Shown here in pieces: positions 1 through 64,000 of a stretch of DNA of 64,000 nt (positions are counted from its first letter, which is position 1; every line of letters starts with the position of its first letter). Location: contig NZ_RCZE01000010.1 of the NCBI RefSeq assembly GCF_006438915.1, forward strand, positions 62,001 through 126,000, given 5' to 3'. The translations under genes and the position numbers were made by a program. The DNA is from Pseudomonas arsenicoxydans (GTDB taxonomy: Bacteria > Pseudomonadota > Gammaproteobacteria > Pseudomonadales > Pseudomonadaceae). The notes below the pieces were generated by a model, which worked only from the letters and a program-made list of their open reading frames with translations, was not told the origin of the DNA and made no database searches.

Positions 1-684
1 AGCTTGCTGTTGCGTCGGCCTGACGTCCGCGCTGCCGAGCTCAACGTCGCCGCTCAAGGGGCGCTGATCGGCGTGGCCGAAAGTGATTTCTATCCGTCGC
101 TGACGTTGCTCGGCAGTATTGTCTGGTCGACGGACACGCTCCACGGCACGTCCAGCAGCCTGGACCTGGTGGGTGGCCCGAGTCTGCGCTGGAATGTGTT
201 CGATTACGGGAATATCACCAACAACGTGCGCGTACAGGACGCGCGGTTGCAGGAGTTGATCGAAGCCTACCGCGACAAGGTTCGCCAGGCCGCACGCGAG
301 GCAGACGATGCGGCCAACGGCCTGATCCAGTCGCTGGAAAGCGAGCGAATCCTGCGTGAAGCCGGCGGCGCCGCCACGCGTTCGCTGACGCTGGCCAGTG
401 TGCAATTTCGCGAAGGTTATTCCGACTTCCAGAGGGTGCTCGACGCGCAACGTGCGCTGCTCGAACAACAGGACAATTACCTGGTCGCCCGCGGCAATGC
501 GGTCAGCAATGTGATCGCCCTGTACAAGGCTTTGGGCGGAGGTTGGTACTCCGCGCTGCCGCGGGTCGACCCGGCCACCCGCCATCTGATGGAACAACGC
601 ACGGACTGGGGCAACATGCTGGACGAACCCGACGCCGACCTGCCCGCTTTCCCGCTACCTGCCAAGGAAAACAGCCATGAGTGA
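1..684 (+). CDS. Outer-membrane efflux factor (NodT/TolC-type), C-terminal part
   Basis: The reading frame is open from the first base, so the N-terminus and any lipoprotein signal lie outside the window. About 227 residues of the C-terminal half remain. They carry the family's typical RRPDVRAAE near the cut end, then FYPSLTLLGS, and a later long helix (READDAANGLIQSLESER) followed by QFREGYSDFQRVLDAQRALL, the repeated outer-membrane efflux (OEP) pattern of the trimeric channel. It should form the outer-membrane duct of a tripartite pump. Its stop overlaps the HlyD-type adaptor start by 8 bp, so the two are translationally coupled. The substrate cannot be read from sequence. Confidence 0.88.
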   Translation, partial: SLLLRRPDVRAAELNVAAQGALIGVAESDFYPSLTLLGSIVWSTDTLHGTSSSLDLVGGPSLRWNVFDYGNITNNVRVQDARLQELIEAYRDKVRQAAREADDAANGLIQSLESERILREAGGAATRSLTLASVQFREGYSDFQRVLDAQRALLEQQDNYLVARGNAVSNVIALYKALGGGWYSALPRVDPATRHLMEQRTDWGNMLDEPDADLPAFPLPAKENSHE

Positions 685-1804
685 CGCCCCGCAGCCCTCC
701 CCCAACGCCGCCGAGTCCGTGCCGGCCGATCCGGCAAAAAAAGGCATCAAATGGGTGTTGGTGCTGATCATCCTGAGCCTGGCCTGGTACCTGTTGGCCG
801 ACCGTTTCACGCCGTATACGCAACAGGCACGGGTGGGTGCATTGGTTATTCCGGTGGCGTCGGAGGTCGCGGGGCGAGTGATCCGGGTAAACGTTCACAA
901 CAATCAGATCGTCAAGGCCGGCGACGTGGTTTTCGAGGTCGATCCGGCGCCCTACAAGATTGCCGTCGACCGCGCCCGCGCCGACCTTGAGACAACCCGA
1001 CGGCAGTTGGGCGCCAGCACCGCGGGGATTGCCTCGGCGCAAGCAGCCTTGCGTGCAGCCCAAGCCAACGAAACCAAGGCCCGCCAGGAGAATCAGCGCC
1101 TGGAAGGGTTATATCGTGAAGACCCGGGAACCATTTCCGTGCGCGTTCTCGATGCGTCACGCACCAACCGCGAAGCCGCGATTAGTCAAACGGCTGCCGC
1201 ACGCGCCGAGGTAGAACGCGCAAAAGAAACCGAAGGTGGCGGTGAAGACGTCAACGCGAAGCTGCGTAGCGCCGCCACGGCGCTGGAAAAAGCCGAACTG
1301 GACCTGTCCAACACGCAAACACGGGCACGCTCGGCGGGTTTGATCACCGACCTGCGCACCGACGTCGGGCAATTCGCCGCCGCTGGCAGTCCGGTCATGA
1401 CCCTGATCACCCTTCAGGACATCTGGATCACGGCCGACATGACCGAGAACAACCTCGGCCTGGTGCGGCCCGACACGCCGGTGTCCATCGTCCTCGATGC
1501 AGTACCGGGTGAAGTCTTCGAGGGCCGCGTGCGCAGTGTCGGTTATGGCATCAGCGTCGGCCAGCCAACGCCGCCCGGCACCCTGCCTGGCATACAAAAC
1601 AGCCGGGACTGGCTGCGACCGGCCCAACGCTTCCCGGTGATCATCGAGTTTTCCGAGCAGTCCATGAACGCACTGCTGGGCAGCGGGAACATTCGTGCCG
1701 GTGGGCAGGCTGAAGTCATGGCATTCCCTTCACCAAGTAATTGGCTCAACCCGCTTGGTCACGCATTTTTAGGCGTGATGAGCTGGCTGTCCTATGCCTA
1801 CTAA
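677..1804 (+). CDS. HlyD/EmrA-family periplasmic adaptor subunit
   Basis: 375 residues. One membrane segment near residues 25-42 (WVLVLIILSLAWYLLA) anchors it in the inner membrane. A biotinyl-lipoyl half-motif follows (GRVIRVNVHNNQIVKAGDVV, about 65-85), then a long alpha-helical hairpin rich in Ala, Glu and Arg (about 95-215) and the second lipoyl half and beta-barrel (ARSAGLITDLRTDVGQF onward). It would bridge the DUF2955 inner-membrane protein and the outer-membrane factor. The start has AAGGA about 8 bases upstream and overlaps the preceding gene; the end overlaps the next gene by 11 bp. The layout is like AaeA of aromatic-acid exporters, but the substrate is unknown. Confidence 0.9.
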   Translation: MSDAPQPSPNAAESVPADPAKKGIKWVLVLIILSLAWYLLADRFTPYTQQARVGALVIPVASEVAGRVIRVNVHNNQIVKAGDVVFEVDPAPYKIAVDRARADLETTRRQLGASTAGIASAQAALRAAQANETKARQENQRLEGLYREDPGTISVRVLDASRTNREAAISQTAAARAEVERAKETEGGGEDVNAKLRSAATALEKAELDLSNTQTRARSAGLITDLRTDVGQFAAAGSPVMTLITLQDIWITADMTENNLGLVRPDTPVSIVLDAVPGEVFEGRVRSVGYGISVGQPTPPGTLPGIQNSRDWLRPAQRFPVIIEFSEQSMNALLGSGNIRAGGQAEVMAFPSPSNWLNPLGHAFLGVMSWLSYAY

Positions 1805-2822
1805 ACGCACGCCACGGGCCCAGCGTGCGTTGCGGTTGGCCAGCGGCGCGGCGCTGTGCCTGGCCATCAGTTTCGGCCTGGCGCTGCCGATTCCGTTTCT
1901 TGCCCCCGTGTTGTGCCTGTTGCTCCTGGCCTCGGTCAACCGCCCGTTGCCGTTCAAGGCAGCGATCGCGCTCGCCCTGGTAGCGATGCTCACCACCGGG
2001 ATCGGCCTGCTATTAATCCCGATCCTGCGTTACTACCCGGTGACCGGCGTGCTGTTGGTCACGGTCAGCCTGTTCCTGGTGTTTCGCTGGGGGCTCAGTG
2101 GCGGCAACAACCTGATCGTGACCTTGCTGGTGATGGGCCTGACCATGATCTCCTCGGCGGGCGTCGCCGAATTCGACCTGGCGGCGATGGTCATCGGCGC
2201 GCTGGTCAAAGGTCTTTTACTGGCGGTGATGGTGATTGCGCTCAGTCACTGGATATTCCCCGAACCGCACAATGCGCCCTCGCCGCCCGCCGCCCCACCG
2301 CCGGAGGGTGTCGAAGCCAGTCGGATTGCGCTGCGTGCAACCTTGATCGTCTTGCCGACATTCCTGCTGGCGATGATCGACCCGGCGGCCTACCTGCCGA
2401 TCATCCTGAAAGCGGTGGGCCTGGGTCAGCAATGCTCCACGACCAGCGCGCGCAATGCCGGCCGCGAGCTGCTTGGCGCGACCTTGCTCGGCGGTTTGCT
2501 GGCCATCCTGTTCTGGTGCGCACTTAGCCTGTTTGTACACCTGTGGATGTTCTTCCTGTGGATGCTGCTGTTCGGCCTGATTCTGGCGCGCAAGCTATAC
2601 GCTCTGAGCCCGAGCCGCTATGGCCCGGGGTTGTGGCTCAACACCTTTATCACCCTGATCATCCTGCTGGGCCAGTCCGTACAGGACAGTGCCCTGGGCA
2701 AAGACGTCTACACCGCTTTCGCCGTGCGCATGGGGCTGTTCATCGCCGTCACGCTGTACGCCTGCGTGATGGTTCGATTGCTTGATCGGCCCACGCAGGC
2801 ACCGGCTCAGGGATTGACCTGA
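1794..2822 (+). CDS. DUF2955-type inner-membrane protein of a tripartite efflux system
   Basis: 342 residues with two blocks of hydrophobic helices (about 15-155 and 175-335) separated by a Pro-rich loop (PPAAPPPEGVEASR). This resembles the FUSC/AaeB architecture without the large cytoplasmic domain, and the pattern matches DUF2955 proteins that accompany HlyD adaptors. It probably provides the inner-membrane transport step of the operon. It starts inside the adaptor gene, so it is translationally coupled. Its last 16 bp overlap the convergent glycine-zipper gene. The exporter role is inferred from context; substrates could be aromatic acids or other amphipathic compounds. Confidence 0.82.
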   Translation: MPTKRTPRAQRALRLASGAALCLAISFGLALPIPFLAPVLCLLLLASVNRPLPFKAAIALALVAMLTTGIGLLLIPILRYYPVTGVLLVTVSLFLVFRWGLSGGNNLIVTLLVMGLTMISSAGVAEFDLAAMVIGALVKGLLLAVMVIALSHWIFPEPHNAPSPPAAPPPEGVEASRIALRATLIVLPTFLLAMIDPAAYLPIILKAVGLGQQCSTTSARNAGRELLGATLLGGLLAILFWCALSLFVHLWMFFLWMLLFGLILARKLYALSPSRYGPGLWLNTFITLIILLGQSVQDSALGKDVYTAFAVRMGLFIAVTLYACVMVRLLDRPTQAPAQGLT

Positions 2823-3259
2823 TAACCCTTGCCTTGCAGGCAACTGGTATAGGAAGCCTGGCTGTTGGCAGAGCTGGTTTTTTGATCCGCTCGGCGTTCC
2901 TGCCGCTGGCGCGATCCGCCCACCACGGCACCGGCCGCCGCCGCCCCTTTAGCTTGATTCTGCCGATACTCCTGCTGCACGTTGCTATTGGCATTCTCGT
3001 AAACTTCGCGCTGATTACCACGCGCACCGGCGGCGGCAGCCCCCGCGGCGGCACCCACCGCTGCCCCCTTCACTCTTCCCCCGGAAGGAGAAGTGGTGGT
3101 TGAAGCCGCCTGACTGGCAGCAATACTCTGGCATTCATTGATATCCAGCTGGGTCTGTTGCGAAGTCTGGCCTTTGGTTGGCACCACGGTTTGCGCCCAG
3201 CCCTGGGAAGCTGAAACCGATAATGCAAGACACAGACCGATGGAAGATAACGTGTGCAT
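2807..3259 (-). CDS. Glycine-zipper envelope protein with signal peptide
   Basis: 150 residues. The start is set by a strong AGGAGG 5 bases before the ATG; an in-frame extension to 3298 lacks such a site. Residues 1-22 form a signal peptide (LSSIGLCLALSVSASQGWAQ). The middle holds a glycine zipper, VKGAAVGAAAGAAAAGARG and then KGAAAAGAVVGGSRQRQE, typical of the YMGG-like/OmpA-type Gly-zipper domain that packs in or against membranes. Two cysteines (ECQS and SCLQG) could form a disulfide. It is monocistronic and convergent with the DUF2955 gene, overlapping it by 16 bp. Function unknown; envelope location is likely. Confidence 0.8.
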   Translation of the reverse strand: MHTLSSIGLCLALSVSASQGWAQTVVPTKGQTSQQTQLDINECQSIAASQAASTTTSPSGGRVKGAAVGAAAGAAAAGARGNQREVYENANSNVQQEYRQNQAKGAAAAGAVVGGSRQRQERRADQKTSSANSQASYTSCLQGKGYQVNP

Positions 3260-3458
3260 GATGACCTCCTGCGCAGTACCGAGCGGACCATTGACCACTG
3301 ATCCCGCACTTGAATGAGCATCTAGAAGTGTAGATCAGCTCTCAACCGTCTCAGGGCCGTTATGTCGATTGCGGCCCCTGAAGATGAAAGTTTTCGATCG
3401 TTTTGGCCCGATGACCTAACCTCATAGGCTGAGTGACCAACAAACGAGCCGAACGCCT

Positions 3459-5852
3459 ATGCGTCATGTATTGATGTCAGTGATTTTCGTCGCGCTCACC
3501 CTGCTGGTGCCCAGTGGCGCAGCGCTGCCTGCCGACGATCCGACATCGTCTTCAATCCTTGCGCCGGGCTCTGCGTCGGCCGCGGTGTCCACCAGTGAAC
3601 TGCAGGGTCTGCAACTACGACTGGACCTGATCAAGCAGCGGGTTTCGTTGGCTAATAACGTCACCATGATGGTCGGCCTGCAAGATTCCGTTCAGTCGTA
3701 TATCAATGACGTGGACACCCTGCAGTCATCGCTGCAGCCCGAACAGAAACAACTGCAAGCGCAACTTGATGTACTGAGCGGTCCAGTTTCCCTGGGTGGC
3801 GAGGCTGTCGAGAAATCGGATATCACCGCGCAACGAGTCGTTCTTTCCGAGCAAAAGAAAGTCATCGATGCCAGCTTGAAAACCCTCGCCGCGCTGAGAG
3901 CCAGCGCCGTCGACCTTCTCACTCAGATTGCCAGTATTCGGCGCAGCCTTCTGGAAAGCGAAGTCACGCTGCGCAGTGGCAGCATCCTGGGGCGGGATTT
4001 TTGGGAACCGTTAATTAATCCACTTCCGGAAGATCGCCTGCGGCTCATAAATTTCATTGAGCAAGCCAGCGACACCCTCGCGGCCGCCTGGCAACCCGGC
4101 CAGCGTTTGTCGGCCGTCATGCTGATGTCGCTGGCCCTGGTCATCTGGATCTGGGGCCGCAGACTGGCTGATCGCGGGCTGACCTGGATTTGCATCTATC
4201 GCCTGCCTGAAGGGCGATTGCGTCGAAGTACGCTGGCACTGGCGTCTGTCATCGCCACTGTGTTGACCACCGCCTGTGCGTTGCAACTGCTGTTTTATGC
4301 ACTTACGCGAGAACTGCCGTTGTCGCCCATGATCCAGAACTACGCCGAGGAATTCGAAAGAGTCGTTTATACCTGTGTACTGATCACCGGGTTAAGCCGC
4401 GCGCTGCTGGCCAATCAGCATCCTTCCTGGCGGCTACCGGCGATCCACGATTCCGTCGCGGAGGCCATTCAGCCCTACCCCAGAATACTGGCCGCCACCC
4501 TGCTGGTGATGGCATCACTGGCGCAAATCACCAATGTCTCCGGCATGAGCGGGCCCGCCCTGCTGTTGGGACGAGGCTTGATCGCGCTGGTGGTCGCGGT
4601 GATTTTCACCCTGCTGTTCCGCCGTGCCAGTCACGCCCGTAGAGTCCTGGCAGCCGCTGGCGACACCGCTGAAGCGGGCACCGCCCTGGCCGGCCTGATT
4701 TACACCTGCACCATCATTGCACTGGTCATCTCGTTCTGCGCTTTGTTGGTCGGCTACGTCTCCCTGGCAAGGTTCATCACGTACGAACTGGTCTGGGGTT
4801 TTATCGTTCTCTCCGGCTTCTACATGCTGATTCAGTTGCTCAAGGACAGTTGCGAATACCTGTTCTCACCCAAGAGCCCGAGCGGCAAGGCGATCAAACA
4901 GTTGCTGGGGATGGGCGATGTGCGCCTTGAGCAAACCCAGATCATTTTGTCCGGGGCCGGTCGTGCGACGTTAATACTGTTGGCGGTCATTTCATTGTTT
5001 GTCGGCGGTGTGGGGACCACGCTCGGACAACTGGTGACCCAGGCACTTTCCATTCTCGGCGGCGACGGCTTGCGCAAGCTGAACATCATTCCGGGCCATT
5101 TACTCAATGCGATCCTGGCCCTGTTTATTGGCATCTACCTGATTCGCGCCCTTTGCCGCTGGCTGGATGACGAGCTCCTGCCGAAAACCGACATGGACCC
5201 CGGCATGTGTGACTCTTTGAGCACACTGTTTGCCAACATCGGCTACGCCCTGGTAATTCTGCTGACCCTATCATCGCTGGGCATCCAGTGGACCAACCTG
5301 GCATGGATCGTCAGCGCCCTGTCGGTGGGTATCGGTTTCGGCTTGCAGGAAATCGTCAAGAACTTCGTCTCCGGCCTGATCCTGCTGACCGAGCGTCCGG
5401 TCAAGGTGGGCGACCTGGTCAGCATCAGCGGGGTCGAAGGTGATATCCGCCGCATCAACGTCCGGGCCACGGAAATACAACTCGCCGACCGCTCGATTGT
5501 CATCGTGCCCAACTCCCAATTGATTTCGCAAAACCTGCGCAACGTCACCCTCGGCGGCAGTGCCCAAGGCGTGGCGAGCCTTGAGTTGATGTTCCCGCTG
5601 GACATCGACCCGGAGCAGGTGAAAAGCCTGCTGTATGACACCTACCAAGAGAACGAGAACATTCTCGATAAACCGGCAACGTTTGTCCGCTTCAGCAAGC
5701 TCAGCCCGGATGGCATCACCTTGACCATCACCGGGTACGTCAGCAGCCCGAGAATTGTCGGCATCACCAAAAGTGATCTGCTGTTCGAGATTCTCAAACG
5801 CCTGGGCGCGGCGGGCATTCAACTGGCCAAACCGCCGACAGCGCCGGATTGA
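3459..5852 (+). CDS. DUF3772/MscS-family mechanosensitive channel
   Basis: 797 residues. A signal peptide (about 1-25) leads to a periplasmic coiled-coil-rich region (about 40-175) that fits DUF3772, followed by a series of about ten membrane helices from residue 215. The MscS pore and beta domain lie near residues 600-790: VGIGFGLQEIVKNFVSG, then TERPVKVGDLVSISG, GDIRRINVRATEI and VPNSQLISQNLRN, all diagnostic. It is expected to be a large inner-membrane osmotic-release channel of the MscK/YbdG/DUF3772 type. It stands alone, followed by a 109-bp gap before the aldehyde oxidoreductase operon. Whether it gates under osmotic shock cannot be read from sequence. Confidence 0.9.
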   Translation: MRHVLMSVIFVALTLLVPSGAALPADDPTSSSILAPGSASAAVSTSELQGLQLRLDLIKQRVSLANNVTMMVGLQDSVQSYINDVDTLQSSLQPEQKQLQAQLDVLSGPVSLGGEAVEKSDITAQRVVLSEQKKVIDASLKTLAALRASAVDLLTQIASIRRSLLESEVTLRSGSILGRDFWEPLINPLPEDRLRLINFIEQASDTLAAAWQPGQRLSAVMLMSLALVIWIWGRRLADRGLTWICIYRLPEGRLRRSTLALASVIATVLTTACALQLLFYALTRELPLSPMIQNYAEEFERVVYTCVLITGLSRALLANQHPSWRLPAIHDSVAEAIQPYPRILAATLLVMASLAQITNVSGMSGPALLLGRGLIALVVAVIFTLLFRRASHARRVLAAAGDTAEAGTALAGLIYTCTIIALVISFCALLVGYVSLARFITYELVWGFIVLSGFYMLIQLLKDSCEYLFSPKSPSGKAIKQLLGMGDVRLEQTQIILSGAGRATLILLAVISLFVGGVGTTLGQLVTQALSILGGDGLRKLNIIPGHLLNAILALFIGIYLIRALCRWLDDELLPKTDMDPGMCDSLSTLFANIGYALVILLTLSSLGIQWTNLAWIVSALSVGIGFGLQEIVKNFVSGLILLTERPVKVGDLVSISGVEGDIRRINVRATEIQLADRSIVIVPNSQLISQNLRNVTLGGSAQGVASLELMFPLDIDPEQVKSLLYDTYQENENILDKPATFVRFSKLSPDGITLTITGYVSSPRIVGITKSDLLFEILKRLGAAGIQLAKPPTAPD

Positions 5853-5961
5853 TGAGTACCGCTCATAACTCTATAGACGAATTACGCAAAAACATTCGCC
5901 GATCAGGCGGGTCACTCTTTCTGTGAGCCTTGGCAATGCCCAACACACAGGAATCGAATCA

Positions 5962-6603
5962 ATGGACAACCGTGCCCCGCTACCGCTTTCCAGACGCACA
6001 TTGCTGATCGTCGGCGTCGTGACCGCGACCGCCATGGTGCTACCGCCTTTTATCTCGGCCAAAGCCTGCGCCGCCAATGCCGCGCGGCCGATCAAGTCTT
6101 CAGTGTCCCTGTCGGTGAACGGCGAAAAGCGCGATCTGGACCTGGACACCCGCACCACACTGCTCGATGCGCTACGGGAACACTTGCACCTCACCGGCAC
6201 CAAAAAGGGCTGTGATCATGGTCAGTGCGGCGCGTGTACGGTGATCGTCGATGGCCGGCGCATCAATGCGTGCCTGACGCTGGCGGTGATGCACGACGGT
6301 GCGAAGGTCACGACCATCGAGGGCTTGGGCACGCCTGAAAAGTTACATCCGATGCAGGCTGCGTTCATCAAACACGACGGTTACCAATGCGGGTACTGCA
6401 CGCCGGGACAGATCTGTTCGGCGGTCGCGGTGCTGGAGGAGATCCGCGCCGGCATTCCGAGTCACGTCAGTGCCAGCCTCACCGATTCGCCGCAGCTGAT
6501 TGCCAGTGAACTGCAGGAACGCATGAGCGGCAATATCTGCCGCTGTGGTGCCTACTCCAACATCATCGAAGCGATCACCGAAGTCGCGGAGGCCGACCTA
6601 TGA
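5962..6603 (+). CDS. paoA: Periplasmic aldehyde oxidoreductase, 2Fe-2S subunit
   Basis: 213 residues from ATG 5962; a GTG at 5923 would add 13 residues ahead of a clear twin-arginine signal ([11 protein letters not shown]), so the later start is preferred. Two [2Fe-2S] clusters are visible: [10 protein letters not shown] (about residues 83-91) and the partner Cys in NACLTL, then [11 protein letters not shown] (about 142) and [10 protein letters not shown] (about 190). This is the iron-sulfur subunit of xanthine-oxidase-family enzymes, which passes electrons from the molybdenum site to FAD. The Tat signal places the assembled complex in the periplasm as in E. coli PaoABC (YagTSR). It overlaps paoB by 4 bp. 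Confidence 0.93.
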
Positions 6604-7556
6604 GGCCCTTCACTTACCTGCGTGCCCGATCCCCCGCTGAGGCTGCTGCACTGGCCGCTCAAGTCAGCGGCTCAAGGTTCATTGCCGGCGGCACCAACCT
6701 GCTCGACCTGATGAAACTGGACATCGAAACCCCCACGCACCTGATTGATGTCAACGGACTGGCGCTGGACCGGATCGACACCACGCCCGAAGGTGGCCTG
6801 AGAATCGGTGCACTGGTGCGCAACACCGACCTCGCCGCCGACACCCGGGTTCGCAAAGACTACGCGCTGCTGTCCCGCGCCCTCCTCGCCGGTGCCTCCG
6901 GCCAGTTGCGCAACAAGGCGACCACCGCTGGCAACCTCTTGCAACGCACGCGCTGCCCGTATTTCTACGACACCAACCAGGCCTGTAACAAACGCCAACC
7001 CGGAAGCGGCTGCGCAGCCATCGGCGGTTTCAGTCGTTCGCTGGGCGTCATCGGCGTGAGCGCTGCCTGTATCGCCACGCACCCAAGCGACATGGCCGTG
7101 GCCATGCGTGCACTGGATGCACACGTCGAAACCGTGCGCGCCGACGGCTCGACCCGCGTGATTGCCATCGCCGATTTCCATCGACTGCCGGGCAACACGC
7201 CGAACATCGAAACGGCCTTGGCTGCCAATGAGTTGATCACCGCAGTCACCCTGCCGGCGCCCCTCGGCGGCATGCACATTTATCAGAAAGTTCGCGACCG
7301 TGCCTCGTACGCCTTCGCGCTGATTTCCGTGGCGGCTGTGATCCAGCAGGACGGCAGCGGCCGCGTCGTGCTGGGCGGCGTTGCGCACAAACCCTGGCGT
7401 GTTGAAACGGCGGAATCGGCGATGGCACAAGGGGCAAAAGCTGTGGCTGACCAGTTACTCGCCGGTGCGACCCCCACCCCGGAAAACGCCTTCAAACTCA
7501 CCTTGGTCGAGCGCACGCTCGCGTCGGTGATGGCACAAGCGAGGACTCACGCATGA
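6600..7556 (+). CDS. paoB: Periplasmic aldehyde oxidoreductase, FAD subunit
   Basis: 318 residues. The FAD-binding PCMH fold is seen in [15 protein letters not shown] (about 24-40) and [19 protein letters not shown] (about 100-118). The insertion [20 protein letters not shown] followed by CAAIGG carries the cysteines that hold an extra [4Fe-4S] cluster in PaoB, which sets this type apart from ordinary xanthine dehydrogenase FAD subunits. The C-terminal CO-dehydrogenase flavoprotein domain begins near residue 200. It lacks its own export signal and would be carried by PaoA through Tat. It sits between paoA and paoC with 4-bp overlaps on both sides. Confidence 0.93.
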
Positions 7557-9748
7557 AATTCGACACCCTCGCCACTACCAACCCGATCGACCAGATGAAG
7601 GTAGTCGGCAAGCCGACCACCCGTATCGAAGGACCGTTGAAGACTACCGGCACTGCGCCTTATGCCTACGAACACCATGACGTAGCGCCGAACCAGGCTT
7701 ATGGCGTGGTGGTCGGTTCGGCCATTGCCAAGGGCCGCATAGCCTCGATGAACCTCCAGGAAGCGCAGTCCGCGCCGGGCGTGATTGCCATTGTCACGGC
7801 CGCCAACGCCGGCAAGCTGGGCAAAGGCAAATACAACACCGCAAAACTGCTGGGTGGTCCTGACATCCAGCATTACCACCAGGCCGTGGCGTTGGTGGTC
7901 GCAGACACTTTCGAACAGGCACGGGCCGCTGCGCAGCTGCTCGACATCCAGTACGTCAGCAGTGAAGGCGCCTTCGATCTATTAAGCGTGCGCGGTTCCG
8001 GCGCACCCACCGAAGAGGCGCCGGACACCACCCATGGTGACTTTGCCGCCGCGTTCGGGGCAGCGCCGGTGCAGTTTGACGCGACGTACACCACTCCGGA
8101 TCAGGCCCACTCGATGATGGAGCCCTTTGCCTCGATTGCCGCATGGCAAGGCAAACAACTGACCCTGTGGACGTCGAATCAGATGATCGATTGGTCGGTA
8201 ACGGACCTCGCGACCACGCTGGGTATCCCCAAGAAAAATGTGCGCCTGATCTCGCCCTACATCGGCGGCGGCTTTGGTGGAAAGCTGTTCCTGCGCTGCG
8301 ATGCGCTACTCGCCGCCCTTGGCGCGCGCCTGGCCGGTCGGCCGGTGAAAGTCGCGTTGGCGCGGCCAATGATGTTCAACAACTCGACCCACCGCCCGGC
8401 GACGATTCAACGCATTCGCATCGGCACCACCCCGGCCGGCAAGATCACCGCGATGGGCCATGAAAGTTGGTCCGGCGACCTGCCCGGCGGCAAACTCGAA
8501 CTGGCCGCGCAACCGAGCAAACTGCTGTATGCCGGGGACAATCGACTGGTGTCGATGCGCCTGTGTACGCTTGACCTGCCTGAAGGCAACGCCATGCGTG
8601 CACCCGGTGAAGCGTCGGGGCTGATGGCGCTGGAAATCGCCATGGACGAGATGGCCGAAAAACTCAAACTCGACCCGGTCGAGTTTCGGATCATCAATGA
8701 CACACAAGTCGATCCGGTTGACCCCAAGCGGCCCTTCTCCCAGCGGCACCTGATCGAATGCCTGCGCACCGGGGCCACGCGATTTGGCTGGGACAAACGC
8801 CATGCACAACCGGGCACTCAACGCGAAGGTCGCTGGCTGATCGGCATGGGCGTCGGTGTCGCGTTTCGCAATAACCTCCAGATGAAGTCCGGGGCACGGG
8901 TGCGTCTGGATGCCAGTGGAACGGTGACCGTGGAGACTGACATGACCGACATCGGCACCGGCAGTTACACGATCATCGCCCAGACCGCTGCGGAAATGAT
9001 GGGCGTCGGCCTCAATGACGTGGTGGTGCGGCTAGGCGATTCGAGCTTTCCGGTGTCCTCTGGTTCTGGTGGTCAGTTTGGCGGCAATTGCTCGACGGCG
9101 GGGGTGTACGCGGCGTGCGTCAAACTGCGCGAAGCGGTGGCGCAACGGCTTGGCATCAGCGTGGAGGATGCCGTGTTTGTCGGCGGTGAAGTGCACGCGG
9201 GCGGCAATACCTTTGCGCTGCACGACGCGGCAACCGCAGGCGAGATTGTCGCCGAGGACGCCATCGAATTCGCAGAGCTGAGCAAGCAGTACCAGCAATC
9301 GACGTTTGGCGCGCACTTTGTCGAAGTCGCCGTCGACAGCGCGACCGGTGAAACCCGCGTGCGCCGAATGCTCGCCGTGTGCGCGGCCGGGCGAATTCTC
9401 AACCCGACGTCTGCGCGCAGCCAAGTGATCGGCGCGATGACCATGGGTGTCGGCGCCGCATTGATGGAGGACCTGGTCGTCGACAAGCATTTGGGCTTCT
9501 TCGTCAATCACGACCTGGCCGGCTACGAAGTGCCGGTGCATGCGGACATCCCGCATCAGGAAGTGATTTTCCTCGATGAAACCGACCCGGCCTCCTCGCC
9601 CATGAAAGCCAAAGGCGTCGGTGAGTTGGGCTTGTGCGGCGTCAGTGCGGCGATTGCCAATGCGATCTACAACGCCACCGGCGCGCGCGTGCGGGAGTAC
9701 CCGATCACCCTGGACAAAGTGCTGCACGCGTTACCGCCGATGATCTGA
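7553..9748 (+). CDS. paoC: Periplasmic aldehyde oxidoreductase, molybdopterin subunit
   Basis: 731 residues, as expected for PaoC/YagR. The molybdenum-cofactor regions are seen as [11 protein letters not shown] (about 230-240), [27 protein letters not shown] and [19 protein letters not shown] near residue 685 carries the conserved Glu that acts as catalytic base in this family. The complex oxidises aldehydes, often aromatic, in the periplasm. No paoD-type MocA/XdhC chaperone gene follows; the next gene is a convergent cupin. Cofactor insertion must therefore use a chaperone gene elsewhere, or this operon differs from the E. coli one. Confidence 0.92.
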
Positions 9749-9756
9749 TCAAACCG

Positions 9757-10233
9757 TTATTGCCCGTGAGCGTAATCCGCTTCGCTGACCTGCTCCATCC
9801 AGTCAACCACCTTGCCATCTTGCACTTCGGCAATGGCAATGTGGGTCATGGCGGTGCTGTCGGTTGCGCCGTGCCAGTGCTTCACGTGCGGCGCAATCCA
9901 TACGGTGTCGCCCGGCCTGATCACCTGTATCGGTTGGCCAAGCGCCTGCACCCAACCCGTTCCTGCCGTGACAATCAATGTCTGTCCCAGCGGATGAGTG
10001 TGCCAGGCGGTGCGCGCACCGGGTTCGAACGTGACCGTGGCGCCGCTGACCTGAGCCGGTTCAGTGCCTTTGAATGGAGCATCGACACGCACCGTGCCGG
10101 TGAAGTAATCGGCGGGGCCTTTGACCGAGGGTTGGGAACCATTGGGTGTAACAGTCAGCATCGGTGTCTCCTGAGCGTATGAATCAAATGCGAATAGCAA
10201 ACGCGAGAGCGCGGTGACGGCAAGAGTGTTCAT
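9757..10233 (-). CDS. Small cupin-domain protein (mandelonitrile-lyase-like)
   Basis: 158 residues from ATG 10233, preceded by CAGGA at proper spacing. The first about 24 residues ([20 protein letters not shown]) look like a signal peptide. A second start at 10161 (MLTVTPNG) has its own CAGGAGA and gives a 134-residue cytosolic form. The cupin core shows [13 protein letters not shown] (two His and a downstream Glu/Gln region) and [12 protein letters not shown], the metal-binding motifs of single-domain cupins resembling bacterial (R)-mandelonitrile lyase. It is divergent from a LysR gene, which probably controls it. Enzymatic activity is not established. Confidence 0.8.
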
Positions 10234-10337
10234 ATCGGTCCTGACGCCAGGCAGCAGCAAGTCGCACTAATCTACCTGCTACGCACTTCAACGATTAGTC
10301 GCTAGAATCGGGTTAAACCTATGAGGGAGGCTCATGA

Positions 10338-11231
10338 ATGCTGCGGGAAAACGCCAACGACTTGCTCGCATTCCTCGCTGTTGCGCGTGAGCGAAGCTTT
10401 ACCAAAGCCGCCGGCAAGCTGGGGGTTTCCCAGTCGGCACTGAGCCATACGATTCGTGCACTGGAAGCGCGACTGGGCCTGCGCCTGTTGACCCGCACCA
10501 CGCGCAGCGTGTCGCCTACCGAGGCAGGTCAGCGCTTGGTGGAAACGGTTGGCCCGCACTTTGAAGAAATCGAATTCGAGCTGGCAGCGCTGAGCGATCT
10601 GCGCGATACGCCGGCAGGCAAAATCCGCATCAATGCCATGGACCACGCGCTGGAGTTCATCCTGTGGCCGGTCCTCAAACCGTTCCTCGCCCAGTACCCG
10701 GACATCTCCGTGGAGGTCTGCTGCGACTACGGTTTCGTCGATATCGCCGCACAAGGTTTCGATGCCGGTGTGCGCTTGGGCGAAGATGTGGCGCAAGGCA
10801 TGATCGCCACTCGGATCGGACCGGACATGCGGATGGCGGTGGTGGGTTCCCCGGCCTACTTTGCCGACCGCACAGTGCCCGAAACGCCGCGCGATCTGAC
10901 CGAGCATCAATGCAACAACCTGCGGCTACCTACCAACGGCGGCTTGTACACATGGGAATTTAAAAAGGACCAGGAAAGCCTGAATGTCCGGGTTTCGGGC
11001 CAAGTCACCTTCAATGGCGTTTACCCGTTGCTCAAAGCGGCACTGGACGGCCTCGGGCTGAGCTACATCCCCGAAGACCTCGTGGCGCCTCATCTTGCGG
11101 ACGGTCGACTGGTACAGGTGCTGGAAGACTGGAGCGCGCCGTTTTCCGGCTTTCACCTCTACTACCCCAGTCGGCGCCAAGCCTCGCCGGCGTTTGCGTT
11201 GCTGCTGGACGCGTTGCGTTATCGCGGCTGA
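10338..11231 (+). CDS. LysR-family transcriptional regulator
   Basis: 297 residues, preceded by GGGAGG 7 bases before the ATG. The N-terminal winged HTH is clear: LLAFLAVARERSFTKAAGKLGV then SQSALSHTIRALEARLGLRL (about 8-55), followed by LTRTTRSVSPTEAGQRL. The rest is the periplasmic-binding-like effector domain of the CrgA/DsdC-type group. It is divergent from the cupin gene with about 100 bp between starts, the usual arrangement of a LysR regulator and its target. The effector is unknown. Confidence 0.93.
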   Translation: MLRENANDLLAFLAVARERSFTKAAGKLGVSQSALSHTIRALEARLGLRLLTRTTRSVSPTEAGQRLVETVGPHFEEIEFELAALSDLRDTPAGKIRINAMDHALEFILWPVLKPFLAQYPDISVEVCCDYGFVDIAAQGFDAGVRLGEDVAQGMIATRIGPDMRMAVVGSPAYFADRTVPETPRDLTEHQCNNLRLPTNGGLYTWEFKKDQESLNVRVSGQVTFNGVYPLLKAALDGLGLSYIPEDLVAPHLADGRLVQVLEDWSAPFSGFHLYYPSRRQASPAFALLLDALRYRG

Positions 11232-11416
11232 AGCCATTCATGAGCTGTGCTCATGGGCAAAGCAGTGCCGAAGGCGTTTCGGCGGCGTTTGTGGGAAGCA
11301 GCGTAATGCTGGGCCTGGCATTGATGTGCGTGGCTGCATTGCTCATCGCCCGCCCTGACGACCTCAAAGGTCGAGGTCGACCGTTGATGATGTTCCGTAC
11401 ACGTTGCTGAGTTCAA

Positions 11417-12325
11417 TCAGCGCTGACTGCCGCGCTTGAGCGTTTCACTCGGCAATTCTTTGAACAGCGCCCGATAGCTGCTGGAAAACCGTCCCAAATG
11501 CCAGAACGACCAATTCATCGCGACTTCAGCGACAGTGGTCTGGTTGGACGTACGGCTGAGCAGTTCACGGTGGGCGCTGTTGAGCCTGCGCAGGCGCAGC
11601 CAATGGGTCGGCGTCATTCCGGTGAAGGCCTTGAACGCGTGCTGCAACTGGCGCAACGACACCCCGGCGACTTGGGAAAGCTCCAGCAGATTGAGGGTTT
11701 CTTCCGGGGAGTCGGCGGCCCACTCGCCGATGCGCTTCATGATAGAGCGCTCTTCGGTGCGGCGCTGTAAGCCACCCCGGTCGAGGCACACGCAGGCGTT
11801 GTCGAGGATGTACAAACAGTCCTCCAGCAACTGCTGCGTCAAGGCTTCCTTGCTCGGCGGGTCGAGGGTTTCTCCCAAGCGGGTCAGCGTGCCGCTCAAC
11901 CAGCGGCTGAACAAGGCGTTTTGCCCGGAGTTCAGCGGCGACATGAACAACCCTTCCAGCTGCGCGACGTTCAAGCCCTGGCGCTGAACGAACGCCGGGC
12001 CGAATACCACGGCAATTTCCTGGTAGTTCTCGGGGGTGATCCAGATGTTGCGGCTTTCGCCATTGAGCAGGTAAAGCGCGTTGTCACTGCGATCGAAACA
12101 GAACGCCAGCGACCCTTGCGGCGCACTGAAATTCTGCTCGACCCGAGTGTTCATCTGCTCTTCGTAGATCTCCACACCTTGCAAGTCCAGATAGCGCACA
12201 CGCCCCGCGAAATGCCCCGGCGACATTTGCTGATAGTGCTGGACCCAACCCGGTGTGGCGCGGATTTGCTCGGCGACATCTTCGGTGTTGAACGCTTGAA
12301 CCTGAATCGGACTGGACGCTGACAT
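11417..12325 (-). CDS. AraC-family transcriptional regulator
   Basis: 302 residues. The C-terminal AraC/XylS DNA-binding domain is at about 205-300: LNLLELSQVAGVSLRQLQHA, then FKAFTGMTPTHWLRLRRLN and VAEVAMNWSFWHLGRFSSSY. The N-terminal half has the EutR/FeaR-like pattern of cupin-like sensing domains. It is divergent from the gamma-glutamyl ligase gene (about 160 bp between starts), so control of the polyamine or amine operon at 12487-16372 is the natural guess. The inducer is not known. Confidence 0.88.
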   Translation of the reverse strand: MSASSPIQVQAFNTEDVAEQIRATPGWVQHYQQMSPGHFAGRVRYLDLQGVEIYEEQMNTRVEQNFSAPQGSLAFCFDRSDNALYLLNGESRNIWITPENYQEIAVVFGPAFVQRQGLNVAQLEGLFMSPLNSGQNALFSRWLSGTLTRLGETLDPPSKEALTQQLLEDCLYILDNACVCLDRGGLQRRTEERSIMKRIGEWAADSPEETLNLLELSQVAGVSLRQLQHAFKAFTGMTPTHWLRLRRLNSAHRELLSRTSNQTTVAEVAMNWSFWHLGRFSSSYRALFKELPSETLKRGSQR

Positions 12326-12486
12326 GGGTGACCTTACGCACTCGTTTGGTGCGTTTTGGTGCTGCTTAAAGTGGATAGATGGAACCGCAAGGCTCGCCCA
12401 AGATAGTCGTCAACGCGTCTCAGGGGAAGAGTGCGGTGGATGAAACCGCCCTCCCCGACGTTAATAAAACCAATAACGAGGTCTTT

Positions 12487-16372
<3,886 letters not shown>

Positions 16373-16378
16373 CGACGT

Positions 16379-16401
16379 GTGGCGAGGGGGCTTGTCCCCC
16401 C
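16379..16401. repeat. Half REP-like repeat of a second type
   Basis: A short GC-rich element just after the FAD oxidoreductase stop (GGCGAGGGGGCTTGTCCCCC) folds into a compact hairpin with GGGGG and CCCCC arms. It resembles the second common REP family of fluorescent pseudomonads rather than the core at 13860. It lies between convergent genes and probably also acts as the terminator for both. Confidence 0.6.
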
Positions 16402-16402
16402 G

Positions 16403-16795
16403 TCAATCTGCCGGGGCGTATTGCATTTCACCATTGCCGAATGACCAGTCCTCGCGCTTCACATCCACCAGACTGATCCAGATATCTTCCTTGCGCAGCC
16501 CTGTCCTTGCGTGAATGCCTTCGGCAATCGCCCGGTAAAAGGCCTTCTTGACCTCAACGGTTCGCCCGGCATTCCAGGTCACTTGAATGAACACAATTCC
16601 CGGCGTGTAAGTCAGGCCCAGGTAGCCGGCCGACGGATAAACCAGCTCATCCTTGCGGTGGCGATTGATGATCTGGAACTTGTCATGTTCGGGAACGTTG
16701 GCCGTGTGCATCATGGCCTCGTAAACCACATGGCTGATGGAGGCGACGGTTTCTTCGGAGGTATCAGCGGCAACATCGATTCTGGCTAAGGGCAT
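16403..16795 (-). CDS. Tautomerase/MIF-superfamily enzyme
   Basis: 130 residues; AGGAA precedes the ATG. The protein begins MPLARID, so after Met removal Pro1 is the general base of the tautomerase superfamily. Two beta-alpha-beta units are seen in SEETVASISHVVYEAM and EVKKAFYRAIAEGIHARTGL, ending in DIWISLVDVKREDWSFGNGE, as in tautomerase family proteins of about 130 residues. Substrate unknown. It lies 42 bp downstream of a DMT-type exporter gene on the same strand and may be co-transcribed with it. Confidence 0.87.
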   Translation of the reverse strand: MPLARIDVAADTSEETVASISHVVYEAMMHTANVPEHDKFQIINRHRKDELVYPSAGYLGLTYTPGIVFIQVTWNAGRTVEVKKAFYRAIAEGIHARTGLRKEDIWISLVDVKREDWSFGNGEMQYAPAD

Positions 16796-16837
16796 GGTGG
16801 TTTCCTGCTGCGGTTGAGGGTTGATTGGGTGAGGTTT

Positions 16838-17758
16838 TCAAAGAGGTTTCAAGGAAGGTGCGGCGGTTATCGGGCGCGACGCAGACTTCCCGACTTGCAA
16901 TACATAGACCCCGACGATGATGCACACCAGTGCCACCAAATCGTGGGCCTGCAAAGGTTCATGGACCAGCAATGCACCAATGCCCAGCGCCACGACGGGC
17001 GGAATGTAAGTGACACCTGCCGCCTTGAGCGCGCCGAGGTGCTGCACCAAAAAGTAATACAACAGGAACGCCACGCCGGTGCCCATGATCCCGAGCCCGA
17101 ACACCAGGCCACTCAAGGCGACAGGCGCGTGTGCAATACGCTCGATCCCGTGAAAATCGGCGGTCAACAACAGCACCAGCAGCGCCAGGCCGATCTGGTA
17201 GGTGGACAACGCCAGCGGTGACAGATCCTTGTCAATCAGGAACCGTCTGGCGTAAACGAATGAACAGCCCAGGCTCAGCGAACCGCCGACCATGTAAAGC
17301 ACGCCACGGATATCAACGCCGTTGCCGCCGCTGTTCCATGGCTGGGCAATGAGCAACACACCGACAAAACCGATCATCAGGCCCGTCACCGTCAAGCGGT
17401 TGATCGGTTCCTGGCGCAAAAAGACAAACGCCGTCAAAAAGGCGAAGAGCGGAATCGCACCGCTGAGCATGCCCGCGATTCCCGAAGGAAGCAGCGCCGC
17501 GCCTTTGGCAAACGCCAGGTAATACACAGTGGTGGCGAGCAATGACATGACGAAAAAATGGTGCAAGTAGCGCAAATGAGACCAGCGCAATGCACGGCGT
17601 GAGAGTGCCAGGACAAGGATCGGAACGAAGCCGAAGAGCACTCGCAACAGCACAATCTGCATCGGCGTAATCACCTCGGCAGCCCACTTCATGAAAATGA
17701 AGTTGGTCCCCCAGATCAGCCCGAGCAAAGCAAAGGCAGGATAGACAAATTTGTTCAT
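16838..17758 (-). CDS. DMT/EamA-family transporter
   Basis: 306 residues with ten predicted membrane helices in two EamA repeats (about 5-140 and 155-290). Typical marks are LLGLIWGTNFIFMKWAAEVI at the N-terminus, LPSGIAGMLSGAIPLFAFL, and LGALKAAGVTYIPPVVALGIG in the second repeat. These inner-membrane proteins usually export amino acids or metabolites. The LysR gene at 17858 is divergent, with about 100 bp between the starts, and probably regulates it. Substrate unknown. Confidence 0.9.
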   Translation of the reverse strand: MNKFVYPAFALLGLIWGTNFIFMKWAAEVITPMQIVLLRVLFGFVPILVLALSRRALRWSHLRYLHHFFVMSLLATTVYYLAFAKGAALLPSGIAGMLSGAIPLFAFLTAFVFLRQEPINRLTVTGLMIGFVGVLLIAQPWNSGGNGVDIRGVLYMVGGSLSLGCSFVYARRFLIDKDLSPLALSTYQIGLALLVLLLTADFHGIERIAHAPVALSGLVFGLGIMGTGVAFLLYYFLVQHLGALKAAGVTYIPPVVALGIGALLVHEPLQAHDLVALVCIIVGVYVLQVGKSASRPITAAPSLKPL

Positions 17759-17857
17759 GATGAACCTCTGCTTGGGGAGTTAATGTGCCAAAGTACGCGG
17801 CAAAGCCAGTGCTGAACAAACGATTTAAAAATCCCCATGGAGTAGAAAAACTTCAGC

Positions 17858-18763
17858 ATGAATGACATGCCTCCCCTCAAGGCCCTGATCGCATTCGACG
17901 CGGCAATGAAACACGCCAGCTTTACCGAAGCGGCGGCGCAACTGCATGTCACCCCTGGCGCCGTGGGGCAGCAGATCCAGAAGCTCGAAGAATGGTTGGG
18001 TACGCCGCTGTTCATCCGGTCGGTGCGGCAAGTCCAGCCAACTCAAGCCGCGCTGAGCTACTGGGCCGCCGTACAACCGGCGTTGCTGCGGATCCAGCAC
18101 GCCAGCAACGCGCTGCGCCTGAGCAACGTCAATGAAGTCTGGTTGTCGATGCCGCCGACGCTGGCAGCGAAGTGGTTCGCGCCACGGATGGCCGATTTTT
18201 TGAGTTTCAGGCCCGACATTTCCTTGCACCTGAGTGCATCAACGGCCTTGATCGACTTTGAGCGGGATCGGGTTGATCTCGCGATTCGCTACTTTGACGG
18301 TAACGATCCGACGCTGGACTCCACCTTGCTGTACCGGGATGAAGCCCGGCTTTATTGTTCACCCGACTATGCCCGCAAACTCAAACTGAAAGGTCCTGAA
18401 GACCTGGTGCGGGCCACACTCCTGCAAACCACCCTGCTTCCCCACTGGACGCCCTGGTTCAAACGGTTCAGCCAATTGACCGAGGCGCAGGTGGCCGGCA
18501 TCCCCAGTCAACATTTCGACCAGTCCATTCTGGCCATAGAAACGGCACGACATGGACAGGGGGTTGTATTGAGCAGCGCGGTCCTGACGGAGGTGGAAAT
18601 GCGCAATGGCTCGCTGTGCGAACCCTTTGAAATGCGCCTGCCGGTGTCCAGAGGCTATTACCTGGTTCACCACCGCCAGACCGGATTACGTCCGGCCGCC
18701 GCGGTATTGAAGCAGTGGTTGATTGATCGGGCCAGCGCGGAGCAATCAACCACTTCCACGTGA
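17858..18763 (+). CDS. LysR-family transcriptional regulator (GcvA-like)
   Basis: 301 residues. The HTH region begins PLKALIAFDAAMKHASFTEA, then LHVTPGAVGQQIQKLEEWLG and TPLFIRSVRQVQPT, the variant typical of GcvA/AmpR-like regulators. The effector-binding domain follows (about 90-295), including DLAIRYFDGNDPTLDS. It is divergent from the DMT transporter gene and its likely regulator. The Shine-Dalgarno sequence is weak; an internal start at MPPLK (three residues later) is possible. Confidence 0.9.
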   Translation: MNDMPPLKALIAFDAAMKHASFTEAAAQLHVTPGAVGQQIQKLEEWLGTPLFIRSVRQVQPTQAALSYWAAVQPALLRIQHASNALRLSNVNEVWLSMPPTLAAKWFAPRMADFLSFRPDISLHLSASTALIDFERDRVDLAIRYFDGNDPTLDSTLLYRDEARLYCSPDYARKLKLKGPEDLVRATLLQTTLLPHWTPWFKRFSQLTEAQVAGIPSQHFDQSILAIETARHGQGVVLSSAVLTEVEMRNGSLCEPFEMRLPVSRGYYLVHHRQTGLRPAAAVLKQWLIDRASAEQSTTST

Positions 18764-18767
18764 CCCG

Positions 18768-19247
18768 CTAACGCCCCACCGCCGCTTCAATCGCCGCGAT
18801 GTCGATCTTGCCCATCTGCATCATGGCCTCGAACGCGCGCTTGGCCACCGCTTGATCAGGATGGGTAACCGCAGCCGTCAAGGCACGCGGGGTGATCTGC
18901 CACGACAAACCCCACTTGTCCTGGCACCAGCCGCAGACATTTTCTGTGCCGCCGTTGCCGACAATCGCGTTCCACAGGCGATCCGTTTCGGCTTGGTCAT
19001 CGGTCGCGACCTGAAACGAAAAGGCCTGGTTATGCTGGATCCCCGACCCGCCGTTCAGGCCCAGACACGGTATCCCCATCACCGTGAACTCAACCGTCAA
19101 GACATCGCCCTGTTTGCCCGCCGGATAGTCGCCGGGCGCGCGGTGGACGGCCCCCACGGCACTGTCGGGAAACGTCTGGGCATAGAAGGTCGCGGCTTCC
19201 AGTGCGGTGCCGTCGTACCAGAGACAAATCGTGTTTTTGCTGATCAT
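18768..19247 (-). CDS. VOC-family (PhnB-like) protein
   Basis: 159 residues; GAGGAGA precedes the ATG. The sequence reads TICLWYDGTALEAATFYAQT, FSFQVATDDQAETDRLWNAI, then CGWCQDKWGLSWQITPRAL, the pattern of PhnB/3-demethylubiquinone-methyltransferase-like vicinal oxygen chelate proteins, usually of unknown function. It is convergent with the LysR gene with only 4 bp between them. The annotation '3-demethylubiquinone methyltransferase' often given to this family is misleading. Confidence 0.87.
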   Translation of the reverse strand: MISKNTICLWYDGTALEAATFYAQTFPDSAVGAVHRAPGDYPAGKQGDVLTVEFTVMGIPCLGLNGGSGIQHNQAFSFQVATDDQAETDRLWNAIVGNGGTENVCGWCQDKWGLSWQITPRALTAAVTHPDQAVAKRAFEAMMQMGKIDIAAIEAAVGR

Positions 19248-19551
19248 CTTGGTTCTCCTCGATTGAAACTCGAAGGTGCATTTTAGCAGCGCAGATGATT
19301 ACGACCGGGCACCGAGGTATTGACCGAGGTTCAAGGCGTATCAGTCATGAGCGAACCCCGCCGTTACGCAGTGGTCACAACCAGTGATGGCATCGCAACT
19401 GACCAGCGGCCCACGGCCCCATTTATTCAGGCGCGACGCTTGCAGTCCCAACCTTTCAGGGTGCGCCGGATAACGTCAGCAAGCTCGGTTCCTGTCTGTT
19501 GCAGGCCCTGGCTGCTGCTCACATCCAAGCTCCCTTTCTCGGAGTACGGAA
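19248..19551. other. Non-coding gap
   Basis: About 300 bp between the divergent VOC and SYLF genes. I see no convincing ORF, RNA gene or repeat. Promoters of both genes must lie here, but no clear sigma-70 pair stands out. Confidence 0.5.
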
Positions 19552-20112
19552 ATGACACAACCCATGCGGTTTCTCCTCTCGTTCTTCCTCGCGACAGCCA
19601 CACTGGCCTCGGCGAGCTTGCTCAACACGGCCGGTGCGGCCACGGCCGAGGACTTGAATGCCGACGCTCGGCAAGAATTGAAAATCCTCTACAAGTCCTC
19701 TCCAGTTGCCGAAAATCTCTCGCACCAGGCCAAGGCGATCCTGGTCTTCCCAAAAATAATCAAGGCGGGCCTGGTGTTCGGCGGTAGTTATGGCGAAGGC
19801 GTGTTAATGAAAGGCACGAAAGTCGACAGCTATTACAACTCCGTCACCGGGTCATGGGGGCTGCAGGCGGGTGCCCAGTCGTATGGCTATGTGGTGTTTC
19901 TGATGACCGACAAAGCGGTGAAGTACCTTGCCGAAACCAAGGGTTGGGAAATCGGTGTAGGGCCCACAGTTGTTGTAGTGGATGAAGGAATTGCCAAGAA
20001 CCTGTCCAGCTCGACGCTGAAAGATGACGCGTACGCGTTCATTACCGACCAGCAAGGGTTAATGGCCGGGGTCAGCATCGAAGGCACGAAGATTTCCCAG
20101 ATCAAGCGCTGA
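19552..20112 (+). CDS. SYLF-domain (YSC84-like) lipid-binding protein
   Basis: 186 residues with a signal peptide (about 1-33, ending TAGAATA). The SYLF/DUF500 domain covers the rest: SHQAKAILVFPKIIKAGLVF, GGSYGEGVLMKG, then SWGLQAGAQSYGYVVFLMTD and GIAKNLSSSTLKDDAYAF. Such proteins bind phosphoinositides in eukaryotes; the bacterial ones are exported and of unclear function. It is monocistronic and followed by a perfect 18-bp hairpin. Confidence 0.88.
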   Translation: MTQPMRFLLSFFLATATLASASLLNTAGAATAEDLNADARQELKILYKSSPVAENLSHQAKAILVFPKIIKAGLVFGGSYGEGVLMKGTKVDSYYNSVTGSWGLQAGAQSYGYVVFLMTDKAVKYLAETKGWEIGVGPTVVVVDEGIAKNLSSSTLKDDAYAFITDQQGLMAGVSIEGTKISQIKR

Positions 20113-20155
20113 AACCGTTGACTTTGAGCATCAGGCGACCTCGCCGCTCACTTTT

Positions 20156-20197
20156 CAGGCCGATGACTGCCCGTCGTAACGGGCAGTCATCGGCCTG
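20156..20197 (+). terminator. Perfect 18-bp hairpin after the SYLF gene
   Basis: Arms 20156-20173 (CAGGCCGATGACTGCCCG) and 20180-20197 are exact reverse complements around a 6-base loop (TCGTAA). It begins 44 bases after the SYLF stop. There is no long T-run after it, but the stem is unusually long and stable, so termination or mRNA 3'-end protection is likely. Confidence 0.75.
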
Positions 20198-20343
20198 AAG
20201 GATCCCTCTGCAGCCCGGTGTCGCTTGGCAGTCTTCAAAATGATGCTGTAACGATGGCACGCCGCGCCAATAGCCAACGCAGACACCTTCTTCACCCTAA
20301 ATTCCCCTCAGATAAGCGCGATAAGTAGCTAGCTATTTGTTAA

Positions 20344-20384
20344 CGAAAGTCTGAAGTATTGATTTGAACTTTCAGATTCTTTCG
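20344..20384. promoter_or_regulatory. Inverted repeat upstream of the unassigned oxygenase operon
   Basis: CGAAAG-TCTGAA (20344-20355) faces TTCAGA-TT-CTTTCG (20371-20384), giving 12 matched positions with a two-base bulge and a 15-base spacer. It sits about 180 bp upstream of the operon start in AT-richer DNA. It could be an operator for an unlinked regulator or an RNA stem. No regulator gene is adjacent. Confidence 0.4.
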
Positions 20385-20564
20385 CCGCACGGCCTGTGCC
20401 TAACATCGGCGCCACAGTGAACCAGCCTCGGTATCGCTCCGTGGGTCAGATGATGCAGGCATCCGGATCTCAAGTCCTCTGCCCCAGTTGACCATTGATC
20501 GCCGATTGGCCTGGCGCCATCTAAGTGCTTTTGCAGTAGGCCTTGGGATTTTTGAGGATCACCG

Positions 20565-21416
20565 ATGAAGCTGGAAATTTTTCGCACGCTGTGGGGTTAC
20601 ACCGCCAGCAAAGCTCAAGCGCTCGAGGAGTTGCTGCAAGCGGGCTTTGATGGCATGGAAGCACGCCTGCCACTGGACGCCCGGGAACGGGCTGAGTTTG
20701 GCGCCTTTCTCCAGACCAATCGCCTGGGTTATATCAGCACCGTCTTCACCGCGTACGACGTGCTGCCGGATCAGTCGGCATCGCCTGCCGTCCACCTCAA
20801 TGACCTCGATCAGAAACTGGCCTGGGCTGCCGAACTCGGCCCCCGTTTCGTCAACGTGCTGGCGGGCAATGATCGCTGGTCGTTGCCGCAACAGGTTGAG
20901 TTCTTCGGTCAGGCCCTGGAGCTGGCGCGCAAGCACGGTCAAGTCTGCAGTTTCGAAACCCACCGCTCGCGCTCGCTGTTCAACCCTTGGGTGACCCTGG
21001 AGATAATCCGGCAATTGCCCGATCTGTTGTTCACCAGCGACATCAGCCATTGGGTGGTGACTTGCGAACGACTGCTGAATGACCCGGCCGATGACCTGAG
21101 CGCGTTCATCGAACGGGTTCACCATATCCAGGCCCGGGTCGGTTACGACCAAGGCCCGCAGGTCCCGCACCCGGCGGCTCCCGAATATGCAAAAGAACTG
21201 GCTTTCCATCAGCAGCACTGGGAAGGCATCTGGCGCTCGCAGCAAGCCCGTGGTTACCAGGTCAGCACCCTGACCCCGGAATTCGGCGCCGACGGCTACC
21301 TGCATCATTTGCCCTTCACCAACGTCCCGGTGGCCGACTTGTGGTCATTGAACGTGTGGATGGGCCAGACCGAACGCGAACACTTCGAGCGTTTCCACCA
21401 CTCAAGTCATCTTTAG
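20565..21416 (+). CDS. TIM-barrel sugar-phosphate isomerase/epimerase-like protein
   Basis: 283 residues; GAGGATCACCG precedes the ATG. The xylose-isomerase-like barrel (AP endonuclease 2 family) is seen as [20 protein letters not shown], then [45 protein letters not shown] and [16 protein letters not shown]. Glu, His and Asp residues at strand ends could bind a divalent metal. It heads an operon with an oxygenase, an amino-acid ABC transporter and an SDR. The true reaction is unknown; 'sugar' may not be the substrate, given the amino-acid transporter. Confidence 0.85.
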
Positions 21417-21430
21417 GGAGCCGATGCGTC

Positions 21431-22501
21431 ATGCCTGACAATAAAAACAACAGCGTTAGCACTGACACACAAAAAGCCAACTTCAATAGCATTCCGGTAG
21501 TTAACATCGCCGGTCTGTTCAGCGTTGAACTGGAACACCGCCTGGCCGTGGCCGAGCAATTGGGGCGCGCTGCCAGCGACGTTGGGTTTCTCTATATCAC
21601 CGATCACGGTATCGACCCGCAGCTGATCGCCAACTTGCGCAAGGCGGCCAAGGACTATTTCGACCAGCCCCTCGACGCCAAGATGCGCCACTACATCGGC
21701 ACCTCGCAAACCCACAAAGGCTTTGTGCCCGAAGGCGAAGAGGTCTATTCAAAGGGCAAGCCGGACCACAAGGAAGCCTTCGACGTCGGCTTCGAAGTCC
21801 CGGCCGATGACCCGCTGGTGCTGGCCAACACCCCATTGCTGGGGCCCAACGACTGGCCGCAACTGGCAGGTTTCAAGGCATCGGTGCAGGCCTACTATGA
21901 AGCTATCTTCGCCTTGGGCCGGCGCCTGTTCGGCGGTTTCGCCCTGACCTTGGGCCTGGAGGAAAACTATTTCGACAGCCTGGTCACCCGTCCGCCGTCC
22001 AAGCTGCGCCTGATCCACTACCCGTTCGACGGTGCCGCCCATGACGCACCGGGTCTTGGCGCCCATACTGATTACGAGTGCTTCACCATCCTCCTGGCCG
22101 ACAAACCAGGCCTTGAGGTGATGAACAATCTCGGACAATGGATCGATGCACCACCGATGGCCGATGCGTTTGTGGTCAACATCGGCGACATGCTGGAAGT
22201 GATGACGGCAGGCGCATTCGTTGCCACTGCGCACCGGGTGCGCAGCGTGAAAGAGGAGCGCTATTCATTTCCTCTGTTTTATGCCTGCGACTATCACACC
22301 CAGATCAAACCGCTGCCCGGATTCACCCAGGCCGGCAACGATTACGAAGAAATCACGATCGGCGAACACATGTATGGCCAATCTCTGCAGACCTATCAGT
22401 ATCTGCGTCAGAGGGTAGCCAACGGGGAAGTTCAACTGCCAGGCAAGGCACGTAAGCCCGCCAGTTTCGGACATTTGAAAAATCAGGTTCAACCGTCCTG
22501 A
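21431..22501 (+). CDS. Isopenicillin-N-synthase-family Fe(II)/2-oxoglutarate oxygenase
   Basis: 356 residues from ATG 21431. The N-terminal DIOX_N part ([19 protein letters not shown]) is followed by the catalytic double-stranded helix. The iron triad is H212-x-D214 in GAHTDYE and H268 in TAHRV; R277-Y-S279 is the RxS motif that binds 2-oxoglutarate or substrate carboxylate. It should hydroxylate or desaturate a small, perhaps amino-acid-like compound. It is 14 bp after the TIM-barrel gene. The family name does not imply penicillin biosynthesis; no ACV synthetase is present. Confidence 0.88.
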
Positions 22502-22547
22502 TTGAAGTTTTCAGTTACACCCTTACCTACGCCGGAGTCAGTCAAAA

Positions 22548-23342
22548 ATGAAAAACAATAAAAAGAACCTGTTGAGCTTGGCTGTATTGGCAGCCGGTAT
22601 GCTCGGTGCCTCGGTGAGCATGGCTGCGGCCGATACGTTCAAGGTTGGCATGGAGATCACCTACCCTCCTTTCGAGTCCTATGACAAGGACAAGAACGTG
22701 GTGGGTTCCGATCCCGAACTGGCAGCAGCTCTGGCCAAGCACATGAACGCCAAAGTGGAGTTCGTCGACACCAAGTTCCCGAGCCTGATCCTCGGCTTGA
22801 ACTCAGGCAAATACGACGCCGTCATTTCCGGTATGTACATCACACCGGAACGCCAGACCCAGGCCCAGACCATCGCCTATGCCAACACCGGTGCCGCGGT
22901 CATGGTGCCCAAGGGCAGCGAAATCAATGCAAAAAAACCTGAAGACCTGTGTGGTTTGAAACTGGGTCTGGAACAGGGCACCACCTGGGTCAAGGAATTC
23001 CGCAAACTGTCCGATGAATATTGCGTGCCTAACAACAAAGGCGCCATCACCGTCAGCGAGTACCCCTCTGCGCCTGAAGTAACCCAGGCCCTGTTGTCCA
23101 AGAACATTCAGGCCCAGGTTGAAATCGCTGGCGCCGCAAAACTGATCGCGGAAAAGACCAACGGCCGAGTCGTCATCACCACCGATCACCCGATCTATCA
23201 GCAAACCTTGGGCATTTTCGTCAAGAAAGGTAACGAAGAAACCTTCCAGGCGGTGCAAAAGGCTTTCGAGGAGACCAGGAAGAGTGGTGAGTATGCCGCT
23301 ATTCTTAAAAAATACGCCTTGGAAGAACCGACTGCTAACTAA
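22548..23342 (+). CDS. Amino-acid ABC transporter periplasmic-binding protein
   Basis: 264 residues with a signal peptide (about 1-26, SLAVLAAGMLGASVSMAAA). The family-3 solute-binding pattern is clear: FKVGMEITYPPFESYDKDKN, VVGSDPELAAALAKHM, SGMYITPERQTQA and LGLEQGTTWVKEF. It should bind a polar amino acid or analogue in the periplasm. It lies between the oxygenase and the fused permease-ATPase gene, so the operon both imports and converts a compound. A hairpin follows (23366-23395). Confidence 0.9.
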   Translation: MKNNKKNLLSLAVLAAGMLGASVSMAAADTFKVGMEITYPPFESYDKDKNVVGSDPELAAALAKHMNAKVEFVDTKFPSLILGLNSGKYDAVISGMYITPERQTQAQTIAYANTGAAVMVPKGSEINAKKPEDLCGLKLGLEQGTTWVKEFRKLSDEYCVPNNKGAITVSEYPSAPEVTQALLSKNIQAQVEIAGAAKLIAEKTNGRVVITTDHPIYQQTLGIFVKKGNEETFQAVQKAFEETRKSGEYAAILKKYALEEPTAN

Positions 23343-23365
23343 GCACGTGTCCTTGTAGTTTGGTC

Positions 23366-23395
23366 ATCTGCCTCCCCTGCACCGGGGCGGCAGAT
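23366..23395 (+). other. Intercistronic hairpin between binding-protein and permease genes
   Basis: Arms 23366-23377 (ATCTGCCTCCCC) and 23384-23395 pair at 11 of 12 positions around a 6-base loop. It ends 11 bases before the permease ATG at 23407, and GAGG (23397-23400) lies between. Such stems commonly keep binding-protein mRNA more abundant than the permease message. Confidence 0.6.
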
Positions 23396-23406
23396 TGAGG
23401 TGCCCT

Positions 23407-24954
23407 ATGCAATTTGATTGGTCGTATTTTTTCTCCCTGTTCTCTCTGCCGGACTTCTGGAACGCCTGCGTCACGGTGATCCAGCTCAGTGCCCTGGCCT
23501 GGTTCATCGGCATGCTGCTGGGTTTTCTCCTGGCCACGGCCAAACTGTCACAATCGCCGTTGCTGCGCATTCCCGCGGCGGTCTACATCTGGTTTTTCCG
23601 CAGCATCCCTTTGCTGGTGCTGGTGGTGTTCGTCTATAACTTGCCGCAATTGTTTCCCGCAAGCGGCCCTATTCTCTCCAACCCCTTCTACGCAGGCTTG
23701 CTCGCCCTGGTGGTCACCGAAGCGGCGTACATGGCCGAGATCCATCGTGGCGGCCTGATTTCCGTGGCCAAGGGCCAAAAGGAAGCCGGGCGCGCGCTGG
23801 GTGTCGGGCTGTTCGGCATGCAACGCTTGATCGTGATCCCCCAGGCATTCCGTATCTCGCTGCCCACCTTGATCAATGAATACATCACGGTGGTCAAGCT
23901 GACCTCGCTGGTCTCGGTCATTTCGCTGACCGAAATCCTCACGGTCGGCCAACGCCTCTACGCCACCAACTTCCTGGTCATGGAAACCCTGGCGGCGGTA
24001 GGCGTGTACTACGTGTTGATCGTCACCGTGTTCGGCTATTTCCTGCAGCGTCTGGAACGCTACCTTGACCTGAACTTCCGCAAGCCGCACACACTCGATG
24101 ATGCCGCCGTGGCCAAGTTCAAGGCCTGCGCCGAAGCATTGCCCGACAGTGCGCGCAAAGCAGCCGGCAATAACGCGACACCCATTCTGCAATTGAAGAA
24201 CATCCAGAAGAGCTACGGCACGCATAAAGTGCTTTTGGGTATCGACTTGACTGTCGAATACGGCCAGGTGGTATCGATCATTGGGCCCTCCGGGTCCGGC
24301 AAGACGTCGCTGATCCGCACGGTCAACGGCCTTGAAAGCATCGATACTGGGGACATTCTGTTGTTCGGCGAAACCTTCATCGAAGCGACGGACAAACCCG
24401 ACAGTTCCCGCCTGCGCAAAGGCGTGCGGCACATCGGCATGGTGTTCCAGAACTTCAACCTGTTCCCGCACCGCACCCTTCTCGACAACGTCACGCTGGC
24501 ACCGCGTTACCACGGCCAGCCGGGCGAGCTGAGTGAACATCGTGCCTATGCGCTGCTGGACAAGGTCGGCCTGCTGGCCCACGCCCACAAATACCCGCAC
24601 CAACTCTCCGGCGGGCAGCAACAGCGCGTGGCAATCGCCCGGGCCCTGGCCATGGAGCCGCAGATCATGCTGTTCGACGAGCCGACCTCGGCCCTCGACC
24701 CGGAACTGGTCAACGACGTGCTCAATGTGATCCGCGATTTGGCCAAGGAAGGCATGACCATGCTGATCGTGACCCACGAAATGGACTTTGCCATGTCGAT
24801 CTCCGATCGGGTGATTTTCATGGAGAACGGCAATATTCAACTCGACGCCGCCCCTGAAACCATCCGCTGCGATGCCGAGGGCGAGAGGGTGCGGCGCTTC
24901 ATGGGAATCGATGCTGAATCGCCAAAGCTGTCCACAGCGGTAGATCATGCATGA
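23407..24954 (+). CDS. Amino-acid ABC transporter, permease fused to ATP-binding protein
   Basis: 515 residues from ATG 23407. Residues 1-225 are a HisM/GlnP-type permease with about five helices and the EAA loop (GRALGVGLFGMQRLIVIPQA). Residues about 258-515 are the ATPase: Walker [10 protein letters not shown] (near 293), Q-loop MVFQNFNLFPH, signature LSGGQQQRV (near 400), Walker B IMLFDEPTSALD and the switch His in VTHEM. In most polar-amino-acid importers these are separate proteins, so the fusion is notable though seen elsewhere in Pseudomonas. It works with the binding protein just upstream. Its end overlaps nothing; the SDR starts 46 bp later. Confidence 0.9.
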   Translation: MQFDWSYFFSLFSLPDFWNACVTVIQLSALAWFIGMLLGFLLATAKLSQSPLLRIPAAVYIWFFRSIPLLVLVVFVYNLPQLFPASGPILSNPFYAGLLALVVTEAAYMAEIHRGGLISVAKGQKEAGRALGVGLFGMQRLIVIPQAFRISLPTLINEYITVVKLTSLVSVISLTEILTVGQRLYATNFLVMETLAAVGVYYVLIVTVFGYFLQRLERYLDLNFRKPHTLDDAAVAKFKACAEALPDSARKAAGNNATPILQLKNIQKSYGTHKVLLGIDLTVEYGQVVSIIGPSGSGKTSLIRTVNGLESIDTGDILLFGETFIEATDKPDSSRLRKGVRHIGMVFQNFNLFPHRTLLDNVTLAPRYHGQPGELSEHRAYALLDKVGLLAHAHKYPHQLSGGQQQRVAIARALAMEPQIMLFDEPTSALDPELVNDVLNVIRDLAKEGMTMLIVTHEMDFAMSISDRVIFMENGNIQLDAAPETIRCDAEGERVRRFMGIDAESPKLSTAVDHA

Positions 24955-25000
24955 ACAGCCAGGCACTTTATTTGAGCTTTCTTCTTTCAGGGAAACACGC

Positions 25001-25789
25001 ATGAATCTTGGAATAGCAGGACGCTGGGCACTGGTGTGCGCCGCCAGCAAAGGGCTGGGGAAAGCCTGCGCACAGGCACTCGTCAGCGAAGGTGTGAACG
25101 TGGTGATCACTGCACGGGGCGAACAGACACTGAATGAAACGGCCCGTCAGCTCAGGGCGATCAATCCTGACGTGACGGTCATTGCCGTGGCCGGAGACAT
25201 TTCGACCGATGAAGGTCGGACGGCTGCCCTTACGGCCCATGAGCATTTCGATATCTTGATCAACAACGCGGGTGGCCCTCCTCCCGGGGATTTCCGCGAA
25301 TGGGATCGCGACGCCTGGCTCAAGGCACTGGACGCCAACATGCTCACCCCGATCGAGTTGATCAAGGCAACGGTAGACGGCATGGCGACACGCGGATTTG
25401 GCCGAATCATCAACATCACGTCGAGTGCCGTGAAGTCGCCTATCGAAAGCCTGGGCCTGTCCAATGGCGCGCGCAGCGGCCTGACGGGGTTTATCGCAGG
25501 GCTGGCCCGGCAAGAAAACATTGCCAGTCGTAATGTGACGATCAACAACCTGCAACCGGGCTCCTTCGACACCGATCGACTGCGCGGCAACCTGGTCGAG
25601 GCGGCTCAGGAGCTGGGGCAAGACAGTGAGGCATTCCTCGACGAATGCCGCAGTGAAATCCCTGCCAAACGCTTCGGCTCGCCCGAAGAATTCGGTGCAC
25701 TGTGTGCCTTCGTTTGCAGCAGGCATGCAGGTTACTTGACCGGGCAGAACTTGTTGATTGATGGCGGAGCCATTCGCTCCAGCCAGTAA
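25001..25789 (+). CDS. Short-chain dehydrogenase/reductase
   Basis: 262 residues from ATG 25001 (the frame opens earlier at 24947 inside the previous gene, without support). Classical SDR features: the nucleotide-binding region ALVCAASKGLGKACAQAL, where the usual TGxxxGIG is AASKGLG; the NNAGG motif (about 88); and Ser at ITSSAV (about 141). The expected YxxxK is not seen in its usual form: the region reads SLGLSNGARSGLTGF, so the catalytic Tyr and Lys appear to be replaced. The C-terminus GQNLLIDGGAIRS is typical. It is the last gene of the operon. Missing catalytic residues suggest altered chemistry. Confidence 0.85.
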   Translation: MNLGIAGRWALVCAASKGLGKACAQALVSEGVNVVITARGEQTLNETARQLRAINPDVTVIAVAGDISTDEGRTAALTAHEHFDILINNAGGPPPGDFREWDRDAWLKALDANMLTPIELIKATVDGMATRGFGRIINITSSAVKSPIESLGLSNGARSGLTGFIAGLARQENIASRNVTINNLQPGSFDTDRLRGNLVEAAQELGQDSEAFLDECRSEIPAKRFGSPEEFGALCAFVCSRHAGYLTGQNLLIDGGAIRSSQ

Positions 25790-25810
25790 TGACGGCAGGC
25801 ACAACGGGAG

Positions 25811-25831
25811 CGGACCTCGCATTGGGGTCCG
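25811..25831 (+). terminator. Small hairpin after the SDR gene
   Basis: CGGACC (25811-25816) pairs with GGTCCG (25826-25831) across a 9-base loop, 22 bases after the SDR stop. It is a modest terminator candidate for the operon; no T-run follows. Confidence 0.4.
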
Positions 25832-26026
25832 TGCCGGCGCTGGATTCCCCCCTACGATTTGCAGCCGCTTAAACAACAAAAATTCAGCCTGTTTAAACGA
25901 AGCCTCCTGTTACTTCCTAAAGGCTACAACGCCTTGCGCCATCGCCTACAGGTAAGACAGAATCCGCCGGCTTGTGCGTCCTGGTCCCCGTCGTTAACTT
26001 GATTCCTGTCACTGCTCATCAGTGAT

Positions 26027-26161
26027 CGGGTCTGCAAGCCCGCCGGAATACCAGTCGCATAGCCCTGCCAACGGACGCTCGTTCATGTCCGCGAAATGGC
26101 GGCTTTGTGCGGGAGATCTTCGGGTCTGCCGGGTTCCTGGTTTCCCGGTCTTGCAGACCCG
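26027..26161 (+). promoter_or_regulatory. Candidate switching leader or operator array upstream of the DUF6124 gene
   Basis: CGGGTCTGCAAG (26027-26038) is an exact reverse complement of 26150-26161. A second copy, CGGGTCTGC (26121-26129), pairs with 26153-26161 and continues into an inner CGGG/CCCG stem (26130-26133 with 26144-26147). The two stems need the same 3' strand, so they exclude each other. This could be an RNA switch, or three DNA sites for one protein. Nothing here matches a riboswitch class I know. Confidence 0.5.
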
Positions 26162-26199
26162 CACATAGCTGCCACCCATCATCTGCAAGTGATGCGGGT

Positions 26200-26224
26200 A
26201 GCTCCTAATGAACAATCAGGAGTT
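26200..26224 (+). promoter_or_regulatory. Stem burying the Shine-Dalgarno sequence of the DUF6124 gene
   Basis: AGCTCCT (26200-26206) can pair with AGGAGTT (26218-26224) with one G-U pair and an 11-base loop. The right arm is the AGGAG ribosome-binding site, five to eight bases before ATG 26230. Translation may therefore depend on opening this stem. Confidence 0.5.
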
Positions 26225-26229
26225 TCGCC

Positions 26230-26592
26230 ATGATCAAACCAACACCCAACCCACCGGAAACCGATCCGGCATCGCCCTACGAATCGCTCGATTCGAAAAA
26301 ATTCCACGAAGCGGCCGAACGCGCCCTCGACCATTACCTCAACCCGGCCGCGCAAATCATGGCCAGCAACCACGAACCCGAACCGATGTTCCTCGCCAAC
26401 CCCAAGTGCGACACCGAATCCCTACTGGTCAACGCCAGCGAATCATTGGGCTCGGCCACCACCATGCTCAGCAATCTCGCGGCGCTGCTGGACAACTCAA
26501 ACCGCAAGACGCTGCTGGGGATTACCCAAGTGGTCATGTTGGGGGAATTGGCGGTGAATCAGGCGTTGGATAAGGTTGAAGTGAAGGCGTAA
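26230..26592 (+). CDS. DUF6124 (formerly DUF3077)-like small protein
   Basis: 120 residues; AGGAG precedes the ATG. The sequence starts with a Pro-rich tract (IKPTPNPPETDP), then KKFHEAAERALDHYLNP, and ends in a helical segment with SESLGSATTMLSNLAALLDN and TQVVMLGELAVNQALDKVE. I recognise the pattern of DUF6124/DUF3077 proteins, which occur in several copies in fluorescent pseudomonads and have no known function. No signal peptide or membrane segment. It stands alone behind the structured leader, which suggests post-transcriptional control. Confidence 0.8.
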   Translation: MIKPTPNPPETDPASPYESLDSKKFHEAAERALDHYLNPAAQIMASNHEPEPMFLANPKCDTESLLVNASESLGSATTMLSNLAALLDNSNRKTLLGITQVVMLGELAVNQALDKVEVKA

Positions 26593-26605
26593 GCACGGCC
26601 CCCTT

Positions 26606-27232
26606 CTATTCACCTCCATCGAACGTTCCAGTGCGTACTTCCCCATCGCGCACATACCGGGTGATCAGCACGCCAGCAGGTGTGCTGGTCGAGTGCGCCA
26701 ATCTGAAGGCCGAGGCGTGTGCCGTGTCGTCAAACAAGCGCTTGCCTCGCCCCAGTACGACGGGGAACGTCATCAAGCGAAATTCGTCGACCAACCCGGC
26801 GGCAAGCAGTTGGCGCACCAGGTCGCCGCTGCCCTGCGTCAACAGGTCGGCGCCGTCCTGTTGCTTGAGCGCGCGTATCGCATCGGCAAGGCTTCCTTTG
26901 AGTGCATGACTGTTCTGCCATTCCAGCGTATCAGGGCGATGCGTAGCCACATGCTTGGGCACGCTGTTGAACCGGTCAGCGATGCCTTGGCTGCGTGAAT
27001 CGGCCTGTTGGTGCGGCCAATACGCCGCGAATATGTCGTAAGTGCGACGCCCCAGCAGCAACTCGAACGGCTGCGAAAACAGGTCCTGTACCGCCTCGCC
27101 GGAGACCTTGTCGGCAAAAGGCACGATCCAGCCACCGAAGCGGAATTCGCCGCTGGTGTCTTCTTCAGGACCGCCGGGGGCTTGCATCACGCCATCCAGA
27201 CTCATGAAGGCGGCAACGGTGAGCTTGCGCAT
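26606..27232 (-). CDS. Dihydrofolate-reductase-like RibD C-terminal-domain protein
   Basis: 208 residues from ATG 27232, which has AGGAGAAG upstream; the longer frame to 27277 is not supported. The RibD_C/DHFR-like fold is visible: LTVAAFMSLDGVMQAPGG, LLLGRRTYDIFAAYWP, then LLTQGSGDLVRQLLAAGLVD and FPVVLGRGKRLFDD. These proteins are NADPH-dependent reductases with unknown substrates (YyaP/YwjB-like), not true DHFR. It is convergent with the DUF6124 gene. Confidence 0.88.
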   Translation of the reverse strand: MRKLTVAAFMSLDGVMQAPGGPEEDTSGEFRFGGWIVPFADKVSGEAVQDLFSQPFELLLGRRTYDIFAAYWPHQQADSRSQGIADRFNSVPKHVATHRPDTLEWQNSHALKGSLADAIRALKQQDGADLLTQGSGDLVRQLLAAGLVDEFRLMTFPVVLGRGKRLFDDTAHASAFRLAHSTSTPAGVLITRYVRDGEVRTGTFDGGE

Positions 27233-27460
27233 GGTCTTCTCCTGTTGAGTGCACGTATCGGGAATGCCGGGAATCACAGCGTACCCGCCGACTCATTCCC
27301 TGACAGATAGTCGAACGGGCGGATGCGAAATCGACAGTCCTCCGTACAGATAAAAGCTCACTGATACAGCATCGTTTCGACTTTCGATTTGCTCAATTGC
27401 AAGGCACTTCTATATTGAGGAGGTGCTCTGAACTTCCTGCCTACTGTTGAGCCTTGGCCC

Positions 27461-28057
27461 ATGGCGACTACTGATCAATTGATCATCTGCGAGCACTGCG
27501 ACAGTGTGTATGAAAAAGTCACGCTCGCTAAAAACCAGAAAACCCTGTGCACTTGCTGCGGCGGCGTGCTGCAGCGCTACAACGGCCTGACGGTGGAGCA
27601 ACGACTGGCGTTGACCTTTACGGCGTTGGTGCTGTGGATTTTCGCCAATTTCTATCCGGTCATGAGCATCAGCCTCAAAGGCCTGAAAAACAGCGCAACC
27701 CTGTGGGATTCGGTCATGGCCCTGAGCCTGGGACCGATCACGTTCATCGCGATGGTCGCCGCGATTGCAATGATCATCGCGCCGATTTTCCAGCTGTTGC
27801 TGCTGATCTGGGTCTTGTGTTTCGCCCTCTCGCACCGACGTTCACCCGGTTTCAAGTTCTGCATGCGCTGGCTTGAGTCCCTCCGGCCCTGGAGCATGCT
27901 GGAAGTCTGTTTGCTGGGTGCAATGGTCGCGGTGATCAAACTCGCCGGTTTGCTCGACGTGCTGCCCGGCATCGGCCTGTTTGCCCTGGCCGTACTCAGC
28001 CTGATGATGATCCGCATCGCCGGGCGCGATATCCGTGAATTGTGGGACATCCTATGA
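27461..28057 (+). CDS. pqiA: PqiA-domain membrane protein, first half
   Basis: 198 residues. An N-terminal zinc ribbon (CEHCDSVYE, CTCCGG, about 10-35) is followed by four membrane helices, including LTFTALVLWIFANFYPVMSI. E. coli PqiA is one protein of about 417 residues with two such halves; here they are separate genes. It belongs to an inner-membrane complex that works with the MCE protein PqiB to move lipids across the periplasm. The start shows no clear Shine-Dalgarno sequence. It overlaps the next gene by 4 bp. Confidence 0.88.
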   Translation: MATTDQLIICEHCDSVYEKVTLAKNQKTLCTCCGGVLQRYNGLTVEQRLALTFTALVLWIFANFYPVMSISLKGLKNSATLWDSVMALSLGPITFIAMVAAIAMIIAPIFQLLLLIWVLCFALSHRRSPGFKFCMRWLESLRPWSMLEVCLLGAMVAVIKLAGLLDVLPGIGLFALAVLSLMMIRIAGRDIRELWDIL

Positions 28058-28710
28058 ATACGCCCCCGGTCGCCAGCGATCTCAACCTCTGCCTGTGCCA
28101 TAGCTGCGGCATGGCCTGCGACATGACCGGTGAACCCCACGAATGCGAGCGTTGTGGCGCGGCGCTGCACCATCGTAAAGCCAACTCGCTGACCCGCACA
28201 TGGGCCTACATGTTCACCGCCCTGGCGTTTTACGTGCCGGCCAATCTGTTGCCGGTGATGAACACCAAAATGGTCGGCAATGGTGCCGACAGCACGATCA
28301 TGAGCGGCGTACTGGAGTTTTGGGAAGCCGGTGCCTGGGACATCGCCCTGATCATCTTCATCGCCAGCATCGCGGTGCCGGGCATCAAGTTCGTGGCGCT
28401 TACCTTGTTGCTGGTGACCGTACAGCGCGACAGCCTGTGGGCGCGCAAGGAGCGGTCGAAGCTCTACCGCTTTGTCGAGGTCATCGGCTACTGGTCCATG
28501 CTCGATGTGATCGTGGTGGCACTGGTGGCCTCACTTGTGAAGTTTCAAGCCCTGGCCGACATCGAACCGCGGCCGGGCATTCTGTTTTTCGGTTTGGTGG
28601 TGGTGTTCACCATGCTGGCGGCGATGAGTTTCGACCCGCGCCTGATCTGGGATAAAAAGCGGGAAAACCTACACAACGAGGAGGTCATGGATGAAGTCGC
28701 AAGCCACTGA
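28054..28710 (+). CDS. pqiA: PqiA-domain membrane protein, second half
   Basis: 218 residues from ATG 28054, which overlaps the first half's stop. It has its own zinc-binding motif (CHSCGMACD, CERCGAA) and four helices, with MFTALAFYVPANLLPVMNT and a conserved acidic loop. It corresponds to the C-terminal half of E. coli PqiA. The end overlaps pqiB by 20 bp. Both halves are intact, so the split is likely functional and not a broken gene. Confidence 0.88.
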   Translation: MNTPPVASDLNLCLCHSCGMACDMTGEPHECERCGAALHHRKANSLTRTWAYMFTALAFYVPANLLPVMNTKMVGNGADSTIMSGVLEFWEAGAWDIALIIFIASIAVPGIKFVALTLLLVTVQRDSLWARKERSKLYRFVEVIGYWSMLDVIVVALVASLVKFQALADIEPRPGILFFGLVVVFTMLAAMSFDPRLIWDKKRENLHNEEVMDEVASH

Positions 28711-30352
28711 AGGGCCTCAAGCCCCTGGGCAGGCCCCGGTCAAGACCGGTCGCAGTCTCTCACTGGTCTGGATAGTGCCCATTGTTGCGGTATTGGTGGG
28801 GCTTTCACTGGTGGTCCACAGCATCTTGCAGGAAGGCCCGACCATCACGGTCACGTTCAAGACCGGTGATGGCCTGACGGCCAACAAGACGGAGGTCAAA
28901 TACCGCAATGTGGTGATCGGCCAAGTCTCAGATGTGGAGCTGAGCAACGACCAGAAGAGTGTCAACGCTACGATCAAACTGGCCAAACAGGCGGAAAGCT
29001 TCACCCGTGAAGATTCGAAATTCTGGGTCGTGCGTCCGCGCATCGGTGCCGGAGGAGTTTCGGGGATTGATACCTTGCTGTCCGGAGACTACATCGGCGC
29101 CGACATTGGCCAGGCCAATGGCCGCGCGAAAAACTTCAAAGGTCTGGAAAACCCGCCACCGATCACCTATGGCGAGCCTGGCAAACGGTTCACCTTGCAC
29201 ACTCAGGACCTGGGGTCGCTGGATATTGGATCGCCGGTTTACTACCGCAAGATTCCGGTTGGCCAGGTGGTGGCCTATGCGTTGGACCCTGACGGCAAAG
29301 GCGTGAACATCGACCTGTTCATCCATGCGCCGAATGACCAGTACGTCACCGAAAACACCCGATTCTGGAATGCCAGCGGTGTGGACGTGAGCGTCGGCGC
29401 CAACGGCTTTGCACTGAAGACCGAGTCCTTGTCCTCTTTGCTGGTGGGTGGTATTGCCTTTCGTACACCGGACTACAACCCTAACGACAAACCGGCCGCC
29501 GAAGAGTATGCCTACGAGCTGTTCGAAGACCAGCAAACCGCCCTCGCCCCGCCCAACGGCAAGCCTCAGTTCCTGGCCTTGCGTTTCGATCAGGCGATGC
29601 GCGGGCTCAAGGTCGATGCGCCGGTGGAATTCCTCGGCATTGAAATCGGCAAGGTTGTATCGGTCAATCTGGACTTTGACCCGATAAAACGCAGCTTCCC
29701 GGTCAATGTCGGCATTGTGATCTACCCGCAGCTTCTGGGTCAGGCCCACACCAAAATGATCAAAGCGCTCAATCATGACCCCAATGACGAAGCGGCTGGT
29801 GTGCGGATGATCGGCACTTTCATCGACAACGGTCTGCGCGCCCAGGCCCGCACCGGCAACCTGTTGACCGGCCAGTTGTACATCGCACTGGACTTCTACC
29901 CTAAAGCCGAAAAAGTCGCCTTCGATCCAAACGCGCGCCCGGTCATGATTCCGACGCTTCCGGGCAGCCTCGAGCAGTTGCAGGAAAAACTCGAAGCCAT
30001 GATCAGCAAGATCAACAAACTGCCCGTGGAGCGCATCGCCGACAACCTCGACAGCAACCTGGTGGAGATGCGCAAAGGACTGGTGAAATTCAACAGCAAG
30101 ACACTGCCTGGCGTAGATTCCACCCTGTCGGACGTTGGCAAAACCCTGCAATCGGCCAATACGGCCCTGCAATCTGCTAACTCCACGATTGCCGAAGATT
30201 CGCCACAACGGGTACAACTGGGGCAGACCCTGGATGAACTTTCACGCACAGCGAGATCTTTGCGTGAACTGACGAATTACCTGAGCCGGCATCCGGAATC
30301 ATTGCTTCGTGGTCGACCTGACAATGCCTTGCCAAAGGACCTGAAACAATGA
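28691..30352 (+). CDS. pqiB: PqiB, MCE-domain intermembrane transport protein
   Basis: 553 residues. One N-terminal membrane helix (SLVWIVPIVAVLVGLSLVVH, about 18-37) precedes three MCE/MlaD domains at about 45-150, 160-260 and 285-400, each with the short beta-rich pattern (ITVTFKTGDGLTANKTEVKY in the first). A C-terminal helical needle region follows (about 410-540, LEQLQEKLEAMISKINKLP). In E. coli PqiB forms a hexameric syringe across the periplasm for lipid transfer. It is coupled to the genes on both sides. Confidence 0.92.
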   Translation: MKSQATEGPQAPGQAPVKTGRSLSLVWIVPIVAVLVGLSLVVHSILQEGPTITVTFKTGDGLTANKTEVKYRNVVIGQVSDVELSNDQKSVNATIKLAKQAESFTREDSKFWVVRPRIGAGGVSGIDTLLSGDYIGADIGQANGRAKNFKGLENPPPITYGEPGKRFTLHTQDLGSLDIGSPVYYRKIPVGQVVAYALDPDGKGVNIDLFIHAPNDQYVTENTRFWNASGVDVSVGANGFALKTESLSSLLVGGIAFRTPDYNPNDKPAAEEYAYELFEDQQTALAPPNGKPQFLALRFDQAMRGLKVDAPVEFLGIEIGKVVSVNLDFDPIKRSFPVNVGIVIYPQLLGQAHTKMIKALNHDPNDEAAGVRMIGTFIDNGLRAQARTGNLLTGQLYIALDFYPKAEKVAFDPNARPVMIPTLPGSLEQLQEKLEAMISKINKLPVERIADNLDSNLVEMRKGLVKFNSKTLPGVDSTLSDVGKTLQSANTALQSANSTIAEDSPQRVQLGQTLDELSRTARSLRELTNYLSRHPESLLRGRPDNALPKDLKQ

Positions 30353-30381
30353 TCGGGCCGCAGAAGAAAGGAGCAACACCC

Positions 30382-30939
30382 ATGGGTTTTTCGCCAAAGT
30401 TCGCCTTGGTCACTGCGCTGTTGCTGCTCGCGGCCTGCCGCAGTGATCCTGTTCACTATTACACCCTGATGCCGGCACAGACGGGCGGCGTAGCGCACAG
30501 TAATGCGGTTTCTATCGATATCGAGACCCTTACCGTGCCCCCACAGGTCGACCGCACACAGGTCGTCATTCGACAAGGCAACAGCGGACTGGTGTTGCTC
30601 GAAACCGAATGGTGGGGGGCATCGCTGGGGGAAGAGTTTCGAAGTGCCTTGGTGGATCAGTTGGCCAGCGCCAATCCTCAACGCAAACTGTCGCTGCGCA
30701 TCGAGGTGCAGCGCTTTGATCTGGTTCCCGGTCAATACGGGCTGATTGATGTGACGTGGCGCTTGCGCAATACCGGTGAAGGCAATGCCGCGTCAGTCAC
30801 CTGCCGTAGCACCTTGCAAACGCCTTCAGGCGCGACCATCGAGGATCTGGTCGCCGCCCAGCAGACTAATGTCAAGCGCTTGGCTGCGCAGATCGGGCAA
30901 GCGGCCCGGGGGACACAACAAGGTTGCCCGTCCTCCTGA
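30382..30939 (+). CDS. pqiC: PqiC outer-membrane lipoprotein (ABC-type transport auxiliary)
   Basis: 185 residues from ATG 30382, with AAAGGAG 7 bases upstream; the frame opens at 30349 inside pqiB. The signal ends in a lipobox LLAAC. The following VHYYTLMPAQ and VDRTQVVIRQGNSGL, then ETEWWGASLGEEF, match PqiC/YmbA lipoproteins. It should anchor the PqiB needle at the outer membrane. It completes the operon and is followed by an 11-bp hairpin. Confidence 0.88.
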   Translation: MGFSPKFALVTALLLLAACRSDPVHYYTLMPAQTGGVAHSNAVSIDIETLTVPPQVDRTQVVIRQGNSGLVLLETEWWGASLGEEFRSALVDQLASANPQRKLSLRIEVQRFDLVPGQYGLIDVTWRLRNTGEGNAASVTCRSTLQTPSGATIEDLVAAQQTNVKRLAAQIGQAARGTQQGCPSS

Positions 30940-30968
30940 TCAAATCACTTGTTTAACGTTTTGGCACT

Positions 30969-30997
30969 GTTCAGCGGTGCCCCTGTCACCGCTGAAC
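30969..30997 (+). terminator. Hairpin after the pqi operon
   Basis: GTTCAGCGGTG (30969-30979) and CACCGCTGAAC (30987-30997) are perfect complements around a 7-base loop, 30 bases after the pqiC stop. No immediate T-run follows, though TTTTTAT occurs about 16 bases on. Confidence 0.65.
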
Positions 30998-31111
30998 CAA
31001 CCCTTGCATGACGTTTTTATTTCGACACAGCAAAGTCACACCAAGAACCGAGTAAAAGATAAGGTTTTTCAATAACTAACTAAGTTTATCCCGCCTTCTT
31101 CCTGCGCAATT

Positions 31112-31129
31112 TTTTCACATTCGTTTCAC
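31112..31129 (+). promoter_or_regulatory. Tandem repeat operator candidate upstream of the Ais/ArnT genes
   Basis: TTTTCACATTCGTTTCAC holds two TTTCAC units 11 bp apart, the spacing used by OmpR-family response regulators. A near copy (15 of 18 bases) lies upstream of arnB at 40359. It starts 83 bp before the Ais ATG. Parts of it fit the ColR-site consensus of P. putida as I recall it, but PmrA, ParR or PhoP cannot be excluded. Confidence 0.5.
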
Positions 31130-31160
31130 TCCTCCGCTACCTGCGACGCACTAGTTTTGC

Positions 31161-31187
31161 TCGTAATTCTTCCACTTCAGATTACGA
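31161..31187 (+). other. Stem just before the Ais start codon
   Basis: TCGTAAT (31161-31167) pairs with ATTACGA (31181-31187) around 13 bases, ending 7 bases before the ATG at 31195. The stretch has no good Shine-Dalgarno sequence, so the stem may affect translation. Confidence 0.35.
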
Positions 31188-31194
31188 ACGAAAC

Positions 31195-31818
31195 ATGACT
31201 TCACGCACAGTAAAACTGGCGTCACTGATCGCCGCCTCGATCGTTGCTGCAGTCGTCACGGGCTTTGTCTTGTGGCCGAGATCGCCCACCCACCTGGCCA
31301 GTGCCGACAGCGCTGCCAAAGCTGAACTCTTGCAAGACTGGAAGGCTGGTGAAGTCGTAGCGCTGGTTCGTCACGCCGAGCGGTGCGACCAATCCAGCAA
31401 CCCTTGCCTGGGGCCAGCCGATGGTATTACACGGTTCGGCAACGAGTCTTCCACGGCGGTAGGTCAGCACTTCATGCGCCTGGGCATGGCGCAGACCGAC
31501 GTCTTGAGCAGCCCGGTCACGCGCACGATACAAACCTCGCACGCCATGTTCGGCAGCGACCCGAAGACTCAGGAATGGCTGGTCAGCTGCGGCAAAACAC
31601 TGCGCAACGATGTGGTGGCACACAAGCAAGCCCATCGCAATCTGGTACTGGTATCCCACAGTGGTTGCATCGGCGACTTTTTAGCCGAGACCGGTTTCCC
31701 TCACGCAGCGAAGAGTGAATATGGCAGTTCGCTGTTCCTGCGCATTGACACTAACGGGCAACTTCAAGTACTGGGCATTGTTAATCCCGAAGACTGGAAC
31801 GCGCTACAAGGAAAATAA
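31195..31818 (+). CDS. Ais/PmrG-like histidine phosphatase
   Basis: 207 residues. An N-terminal membrane or signal segment (LIAASIVAAVVTGFVLWP, about 11-28) is followed by the histidine phosphatase core: ALVRHAERCDQSSNPCL with the catalytic RH, then SSPVTRTIQTSHAMFG and the second His in LVLVSHSGCIGDF. This matches Ais (PmrG), which removes phosphate from lipid A heptose in enterics. It lies 117 bp upstream of arnT, supporting a lipopolysaccharide role. An exported location is expected. Confidence 0.85.
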   Translation: MTSRTVKLASLIAASIVAAVVTGFVLWPRSPTHLASADSAAKAELLQDWKAGEVVALVRHAERCDQSSNPCLGPADGITRFGNESSTAVGQHFMRLGMAQTDVLSSPVTRTIQTSHAMFGSDPKTQEWLVSCGKTLRNDVVAHKQAHRNLVLVSHSGCIGDFLAETGFPHAAKSEYGSSLFLRIDTNGQLQVLGIVNPEDWNALQGK

Positions 31819-31935
31819 ACCACCGCTACTCGCCAACAGTAAGCAGTCGCCGGCGACTCAACGCGAGTCACCCCACTGCCGGTTGAACTTCGCCACCGAT
31901 GCTGGCCACTCGCGGTATTACGCCAAGGACGAGTC

Positions 31936-33684
31936 ATGACTTCACAAAATCCACTGCCCTTTTCTGCGGGTCCGTTAACCCGCGCTCGCGCCCCCATCGA
32001 ACGCTGGCTCGTGCCCAGCCTGTTGTTGGCGTTTGTGGTTTTTTACCTGCTGCCGCTGGTGACGCACGGCTTGTGGATTCCCGATGAAACCCGTTACGGC
32101 CAGATCAGCCAGGAAATGCTCCTGAGCGGCAACTGGGTCGCACCGCACTTCATGGGTATCCGCTACTTCGAAAAGCCTATTGCCGGCTACTGGATGATCG
32201 CCATCGGTCAGGCCATCTTCGGCGACAACCTGTTCGGTGTGCGGATTGCTTCAGCAGTGAGCACCGGGCTGAGTGTCTGGCTGACTTACCTGATTGCCCG
32301 CAGGCTTTGGAACGATCCACGCAAAAGCGCTGCCTGCGCGTTGCTGTACATGAGTTTCGGGCTGATTGCCGGTCAGGCCGGTTACGCCAACCTCGATCCG
32401 CAATTCACGCTCTGGGTCAACTTGAGCCTGGTCGCGCTCTGGTTTGCGATCGACAGCCCTACGTCTCGAAGCAAAGCCGGCGCGTGGGCGTTGTTGGGAT
32501 TTGCCTGTGGCATGGGTTTCATGACCAAAGGCTTTCTGGCCTGGCTGTTACCGGTGTTGATCGCCCTGCCCTACATGATTTGGCAACGGCGCATGGGCGA
32601 ACTCGTGCGTTACGGCTCGTTGGCCGTGCTGGTGGCGGTCGCGGTGTGCTTGCCGTGGGTGCTCGCCATCGCGCATCGGGAGCCGGACTTCTGGAACTTC
32701 TTCTTCTGGAATGAACACGTCCGCCGGTTCGCCGCCGATGATGCTCAGCACGCACGGCCATGGTGGTTCTATCTGCCGCTGCTGGTTGCGTCGAGCCTGC
32801 CGTGGGCGGCGTTGCTGCCGAACACCTTTATTAACGCCTGGAAGCAAAAACGCCAACCGGCCATCGCGTTCATGCTGCTGTGGCTGCTGCTGCCACTGGC
32901 GTTCTTCAGCCTGAGCAGCGGCAAGTTGCCGACTTACATCATGCCGTGCCTGTTGCCGTTAGCCCTGCTGATGGGGCACATGCTCATGGAACAGCTGAAT
33001 CAGGAACGAGGCCGGTCAATTCGCATCAACGGTGTGATCAACATCACCTTGGGCACCACGGCTTTGATCGCCTTGCTCTATCTGCAGGCCAGCAAGGAAA
33101 TCTACGAAAACACCGAGATGTTCAGCCTGTCCCTGGTGTTCATCGTGTTGATCGGCTGGATCATTTCCAACGCCTTGCAAGTCCTGCGGCCATTGACGTT
33201 TTGGGCGATGCCGGCCATCGGTATCTGGCTGCTGGTTGCGTTGGCGCCGGCTGCCATGCCCGCGCAGATCGTCAACAGCAAGATGCCGGATCAGTTTATC
33301 GCCGAGCACCTCGATGCTTTGGCGCAAACTTCTTCATTGCTCAGTAACGATCTGGGGGCGGCTTCAGCGTTGTCCTGGCGCCTGAGGCGGCCACAAGTCG
33401 ACCTGTTCAATACCATCGGCGAGCTGAAATACGGCCTCACTGACCCCGCCATGGATTCGCGCAAAGTTACCAAGGACAGCGTCGGAAAGTGGATGACCGA
33501 AGCACGAAAAAAAGGTGCGGTCGGCGTGGTCATGCGGGTGAACAGCGTCCAGGAAGTCCAGGAAGTCGAGCTGTTGCCTATCGACGGCGTACGTTATCAC
33601 CGCGGCAATTTGCAGATCCTGATATTCCCGAAAACCGGCACTGAACCCGTGTCTTCAACAGTACCGACTGGAAATCCGTCATGA
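31936..33684 (+). CDS. arnT: ArnT-like lipid A aminoarabinose transferase (first copy)
   Basis: 582 residues; AAGGACG precedes the ATG. The GT83/ArnT pattern is strong: [20 protein letters not shown] with the catalytic-region Asp-Glu, [15 protein letters not shown], then [20 protein letters not shown] and [13 protein letters not shown]. It has about 12 membrane helices and a C-terminal periplasmic domain. It would transfer 4-amino-4-deoxy-L-arabinose from undecaprenyl phosphate to lipid A, giving polymyxin resistance. A second copy is in the arn operon at 45611. It may use a different donor. It overlaps the next gene by 4 bp. Confidence 0.88.
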
Positions 33685-35222
33685 AATTCTGGGCCAGTGA
33701 TAGAGGCCGGTTGGCTCTCCTGCTGGGCGTCACTGCGTTGATCCTGCTCTTGGGGCTGGGCACCCGCGAGTTATGGGGCGCGGAAACACGTTGGGCCAAC
33801 ATCGCGCTGCAGATGCTGCAAAGTGGTGACTATTTCGATCCCTACCTCAAGGGCGGCGCCTATTACGACAAACCCCTGCCCTCTTATTGGCTGATCACGG
33901 CTTCCGCATGGTTGACCGGCGGGCTGGGCCACTGGTCGTTACGCCTGTCTTCGGTGATTGCCGCGTGGCTGAGCGTTTGGCTGGTGTACTTGATCGGCGA
34001 ACAGCTGTTCCGTAAAGGCACCGGTTTGATCGCCGGATGGATGCTTGCGACCACCTTCTATTTTGTCTTCTGGGCACGGGTGGCCACGGCCGACATCCTC
34101 ACGGTGTGCGGCGTGCTGGCGGCCGTGTGGTGGTACTGGCGCGGACCGGACGACACGCGCCTGGGCCGTTACCTGGTGTTTTTCCTGCTGCTGTCGCTGA
34201 CCTCGCTGTTCAAAGGCTTGATCGGCTTCATCCTGCCGGGATTGTTGCTGTTGCCGCATCTGGTGCAGGAAGGTCGCTGGAAACGCCACCTCAATCTGCG
34301 GCTGTGCGCGGCGCTGCTGATCGCCGGCGTTTTCTACATGACACCGTTCATGCTCTCCCATGTGTACGGAGCGCCGACCTATGGCGAAAGTGGCCTGGGC
34401 CTGGTGTTGCGCGAGAACGTCGTCCGGTTTTTCCAACCGTTCGATAACATCGGTCCGATTTACACTTACCTGCTTTACCTCCCTGTCTACACCTTGCCGT
34501 GGGCACCTTGCTGGCTATTGGCGTGCTGGATCGCGTTGCGCAACTGGCGCAGTGTCGAGCCCAATACACGCTGGCTGATTTGGGGCCTGGGGTTGCTTAT
34601 GCTGTTTTTCACCGCCAGTGGCAGTCGACGCAGCTACTACGTATTGCCCCTCGTACCCTTCGCTCAATTGCTCGGGGCGTGGTGGATCACACGGCGCATG
34701 GCCGAACGCAACGCGATCGGAACGTTTGCCAGTCGTGGCTTGAAGATCGGATTCGGGGTAAGCGCAGCCGTACTGATGGCCGTGCTCGGCGTGCTGTATC
34801 CATGGACCAACAGCGGTGGCGGCGTGGTCAACTTCGGTGACACGGTCAAGCTTGAGGCCAGCAAACGGGCGCCGTTGAATCACTGGCGCATAGTGATGAT
34901 CGACGTCGACAACAAAGTGCCCATGTACCTGCAAACCGGTGGTGCACCGTTTTATTACGTGCAGCAAACCGAGGACTTCCCTCGCACCGGCGACACCGCA
35001 ACGCTGATGGCCTGGCTGGACCGCACCAGCGGGCAACACTGGGATGCGCAACGCACCATTGTTGTCGCGCAGTACCGCAATGGCGATGCGCTGCCGCTGA
35101 ACTACTTGAGTGCCGACCACCAGGTCATCACCACCACGCCCACCAATGGCGAGCGGATTTTTCACGCCCGCGAAGACCAGAGCGTCGCGTTTATCCCCGA
35201 GTCGTCCACAGCACAGAATTGA
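33681..35222 (+). CDS. Membrane glycosyltransferase, GT39/PMT_2 family
   Basis: 513 residues with about 11 membrane helices. The N-terminal first loop has [20 protein letters not shown] (the Glu in AETRW is in the position of the catalytic acid) and [11 protein letters not shown], typical of ArnT-like polyprenyl-phosphate-linked glycosyltransferases. A C-terminal soluble domain (about 385-513) lies in the periplasm. It is translationally coupled to the first arnT copy and probably modifies the same or a neighbouring envelope glycolipid. Sugar donor and acceptor are unknown. Confidence 0.82.
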
Positions 35223-35560
35223 ATCAGCAGGACCCGCTTCCAGTCGCCCCTTGCACCGCTGTACTATCCTTTCGCCACCTTTTACAGATGAGCAGCCGAG
35301 CCGGTTGCTCATCATCTGGTGCGCGGAACGAAGTCCTGCCGGGGGCGAATCTGCCATCGTTTGATATCAGTTCTGGCGAGCAAGCCGCTGAGGGGCTGCT
35401 AATCTGAATGAAAATGACATGTATTAACGGTTTCTTTGACGTTTTTTTCTCATTTTGCGTTCTACATTCCCTGCCATTCAAAAACATGCAAATGATTCGC
35501 ATTGATTTGCTGGTGAATCGGCGCGCATGACGACTACAAAGAACAGGAGCAGCCCCCAGA
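35223..35560. other. Intergenic region upstream of the iron transporter
   Basis: 338 bp without a convincing gene. The only feature I can support is the Fur-like site at 35488-35506. The minus-strand ORF of 127 codons across it is not credible. Confidence 0.55.
35488..35506 (+). promoter_or_regulatory. Candidate Fur box
   Basis: GCAAATGATTCGCATTGAT agrees with the 19-bp Fur consensus at about 11 positions, with the central ATGAT and CATT well kept. It is 55 bp before the ferric-iron binding-protein gene. Iron-repressed expression is inferred. Confidence 0.45.
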
Positions 35561-36574
35561 ATGACGCCCTCTATCCCTTCGTTCCTCAAAACCGCACTGC
35601 TGACCACTGCACTGCTCAGCGCCGGGCATGTTTATGCCGCGGATACCGCCGGTATCGTGGTCTACAACGCCCAACACGAAAGCCTGACCAAGGCCTGGGT
35701 CGAGGGGTTCACCCAAGAAACGGGGATCCCCGTCACCTTGCGCAATGGCGACGACACTGAGATGGGCAACCAGATCGTACAAGAAGGCGCCGCCTCCCCG
35801 GCCGATGTGTTCCTGACCGAGAATTCCCCGGCCATGGTGCTGGTGGATAATGCCGGCCTGTTGGCACCGGTCGCACCGACCACGCTGGAACAAGTCGATG
35901 CGGCTTATCGTCCGGCGCATGGCAAATGGGTCGGGATCGCTGCGCGCTCCACGGTGTTCGTCTACAACCCGAGCAAACTGCCTGAAGCCGATCTGCCGAA
36001 ATCGCTGATGGACCTCGCCGGCCCCAACTGGAAAGGCCGTTGGGGCGCCTCGCCCGCCGGTGCCGATTTCCAGGCCATCGTCGCCGCAGTGCTCGAGCTC
36101 AAGGGCGAAGCCGCGACTCTCGAATGGCTCAAGGGGATGAAAGCCAACTACACCGCCTACCGTGGCAACAGCGCCGTGCTCAAGGCAGTCAACGCCGGCC
36201 AGGTCGACAGCGGTTTGATCTATCACTATTACAGCTTTGGCGATCAGGCCAAAACCGGTGAAAACAGCAAGAACACCGCCCTGTACTACTTCAAGCATAA
36301 AGACCCGGGTGCCTTTGTCAGCATCTCCGGCGGCGGCGTTCTGGCCTCCAGCAAACACAAAGAAGAAGCACAGGCACTGCTGAAGTGGATCACTGGTAAA
36401 GAAGGCCAGAAAGTCCTCGAAACCGGCAAATCGTTCGAATACGCCGTGGGCAAGAACGCACCGTCCAATCCTAAACTTGTGCCTTTGCAGCAACTCGATG
36501 CGCCGGCAGTCGATGCTTCCAAACTCGACAGCAAAAAAGCCGTGGAGTTGATGACTCAGGCGGGACTGCTCTAA
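35561..36574 (+). CDS. fbpA: Ferric-iron ABC transporter periplasmic-binding protein
   Basis: 337 residues; AGGAG is upstream of the ATG. A signal peptide (about 1-26, ending VYAAD) precedes the FbpA/FutA-type pattern IVVYNAQHESLTKAWVEGF, ASPADVFLTENSPAM and GLIYHYYSFGDQ. The adjacent tyrosines in YHYYS are the usual Fe3+ ligands. It captures free ferric iron in the periplasm and hands it to the permease encoded next. The Fur-like site upstream fits. Confidence 0.9.
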   Translation: MTPSIPSFLKTALLTTALLSAGHVYAADTAGIVVYNAQHESLTKAWVEGFTQETGIPVTLRNGDDTEMGNQIVQEGAASPADVFLTENSPAMVLVDNAGLLAPVAPTTLEQVDAAYRPAHGKWVGIAARSTVFVYNPSKLPEADLPKSLMDLAGPNWKGRWGASPAGADFQAIVAAVLELKGEAATLEWLKGMKANYTAYRGNSAVLKAVNAGQVDSGLIYHYYSFGDQAKTGENSKNTALYYFKHKDPGAFVSISGGGVLASSKHKEEAQALLKWITGKEGQKVLETGKSFEYAVGKNAPSNPKLVPLQQLDAPAVDASKLDSKKAVELMTQAGLL

Positions 36575-36577
36575 TTG

Positions 36578-38176
36578 ATGCCTGAAACCCTGCCAGGGAG
36601 TGTCGCCACGGCGATGCCCTCGAACTTGCGACGACGCTCCCGGGGCGTCTTCGCGGGCCGCGGCGGCGTGTGGGTGATCGGTTTGTCCGTACTGGTCTCC
36701 CTTCTGTCGCTGTTGCCGATAGCCTTCGTTATCGGCGTGTCGATCCAGACCGGCTGGGCGGCCATCGTGCCGCTGGTCTTCCGGCCTCGTGTCGCTGAAT
36801 TACTGATCAACACCGTGTTGCTGGTGGTGATCACCATTCCGTTGTGCGTGATGCTGGGCCTGGCGCTGGCCTGGCTGACAGAGCGCACTAACCTGCCGGG
36901 CCGACGCGTGTGGTCGCTATTGGCTACCGCACCGCTGGCCGTGCCGGCCTTCGTTCACAGTTATGCGTGGGTGAGCCTGGTGCCACCGATTCATGGTTTG
37001 TTTGCCGGCGTGCTGGTCTCGGTCATCGCCTACTTCCCGTTCCTGTACCTGCCGATTGCCGCGACCCTGCGCCGGCTCGATCCCGCCATCGAAGACGTCG
37101 GCGAATCGCTGGGGCTCAAGCCTTGGGCTGTGTTCTTTCGTGTGGTGCTGCCGCAACTGCGCCTGGCCATTTGCGGCGGCGCCTTGCTGGTGGGCCTGCA
37201 CTTGCTCGCCGAATATGGCCTGTACGCGATGATCCGCTTCGACACCTTCACCACCGCGATCTTCGATCAGTTCAAATCCACCTTCAACGGCCCTGCCGCC
37301 AACATGCTGGCCAGTGTGCTGGCGCTTTGTTGCCTGGCGATGCTGACCGCCGAATCCGCTGCTCGCGGCACGGCGCGTTATGCCCGGGTGGGGTCGGGAA
37401 GCGCACGCACTCAGCGGGTTGTTCGGCTGGGCTCACGGGACGTCGCGCTCGGCCTGCTCCTGCAGGGCATTACCTGCGCACTGGCGCTGGGTGTGCCGTT
37501 GATCACGCTGGGCAAGTGGCTGATCGCGGGTGGCTCGGAAGTCTGGCAACTGGACGATCTGCTGCCGGCGCTGCAACAGACCTTGCAGCTCGGCGCGGCA
37601 GGCGCGGTCCTCACCACCTGCGCCGCGATCCCGATTGCCTGGTTGTCGATTCGCTCACCGGGTCGACTGCAACGGGTACTGGAAAGCTGCAACTACATCA
37701 CCAGCTCGTTGCCGGGAATTGTGGTGGCCCTGGCCCTTGTCACGTTCACCATCCATTTCGCCCGGCCGATTTACCAGACCACGATCACCGTGTTAATGGC
37801 GTATCTGCTGATGTTCTTGCCCCGGGCGCTGGTGAGTCTAAGGGCAGGTATTGCCCAGGCACCGGTGGAGCTGGAAAACATCGCGCGCAGCCTCGGCCGC
37901 TCACCGGGTCGGGCCTTGTGGCTGATTACCCTGCGCCTGGCTGCGCCGGGGGCCGCCGCTGGCGCTGCACTGGTGTTTCTGGCGATCACCAACGAACTCA
38001 CCGCCACCCTGTTGCTCGCACCCAATGGCACGCGCACCCTGGCCACCGGTTTCTGGGCCCTCACCAGCGAAATCGACTATGCCGCCGCCGCACCTTATGC
38101 CCTGTTGATGATCCTGCTGTCGCTTCCGCTGACCGGACTTCTTTATCACCAATCCAAACGAACGGCTGGCCGATGA
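36578..38176 (+). CDS. fbpB: Ferric-iron ABC transporter permease
   Basis: 532 residues from ATG 36578, 3 bp after the fbpA stop; an alternative start at 36614 ([10 protein letters not shown]) is possible because no clear Shine-Dalgarno sequence supports either. About 12 membrane helices form two permease modules, each with an EAA-type loop: [20 protein letters not shown] (about 175) and [20 protein letters not shown] (about 435). This double-length arrangement is normal for FbpB/AfuB. It overlaps the ATPase gene by 4 bp. Confidence 0.9.
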
Positions 38177-39243
38177 ACGCTCTTGAACTGCATGCCATTT
38201 CCAAGTCTTACGGCGACCATCAGGCGCTGGAGAGCATCAACCTGTCGGTACCCGCCGGCAGCCGGACGGTAATTGTCGGCCCGTCCGGCTCAGGCAAAAC
38301 CACCCTGTTGCGGATGATCGCCGGCTTTGAATTCCCTGACACTGGCCGGCTCTCACTCAACGGCCAGACACTCGTCGACGACACCCACGAGGTGCCGGCG
38401 CATCAGCGTTTGATTGGCTACGTTCCCCAGGACGGCGCCCTGTTCCCGCACATGACCGTGGCCGCCAATATCGGTTTCGGACTGACGAGCAAGGGTGGCA
38501 AAAAGAAAGAGCGTATCGCCGAGCTGATGGACAGCGTGGCCCTGGACGCGAACATGGCCAACCGTTGGCCCCACGAACTCTCCGGCGGCCAGCAGCAGCG
38601 TGTGGCGCTGGCACGGGCATTGGCGCAACAACCGCGCCTGATGTTGCTGGACGAGCCGTTTTCCGCCCTAGATACCGGCCTGCGCGGCGCCATGCGCAAA
38701 ATGGTCGCCCGGCTGCTGTCCGACGCCGGTGTCACCACCATCCTGGTTACCCATGATCAGAGTGAAGCGCTGTCGTTTGCCGATCAACTGGCAGTGATGC
38801 GCGACGGCCGGCTGGTGCAATCCGGCCATCCCCTGGATCTTTACCGTTATCCCGACGATGAGCAAACCGCGCTGTTTCTCGGTGATGCGGTGGTCATGCC
38901 GGCCCGAATCGAAGCGGGTTGGGCGCATTGCGACCTCGGCCGGATACCGGTGAACAACCATCGCAACAACAGTGCCGCGCAGATCATGCTGCGCCCCGAA
39001 CAACTGCAACTGGTCAGCGCCCAGCCAAGTCCGACCGAGGCTACCGGCTGCCGCGCCGTGGTCACCGACCGGGACTTTAGCGGCAACACCTGCACCCTGA
39101 CCGTGGAGCTACAGGCCTCGACCGCCGGTGACCAGGCAGGACGCTCATTAACGGTTCGCAGTTCGGGCATGTATGCGCCCCCTGCCGGGAGTGCGGTCCA
39201 TGTCTCGACCATCGGCCATGCTCACGTGTTCAGTGACGCGTAA
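38173..39243 (+). CDS. fbpC: Ferric-iron ABC transporter ATP-binding protein
   Basis: 356 residues from ATG 38173, overlapping the permease stop. Walker [12 protein letters not shown] (about 36-46), Q-loop [14 protein letters not shown], signature [15 protein letters not shown], Walker [13 protein letters not shown] and the switch His in VTHDQSEAL are all present. A C-terminal TOBE-like regulatory domain follows residue 250. The frame is open far upstream (to 36910) but that part is out of frame within the permease gene and not coding. It is convergent with the integrase gene. Confidence 0.92.
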
Positions 39244-39253
39244 CGGCATTTGG

Positions 39254-40246
39254 TCAAAGATCAAAGCGATCCACGGCGCGACGCCGCTCGTTGTCGTCGC
39301 GCACATCATAGTTGGCGGTGGTCTGGATGTTGCTGTGATGCGCCAGTTTCTGTGCGATCGATAAATCGTGCTCTTCAATCACGCGGGTGATGAAGGAACG
39401 GCGAAAATCGTGCGGCATGATCTTTACCCCGATTTCAGCACCGCGCTGGCGGGCAATGTAATAGATCGCATGTTTGGTCACGCGCTCGCGGGTGATATGG
39501 CTGCCACGGCGAATGCGATTGAACAGAAACGGGTCATCCACCTCGCCTTCCTTGAGCTGTGATCGACGAAACGCCAGCCACGCCTCCAGCTTGGCGAACG
39601 CCCAGGCCGGCGCGTACTTGATCAATTGCTTGTTGCCCTTGGCCGTGACCCGCAGGCTGCGCTCGGCAAAATCAACCTGCGACAGGTCCAGGTTCACCGA
39701 CTCGGACTTGCGCATCCCCGAACCGTACAAAATCCCGATGATCGCCGCGTCTCGCAACCCTTGTGGACGTGGATCGGCGGCACACACCGCCATCAACTCC
39801 TGGATCAGCGTGCGCCGCAAGTTCCGCCCTTGCGATAGTCGGGTTCCGGCAATGCCTTTGACCGAGCGCATTTTCAGCAAATGTTCCTGACTGATCAGGC
39901 TCATGCGCCACGCCTCATTCATCACCCCGCGTACCGCATTCACGTACAACGACGACGTGTTGGGCGCATAGCCGTCTTCGCGCAATGCGGCAACCAGCGC
40001 AATGACATCTTCTGGCTGTAGCTGATGCCAGGGAATTTCCTCGATGTTCATGTCTTCGAAGCCCAACCGGTCGGCGGCATCCTGTAAAACATAGCGCATG
40101 GTCAACTGACTGGAAGGCGCGAGCCGGGCCAGGTAGACCGTCAACGGGTTGGTCTTTGAAGCAACAGGAGGGGTAACAGGTAAGTCAATCAAACGAAACG
40201 GCCTTGAGTTAAAACACTGCAGTAAAACAACTAAGGGTTGAAACAT
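39254..40246 (-). CDS. Solitary tyrosine-type site-specific recombinase
   Basis: 330 residues; GAGG is near the ATG. A core-binding SAM-like domain (about 33-125) is followed by the catalytic domain with all expected residues: R179 (YGSGMRKSE), K204 (VTAKGNK), H279-x-x-R282 (MPHDFRRSF), H303 (LAHHSN) and the nucleophile Y313 (TTANYDV). The protein looks active. There are no phage, plasmid or cassette genes next to it, no tRNA nearby, and no attachment site that I could see. It lies between the iron transporter and the arn operon, 10 bp from the convergent fbpC stop. Confidence 0.9.
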   Translation of the reverse strand: MFQPLVVLLQCFNSRPFRLIDLPVTPPVASKTNPLTVYLARLAPSSQLTMRYVLQDAADRLGFEDMNIEEIPWHQLQPEDVIALVAALREDGYAPNTSSLYVNAVRGVMNEAWRMSLISQEHLLKMRSVKGIAGTRLSQGRNLRRTLIQELMAVCAADPRPQGLRDAAIIGILYGSGMRKSESVNLDLSQVDFAERSLRVTAKGNKQLIKYAPAWAFAKLEAWLAFRRSQLKEGEVDDPFLFNRIRRGSHITRERVTKHAIYYIARQRGAEIGVKIMPHDFRRSFITRVIEEHDLSIAQKLAHHSNIQTTANYDVRDDNERRRAVDRFDL

Positions 40247-40577
40247 TCCTCATCTAAAGCGGAGAATTCTGTAGGTCTTTTCCTCTAAAAACAGGGATGA
40301 ACGGCAAGAGTCTGAACAGTGCCTGTATGACTCTCAGATAAACGATTTGCCGACCGGGTTTTCATGTTCCTTTCACGAAATTGCGCATACCCTCAATGAG
40401 CCGCGACTGTCCTCCACAGGCCTCCAACGTGCCGACCGGAACAGAAAAAGTCAATTGATGCGATTTGTCACACTTTTTGTGTAACCGATTGAAGCAGCTT
40501 ATTTTTTATCGACTACGCTTGCCTTGAATCCAACACATCCGGTATCAATGTCCGTTCAATTCCAGCCCGAGGTGCCC
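40247..40577. other. Intergenic region upstream of arnB
   Basis: 331 bp without a convincing gene. It holds the tandem repeat at 40359-40376 and, near 40470, a GTCACAC-TTTTT-GTGTAAC partial inverted repeat. The arn promoter should be here; a long 5' leader is possible if transcription starts near the tandem repeat. Confidence 0.55.
40359..40376 (+). promoter_or_regulatory. Tandem repeat operator candidate upstream of arnB
   Basis: TTTTCATGTTCCTTTCAC contains TTTCAT and TTTCAC 11 bp apart and matches the site upstream of the Ais/ArnT genes at 15 of 18 bases. It lies about 200 bp before the arnB start. A shared response regulator for both lipid A transcription units is the simplest reading. 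Confidence 0.5.
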
Positions 40578-41726
40578 ATGAGTCAGGCGTTTCTCCCCTT
40601 CTCCCGCCCAAGTATCGGCGATGAAGAAATTGCAGCTGTCGAGCAAGTATTGCGCTCCGGCTGGATCACCACCGGGCCAAAAAACCAGCAACTGGAAGAG
40701 CAATTTGCCAACTACGTCGGATGCCGCCACGCCGTTGCACTTTCTTCGGCCACCGGTGGCATGCACATCACCTTGCTGGCCTTGGGCATTGGTCCGGGCG
40801 ATGAAGTCATTACACCGTCCCAGACGTGGGTGTCCACTGCCAACATGATCTGCCTGTTGGGTGCGACGCCGGTGTTCGTTGATGTTGACCGCGACACCCT
40901 GATGAGCGATCTGACAAGCATCGAAGCGGCCATCACCCCGCGCACCAAAGCCATCATTCCTGTGCATTACGCCGGTGCCGCCTTCGATCTGGACCCGCTT
41001 TATGCGCTGGCTGACAAACACGGCATTCCCGTTATCGAAGACGCTGCCCACGCTGCGGGCACTTTCTACAAAGGTCGTCACGTCGGTTCCAAAGGCACAG
41101 CCATCTTCTCGTTCCACGCCATCAAGAACATGACCTGCGCCGAGGGCGCGATGTTCGTCAGCGATGATGAAGCATTGGCCAGTCGGGTACGCATGCTCAA
41201 GTTTCACGGCCTCGGTGTCGACGCCTACGACCGCCTGACTCACGGCCGCAAACCTCAAGCGCAAGTGATGGAACCAGGGTTCAAGTACAACCTGGCCGAC
41301 ATCAATGCTGCCATCGCACTGGTACAACTGGAGCGGCTGGACGAAATCAACGCCAAACGCACCGAACTGGCCCGTACCTACCTGCAGCGTTTTGAAGGTT
41401 CGGCGGTGCAACCGCTGGCGATTCCCACGCACCCCCAACAACACGCCTGGCACCTGTTCATCCTGCGCATCGACGCGGAGCGCTGCGGGCTGGACCGTGA
41501 AGCGTTCATGAAGGGTTTGCAGGAGCAGAACATCGGCACCGGTATCCACTTTATCGCCACCCACCTTCACACGTATTATCGTCAGCGGTTCCCGAACATT
41601 TACTTGCCCAACACCGAATGGAATTCGGCGCGGCTATGTTCGATTCCCTTGTTCCCCGACATGACCACCGATGATGTCAATCGTGTGGCCGATGCCATTG
41701 AAAACGTTATGGACAGATCTCAGTGA
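40578..41726 (+). CDS. arnB: ArnB, UDP-4-amino-4-deoxy-L-arabinose aminotransferase
   Basis: 382 residues from ATG 40578, set by GAGG at good spacing and by the family's usual N-terminus ([20 protein letters not shown]). DegT/DnrJ/EryC1 aminotransferase marks: [30 protein letters not shown] and the PLP lysine in [14 protein letters not shown] (about residue 185). It transfers the amino group from glutamate to UDP-4-keto-arabinose in the cytosol. First gene of the arn operon, overlapping arnC by 4 bp. Confidence 0.96.
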
Positions 41727-42742
41727 AACCTTACCCAATCCGTTGCGTGTCGGTTGTTATCCCGGTCTACAACGAGCAAGAAAGCCTGCCAGAGCTACTT
41801 CGGCGTACCGAAGCAGCGTGCCAGCAATTGCACCATGAATACGAAATCGTGCTGGTAGACGACGGCAGCCGCGACGATTCAGCACAAATCCTTGAAGACG
41901 CAGCCAATCGCGAAGGCAGCCCGGTGGTAGCGGTCATTCTCAACCGCAACTACGGCCAACACGCGGCAATCATGGCCGGCTTCGAGCATTGCAAAGGCGA
42001 TGTGGTCATTACCCTCGATGCCGACCTGCAGAATCCTCCCGAAGAAATTCCGCGACTGGTGGCCCAGGCAGAACTGGGTTATGACGTGGTCGCCACGGTG
42101 CGCAACAACCGCCAGGACTCGGCCCTTCGTCGCTGGCCGTCGAAACTGATCAATCTGGCCGTACAGCGCTCGACCGGTGTTGCCATGAGCGATTACGGCT
42201 GCATGCTGCGCGCCTACCGCCGGACCATTGTCGACGCGATGCTGGCCTGCCGCGAACGCAGTACGTTCATCCCGATCCTGGCCAACAGCTTTGCGCGGCA
42301 CACCACGGAAATCCTGGTGATGCATGCCGAGCGTGAACACGGCGAATCCAAATACAGCCCCATGCGCCTGGTCAACTTGATGTTCGACCTGATCACTTGC
42401 ATGACCACGACGCCTTTGCGACTGCTGAGCATTGTCGGCTTCGCCATGGCCGGCCTGGGTGTGTTGTTCGCCACGGCGTTGATCATCTTGCGACTGGCGT
42501 TCGGCGCCGGTTGGGCTGGCGACGGTACGTTTGTACTGTTTGCCGTGCTATTCGTATTCACGGGTGGGCAATTCATCGGCATGGGCCTGTTGGGCGAGTA
42601 CCTGGGCCGCATGTACAGCGATGTCCGTGCCCGTCCACGGTTCTTTGTCGAAAAAGTTTTGCGTAGCCAACCCGCCGCGCCCGCTCCCGTTGTCACCGTT
42701 GACGGCCTCACTTCCACTTCTTCAGATCAGGTTCACTCATGA
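41723..42742 (+). CDS. arnC: ArnC, undecaprenyl-phosphate 4-deoxy-4-formamido-L-arabinose transferase
   Basis: 339 residues starting at GTG 41723 (GTGA overlap with arnB). The GT2 domain shows [44 protein letters not shown] (metal-binding DxD-like) and a conserved TDYGCM-like [12 protein letters not shown]. Two C-terminal membrane helices lie at about 235-300. It attaches formylated aminoarabinose to undecaprenyl phosphate at the inner membrane. Overlaps arnA by 4 bp. Confidence 0.96.
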
Positions 42743-44730
42743 GCGCAAAAGCTGTTGTCTTCGCCTACCACGATATTGGCTGTGCCGGTATCGAATCCCT
42801 GCTTGCGTCCGGCATTGAGATTGCCGCCGTGTTTACTCATGCCGATGATCCGAAAGAAAACGCCTTCTACGGTTCTGTCGCGCAGTTGTGCGCTCAAAAA
42901 GGCATCCCGGTTCACGCCCCTGAAGATGCTAACCATCCTCTGTGGATCGAGCGCATCGCCAAACTCAATCCTGATTACCTGTTCTCGTTCTACTACCGCA
43001 ACCTGTTGACCGAGCCGCTGCTGGCCACCGCCCGTAAAGGCGCATTCAACCTGCATGGTTCGTTGCTGCCAAGCTACCGGGGCCGCGCGCCGGCCAACTG
43101 GGTGCTGGTGAACGGCGAAACCGAAACTGGCGTGACCCTGCACCGCATGGTCAAGCGCGCCGACGCCGGCGCGATCATCGCCCAGCAACGGGTTGCCATC
43201 GAGCGCAGCGACACCGCGCTGACTCTGCACGGTAAATTGCGTGTCGCCGCTGCCGACCTGCTGCGCGACACCCTGCCCGCCTTGTTGCAAGGCAAAGTCA
43301 CCGAAACCGCTCAGGACGAATCCAAAGCCACGGTGTTTGGTCGCCGCACGGCGGCTGACGGCAAACTGCTCTGGAAGAAGCCAGCGGAAGAACTGTTCAA
43401 CCTGGTCCGCGCTGTTACACAGCCGTATCCGGGCGCGTTCTGCGACGTGGGCGAGCACAAGCTGATTGTCTGGAGTGCCGAAGTTGCCAAGGGCAATGAA
43501 GGTCTGGCGCCAGGCCGTGTGATCAGCGTCGACCCACTGCGTATCGCTTGCGGCGAAGACTCGCTGGTGGTCACCGCCGGTCAGCGTAATGAAAACGGTC
43601 TGTACCTGAGCGGCCCGCAACTGGCCAACGAACTGGGCCTGGTTGACGGTTCCGTCCTGCGTGGCGCCGAATCCGGTCGCAAGCCACGTCGCACCCGCGT
43701 GCTGATCCTCGGCGTCAACGGCTTCATCGGCAATCACTTGTCCGAGCGCCTGTTGCGCGATGACCAATACGAAGTCTATGGCCTGGACATCGGTTCGGAC
43801 GCCATCGACCGTCTGCGCAGCCACCCGAACTTCCACTTCGTCGAAGGCGATATCAGCATTCACTCCGAGTGGATCGAGTATCACATCAAGAAGTGCGACG
43901 TGATCCTGCCGCTGGTAGCGATTGCCACCCCGATCGAATACACCCGCAACCCGCTGCGTGTATTTGAACTGGACTTCGAAGAGAACCTGAAACTGGTTCG
44001 CTACTGCGTCAAATACAACAAGCGCGTGATTTTCCCGTCGACTTCGGAAGTCTATGGCATGTGCCAAGACCAGAACTTCGACGAAGACACCTCCAACCTG
44101 GTCGTCGGTCCGATCAACAAGCAACGCTGGATCTACTCGGTCTCCAAGCAATTGCTCGACCGCGTCATCTGGGCCTACGGCCAGAAAGGTCTGAACTTCA
44201 CCCTGTTCCGTCCTTTCAACTGGATGGGCCCACGTCTTGACCGTCTGGACTCGGCACGTATCGGCAGCTCCCGAGCCATTACCCAGTTGATCCTGAACCT
44301 GGTGGAAGGCACGCCGATTCGCCTGTTCGATGGCGGTGAGCAAAAGCGTTGCTTCACTGACATCGCTGACGGCGTAGAAGCACTGGCGCGGATCATCGAC
44401 AACGAAAACGACGCCTGCAACGGTCAGATCATCAACATCGGCAACCCGGAGAACGAAGCCAGCATTCGCCAGTTGGGCGAAGAACTGCTGCGTCAGTTCG
44501 AAGCTCACCCGCTGCGCGATAACTTCCCGCCGTTCGCCGGTTTCCGCGACGTTGAAAGCAAGGCCTTCTACGGCACCGGCTACCAGGACGTGTCCCACCG
44601 CAAACCAAGCATCGCCAACGCCAAGCGTCTGCTGGACTGGACGCCAACCGTGGAGATGACCGAGACCATCGGCAACACGCTGGATTTCTTCCTCCGTGAA
44701 GCCATGCTCGAAATCGCGGACAAGCGTTGA
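42739..44730 (+). CDS. arnA: ArnA, bifunctional formyltransferase and UDP-glucuronate decarboxylase
   Basis: 663 residues, the usual length. The N-terminal formyltransferase domain (1-300) contains [19 protein letters not shown] with the catalytic Asn and His. The C-terminal NAD-dependent decarboxylase (315-660) has [28 protein letters not shown] and [16 protein letters not shown] with the Y-x3-K pair. Both ends of the pathway to UDP-Ara4FN are thus carried by one protein. Translation is coupled to arnC and arnD. Confidence 0.97.
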
Positions 44731-45614
44731 TGCAGGCAGGCCTTCGAATCGATGTCGACACCTACCGAGGCACCCGTGAGGGGGTGCCCCGGCTGCTGGA
44801 AATCCTCGACGAGGCGCAGGTCAAGGCGACATTCTTCTTCAGCGTTGGGCCGGACAACATGGGGCGCCACTTGTGGCGCCTTATCCGCCCGCAATTCCTG
44901 TGGAAAATGCTCCGTTCCAATGCCGCCGGGTTGTACGGCTGGGACATTTTGCTGGCCGGCACCGCGTGGCCGGGCAAACCGATTGGCCGGGACCTGGGGC
45001 ATTTGATGCGCCAGGCTCAGGCCGCCGGGCATGAAGTTGGCCTGCACGCCTGGGATCACCATGGCTGGCAGGCTAACGCCGGACGCTGGAGCGATGCACA
45101 GCTGATCGAGCAGATCCGCCGGGGCGTCGACACGCTGAGCGACATCCTCGGCAACAAGGTCGACTGTTCGGCCGCCGCCGGTTGGCGCGCGGACGAGCGC
45201 GTGATCGAAGCCAAGCAAGCTTTCGGCTTTCGCTACAACAGCGACTGCCGGGGCCAGAGCCTGTTTCAGCCAACGCTGGCAAACGGTGGCTTGGGTGCAC
45301 CGCAGATACCGGTGGACTTGCCGACCTTTGACGAGGTGGTTGGCCCAACGGTCGCTGCCCAGGATTTCAACGCGTTCATTCTTGACCGCTTTGCCCCCGA
45401 CAAACTCAACGTCTACACCATTCATGCAGAAGTAGAAGGGATTCTGATGGCCAACGATTTCCGTCAGCTGCTGGCCGATGCGCGCCAGCGTGACATTCAT
45501 TTCCAGCCCTTGGGCGACTTGCTGCCCGACGAGCCCAACATTTTGCCCACAGGACGTGTCGTACGCGGCGCCCTTGAGGGTCGCGAAGGCTGGTTGGGAG
45601 TACAAGGCGCATGA
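44730..45614 (+). CDS. arnD: ArnD, polyprenyl-phosphate formamidoarabinose deformylase
   Basis: 294 residues from ATG 44730 (TGATG overlap with the arnA stop). The NodB-like polysaccharide-deacetylase domain shows [20 protein letters not shown] with the catalytic Asp, [13 protein letters not shown] and [13 protein letters not shown] with the metal-binding His residues. It removes the formyl group from the undecaprenyl-linked sugar before export. Overlaps the second arnT by 4 bp. Confidence 0.95.
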
Positions 45615-47260
45615 GCAAACGCTGGGCACTCCCCCTGCTGCTGGTCCTTTTCGTCCTGGCCTATCTGCTACCGCTGGGCACCCATGGTTTATGGATTCCA
45701 GACGAAACCCGCTACGCGCAAATCAGTCAGCACATGCTCCTGAGCGGCGACTGGGTGTCGCCGCATTTCATGAGCGTGCGCTATTTCGAGAAACCGGCGG
45801 CGGGTTACTGGATGATCGCCGCCAGCCAGGCGCTGTTCGGTCAGAACCTGTTTGGCGTGCGGTTTGCCTCGGCCCTGAGCATGGGCCTGAGCGTGTTGCT
45901 GTGCTTTCTGATCGCTCGCCGATTGTGGAACGATCCGCGCAAAAGCTTTGCCTGCGCGCTGCTGTACATGAGTTTCAGCGTCATCGCCGGTCAGGCCGGT
46001 TATGCCAACCTTGATCCGCAATTCACCTTATGGGTCAACCTGAGTCTGGTGGCGTTGTGGTTTGCGCTGGACAGCGTCGGTCGTCGTCAAAAAATCCTGA
46101 GTTGGGCGCTGCTCGGCTTGGCCTGCGGCATGGGTTTCATGACCAAGGGTTTCCTGGCCTGGTTGCTGCCGGTTCTGGTCGCCCTGCCCTACATGATCTG
46201 GCAGAAGCGCTGGAAAGAACTGCTGGTCTATGGCCCCGTAGCCATTGTCGTAGCTATCGCAATCAGCCTGCCCTGGGTGCTGGCGGTGCATGCGGAAGAA
46301 CCCGATTACTGGCGGTTCTTCTTCTGGCACGAGCACATTCAGCGCTTTGCCGGTGAAGACGCCCAGCATGAAGAGCCGTTCTGGTTCTACCTGCCGTTGC
46401 TGGTCGGTTTCAGTCTGCCATGGGCGGCGTTGTTGCCGTCGGCGCTGAAGCAGGCCTGGCAAACACGACGTCAGTCCAGCATCGGCTTCCTGCTGCTGTG
46501 GCTGGTGATGCCGCTGGTATTTTTCAGCATCAGCAAAGGCAAACTGCCGAGTTATATCCTGCCGTGCCTGCTGCCCCTGGCCTTGTTGCTGGGTCACACA
46601 CTGGCTGACCGGCTGAAGCTGGAACAGGGACGGGTGCTGGGGCTTAACGGCTTGCTCAACCTGGTGTTGGGTCTGGTAACCCTGATCGCCCTCGTCTACC
46701 TGCAACTGAAAAAGCCGCTGTACGACCATGAATTGCACAACCTGGTGCTGGTGTTCATCGGTTTGATCGGCTGGATCATGGCCAACCTGCTGCAAGCCTT
46801 CAGGCCGCTGCAATGCTGGGCTGCACCGGCGTTCGGCAGCCTGCTGCTGATCGGCTTGATACCGGCCGGACTGCCCAATTCTGTGGTCGCCAACAAGACG
46901 CCGGACCAATTCATCCTCCATCACATGGATGAACTGGCGCAGACCGGCAAATTGCTGAGCAACGATCTTGGCGCCGCCTCCGCGCTGGCCTGGCGCATGA
47001 AGCATCCGGACGTGTCGTTGTACAACTCGGTAGGCGAATTGAAATATGGTCTTGCCTATCCTGACTCGGCACAGCAACTGGTCACAGTCATGCAGGTTCA
47101 GCAGTGGATGCACGATGCGCGCCGAAGCGGCTCGGTGGGTGTGGTGATGCGGGTCAAGGGTGAGGATGAATTGCAGGAAATCGAATTGTTGCCCAAGGAC
47201 GGTAAACGCTATGAACAGGGCAACCTGGTGATTCTGATTTTCCCTCAGGAGGCACCTTGA
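45611..47260 (+). CDS. arnT: ArnT, lipid A aminoarabinose transferase (second copy)
   Basis: 549 residues, the length of E. coli ArnT. It shares long runs with the first copy at 31936, including [32 protein letters not shown] and [20 protein letters not shown]. About 12 membrane helices and a C-terminal periplasmic domain. Being inside the operon, it is the likely main transferase; the first copy is longer at the N-terminus and may differ in expression or acceptor. Overlaps arnE by 4 bp. Confidence 0.95.
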
Positions 47261-47601
47261 GCCTGCTGTTGTTACTGACGGCTTGCCTGCTGACGTGCCT
47301 GGGTCAAATCGCCCAGAAATACGCCGTAGAAAGCTGGCGTGGGCACGATTCAGGATGGGCCGAGAAGCTTCGCTCACCCTGGCTGTGGCTTGCCCTGGTT
47401 TCGTTGGGATTGGGCTTGCTGGTCTGGTTGCTGGTACTGCAGCGCCTTGAGGTCGGCATTGCCTACCCGATGCTGAGCCTCAACTTTGTGCTGGTCACCC
47501 TGGTCGCCCGTTTTGTTTTCCATGAAACGATCGACCGCCAGCACTGGTTAGGCGTGGCACTGGTGATCGGTGGCGTGGTTCTGCTGGGGCAACACGCATG
47601 A
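47257..47601 (+). CDS. arnE: ArnE flippase subunit
   Basis: 114 residues from a TTG at 47257, chosen because AGGAGG lies 4 bases upstream and the TTGA overlap couples it to arnT. Four membrane helices in an EmrE-like small multidrug-resistance fold: [40 protein letters not shown] and [16 protein letters not shown]. With ArnF it is thought to flip undecaprenyl-phosphate-aminoarabinose to the periplasmic side. Confidence 0.92.
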
Positions 47602-47999
47602 GCCTTCGTCGCGGAATCAACTTCGCCATGAGTAGCGTGCTGCTGGTCAGTAGCGCCCAGTTGGGCATGCGCTGGAGCATGACGCGCTTGCCGGCTCCCG
47701 AATACCTGTTGACGGCCAGCATCGATCTGGTCGCGGTGGCGGTCGTGTTGAGCGCGATCGTGGCCTATGCCCTCTCGATGCTCTGCTGGCTTGGCGCCCT
47801 GCGCGACTTGCCGCTAGGCCGGGCCTATTCGCTGCTGAGCATCAGCTACGCACTGGTCTACCTGCTGGCCGCCAGCCTGCCGCTGTTCAATGAAACATTC
47901 AGTCTTTCCAAAACCCTCGGGGTGGCGTTGGTCATGCTCGGGGTCGTCATTATTAATTCTCGCCCGGTTCGCACGCCGGATCTCAGGAATGCATCATGA
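47598..47999 (+). CDS. arnF: ArnF flippase subunit
   Basis: 133 residues from ATG 47598, overlapping arnE. Four membrane helices in an EmrE-like fold with [20 protein letters not shown] and [18 protein letters not shown]. It pairs with ArnE as the lipid flippase. Overlaps ugd by 4 bp. Confidence 0.92.
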
Positions 48000-49375
48000 A
48001 AATCAGTGTATTTGGTAGCGGTTACGTGGGTCTGGTACAAGCAGCCGTCCTGGCTGAAGTCGGCCACGATGTAGTCTGCATGGACATTGATGAGAAGAAA
48101 GTTGCGTTGCTGCAACAAGGTCATGTGAGCATTTTCGAACCGGGGCTCGCAAGCCTGGTGCGTGAAAGTCTGGAGGCCAAGCGGCTGCAATTTACCTCTG
48201 ACGAAAAACTCGCGGTGCAGCATGGCGAGGTACTGTTTATCGCGGTCGGTACGCCGTCGCGGGACGATGGTTCGGCAGACCTGAGCTACGTGATGTCGGT
48301 CGGTGATGCCGTGGCGCGTCATCGTGAACAACCGGCGATTCTGGTGGAGAAGTCCACGGTGCCGGTAGGCACCGGCGATGCGTTGCGCGCGCATATCGAC
48401 AAATGCCTGGTCACCAATGGCCGAGTGCTGCAGTTCGATATCGTCTCCAACCCCGAGTTTCTGAAAGAAGGCTCGGCCGTGGCCGACTGCCGACGCCCGG
48501 ACCGGATCATTATTGGCTGTGAACGCGACGAAGTACGCGATGTGATGCGCGACCTCTATGCACCGTTCAACCGCAACCATGACCGCGTGATGTTCATGGA
48601 CCTGCGCAGCGCCGAGCTGACCAAATACGCCGCCAACTGCATGCTGGCGACCAAGATCAGTTTCATCAACCAGATTGCCGAACTGGCCGAGCACCTGGGT
48701 GCCGACATTGAATCGGTACGCCTGGGCATCGGCGCCGACTCGCGCATTGGTTACCACTTCATCTACCCCGGCTGCGGTTATGGCGGCTCGTGTTTCCCCA
48801 AAGACATGCGCGCACTGATTCACAGCGCCCAGGAAGCACACTGCTCCAGCGACCTGCTGCAAGCGGTGGAAGCGATCAACGAGCGCCAGAAACACAAACT
48901 GTTCGAGCGGATCAAAGCCTTCTACCGGGGTGACCTGCGCGGCAAGACCTTTGCCGTCTGGGGCTTGGCGTTCAAACCCAACACCGATGACATGCGCGAT
49001 GCGCCGAGCCGGGTCTTGCTGGAGTCGCTGTGGGCCGCAGGGGCTACCGTGCGAGCGTACGATCCGGAAGCCATGCAGGAAACCCAGAAACTCTACCCTG
49101 ACGAATCGAAACTGATGCTGATGGGTACCCCGGAATCCGTCCTGTCGGGCGCCGATGCCTTGATCGTGTGCACCGAGTGGCAGCAGTTCAAGGCCCCGGA
49201 TTTCGACCTGATCGAGCAGCGCCTGAACGCACCGGTGATCTTCGACGGACGCAACCTGTACGACGCCGAACGCTTGGAACGCAGCGGGTTCAAGTATTTC
49301 CCGATGGGCCGTGGCGAGTCGCGCAACCTGCCGATTCCGTATCAGCAATGGCCCGCAGACTCGGTCATCGCGTGA
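47996..49375 (+). CDS. ugd: UDP-glucose 6-dehydrogenase
   Basis: 459 residues. N-terminal Rossmann motif [19 protein letters not shown] (about 4-22), [13 protein letters not shown], the catalytic Cys in [13 protein letters not shown] (about residue 267) and the C-terminal NAD/UDP domain ([19 protein letters not shown]). It makes UDP-glucuronate, the precursor used by ArnA. It is in the operon by a 4-bp overlap with arnF and overlaps the following membrane glycosyltransferase. Confidence 0.95.
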
Positions 49376-50961
49376 TTACCTTGTCACCTACACGCCAGCA
49401 GTCCCTGGGTATAGGGTTCCTGGCACTGATCCTGTTCAGTGCCGGGGTTTATCAGCAGGCGGCCATCGGTTTCGATTCACGCTTTGTGCTATTCGCCCAG
49501 GAGATGTTGCGCAACGGGCCGTCGTTTTTCCCGACGACCTATGGCCAGCCCTATGCGGATTACTCCGGGCTGTCGACCGTGTTTATCTGGCTGCTGTCCT
49601 TGCCTTTCGGGCAGGTCAACAGCCTGAGCGCCTGGCTCCCGAGCGCTATCGCCGCAGCGGTCATCGTCACATTGATGTACCGCCTGCTGGCGCCCTATTC
49701 CACACGCTGGGCGGTGTTGAGCATCGCCATGATGCTGCTGACCTTCACCTTCATTACCGAAACCCGAGCCGTGTCCCTGGACTTGATGCTCGCAGCGGTA
49801 GCGTTTGCGGTTTTTTATCTGGGCTACGCTGCCGATCATTTTGGCGCACCGCGTCGATGGGTGCTGATCGTTGCCTTGTTGGTGCTGGGTTTCTGGATTC
49901 GCGGACCTATCGGCCTGGTGATTCCCACCGGCGTACTCTGCAGCTATTTCCTGCTCGATCGCCAATGGCGCCGACTGATTGTCTTCGGTCTGTTGGCATC
50001 GGTCCTGCTGGCGGGCTGCATTGGCCTGTTGCTATGGCTGGCGGATGTCAGTGGTGGTCCGGCGTTTTTGCAGGAAGTGATTCGTATGCAGTTCATGGGG
50101 CGCATGGACGGCACCGAAGGCTCCAACGACGCGCTGTATTACTTCACGAGTTCGATGGGCAACTATGCGTTGGCGTGGCCCTTGGCCGTACTCGTGCTGG
50201 TTACTGTCGTGCTGTCACGCCCGAGGGAGACTGGACCGGCGTTGCGCCTCATGCAGTACTGCGTAGCGGCCGGATTAATCGTGATGATCGGTCTTTCCGT
50301 GCCTCAGGCAAAAAAGGCCCGCTATTTGCTGCCGATGCTGCCCATGGCGGCGATTGTGGCAGCGTATCCGTTTCAGGTCGCTCAGGGCCGGTTGTTCCAT
50401 TGGTTGCGGGGTTTGATCCAAGTTCTTTGGTTGCTGATGCCTGGCCTTCTGATTGTTGGCTTGATTGTCTTGCAGCGAAAATTTCCTGACCAGATTGCGC
50501 ATCACCCGTCACTGTTTGTCGTTCTTGGCGTGCTGCAAGTGGTTGCCCTGGCGGTACTCAAGCGCCCGCAATGGCGAGCGCAGACATTGGCCTTGTGCGC
50601 GGTTCTGGCACTGTGGTCGTTTTATATCCTGCAGTTCGAGCCAGTCCAACGGCAGCTCTACGACACCCGGACCTTCAGTCGCGAGGTGTTTGAACGGGTG
50701 CAAAAAGACCCGGCACCGCTGGTTATGCACGCCATGGGTAAAGACGCCAAGGCCATCAAGTTCATGGTCAACATCCAACAGGACCTGCATCCGGTGTTCA
50801 CTGAGTCGCTTCAGGAACTGGAAAACCTGAAAAGGCCGGCCTGGTTGATGATGGACCTGAACGTCTATGAATCGTTGCAAGACACTGCATTCGGTGCGCT
50901 GCCACCGGTGCTGAGCGGGCGATTCGATAAGAATGATTTTGTGCTGCTGCATTTACAGTGA
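49372..50961 (+). CDS. Membrane glycosyltransferase, GT39/PMT_2 family, coupled to ugd
   Basis: 529 residues from GTG 49372, which overlaps the ugd stop as GTGA; earlier in-frame starts fall inside ugd. About 11 membrane helices. The first periplasmic loop has AIGFDSRFVLFAQEMLRNG, where DSR replaces the DETR of ArnT, and GQPYADYSGLSTVFIWLLS. A periplasmic C-terminal part follows about residue 440. It is the ninth gene of the arn operon, so it probably adds a sugar to lipid A or a linked glycan. Its substrate is unknown. Confidence 0.82.
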   Translation: MITLSPTRQQSLGIGFLALILFSAGVYQQAAIGFDSRFVLFAQEMLRNGPSFFPTTYGQPYADYSGLSTVFIWLLSLPFGQVNSLSAWLPSAIAAAVIVTLMYRLLAPYSTRWAVLSIAMMLLTFTFITETRAVSLDLMLAAVAFAVFYLGYAADHFGAPRRWVLIVALLVLGFWIRGPIGLVIPTGVLCSYFLLDRQWRRLIVFGLLASVLLAGCIGLLLWLADVSGGPAFLQEVIRMQFMGRMDGTEGSNDALYYFTSSMGNYALAWPLAVLVLVTVVLSRPRETGPALRLMQYCVAAGLIVMIGLSVPQAKKARYLLPMLPMAAIVAAYPFQVAQGRLFHWLRGLIQVLWLLMPGLLIVGLIVLQRKFPDQIAHHPSLFVVLGVLQVVALAVLKRPQWRAQTLALCAVLALWSFYILQFEPVQRQLYDTRTFSREVFERVQKDPAPLVMHAMGKDAKAIKFMVNIQQDLHPVFTESLQELENLKRPAWLMMDLNVYESLQDTAFGALPPVLSGRFDKNDFVLLHLQ

Positions 50962-50970
50962 GGATTTCAG

Positions 50971-50994
50971 GCAGTCGCGCAATTGCGAGACTGC
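50971..50994. terminator. Near-palindrome after the arn operon
   Basis: GCAGTCGCGCAA directly followed by TTGCGAGACTGC, complementary at 11 of 12 positions, 10 bases after the last stop of the arn operon. It may terminate the operon or serve as an operator for the MFS gene at 51042. Confidence 0.45.
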
Positions 50995-51041
50995 TAAAGT
51001 AGCGGCCACGATCGAGCTGAAACCGGCTTAATCGAATAAGG

Positions 51042-52232
51042 ATGTTCATCGCCGTGGCCGCTTACTCTCCGCTTATTCGCCGTCTTTTGATCTGCTCGCT
51101 GACTATCGTTGTCAGCCGCGCCATCACCAGCCCGTTGCTCACGCTGTTTGTGAGCGACAAGCTAGGGCTTAACCAACAGGACGTTGGTTTGCTGCTGGGT
51201 ATCGCCGTGTTCGTCGCCACCCTGCTCTCTCTTTACGGCGGCTACGTCATCGATCGCTTCGAGAAGCGCCGATTACTGATCCTGGCCATGCTCTCCAGCG
51301 CCGTCGGCCTGGTGCTGCTGACCTTTGCTGAAAACCTGTACCTGACCACCCTCACATTAATTGTCACCGAAACTGCTTCATCATTATTCCTGATCGGTTC
51401 GAAAGCGATCCTCAGCGACAATCTGCCCGTGGGGCAACGCGCCAAGGCTTTTTCCTTGAGCTATACGTTGAGCAACATTGGTTACGCGGTCGCGCCGATG
51501 CTCGGTGTGTTGATTGCAGGTTTTTTTGCCAGCGCGCCATTCCTGATTGCGGCAGCCGTCGCTTTTTTCAGCATATTCTTGATGACCGGCATTGCCAAAG
51601 ACCCAGGCGCTGCTCCCCTCATCGGCCAGACCCAAAGCTTCCTCAAGACGCTGGTCACCCTGAAAAACGACCGCACCCTGATCATGTTCACTGGAGGCTG
51701 CTTGCTCAGCACAGTCGTACATGGCCGCTTTACCTTTTATCTGTCGCAGTACCTGCTGACGACCGGCAACCCAAAGCACACCATGGAAACCATGGCCGCC
51801 CTGCTCGCCTGCAACGCCATCAGCGTGGTCCTGCTGCAATACCAGATCGGCCGGTTCCTAAAGCGCGAACAACTGCGCTACTGGATTGCCGGTGGCACCG
51901 GCCTGTTCATTGTCGGCTTGATCGGCTTCAGCCTGGCCGACAGTCTGGTGTCGTGGTGCGTTGCCATGTTCATCTTCACCCTCGGCGAAATGATCATTTA
52001 CCCCGCCGAGTTCCTGTTCGTCGACACCCTGGCCCCGGAAGAACTGCGTGGCAGCTATTACGGCGCGCAAAACCTCGCCGCGCTCGGCGGTGCATTGAGC
52101 CCGGTGATTTGCGGCTTCCTGCTGATGCACACGCCTGCACCGACGATGTTCTATGCCTTGAGCGCATTGACCTCGATGGGCGGATTCCTTTGCTTCATGA
52201 GTGGACGACGCGTCGCGATAGTGCAAAATTAA
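51042..52232 (+). CDS. MFS transporter (MdtH/YceL-like)
   Basis: 396 residues with 12 membrane helices. The motif-A region between helices 2 and 3 reads GGYVIDRFEKRRLLI, and helix 5 has YTLSNIGYAVAPMLGVLIAG. These features match drug/proton antiporters of the MdtH type. A GTG four codons in (51054) is an alternative start with a better-spaced AAGGA. It stands alone between the arn operon and the HPP gene. Substrate unknown. Confidence 0.88.
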   Translation: MFIAVAAYSPLIRRLLICSLTIVVSRAITSPLLTLFVSDKLGLNQQDVGLLLGIAVFVATLLSLYGGYVIDRFEKRRLLILAMLSSAVGLVLLTFAENLYLTTLTLIVTETASSLFLIGSKAILSDNLPVGQRAKAFSLSYTLSNIGYAVAPMLGVLIAGFFASAPFLIAAAVAFFSIFLMTGIAKDPGAAPLIGQTQSFLKTLVTLKNDRTLIMFTGGCLLSTVVHGRFTFYLSQYLLTTGNPKHTMETMAALLACNAISVVLLQYQIGRFLKREQLRYWIAGGTGLFIVGLIGFSLADSLVSWCVAMFIFTLGEMIIYPAEFLFVDTLAPEELRGSYYGAQNLAALGGALSPVICGFLLMHTPAPTMFYALSALTSMGGFLCFMSGRRVAIVQN

Positions 52233-52392
52233 TGCACTGAAACTGCATTAATATGAATTTGTCAGTACCTGGAATGAACGGCACACTGTGCCCGTTCCTC
52301 CCCCAATAGTTGGAACACCTTCAAGGGCTTTCTGGATATCCCAGCCAAGCCTTTTTTTTTGCTCGGTTTTTTGTCTACGGATCGATTTCATC

Positions 52393-53100
52393 ATGCTTGC
52401 TCGCTGGTTGCCCGCTGCCATCAACACCCGTCCTTCCGAATGGAGCCGCGCCGCCATCGGAATGGCGCTTGGAACGCTGTTTAGCGTGTGGGTTTGCGGG
52501 CAAGTGTTTGGCATGGAAGTGACGCAGCACCTGATCGGCCCGTTGGGAGCTTCGGCGGTGTTGTTGTTCGCCGTGTCCTCTGGCGCCCTCGCCCAGCCGT
52601 GGTCGATTCTGGGCGGTTACCTGAGTGCCGGGGTGGTTTCGCTGCTGGTCGCCCATGTGCTCGGGCGGACCCTCGGCAGCGCTTGCCTGGCGGCGGGCAT
52701 GGCGCTGATGTTGATGTGCTGGCTGCGTTGCCTGCACCCACCGGCCGGGGCTTTGGCGCTGCTGTTGGTGCTGGCCGACCCGGCCACCATCGCCATGGAC
52801 TGGAAGGCCCTCGGCCCGGTGATGCTCGGGGCCTCAGCGATGCTGCTCAGTGCCCTGGCCTACAACAATCTGACACGCATTCGCTACCCGAAACGCGCCA
52901 GCGAACCGGTGGCCGTGATCCCCGCCGACCACCCACCTGTCGACACCCAGGCCATCACCGCCCAGGACCTCAAACTGGCGTTGGCGGACATGGAGGCGTT
53001 TTTCGATGTCACCCCTGAAGACCTCGAACAGCTGATTCATGCCAGTGAATTGCACGCCAAGCGGCGCAGCATCAGCGAAGTACTCAGCCACCGAGTTTGA
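52393..53100 (+). CDS. HPP-family integral membrane protein
   Basis: 235 residues from ATG 52393; the longer frame from 52288 lacks support. Four to five membrane helices (about 20-165) contain the name-giving LHPPAGALALL motif and VTQHLIGPLGASAVLLFAV. A cytoplasmic C-terminal tail (about 175-235) ends in DVTPEDLEQLIHASELHAK. HPP proteins in plants and cyanobacteria transport nitrite; many bacterial members have a CBS tail, which is absent here. Function unproven. Confidence 0.87.
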   Translation: MLARWLPAAINTRPSEWSRAAIGMALGTLFSVWVCGQVFGMEVTQHLIGPLGASAVLLFAVSSGALAQPWSILGGYLSAGVVSLLVAHVLGRTLGSACLAAGMALMLMCWLRCLHPPAGALALLLVLADPATIAMDWKALGPVMLGASAMLLSALAYNNLTRIRYPKRASEPVAVIPADHPPVDTQAITAQDLKLALADMEAFFDVTPEDLEQLIHASELHAKRRSISEVLSHRV

Positions 53101-53271
53101 TCGGCTCCTACAAGTTTGGTGGGGGTATCCGGAAGGCATTAGCCTTAAGGCAAAAACGCAGCCAGCACCTGCACATATCCCGGTTGTACACCACAAATTT
53201 GCACTGGTACGATCCTGCATCGCTCGCGCGCGAGCTTGTCTATAAAGAACAATAAAAGCAGGGAGTTAGTG

Positions 53272-54378
53272 ATGACTGCTCAGGTTTCTTCTCCAGGGAC
53301 TTCGTCCATGGATGCCACGCAAAACGAAGTGTTGGCTGAGGTTCGCAACCACATCGGCCACCTGACCCTCAACCGCCCCGCCGGTCTCAACGCCCTCACC
53401 CTGGACATGGTGCGCAACCTGCAGCGCCAGCTTGATGCCTGGGCTGAGGATTCGCAGGTGCATGCGGTGGTCCTGCGCGGTGCCGGCGAGAAAGCCTTCT
53501 GTGCCGGTGGCGATATCCGCTCGCTGTATGACAGCTTCAAAAATGGCGACACGTTGCACGAAGATTTCTTCGTCGAGGAATACGCCCTCGACCTCGCCAT
53601 TCATCACTACTGCAAACCGGTCCTGTCCCTGATGGACGGTTTTGTCCTCGGCGGCGGCATGGGCCTGGTGCAAGGCGCCGATTTGCGGGTGGTCACTGAG
53701 AAAAGCCGACTGGCGATGCCGGAAGTCGGCATCGGCTACTTCCCGGATGTCGGCGGCAGTTACTTCCTGCCGCGCATCCCCGGCGAACTGGGGATGTACC
53801 TCGGCGTCAGCGGCGTACAGATTCGCGCGGCGGATGCGCTCTATTGCGGGTTGGCCGACTGGTATCTGGAGAGCGAAAAACTCGCCGCGCTCGACGACAA
53901 GCTTGATCAGCTCGAATGGCACGACTCGCCGCTCAAAGACCTGCAAGGCTTGCTGTCTAAACTCGCGGTACAGCAATTGCCTGATGCACCGTTAGAAGCA
54001 TTGCGCCCGGCCATCGACCACTTCTTCGCCTTGCCCGATGTGCCGAGTATTGTTGAGCAACTGCGTGAAGTCACGGTCGCCGACAGCCACGAGTGGGCCA
54101 CGACCACCGCCGACCTGCTGCAAAGCCGTTCGCCGCTGGCCATGGGCGTGACCCTGGAAATGCTGCGTCGTGGTCGACACTTGAGTCTGGAAGACTGCTT
54201 CGCCCTTGAGCTGCACCTGGACCGTCAATGGTTCGAGCGCGGCGACCTGATCGAAGGCGTGCGCGCCTTGCTGATCGACAAAGACAAGAGCCCGCGCTGG
54301 AACCCGCCAACCTTGCAGGCGCTGGACGCCGAGCATGTCGCGAGTTTCTTCACCGGCCTTGATCAGAGCGGGAACTGA
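53272..54378 (+). CDS. 3-Hydroxyisobutyryl-CoA hydrolase (enoyl-CoA hydratase fold)
   Basis: 368 residues from ATG 53272, with GGGAG upstream. Crotonase-fold marks are LRGAGEKAFCAGGDIRSLYD, then FVLGGGMGLVQGADLRV and EVGIGYFPDVGGSYFLPR; the length and PDVGGSY sequence separate the HIBCH type from ordinary hydratases. It releases 3-hydroxyisobutyrate from its CoA ester in valine breakdown. It is 3 bp upstream of an acyl-CoA dehydrogenase, in the order seen for valine genes of other pseudomonads. Confidence 0.88.
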   Translation: MTAQVSSPGTSSMDATQNEVLAEVRNHIGHLTLNRPAGLNALTLDMVRNLQRQLDAWAEDSQVHAVVLRGAGEKAFCAGGDIRSLYDSFKNGDTLHEDFFVEEYALDLAIHHYCKPVLSLMDGFVLGGGMGLVQGADLRVVTEKSRLAMPEVGIGYFPDVGGSYFLPRIPGELGMYLGVSGVQIRAADALYCGLADWYLESEKLAALDDKLDQLEWHDSPLKDLQGLLSKLAVQQLPDAPLEALRPAIDHFFALPDVPSIVEQLREVTVADSHEWATTTADLLQSRSPLAMGVTLEMLRRGRHLSLEDCFALELHLDRQWFERGDLIEGVRALLIDKDKSPRWNPPTLQALDAEHVASFFTGLDQSGN

Positions 54379-54381
54379 GCC

Positions 54382-55533
54382 ATGCACGATATCGAATTGA
54401 GCGAAGAGCAAGTCATGATCCGCGACATGGCCCGGGACTTTGCCCGTGGCGAAATCGCCCCCCACGCACAAGCCTGGGAAAAGGCTGGCTGGATCGATGA
54501 CGGCCTGGTGGCGAAGATGGGTGAACTCGGGTTGCTGGGCATGGTGGTGCCTGAAGAATGGGGCGGCACCTATGTCGACTACGTGGCCTACGCCTTGGCA
54601 GTCGAAGAGATTTCCGCGGGTGATGGCGCCACCGGGGCGCTGATGAGCATCCACAATTCCGTCGGATGCGGCCCCGTTTTGAACTACGGCACTGAAGAAC
54701 AGAAACAGACCTGGCTGCCGGATCTCGCCAGCGGTCAGGCCATCGGCTGCTTCTGCCTGACCGAACCACAAGCCGGTTCCGAAGCGCACAACCTGCGCAC
54801 CCGCGCCGAACTGCGCGACGGTCAGTGGGTGATCAACGGCGCCAAGCAATTTGTCAGCAACGGCAAGCGGGCGAAACTAGCGATTGTGTTTGCCGTGACC
54901 GATCCAGACCTGGGCAAACGCGGTATTTCGGCGTTCCTGGTGCCGACCGCCACCGCCGGTTTCATCGTCGATCGCACGGAACACAAGATGGGCATCCGCG
55001 CCTCGGACACCTGCGCGGTGACGTTGAACAACTGCACCATTGCCGAGGCCAACTTGCTGGGTGAACGCGGCAAAGGCCTGGCCATCGCCCTGTCCAACCT
55101 CGAAGGCGGCCGTATCGGCATCGCCGCGCAGGCCTTGGGCATTGCCCGTGCCGCGTTTGAAGCGGCGCTGGCCTATGCGCGGGACCGAGTGCAATTCGCC
55201 AAGCCGATCATCGAACACCAGAGCATCGCCAACATGCTCGCCGACATGCACATGCAGCTGAATGCCGCGCGATTGCTCATCCTGCATGCGGCGCGCCTGC
55301 GCACAGCCGGCAAACCCTGCCTGTCCGAAGCCTCACAGGCCAAGCTGTTTGCGTCGGAAATGGCTGAGAAAGTCTGCTCGCAAGCGATGCAGATTCATGG
55401 TGGTTATGGGTATCTGGAAGACTATCCGGTGGAGAAATACTACCGGGATGCGCGGATTACGCAAATTTACGAAGGGTCAAGCGAGATACAGCGGATGGTG
55501 ATCGCCCGCGAACTCAAAAACTACCTGGTCTAA
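54382..55533 (+). CDS. Acyl-CoA dehydrogenase, probably isobutyryl-CoA
   Basis: 383 residues of the standard FAD-dependent family. Visible: [17 protein letters not shown], the FAD/substrate loop ISAFLVPT, and [20 protein letters not shown] near the C-terminus; the catalytic Glu of short-chain enzymes lies near [15 protein letters not shown]. Together with the hydrolase it would carry the isobutyryl-CoA steps of valine breakdown. The substrate is inferred from the neighbour. A REP pair follows. Confidence 0.88.
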
Positions 55534-55546
55534 AAAGCTTAAAAGC

Positions 55547-55629
55547 TTCGCGAGCAAGCCCGCTCCCACATTTGACCGCATTCTTGCAGGAGGAATGCGG
55601 TTGAATGTGGGAGCGGGCTTGCTCGCGAA
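55547..55629. repeat. REP pair between convergent operons
   Basis: Inverted copies at 55547-55570 and 55606-55629 with the core GGGAGCGGGCTTGCTCGC, and an inner CCGCATTC/GAATGCGG stem between them. It lies between the valine-type genes and the convergent enoyl-CoA hydratase gene, where it could end transcription from both sides. Confidence 0.92.
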
Positions 55630-55650
55630 GGCGTCAGTCAGAACACCGCA

Positions 55651-56424
55651 TCACTTGCCGACGAACTGCGCCTCACGCTTGGCAATAAACGCCGCCATCC
55701 CTTCCTTCTGATCCTGCGTCGCAAACGCCGCATGGAACACCCGGCGCTCAAAGCGCACGCCTTCGGACAGGCTCACTTCGAACGCGCGGTTCACGCTTTC
55801 CTTGACCATCATCGCAATCGGCAGCGATTTCTTGGCGATCAGCGCCGCGACTTTCAGCGCTTCGTCCAGCAACTCATCCGCCGGCACGATCCGCGCGACG
55901 ATGCCGCAACGCTCCGCTTCCACCGCATCGATCAAACGCCCGCTCAGGCACATTTCCATGGCCTTGGCCTTGCCCACGGCGCGGGTCAGGCGCTGGGTGC
56001 CGCCCATGCCTGGCAGCACGCCGAGGTTGATTTCCGGCTGGCCGAATTTGGCGTTGTCGCCCGCCAGGATGAAGTCGCACATCAGCGCCAGTTCACAACC
56101 ACCGCCCAGGGCAAAACCATTGACCGCGGCAATGATCGGCTTGCGGCGGTTGGCCACGCGATCGCTGTCGCTGAACAGGTCGTCGATGTAGATTTGCGGG
56201 TAGGTCAGCTCGGCCATTTCCTTGATGTCGGCACCGGCAGCAAAGGCTTTTTTCGAGCCGGTCAGCACGATGCAGCCGATGTTTGAATCGGCTTCCAGGC
56301 CGTCCAGGGCGTGGTTCAGCTCACTGACGATCTGCGCATTCAACGCGTTTAGCGCTTGCGGGCGGTTCAAGGTAATCAGGCCAACGCGGCCGTGGGTTTC
56401 CAGCAAAATCGTTTCGTAACTCAC
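55651..56424 (-). CDS. Enoyl-CoA hydratase
   Basis: 257 residues from GTG 56424, set by AAGGAG upstream; the frame extends to 56583 into the next gene without support. Crotonase marks: [39 protein letters not shown] and [19 protein letters not shown] with both catalytic Glu. It should hydrate tiglyl-CoA or similar in isoleucine breakdown. It is the last gene of the minus-strand operon, 14 bp after the acyl-CoA dehydrogenase. Confidence 0.92.
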
Positions 56425-56438
56425 AGAGGGACTCCTTC

Positions 56439-57566
56439 TTATAAATTGCGCGAAATAACCATGCGTTGAATATCGCTGGTGCCTTCGTAGATCTGGCAGA
56501 CCCGCACGTCGCGGTAGATGCGCTCCAGCGGGAAATCGTTGAGGTAACCGTAACCACCAAGAGTTTGCAACGCCGAGGAGCAAACCTTTTCGGCCATTTC
56601 CGAGGCGAACAGCTTGGCCATGGACGCTTCGACCAGTGCCGGTTTGCCGCTGTCACGCAGCGCCGCCGCGTAATGCACCATCTGGCGGGCCACGGCAATT
56701 TGCGTGGCCATGTCGGCGAGGCGGAACGCAACGGCCTGGTGTTCGATGATCGGTTTGCCGAAACTCTCGCGCTCACGGGCATAGTCGCGGGCCGCTTCGA
56801 ACGCGGCGCGGGCCATGCCCACCGATTGCGAAGCGATGCCGACGCGCCCGCCTTCGAGGTTGGCCAAGGCGATTCGGTAACCTTCGCCCTCCTCGCCCAA
56901 ACGGTTGGCGACCGGGACTTTGACGTCTTCGAACAGGATCTGGCAGGTGTCGGACGCGTGTTGGCCGAGTTTGTCTTCAACCCGCGCGACTTTATAGCCC
57001 GGCGAATCGGTTGGCACGATCAACGCGGTGATACCACGTTTGCCGGCACTCGGGTCCGTCACGGCAAACACAATCACCACCCCGGCGTTTTGCCCGGAGG
57101 TGATGAACTGTTTGCAGCCGTTGAGCACGTAATGATCGCCTTCCAGCCGCGCGCGGGTTTTCAGGCCGCTGGCGTCGGAACCGGCTTGCGGTTCGGTCAA
57201 GGCAAAGGCGCCCAGCATCGCGCCGCTGGCCAGGGGTTTGAGGAAGCGTTCTTTCTGATCGTCGTTGCCGTAGTGCAGGATCGGCACGCAGCCCACGGAG
57301 TTGTGCACGCTCATGATGGTCGAGCAAGCGCCATCGCCGGCGGCGATTTCTTCCAGCGCCATGGCGTAAGCCAAGTAACCGGTGTCGCAACCGCCCCACT
57401 GTTCCGGCACCAGCATGCCGAAGAAGCCGAGTTCGGCCATTTCACCGATGGCTTCCTTGGGGAAGCGGTGTTCGCGATCCCACTCGGCGGCGAACGGTTT
57501 CAGCCGTTCCTGGGCAAACTGCCGGGCGGCTTCGCTGATTTGCAGTTGTTCGTCATTGGGAATCAT
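56439..57566 (-). CDS. Acyl-CoA dehydrogenase, probably 2-methylbutyryl-CoA
   Basis: 375 residues. [39 protein letters not shown] and [19 protein letters not shown] are typical; the catalytic Glu region is [15 protein letters not shown]. The order hydratase, dehydrogenase, thiolase, SDR and ligase is the one I recall for isoleucine genes of P. putida (PP_2213-2217 region), which supports 2-methylbutyryl-CoA as substrate. A REP pair separates it from the thiolase gene. Confidence 0.9.
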
Positions 57567-57621
57567 GCCAAGTCCTTAAAATAAGCCTGTCGTACAAAAT
57601 GCCTGGTTGAAACGCTGAACC

Positions 57622-57710
57622 TGTGGGAGCGGGCTTGCTCGCGAAGCGGTGTGTCATTCAACATTGATGTCGACTGACACGGCCTCTTCGCGAGCAAGCC
57701 CGCTCCCACA
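57622..57710. repeat. REP pair inside the isoleucine-type operon
   Basis: Inverted copies at 57622-57645 and 57687-57710, in the opposite arrangement to those at 13.9 and 55.6 kb. The same core is present. The pair lies in the 161-bp gap between the thiolase and acyl-CoA dehydrogenase genes of one likely operon, so it may stabilise the upstream message or reduce expression downstream. Confidence 0.9.
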
Positions 57711-57727
57711 TTGGAACAGCACCAGCC

Positions 57728-58921
57728 TCAATAGAGGCATTCAACCGCCATCGCCGTGGCTTCGCCGCCGCCGATGCAGATCGCCGCGACGCCGCGTTTC
57801 AGGCCTTTCTGGCGCAGGGCCGAGAGCAAGGTCACGAGAATCCGCGCGCCCGACGCACCAATCGGGTGGCCCAAGGCGCACGCGCCGCCGTGAACGTTGA
57901 CCTTCTCGTGAGGAATTTCCAGTTTGCTCATGGTCACCAGACTGACCACCGCGAAGGCTTCGTTCACTTCGAACAATTCGACCTGGTCCAGCGACCAGCC
58001 GGTTTTCTTCATCAGCTTCTTGATCGCGCCAACCGGTGCCACCGGGAACAGGCCCGGGGTGTCGGCAAACGCCGCGTGGCCGTGAATCACTGCCAGCGGT
58101 TTCAGCCCTTGTTTCTCGGCTTCGGATCGGCGCATCAACACCAGTGCCGCCGCGCCATCGGAGATCGAACTGGAGTTGGCCGCCGTGACCGTGCCGCCCT
58201 CGCGGAACGCCGGTTTCAACGAGGCAATCTTGTCCAGTTTGGCTTTCGGTGGCTGTTCGTCGTTGCTGATCAGCACTTGCTCCTTGCCGACCATGACCGA
58301 CACCGGGACGATCTCGTCCCTGAAGCTGCCGTCCTTGATCGCCTGCTGTGCGCGGGTGGTCGAAGCGATGGCAAAGGCGTCTTGCGCTTCGCGGGTGAAA
58401 CCGTTGGTTTCGGCGCAATCCTCGGCGAAGGTGCCCATCAGGCGGCCCTTGTCGTAAGCATCTTCCAGACCGTCGAGGAACATATGATCGAGCACACGAC
58501 CATGGCCCATGCGGTAACCGCTGCGCGCGCGGTCCAGCAGGTATGGCGCGTTGGACATGCTTTCCATGCCGCCCGCGACCACCACGTCAGCACTGCCGGC
58601 TACCAGCATGTCGTGGGCCAGAATCGCCGCTTCCATGCCCGAACCGCACATCTTGTTCAGCGTGGTGCAACGGGTCGATTTATCCAGCCCGGCGCCCAGT
58701 GCAGCCTGGCGCGCTGGCGCCTGGCCGAGACCGGCGGACAGCACGCAGCCGAACAGCACTTCTTCAACCGATTCGGCCTTAATGCCGGCGCGCTCGACGG
58801 CGGCGCGGATGGCCAGAGCGCCGAGTTGCGATGCGGTCAGGCTTTTCAATTCGCCCTGAAAACCGCCCATGGGGGTGCGGACGGCGCTGACGATAACAAT
58901 CGGATCGTTGGCAATGGTCAT
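57728..58921 (-). CDS. Acetyl-CoA acetyltransferase (thiolase)
   Basis: 397 residues. The active-site Cys is in TTLNKMCGSGMEAA (about residue 89), the His in GGACALGHPIGASGARI (about 353) and the second Cys in AICIGGGEATAM (about 384). It cleaves 2-methylacetoacetyl-CoA into propionyl-CoA and acetyl-CoA in isoleucine breakdown, though activity with acetoacetyl-CoA is also likely. It is followed in the operon by the REP pair and preceded by the SDR gene. Confidence 0.92.
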   Translation of the reverse strand: MTIANDPIVIVSAVRTPMGGFQGELKSLTASQLGALAIRAAVERAGIKAESVEEVLFGCVLSAGLGQAPARQAALGAGLDKSTRCTTLNKMCGSGMEAAILAHDMLVAGSADVVVAGGMESMSNAPYLLDRARSGYRMGHGRVLDHMFLDGLEDAYDKGRLMGTFAEDCAETNGFTREAQDAFAIASTTRAQQAIKDGSFRDEIVPVSVMVGKEQVLISNDEQPPKAKLDKIASLKPAFREGGTVTAANSSSISDGAAALVLMRRSEAEKQGLKPLAVIHGHAAFADTPGLFPVAPVGAIKKLMKKTGWSLDQVELFEVNEAFAVVSLVTMSKLEIPHEKVNVHGGACALGHPIGASGARILVTLLSALRQKGLKRGVAAICIGGGEATAMAVECLY

Positions 58922-58932
58922 GACAAAACTCC

Positions 58933-59694
58933 TTACTTGGCGGCCATGCGCAAGGCACCGTCGAGACGGATCACCTCGCCGTTGAGCATGCTGTTTTCAA
59001 TGATATGCCGGACCAGCGCGGCGTACTCGCCGGGTTTGCCCAGGCGCGGCGGGAATGGCACGCCAGCGGCCAGCGAATCGCGCACTTCCTGGGTCATACC
59101 GGCCATCATCGGCGTTTCGAAAATGCCGGGGGCGATGGTCATCACGCGGATGCCAAAGCGCGCCAGTTCACGGGCGGCAGGCAAGGTCAGGCTGACGATT
59201 GCACCTTTGGACGCCGCATAAGCGGCCTGGCCGATCTGGCCGTCATAAGCGGCGGCCGAGGCCGTGTTGATGATCACGCCACGTTCGCCATCGGCGTCCG
59301 GCTCGGTTTCGGCGATGGCCGCCGAGGCCAGGCGCAGCATGTTGAAGCTGCCGATCAGGTTGACGTTGATCACCTGGCTGAAACTGGCCAGTGCATGCGG
59401 ACCGTTCTTGCCGAGGATTTTCTCGCCACGCACGATACCGGCGCAGTTGACCAGACCGTTGAGGCCACCGAAGGCGTTGACCGTGGCCTGCACCGCCGCT
59501 TCCGCCGCCGCTTCGTTGCTGATGTCCGCGACCACGCTTTGCGCGCCCAGACGCTGGGCCTGCGCCGCAACGGCCTCGGCATTCATGTCCACCAGCATCA
59601 CTTTGGCGCCGGCCGCGACCAGCATTTCAGCGGTGGCGGCGCCCAAACCGGAAGCACCGCCGGTGACGAGAAAAACCTTGTTTTCGATCTGCAT
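58933..59694 (-). CDS. SDR 3-hydroxyacyl-CoA dehydrogenase (HSD10-like)
   Basis: 253 residues from ATG 59694 (a second ATG one codon earlier is possible). Classical SDR motifs are intact: [15 protein letters not shown] (about 9-23), [26 protein letters not shown] and the catalytic Tyr-Lys in [11 protein letters not shown] (Y-x3-K). It fits 2-methyl-3-hydroxybutyryl-CoA dehydrogenase of isoleucine breakdown. It is 12 bp from the thiolase gene and 16 bp from the acyl-CoA ligase gene. Confidence 0.9.
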
Positions 59695-59710
59695 CATTGT
59701 TTCCTTGGAT

Positions 59711-61375
59711 TCAAGCTGAAACGTTCTTCGCGGCGGCCTCTTGAGCCTTGGCGATTTCCTGGTTGCGCAAGATAAAGCGCTGCAATTTGCCGCTTGGGGT
59801 TTTCGGCAACTCGCTGACAAATTCGATTTCACGGGGATAGGAATGCGCGGCCAGACGCTTGCGCACGTGCTGGCGCAGTTCTTCGGCCAACTCCGGCGTG
59901 GCGCGGTATTGCGCGCAGATCACGACGAAGGCCTTGACCAGTTCGGTGCGCTCCGGATCGGGTTTGCCGACCACCGCCGCCTCGACCACGGCCGGGTGCT
60001 CGATCAACGCACTTTCCACGTCGAACGGGCCGACGCGGTAGCCGGAGGTGGTGATCACGTCATCGCTGCGACCGACGAAACTGATGCTGCCGTCCGGGTT
60101 CCACTCCACGGTGTCGCCACTTAAATAATAGTCGCCGACGAACGCTTTGGTCGGCGCACCTTCGTAACCGTTGAACCAGCACATCGGCGACTGGGTGCGG
60201 TCGATGGCCAGAATGCCGGGCTGACCGACGTCGAGCTCCTTGTAGTCATCGTCCAGCACCACGATGCGATGACCCGGCGAGGCAAAACCGGCAGCGCCCA
60301 CATGGACCGGGTGTTCCAGTGCGTGGTGATTGCACAGGACCATGCCCAGTTCGGTCTGGCCGTAATGATCGTGGATGACCACGCCGAGGTTGTCGGCGAA
60401 CCAGCGGATCACTTCCGGGTTCAGCGGTTCGCCGGCGCTGCTGACGATGCGCAGCTTGCCCTTGATCGACTTGGCGAACTCGTCGCCGCCCGCGATCAGC
60501 AAACGATAAGCGGTCGGCGACCCGGTGAGGTTGGTGATCCCGTACTTGTTGATCACCCGGCAAGTGCTTTCGAGGGTGAACGGGCCATCGTAAAAGGTGA
60601 TCGGATGCCCCATCGACATCGGCCCGGTGACACCGAAATAGATGCCGTAGGCCCAGCCCGGATCGGCGACGTTCCAGAACGCGTCTTCGGGACGCAAATC
60701 CACGGCGTCGCGGGTGTAACTCTGGAAGGCGACGATGGCTTTCAGTGGCACCGACAACGCTTTCGAAGGGCCGGTGGTGCCCGAGGTGAACATCAGCAGG
60801 AACGGGTCTTCACCGGTCAGCAGCACCGGTTCACAGTCGGCGGAGTAATTGGCCAGTTCGGCCCAGAAGCTGTAATCGCCACGGACGATGCCCTGGCCTT
60901 TGGCGCCACCGACAGTGACGACGGTCGGGCAGTCGGCGACTTCAGCGAGTTTCGGGCGATTGACCGCGTCGGTGACCACGACTTTGGCCCCCGAGCAGCC
61001 GAGACGGTGTTCGATGGCTTTCGGGCCGAAGGCGGTAAACAGCGGCTGATACACCGCGCCGATGCGCCAGGTGGCGAACACGGTGATCAATAATTCGATA
61101 TTGCGTGGCAGGAGCCCGGCGACCTTGTCGCCCTTCTTCACGCCCTGGGCCAGCAGGAAATTGGCAAAACGTGCGGCTTTGTCCTGCAACTCACTGAAGG
61201 TGTACGTGGCGCTGGCGCCCTCGCGACCTTCCCAGAACAGCGCAATGCGCCCCGGCAAGGCATGCCGGTCGCAACACTCGACGCAGGCGTTGAGCGCGTG
61301 CAGGGAACCGCTGAGTGCAGCGTCGACGGTGTGCTGATAATTGAACTGTGATGTGGCAGACAAGTAATCGCGCAT
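59711..61375 (-). CDS. AMP-dependent acyl-CoA synthetase
   Basis: 554 residues of the acetyl-CoA-synthetase-like branch. The ATP-binding loop [16 protein letters not shown] (about 193-208), [31 protein letters not shown] and the catalytic Lys in [10 protein letters not shown] (about 535) are present. It first heads the isoleucine-type operon, so it may activate 2-methylbutyrate, tiglate or another short branched acid. The exact acid is unknown. Confidence 0.88.
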
Positions 61376-61511
61376 TGCCAGAATCCCTCTGTTTTTTTAT
61401 TAGGTTGGGGGAACCGTAAAAAGCAGGGAAATACTCGCTCTGTGGGCAGCACAGGGCAATGGTCAAAGTTATCAAGTTGCGTGACTGCTTTGGCCAAAGC
61501 CCGGTGGTCAT

Positions 61512-62231
61512 TCAGCTAAAGGTAAACGCGCCGAAATCCAGCGAGACCAGTAACGGCTCGGGGACTTTTTGCAGGTGTTCGTCGTAGGCATAGATGCGCC
61601 GCCGGGTTGGCATCATCAACCCCTGGACCTCAACGTAGTCACTGACGTAATTGGCGCCCGTGGCGCCGCCGAGGATATCGACGGTGTAATCATGGCGACG
61701 CATCAGGCCGTCAGGGCCGAAATGGGTGACCTGGGTCCTGGTGTGGCTGGCTATGTTGTCCGGAAAGGTCACCTGCAAGCGGCGCCACACTTCGCCGTTC
61801 TCATGCCAGGGTTCGATCTCCTTACTTTCAAAACCCGGATAGGTGTAAAGAAACGGGGATGTCAGGTACGTCCACAGCGCTTCGCTGACAAAGTAGGCGA
61901 CATGGAATTTGTCCCATGGCGTTTCCAGCGTTTGTCCGGCGTAGGCCTGCTCGGGGTTGAGCCGTTCTTCGATCAGTTGACCGTCCAGCGACTCCAGCGC
62001 CAGCCGGCCGGGGACGAACACGCTGCGTCGATCCGGGCCGGTAAAGGGCGTAATGCTCAAGCGCTCGTGATGGGTGTCAATGTCGAACACCTTGTCGCTC
62101 AACAAGCCCGGCTGTTGCTTCAAATGCCAGATCGCGCCGTCGACAGACAACCCGACACTTAAGCGGCTAAAGGTATTCCAGCGGTCCAGGCCGCCATGGG
62201 CCTCGATCGCAAAGGCTAGCAAATCGTTCAT
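61512..62231 (-). CDS. Protein of unknown function
   Basis: 239 residues; no signal peptide or membrane helix is visible. It starts NDLLAFAIEAHGGLDRWNTF, then DIDTHHERLSITPFTGPDRR and ends YAYDEHLQKVPEPLLVSLDF. The alternating polar/aromatic beta-strand pattern suggests an antiparallel beta fold, perhaps a lipocalin- or LolA-like barrel, but I do not recognise a named family. It lies between the acyl-CoA synthetase gene (136 bp away) and a GlxA-type regulator, all on the minus strand. Confidence 0.7.
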   Translation of the reverse strand: MNDLLAFAIEAHGGLDRWNTFSRLSVGLSVDGAIWHLKQQPGLLSDKVFDIDTHHERLSITPFTGPDRRSVFVPGRLALESLDGQLIEERLNPEQAYAGQTLETPWDKFHVAYFVSEALWTYLTSPFLYTYPGFESKEIEPWHENGEVWRRLQVTFPDNIASHTRTQVTHFGPDGLMRRHDYTVDILGGATGANYVSDYVEVQGLMMPTRRRIYAYDEHLQKVPEPLLVSLDFGAFTFS

Positions 62232-62290
62232 GGTTAAACCCCTGATTCATGGAAGAACATGGGAGAACGGTGCAAAGGTGCGAGGCGCGA

Positions 62291-63235
62291 TCAAATGTCC
62301 GGCGAATGCCCGAACGCACGACGCATGGATTGTGGTGACTGGCCGAAGACCCGCAAAAACGCACGACGCATGCGCTCGCGGTCGCCAAAACCGGTTTCGG
62401 CGGCGATGGATTCCAGCGAATGCCGGCCCTGCTCCATCATCAACCGTGCCGCTTCCAGGCGAAGGTTTTCCAGGCCTTTGGCCGGTGAACTGCCGGTCTC
62501 GGCGCGAAAGCTGCGACTGAATTGCCGCGGGCTCAGGAACGCCGCATCCGCCAGGTCTTCAACCGACAGGTCGCGGTGCAGGTTGCGCCGGGCAAATTCC
62601 AGCGCGAGTTGAATGCGGTCCGAGGTCGGGCTGAGTTCCAGCATCGCCGAGTGCTGCGACTGACCGCCGGCGCGGCGATGGTAAAGCACCAGGCGCTGGG
62701 CCACGTTACGGGCCAGTTTGGCGCCAAAGTCCTTTTCCACCATGCCGATGGTCAGGTCCAGTGCGGCTGACATGCCCGCCGAGGTCCAGATTTTGCCGTC
62801 GATGATGAAAATTCGGTCTTCTTCGACCTTGATCGCTGGATAGTTTTCGCGCATTTCCTTGGCTCGCGCCCAATGAACCGTGGCACGCCGCCCATCGAGC
62901 AAACCCGCTTCGGCCAAGGCAAACGCCCCGACACACAGCGCGCCAACCCGACGGCAATTGGCCGCCGCCTCGACCAGAAACGCCTGGACACCCGGCGAGG
63001 CCGAAGACCGGTCCATGGCGCCGCTGATCAGCACGGTGTCGTAATCGGCAGCGCCGAACGGCTGGGTCTCGACCGAGGTATACAGCGAACTGCGGACCAG
63101 GCCGCCGTGCTCGGACAACACCTTGATGTCATACAGCGGCTCGCCGGATGACAGGTTGGCGAATTCGAATGCAGACAGCGCCGCCAGGCTCATCACCTGA
63201 AAATCCGCGCGTATCACCAGCGCTACCGTCTGCAT
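62291..63235 (-). CDS. GlxA-family transcriptional regulator
   Basis: 314 residues from ATG 63235; the frame opens at 63280 without a clear site. Residues about 1-170 form a DJ-1/PfpI-like domain with VGALCVGAFALAEAGLLDGR (the conserved Cys at the nucleophile elbow). The C-terminal AraC HTH follows (about 215-310): LSVEDLADAAFLSPRQFSRS, FRAETGSSPAKGLENLRLE and ESIAAETGFGDRERMRRAF. It probably controls the gene at 61512 or a neighbour. Confidence 0.9.
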   Translation of the reverse strand: MQTVALVIRADFQVMSLAALSAFEFANLSSGEPLYDIKVLSEHGGLVRSSLYTSVETQPFGAADYDTVLISGAMDRSSASPGVQAFLVEAAANCRRVGALCVGAFALAEAGLLDGRRATVHWARAKEMRENYPAIKVEEDRIFIIDGKIWTSAGMSAALDLTIGMVEKDFGAKLARNVAQRLVLYHRRAGGQSQHSAMLELSPTSDRIQLALEFARRNLHRDLSVEDLADAAFLSPRQFSRSFRAETGSSPAKGLENLRLEAARLMMEQGRHSLESIAAETGFGDRERMRRAFLRVFGQSPQSMRRAFGHSPDI

Positions 63236-63291
63236 GTGACGCCCCTGTGGCGTGTCGAAGAAGGTCGAGTATAGGCGCAATCCATTGCGGG

Positions 63292-64000
63292 TTAACCGGC
63301 GTTCAGCGAGTCGTTGAACTGGCTGACGAACGCGAATTCATCCGGCCCCGGAACGGCCCGCAACGGCTTGGCGCGCGCGACCAGAATTTCATCGGCATCA
63401 GTGGCCAAGAGCGCCATGGTCTCTTCGATAAACTCCGCCAGCGGCATGGCGCGGGGTTCTTCGCTACTGTCGAGCAAATCGGTCTGAACCCAAGGCGGCG
63501 CGAGTTCAAGGACGCGTACCGAGGTGTCGCGCAAGGTATAGCGCTGCGACAGGGTGTAGGAATGCATCGCCGCTTTGGTGGCGCTGTACACCGCTGTCAT
63601 TGCCATGGGCACAAAGCCGAGCACCGACGACACGTTGATGATCACCGCATTCGGCCGGGTCTTGAGGTGTTCGATCAGCCCTGAAGTGACGCGGATCGGT
63701 CCATACAGGTTGGTAGAAATAGTGTCGACCAGCATCTTTTCATCGACGGTCGACGCGGCGTTATCGAACTGCATGATGCCGGCGTTGTTGATCAGCACGT
63801 TGAGTTCGGGGTGGCGCTGGATCAGTTCGGCGCTGACCCGTGCAATGTCCTGCGGATCGCTGACATCCAGCACCACCGATTCCATGCCGGGATTGGCCGC
63901 TGTCACCGTGCTCAGGTAATCGGCACGGCGCCCGGCGATGATGACTTTGTTACCGCGCTGGTGCAGCGCTTCGGCCAGGGCACGGCCAATACCGGAACCG
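63292..64000 (-). CDS. SDR-family oxidoreductase, N-terminus cut by the window edge
   Basis: About 236 residues are visible; the gene runs off the right end of the window. The nucleotide-binding region GSGIGRALAEALHQRGNKVI is read at the edge, followed by NVLINNAGIMQFDNAA, NVSSVLGFVPMAMTAVYSATKAAMHS with the catalytic Ser, Tyr and Lys. It resembles DltE/YdfG-like enzymes. It is convergent with nothing here and in the same strand as the GlxA regulator 56 bp downstream. Confidence 0.88.
   Translation of the reverse strand, partial: GSGIGRALAEALHQRGNKVIIAGRRADYLSTVTAANPGMESVVLDVSDPQDIARVSAELIQRHPELNVLINNAGIMQFDNAASTVDEKMLVDTISTNLYGPIRVTSGLIEHLKTRPNAVIINVSSVLGFVPMAMTAVYSATKAAMHSYTLSQRYTLRDTSVRVLELAPPWVQTDLLDSSEEPRAMPLAEFIEETMALLATDADEILVARAKPLRAVPGPDEFAFVSQFNDSLNAG

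Follow-up and report, generated by a model that had tools for sequence, protein, structure and literature searches.

The question raised by this locus is why the leader of a DUF6124 gene, within a window (the whole stretch of DNA analysed here) of 64,000 nucleotides from Pseudomonas arsenicoxydans, carries one short word three times in two orientations. The first-pass annotation had read these repeats as two mutually exclusive stems that would suit either an RNA switch or a DNA-binding protein, and had assigned them to no recognised class. The three exact copies of CGGGTCTGC are present, at 26027-26035 and 26121-26129 on the forward strand and at 26153-26161 on the reverse strand, as is the 12-bp pairing between 26027-26038 and 26150-26161, which is part of a 16-nt inverted repeat with 94% complementarity. 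The 9-bp pairing of 26121-26129 with 26153-26161 also exists and was returned by an inverted-repeat search as 14 nt at 86%. The word CGGGTCTGC is not in itself enriched, with 24 matches at no more than one mismatch in the 64-kb window and 26.8 expected. Two elements had been overlooked: a 17-nt inverted repeat, 26097-26113/26158-26174 (88%), and another occurrence of the target word, TCTGCAAG, at 26182-26189.

These repeats belong to a described class, C4 with c4-a1b1, where the earlier reading had found none. Positions 26092-26179 match the C4 antisense RNA of Rfam (RF01695, model positions 1-87) with 73.7 bits against a cut-off of 45 (E = 1.7e-12 over the whole window), and this is the sole Rfam match above cut-off in the whole 64 kb. 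A lax scan of 25800-26300 returned c4-a1b1 (RF03163) at 25995-26046 with 27.7 bits, under its cut-off of 46.7, isrK (RF01394) with 15.7 bits, under its cut-off of 50, and two weak matches to microRNA families that we take to be chance. The alignment to C4 identifies the overlooked 17-nt repeat as the main C4 helix, P1, and because it places the elements in this way, 26150-26161 corresponds to the specificity segment a' together with the start of the 3' strand of helix P1, and 26027-26038 to the upstream target a1. As the a1b1 class would have it, the target in the window precedes C4 and shares 12 bp with a'. We conclude that the leader carries a C4 antisense RNA together with an a1b1-type target. 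The suggestion of an RNA switch was sound as far as the switch-type pairings go, but the class is an antisense RNA; a ligand riboswitch was rejected, since C4 alone exceeds its Rfam cut-off in the window. The elements of the cassette are as follows.

25866-25899 (arms 25866-25875 and 25890-25899), no strand given: inverted repeat TTAAAC..GTTTAA, bounding the recurring cassette on the left, from an inverted-repeat search.
25972-26000, + strand: promoter-like pair TTGTGC-17-TAACTT, which recurs upstream of other own-genome copies.
26008-26026, + strand: first hairpin of the a1b1 leader, transcription probably starting close to its 5' end, from the weak RF03163 match and the fold.
26027-26042, + strand: upstream target a1, consisting of a CGGG stem, the loop TCTGCAAG and a CCCG stem, with 12 bp to 26150-26161.
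26045-26054, + strand: c1, GGAATACCAG, predicted partner of C4 loop 2 in the minimum-energy leader fold.
26092-26179, + strand: C4 antisense RNA (RF01695, 73.7 bits against 45).
26097-26113/26158-26174, + strand: C4 helix P1, from the RF01695 alignment.
26114-26118/26123-26127, + strand: C4 helix P2, from the same alignment.
26128-26132/26145-26149, + strand: C4 helix P3, from the same alignment.
26131-26142, + strand: loop-2 segment of C4, with 12-nt complementarity (G-U pairs included) to the Shine-Dalgarno region.
26150-26157, + strand: C4 specificity segment a', CTTGCAGA, with 8 Watson-Crick bp to a2 and 12 to a1.
26167-26173, + strand: segment b', AGCTGCC, with 7 nt to 26197-26203 including G-U pairs; not copy-specific.
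26182-26189, + strand: downstream target a2, TCTGCAAG, with 8 bp to a'.
26197-26203, + strand: b2, GGTAGCT, the partner of b'.
26214-26225, + strand: Shine-Dalgarno region AATCAGGAGTTT, with which C4 loop 2 can pair over 12 nt.
26230-26592, + strand: DUF6124 gene, 120 aa (PF19619, 69.4 bits against a cut-off of 27).

The 12-bp stem joins target a1 to a' and is incompatible with the main C4 helix, and it is this helix, 26097-26113/26158-26174, that is its competitor throughout the family. The claim of competing stems stands in that mutually exclusive RNA pairings exist, but the 9-bp stem is not the conserved alternative. A stem of this kind, formed with the segment at 26121-26129, reaches at least 8 bp in only one of the 43 own-genome C4 copies, that of the window itself, and is therefore no family feature. 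It does so in 21 of 113 related modules, all of which carry the window's target word, the stem being kept in 21 of the 24 modules with that word. We take it as a by-product of the window's target word, and any role that it has may be limited to that word type. The structure exceeds what chance would give: the folding z-score is -4.8 for the C4 part and -3.9 for the whole leader, and each folds better than every one of 200 shuffles. In minimum-energy models, C4 folded by itself contains helices P1 and P3 and lacks P2, and the leader (26007-26240) pairs a1 with a' over 12 bp (probability 0.95) and c1 with C4 loop 2, helix P1 being missing. Given the dominance of a1:a' in the leader fold, formation of C4 may be rare without rapid processing.

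The window cassette is one of many. The same Pseudomonas genome holds 43 C4 matches, 41 of them above cut-off, against none in 14 control genomes, and comparison of match lists places an RF03163 match upstream of 41 of the 43. At the lax threshold of that scan (E up to 1), 9 of the 14 control genomes also have matches below cut-off, so that the position upstream of C4 is the telling criterion; among the own-genome matches listed, 15 of 46 exceed the RF03163 cut-off. A C4 lies within 700 nt upstream, on the same strand, of 28 of the 34 DUF6124 genes and of 4 of the 6 DUF3077 genes. No C4 was found before 6 of the 34 DUF6124 genes, and two such C4-less genes retain an a1b1-like leader (L045:1280-1332 and L046:512-564, the latter on the reverse strand), of which that at L045 is a possible trans target because its word, TTGACAG, is identical to that of the L008 C4. 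Bro-N genes stand behind two own-genome C4 copies (L007 and L043), and what follows the remaining copies is either a cut gene or a small frame, no Pfam match being found in the small frames that were scanned. Individual loci show further arrangements: read by eye, three frames follow the C4 of L011, one short, one small and one antirepressor-like, L028 combines a matched switch with a DUF6124 frame that meets an early stop, and the gene behind the C4 of L039 is truncated. Elsewhere, C4 occurs in 36 of 57 genomes (own included), with up to 42 copies each, and a survey of the genus in which at most 14 candidates were scored per genome found at least one C4 in 275 of 298 genomes (own included).

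The same layout is shared by Pseudomonas-type viral contigs. A motif scan of viral contigs picked out 95, 92 of them with C4, and these yielded 83 complete modules, in 80 of which a2 pairs over at least 7 bp; 81 modules were oriented and 77 of these were unique. By simple letter rules, the frames near the 83 modules comprise 18 that are DUF6124-like, 5 that are DUF3077-like, 10 small frames and 50 others, and some of the contigs may include host DNA adjoining a provirus. Among 50,697 phage records DUF6124 appears in one, at a prophage edge, and on plasmid records no DUF6124 was found.

Comparison of homologous leaders, which the first-pass annotation had proposed as a check, shows that the first pairing is retained while its letters vary, across the own-genome, related and viral sets alike. 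The words were compared in 212 unique modules, the related ones (92 unique of 113) being skewed to close relatives of the window DUF6124 protein; the 212 contain 31 distinct 7-letter words, and about 10% of random pairings attain 7 bp. Among the own-genome copies, 42 of 43 have both a1 and a2 matched to their own C4 over at least 6 bp; the figure is 91 of 92 for the related and 74 of 77 for the viral copies. Taken singly, a1-a' reaches at least 6 bp in 42 of the 43 own-genome copies. Counting Watson-Crick pairs only, a' and its own a2 share at least 7 bp in 39 of 43 copies and at least 6 bp in all 43; at least 7 bp is found in 87 of 1806 non-own pairs, 58 of them through a shared word. The target was in each case the best complement within a fixed stretch, and non-own pairs were given the same freedom. 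When the 43 copies were compared with one another, the own means for a'-a1, a'-a2, loop 2-Shine-Dalgarno and loop 2-upstream pairing lay beyond all 10,000 permutations of the targets. Pairing of loop 2 with the Shine-Dalgarno region is therefore copy-specific, and that of b' with b2 is not (own mean 16.7 against 15.8 for the permutations, standard deviation 0.4, largest 17.4). In addition, 28 non-overlapping pairs of modules have C4 backbones at least 90% alike and different words, each matched to its own targets, the members of these pairs having been pre-selected for an own match of at least 6 bp.

Full isolation between the copies was also considered and is unsupported, the computed cross-talk being substantial. 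By summed duplex energy, a measure that disregards structure and local concentration, the own target comes first for 23 of the 43 C4 copies and within the top three for 36; for the window C4 it ranks third. Another C4 is within 2 kcal/mol of the own one, or better, for 32 of the 43 targets, including that of the window, where the own C4 gives -25.0 and the best other C4 -27.8 kcal/mol. We do not claim mutually insulated switches.

TTGTGC followed, at a spacing of 17 nt, by a hexamer resembling TA(A/T)(C/T)(T/G)T is present in 14 of 41 own-genome copies (promoters were listed for 41 of the 43), and a sigma-70 scan with stricter settings gave no hit in the window leader. GTTTAA occurs in all 17 own-genome copies of the window's promoter type, 13 of which have both arms, against 4 of 26 others, and this left-edge inverted repeat may be an operator or a recombination site. 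Where the window unit is aligned with units elsewhere, the fullest homology runs from 25857-25870, starting at the inverted repeat, to 26580-26602; in the syntenic copies L082 and L089 it extends past the cassette. Five loci, L059, L083, L086, L087 and L093, can be aligned with the window unit at 87-94% in the promoter part and again in the gene, but not in the RNA part between them. The non-coding segment 25908-25980, upstream of the promoter, is likewise 87-94% alike in these five loci and contains a CCTACA-like motif that was also seen, by eye, ahead of other C4 copies. Words differ in 13 of the 15 own-genome gene pairs whose coding DNA is at least 85% identical, a comparison of 16 of 17 copies from which L039, with its cut gene, was excluded. 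Beside the right neighbour gene, no C4 was found in the stretch at 18 of the 19 loci fetched, and one relative has a cassette bearing TTGGTAG instead of TCTGCAAG. L076 and L077 retain the left neighbour gene, after which the sequence diverges; an exact empty site was not obtained. Gene conversion or movement of the cassette would explain these patterns.

We propose that the leader is a C4-type antisense switch in the 5' leader of DUF6124, in which free C4 blocks translation and a1 serves as a decoy, and we put the probability of this reading at about 0.85. The C4 match, the pairings, the matched changes across copies and the linkage to the gene are the computed part of the explanation. The C4 RNA of P1 and P7 is processed to about 77 nt. 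Passages of PMC5320573 describe this processing as the work of RNase P, with b' partly hiding the ribosome site and a' conferring specificity. By analogy, the direction of control here is probably repression of DUF6124 by C4. According to the model, a single transcript would begin near 26008 and contain a1, C4, the a2/b2/Shine-Dalgarno segment and the gene; we infer this start, the processing of C4 and the decoy role of a1. C4 would probably be excised, as the P1 C4 is by RNase P, and the free RNA would place a' on a2 and loop 2 on the Shine-Dalgarno region, blocking translation of DUF6124. In the precursor, a1 together with c1 would act as the decoy, binding a' and loop 2 and preventing the C4 helix, which would release the gene. 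Alternatively, a1 might soak up C4 as a separate RNA, with the same outcome. No terminator-like site was found in the window leader, and a short decoy RNA is therefore unsupported for the window copy.

It is conceivable that C4 never leaves the leader and that the latter is a self-contained cis switch, flipping between a1:a' and the C4 helix in one molecule, with the choice made during transcription setting access to the Shine-Dalgarno region. This would agree with the predicted window fold, which has a1:a' and c1:loop 2 instead of helix P1, and with the minimum-energy folds of own-genome leaders, which split between helix P1 (23 of 42) and a1:a' (19 of 42); those of related leaders have helix P1 in 49 and a1:a' in 41 of 92. 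However, viral copies favour helix P1 (65 of 75, with a1:a' in 9), the set folded comprising 42 of 43 own-genome, 92 related and 75 of 77 viral modules. Moreover, passages of PMC5320573 describe the P1/P7 C4 as being processed and acting on the mRNA, and report processing of the C4-like RNAs of Acinetobacter in RNA-seq; we regard a switch confined to one molecule as rather unlikely. Binding of C4 to a1/c1 might instead alter termination between a1 and C4, a mode of action that is possible for P4 CI or IsrK-type leaders. The viral modules offer grounds for such attenuation: T runs of at least 5 occur in the 70 nt before C4 in 64 of 77 (shuffle mean 26.1), terminator-like sites precede C4 in 44 of 77, isrK exceeds its cut-off in 3 of 8 chosen viral loci, and a passage of PMC4603805 describes isrK and C4 as one unit in Burkholderia cenocepacia. 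T runs are also found before 14 of 43 own-genome (shuffle mean 7.9) and 14 of 92 related C4 copies (6.0), each count equalling the largest of 200 shuffles. Against attenuation, terminator-like sites are lacking in the window leader and present in only 6 of 43 own-genome and 2 of 92 related leaders. Since these sites are rare in chromosomal leaders, most chromosomal DUF6124 copies are without an IsrK-type terminator, which they may have lost, and control by termination at this locus seems to us improbable.

The remaining possibility, raised at the outset, is that the repeats are sites for a DNA-binding protein and their pairing as RNA incidental, and their occurrence in both orientations near a promoter-like site would fit such a protein. 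Yet the segment is a full covariance match to C4, and the words vary among copies while still matching across three segments. Because copy-specific changes match across separated segments, we disfavour this explanation and consider it scarcely tenable.

The proposed antisense switch has several relatives. Both C4 and c4-a1b1 appear in a 2010 listing (PMC2864571, in part), and the cassette shares with the P1/P7 C4 (RF01695, RF03163) the covariance structure, targets on both sides of C4, a word-specific a' and a gene directly behind. Unlike the P1/P7 system, it is chromosomal, present in about 43 copies in this one genome and followed by DUF6124 or DUF3077 instead of phage genes, and its loop 2-Shine-Dalgarno matching is copy-specific. 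Passages of PMC5320573 report multi-copy Acinetobacter C4 sRNAs (2016) and also note that C4 is predicted in Pseudomonadales. The C4-like Group 1 sRNAs of Acinetobacter baumannii described there, with 21 copies in one genome, resemble the present copies in their number, variable a', upstream stem-loop and the GG that starts the processed part; in the window, GG at 26098-26099 lies close to the predicted 5' end of C4. Those passages name no target for the Group 1 sRNAs, whereas here a probable target lies directly behind each copy. IsrK and P4 CI are models for the upstream target (PMC4825925, in part). In the IsrK/orf45-anrP system of Salmonella prophage Gifsy-1, as passages of PMC4825925 present it, a leader RNA pairs downstream and affects the ribosome site, with an antirepressor as output, and the short frame before DUF3077 in some of our copies resembles orf45. 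By eye, the short frame behind C4 in L001, L003, L004, L006 and L011 seems to overlap or abut DUF3077 or a small phage gene, recalling orf45-anrP. The window differs from IsrK in its score (15.7 against 50), in having no terminator-like site and in having no antirepressor at the locus. P4 CI RNA with seqA/seqC is likewise a processed antisense RNA between upstream and downstream complementary segments; the same passages have it acting by transcription termination, whereas the mechanism proposed for the window leader would act at translation. In the open-licence literature, judged by titles, abstracts and passages, we found no description of C4-DUF6124 cassettes, DUF6124 being absent and DUF3077 almost absent from what was searched. 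New here are dozens of word-diversified chromosomal C4 cassettes with a new output family.

The DUF6124 protein is predicted to fold as a helical hairpin (mean pLDDT 74.7, pTM 0.51), with no match to the predicted fold in the PDB at E <= 0.001; the structure alignment comprised the window protein, 18 of 80 related loci and 14 of 18 viral DUF6124 frames. No named family or defence system matched the protein at E <= 0.01 in PADLOC, PHROGs or NCBIfam. One gene of the own genome (G000, C37:243600-243788) is above cut-off in both the DUF6124 and the DUF3077 Pfam models, and this double match suggests, at the level of sequence, that the two families are related.

A wider idea, which we offer as a long shot, is that Pseudomonas chromosomes hold up to about 40 domesticated C4 switches which meet phages with the same switch: C4 would silence a phage module of the same word, and phage a1 would soak up C4, releasing DUF6124 as an alarm. 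Among viral modules that lack a DUF6124 gene, own-genome words account for 10 of the 12 words and for 53 of the 57 modules, and an own-genome C4 is within 2 kcal/mol of the cognate one, or better, for 41 of 60 viral targets without a DUF6124 gene; shared ancestry, the small word space and the choice of the best of 43 could be the source of these figures. C4 has an established part in phage immunity; with a probable target behind each chromosomal C4, the role of chromosomal C4 RNAs becomes directly testable. Similar proteins would be placed under differently coded RNA control, and the cassettes put DUF6124 and DUF3077 in a regulatory context and connect them to phage modules.
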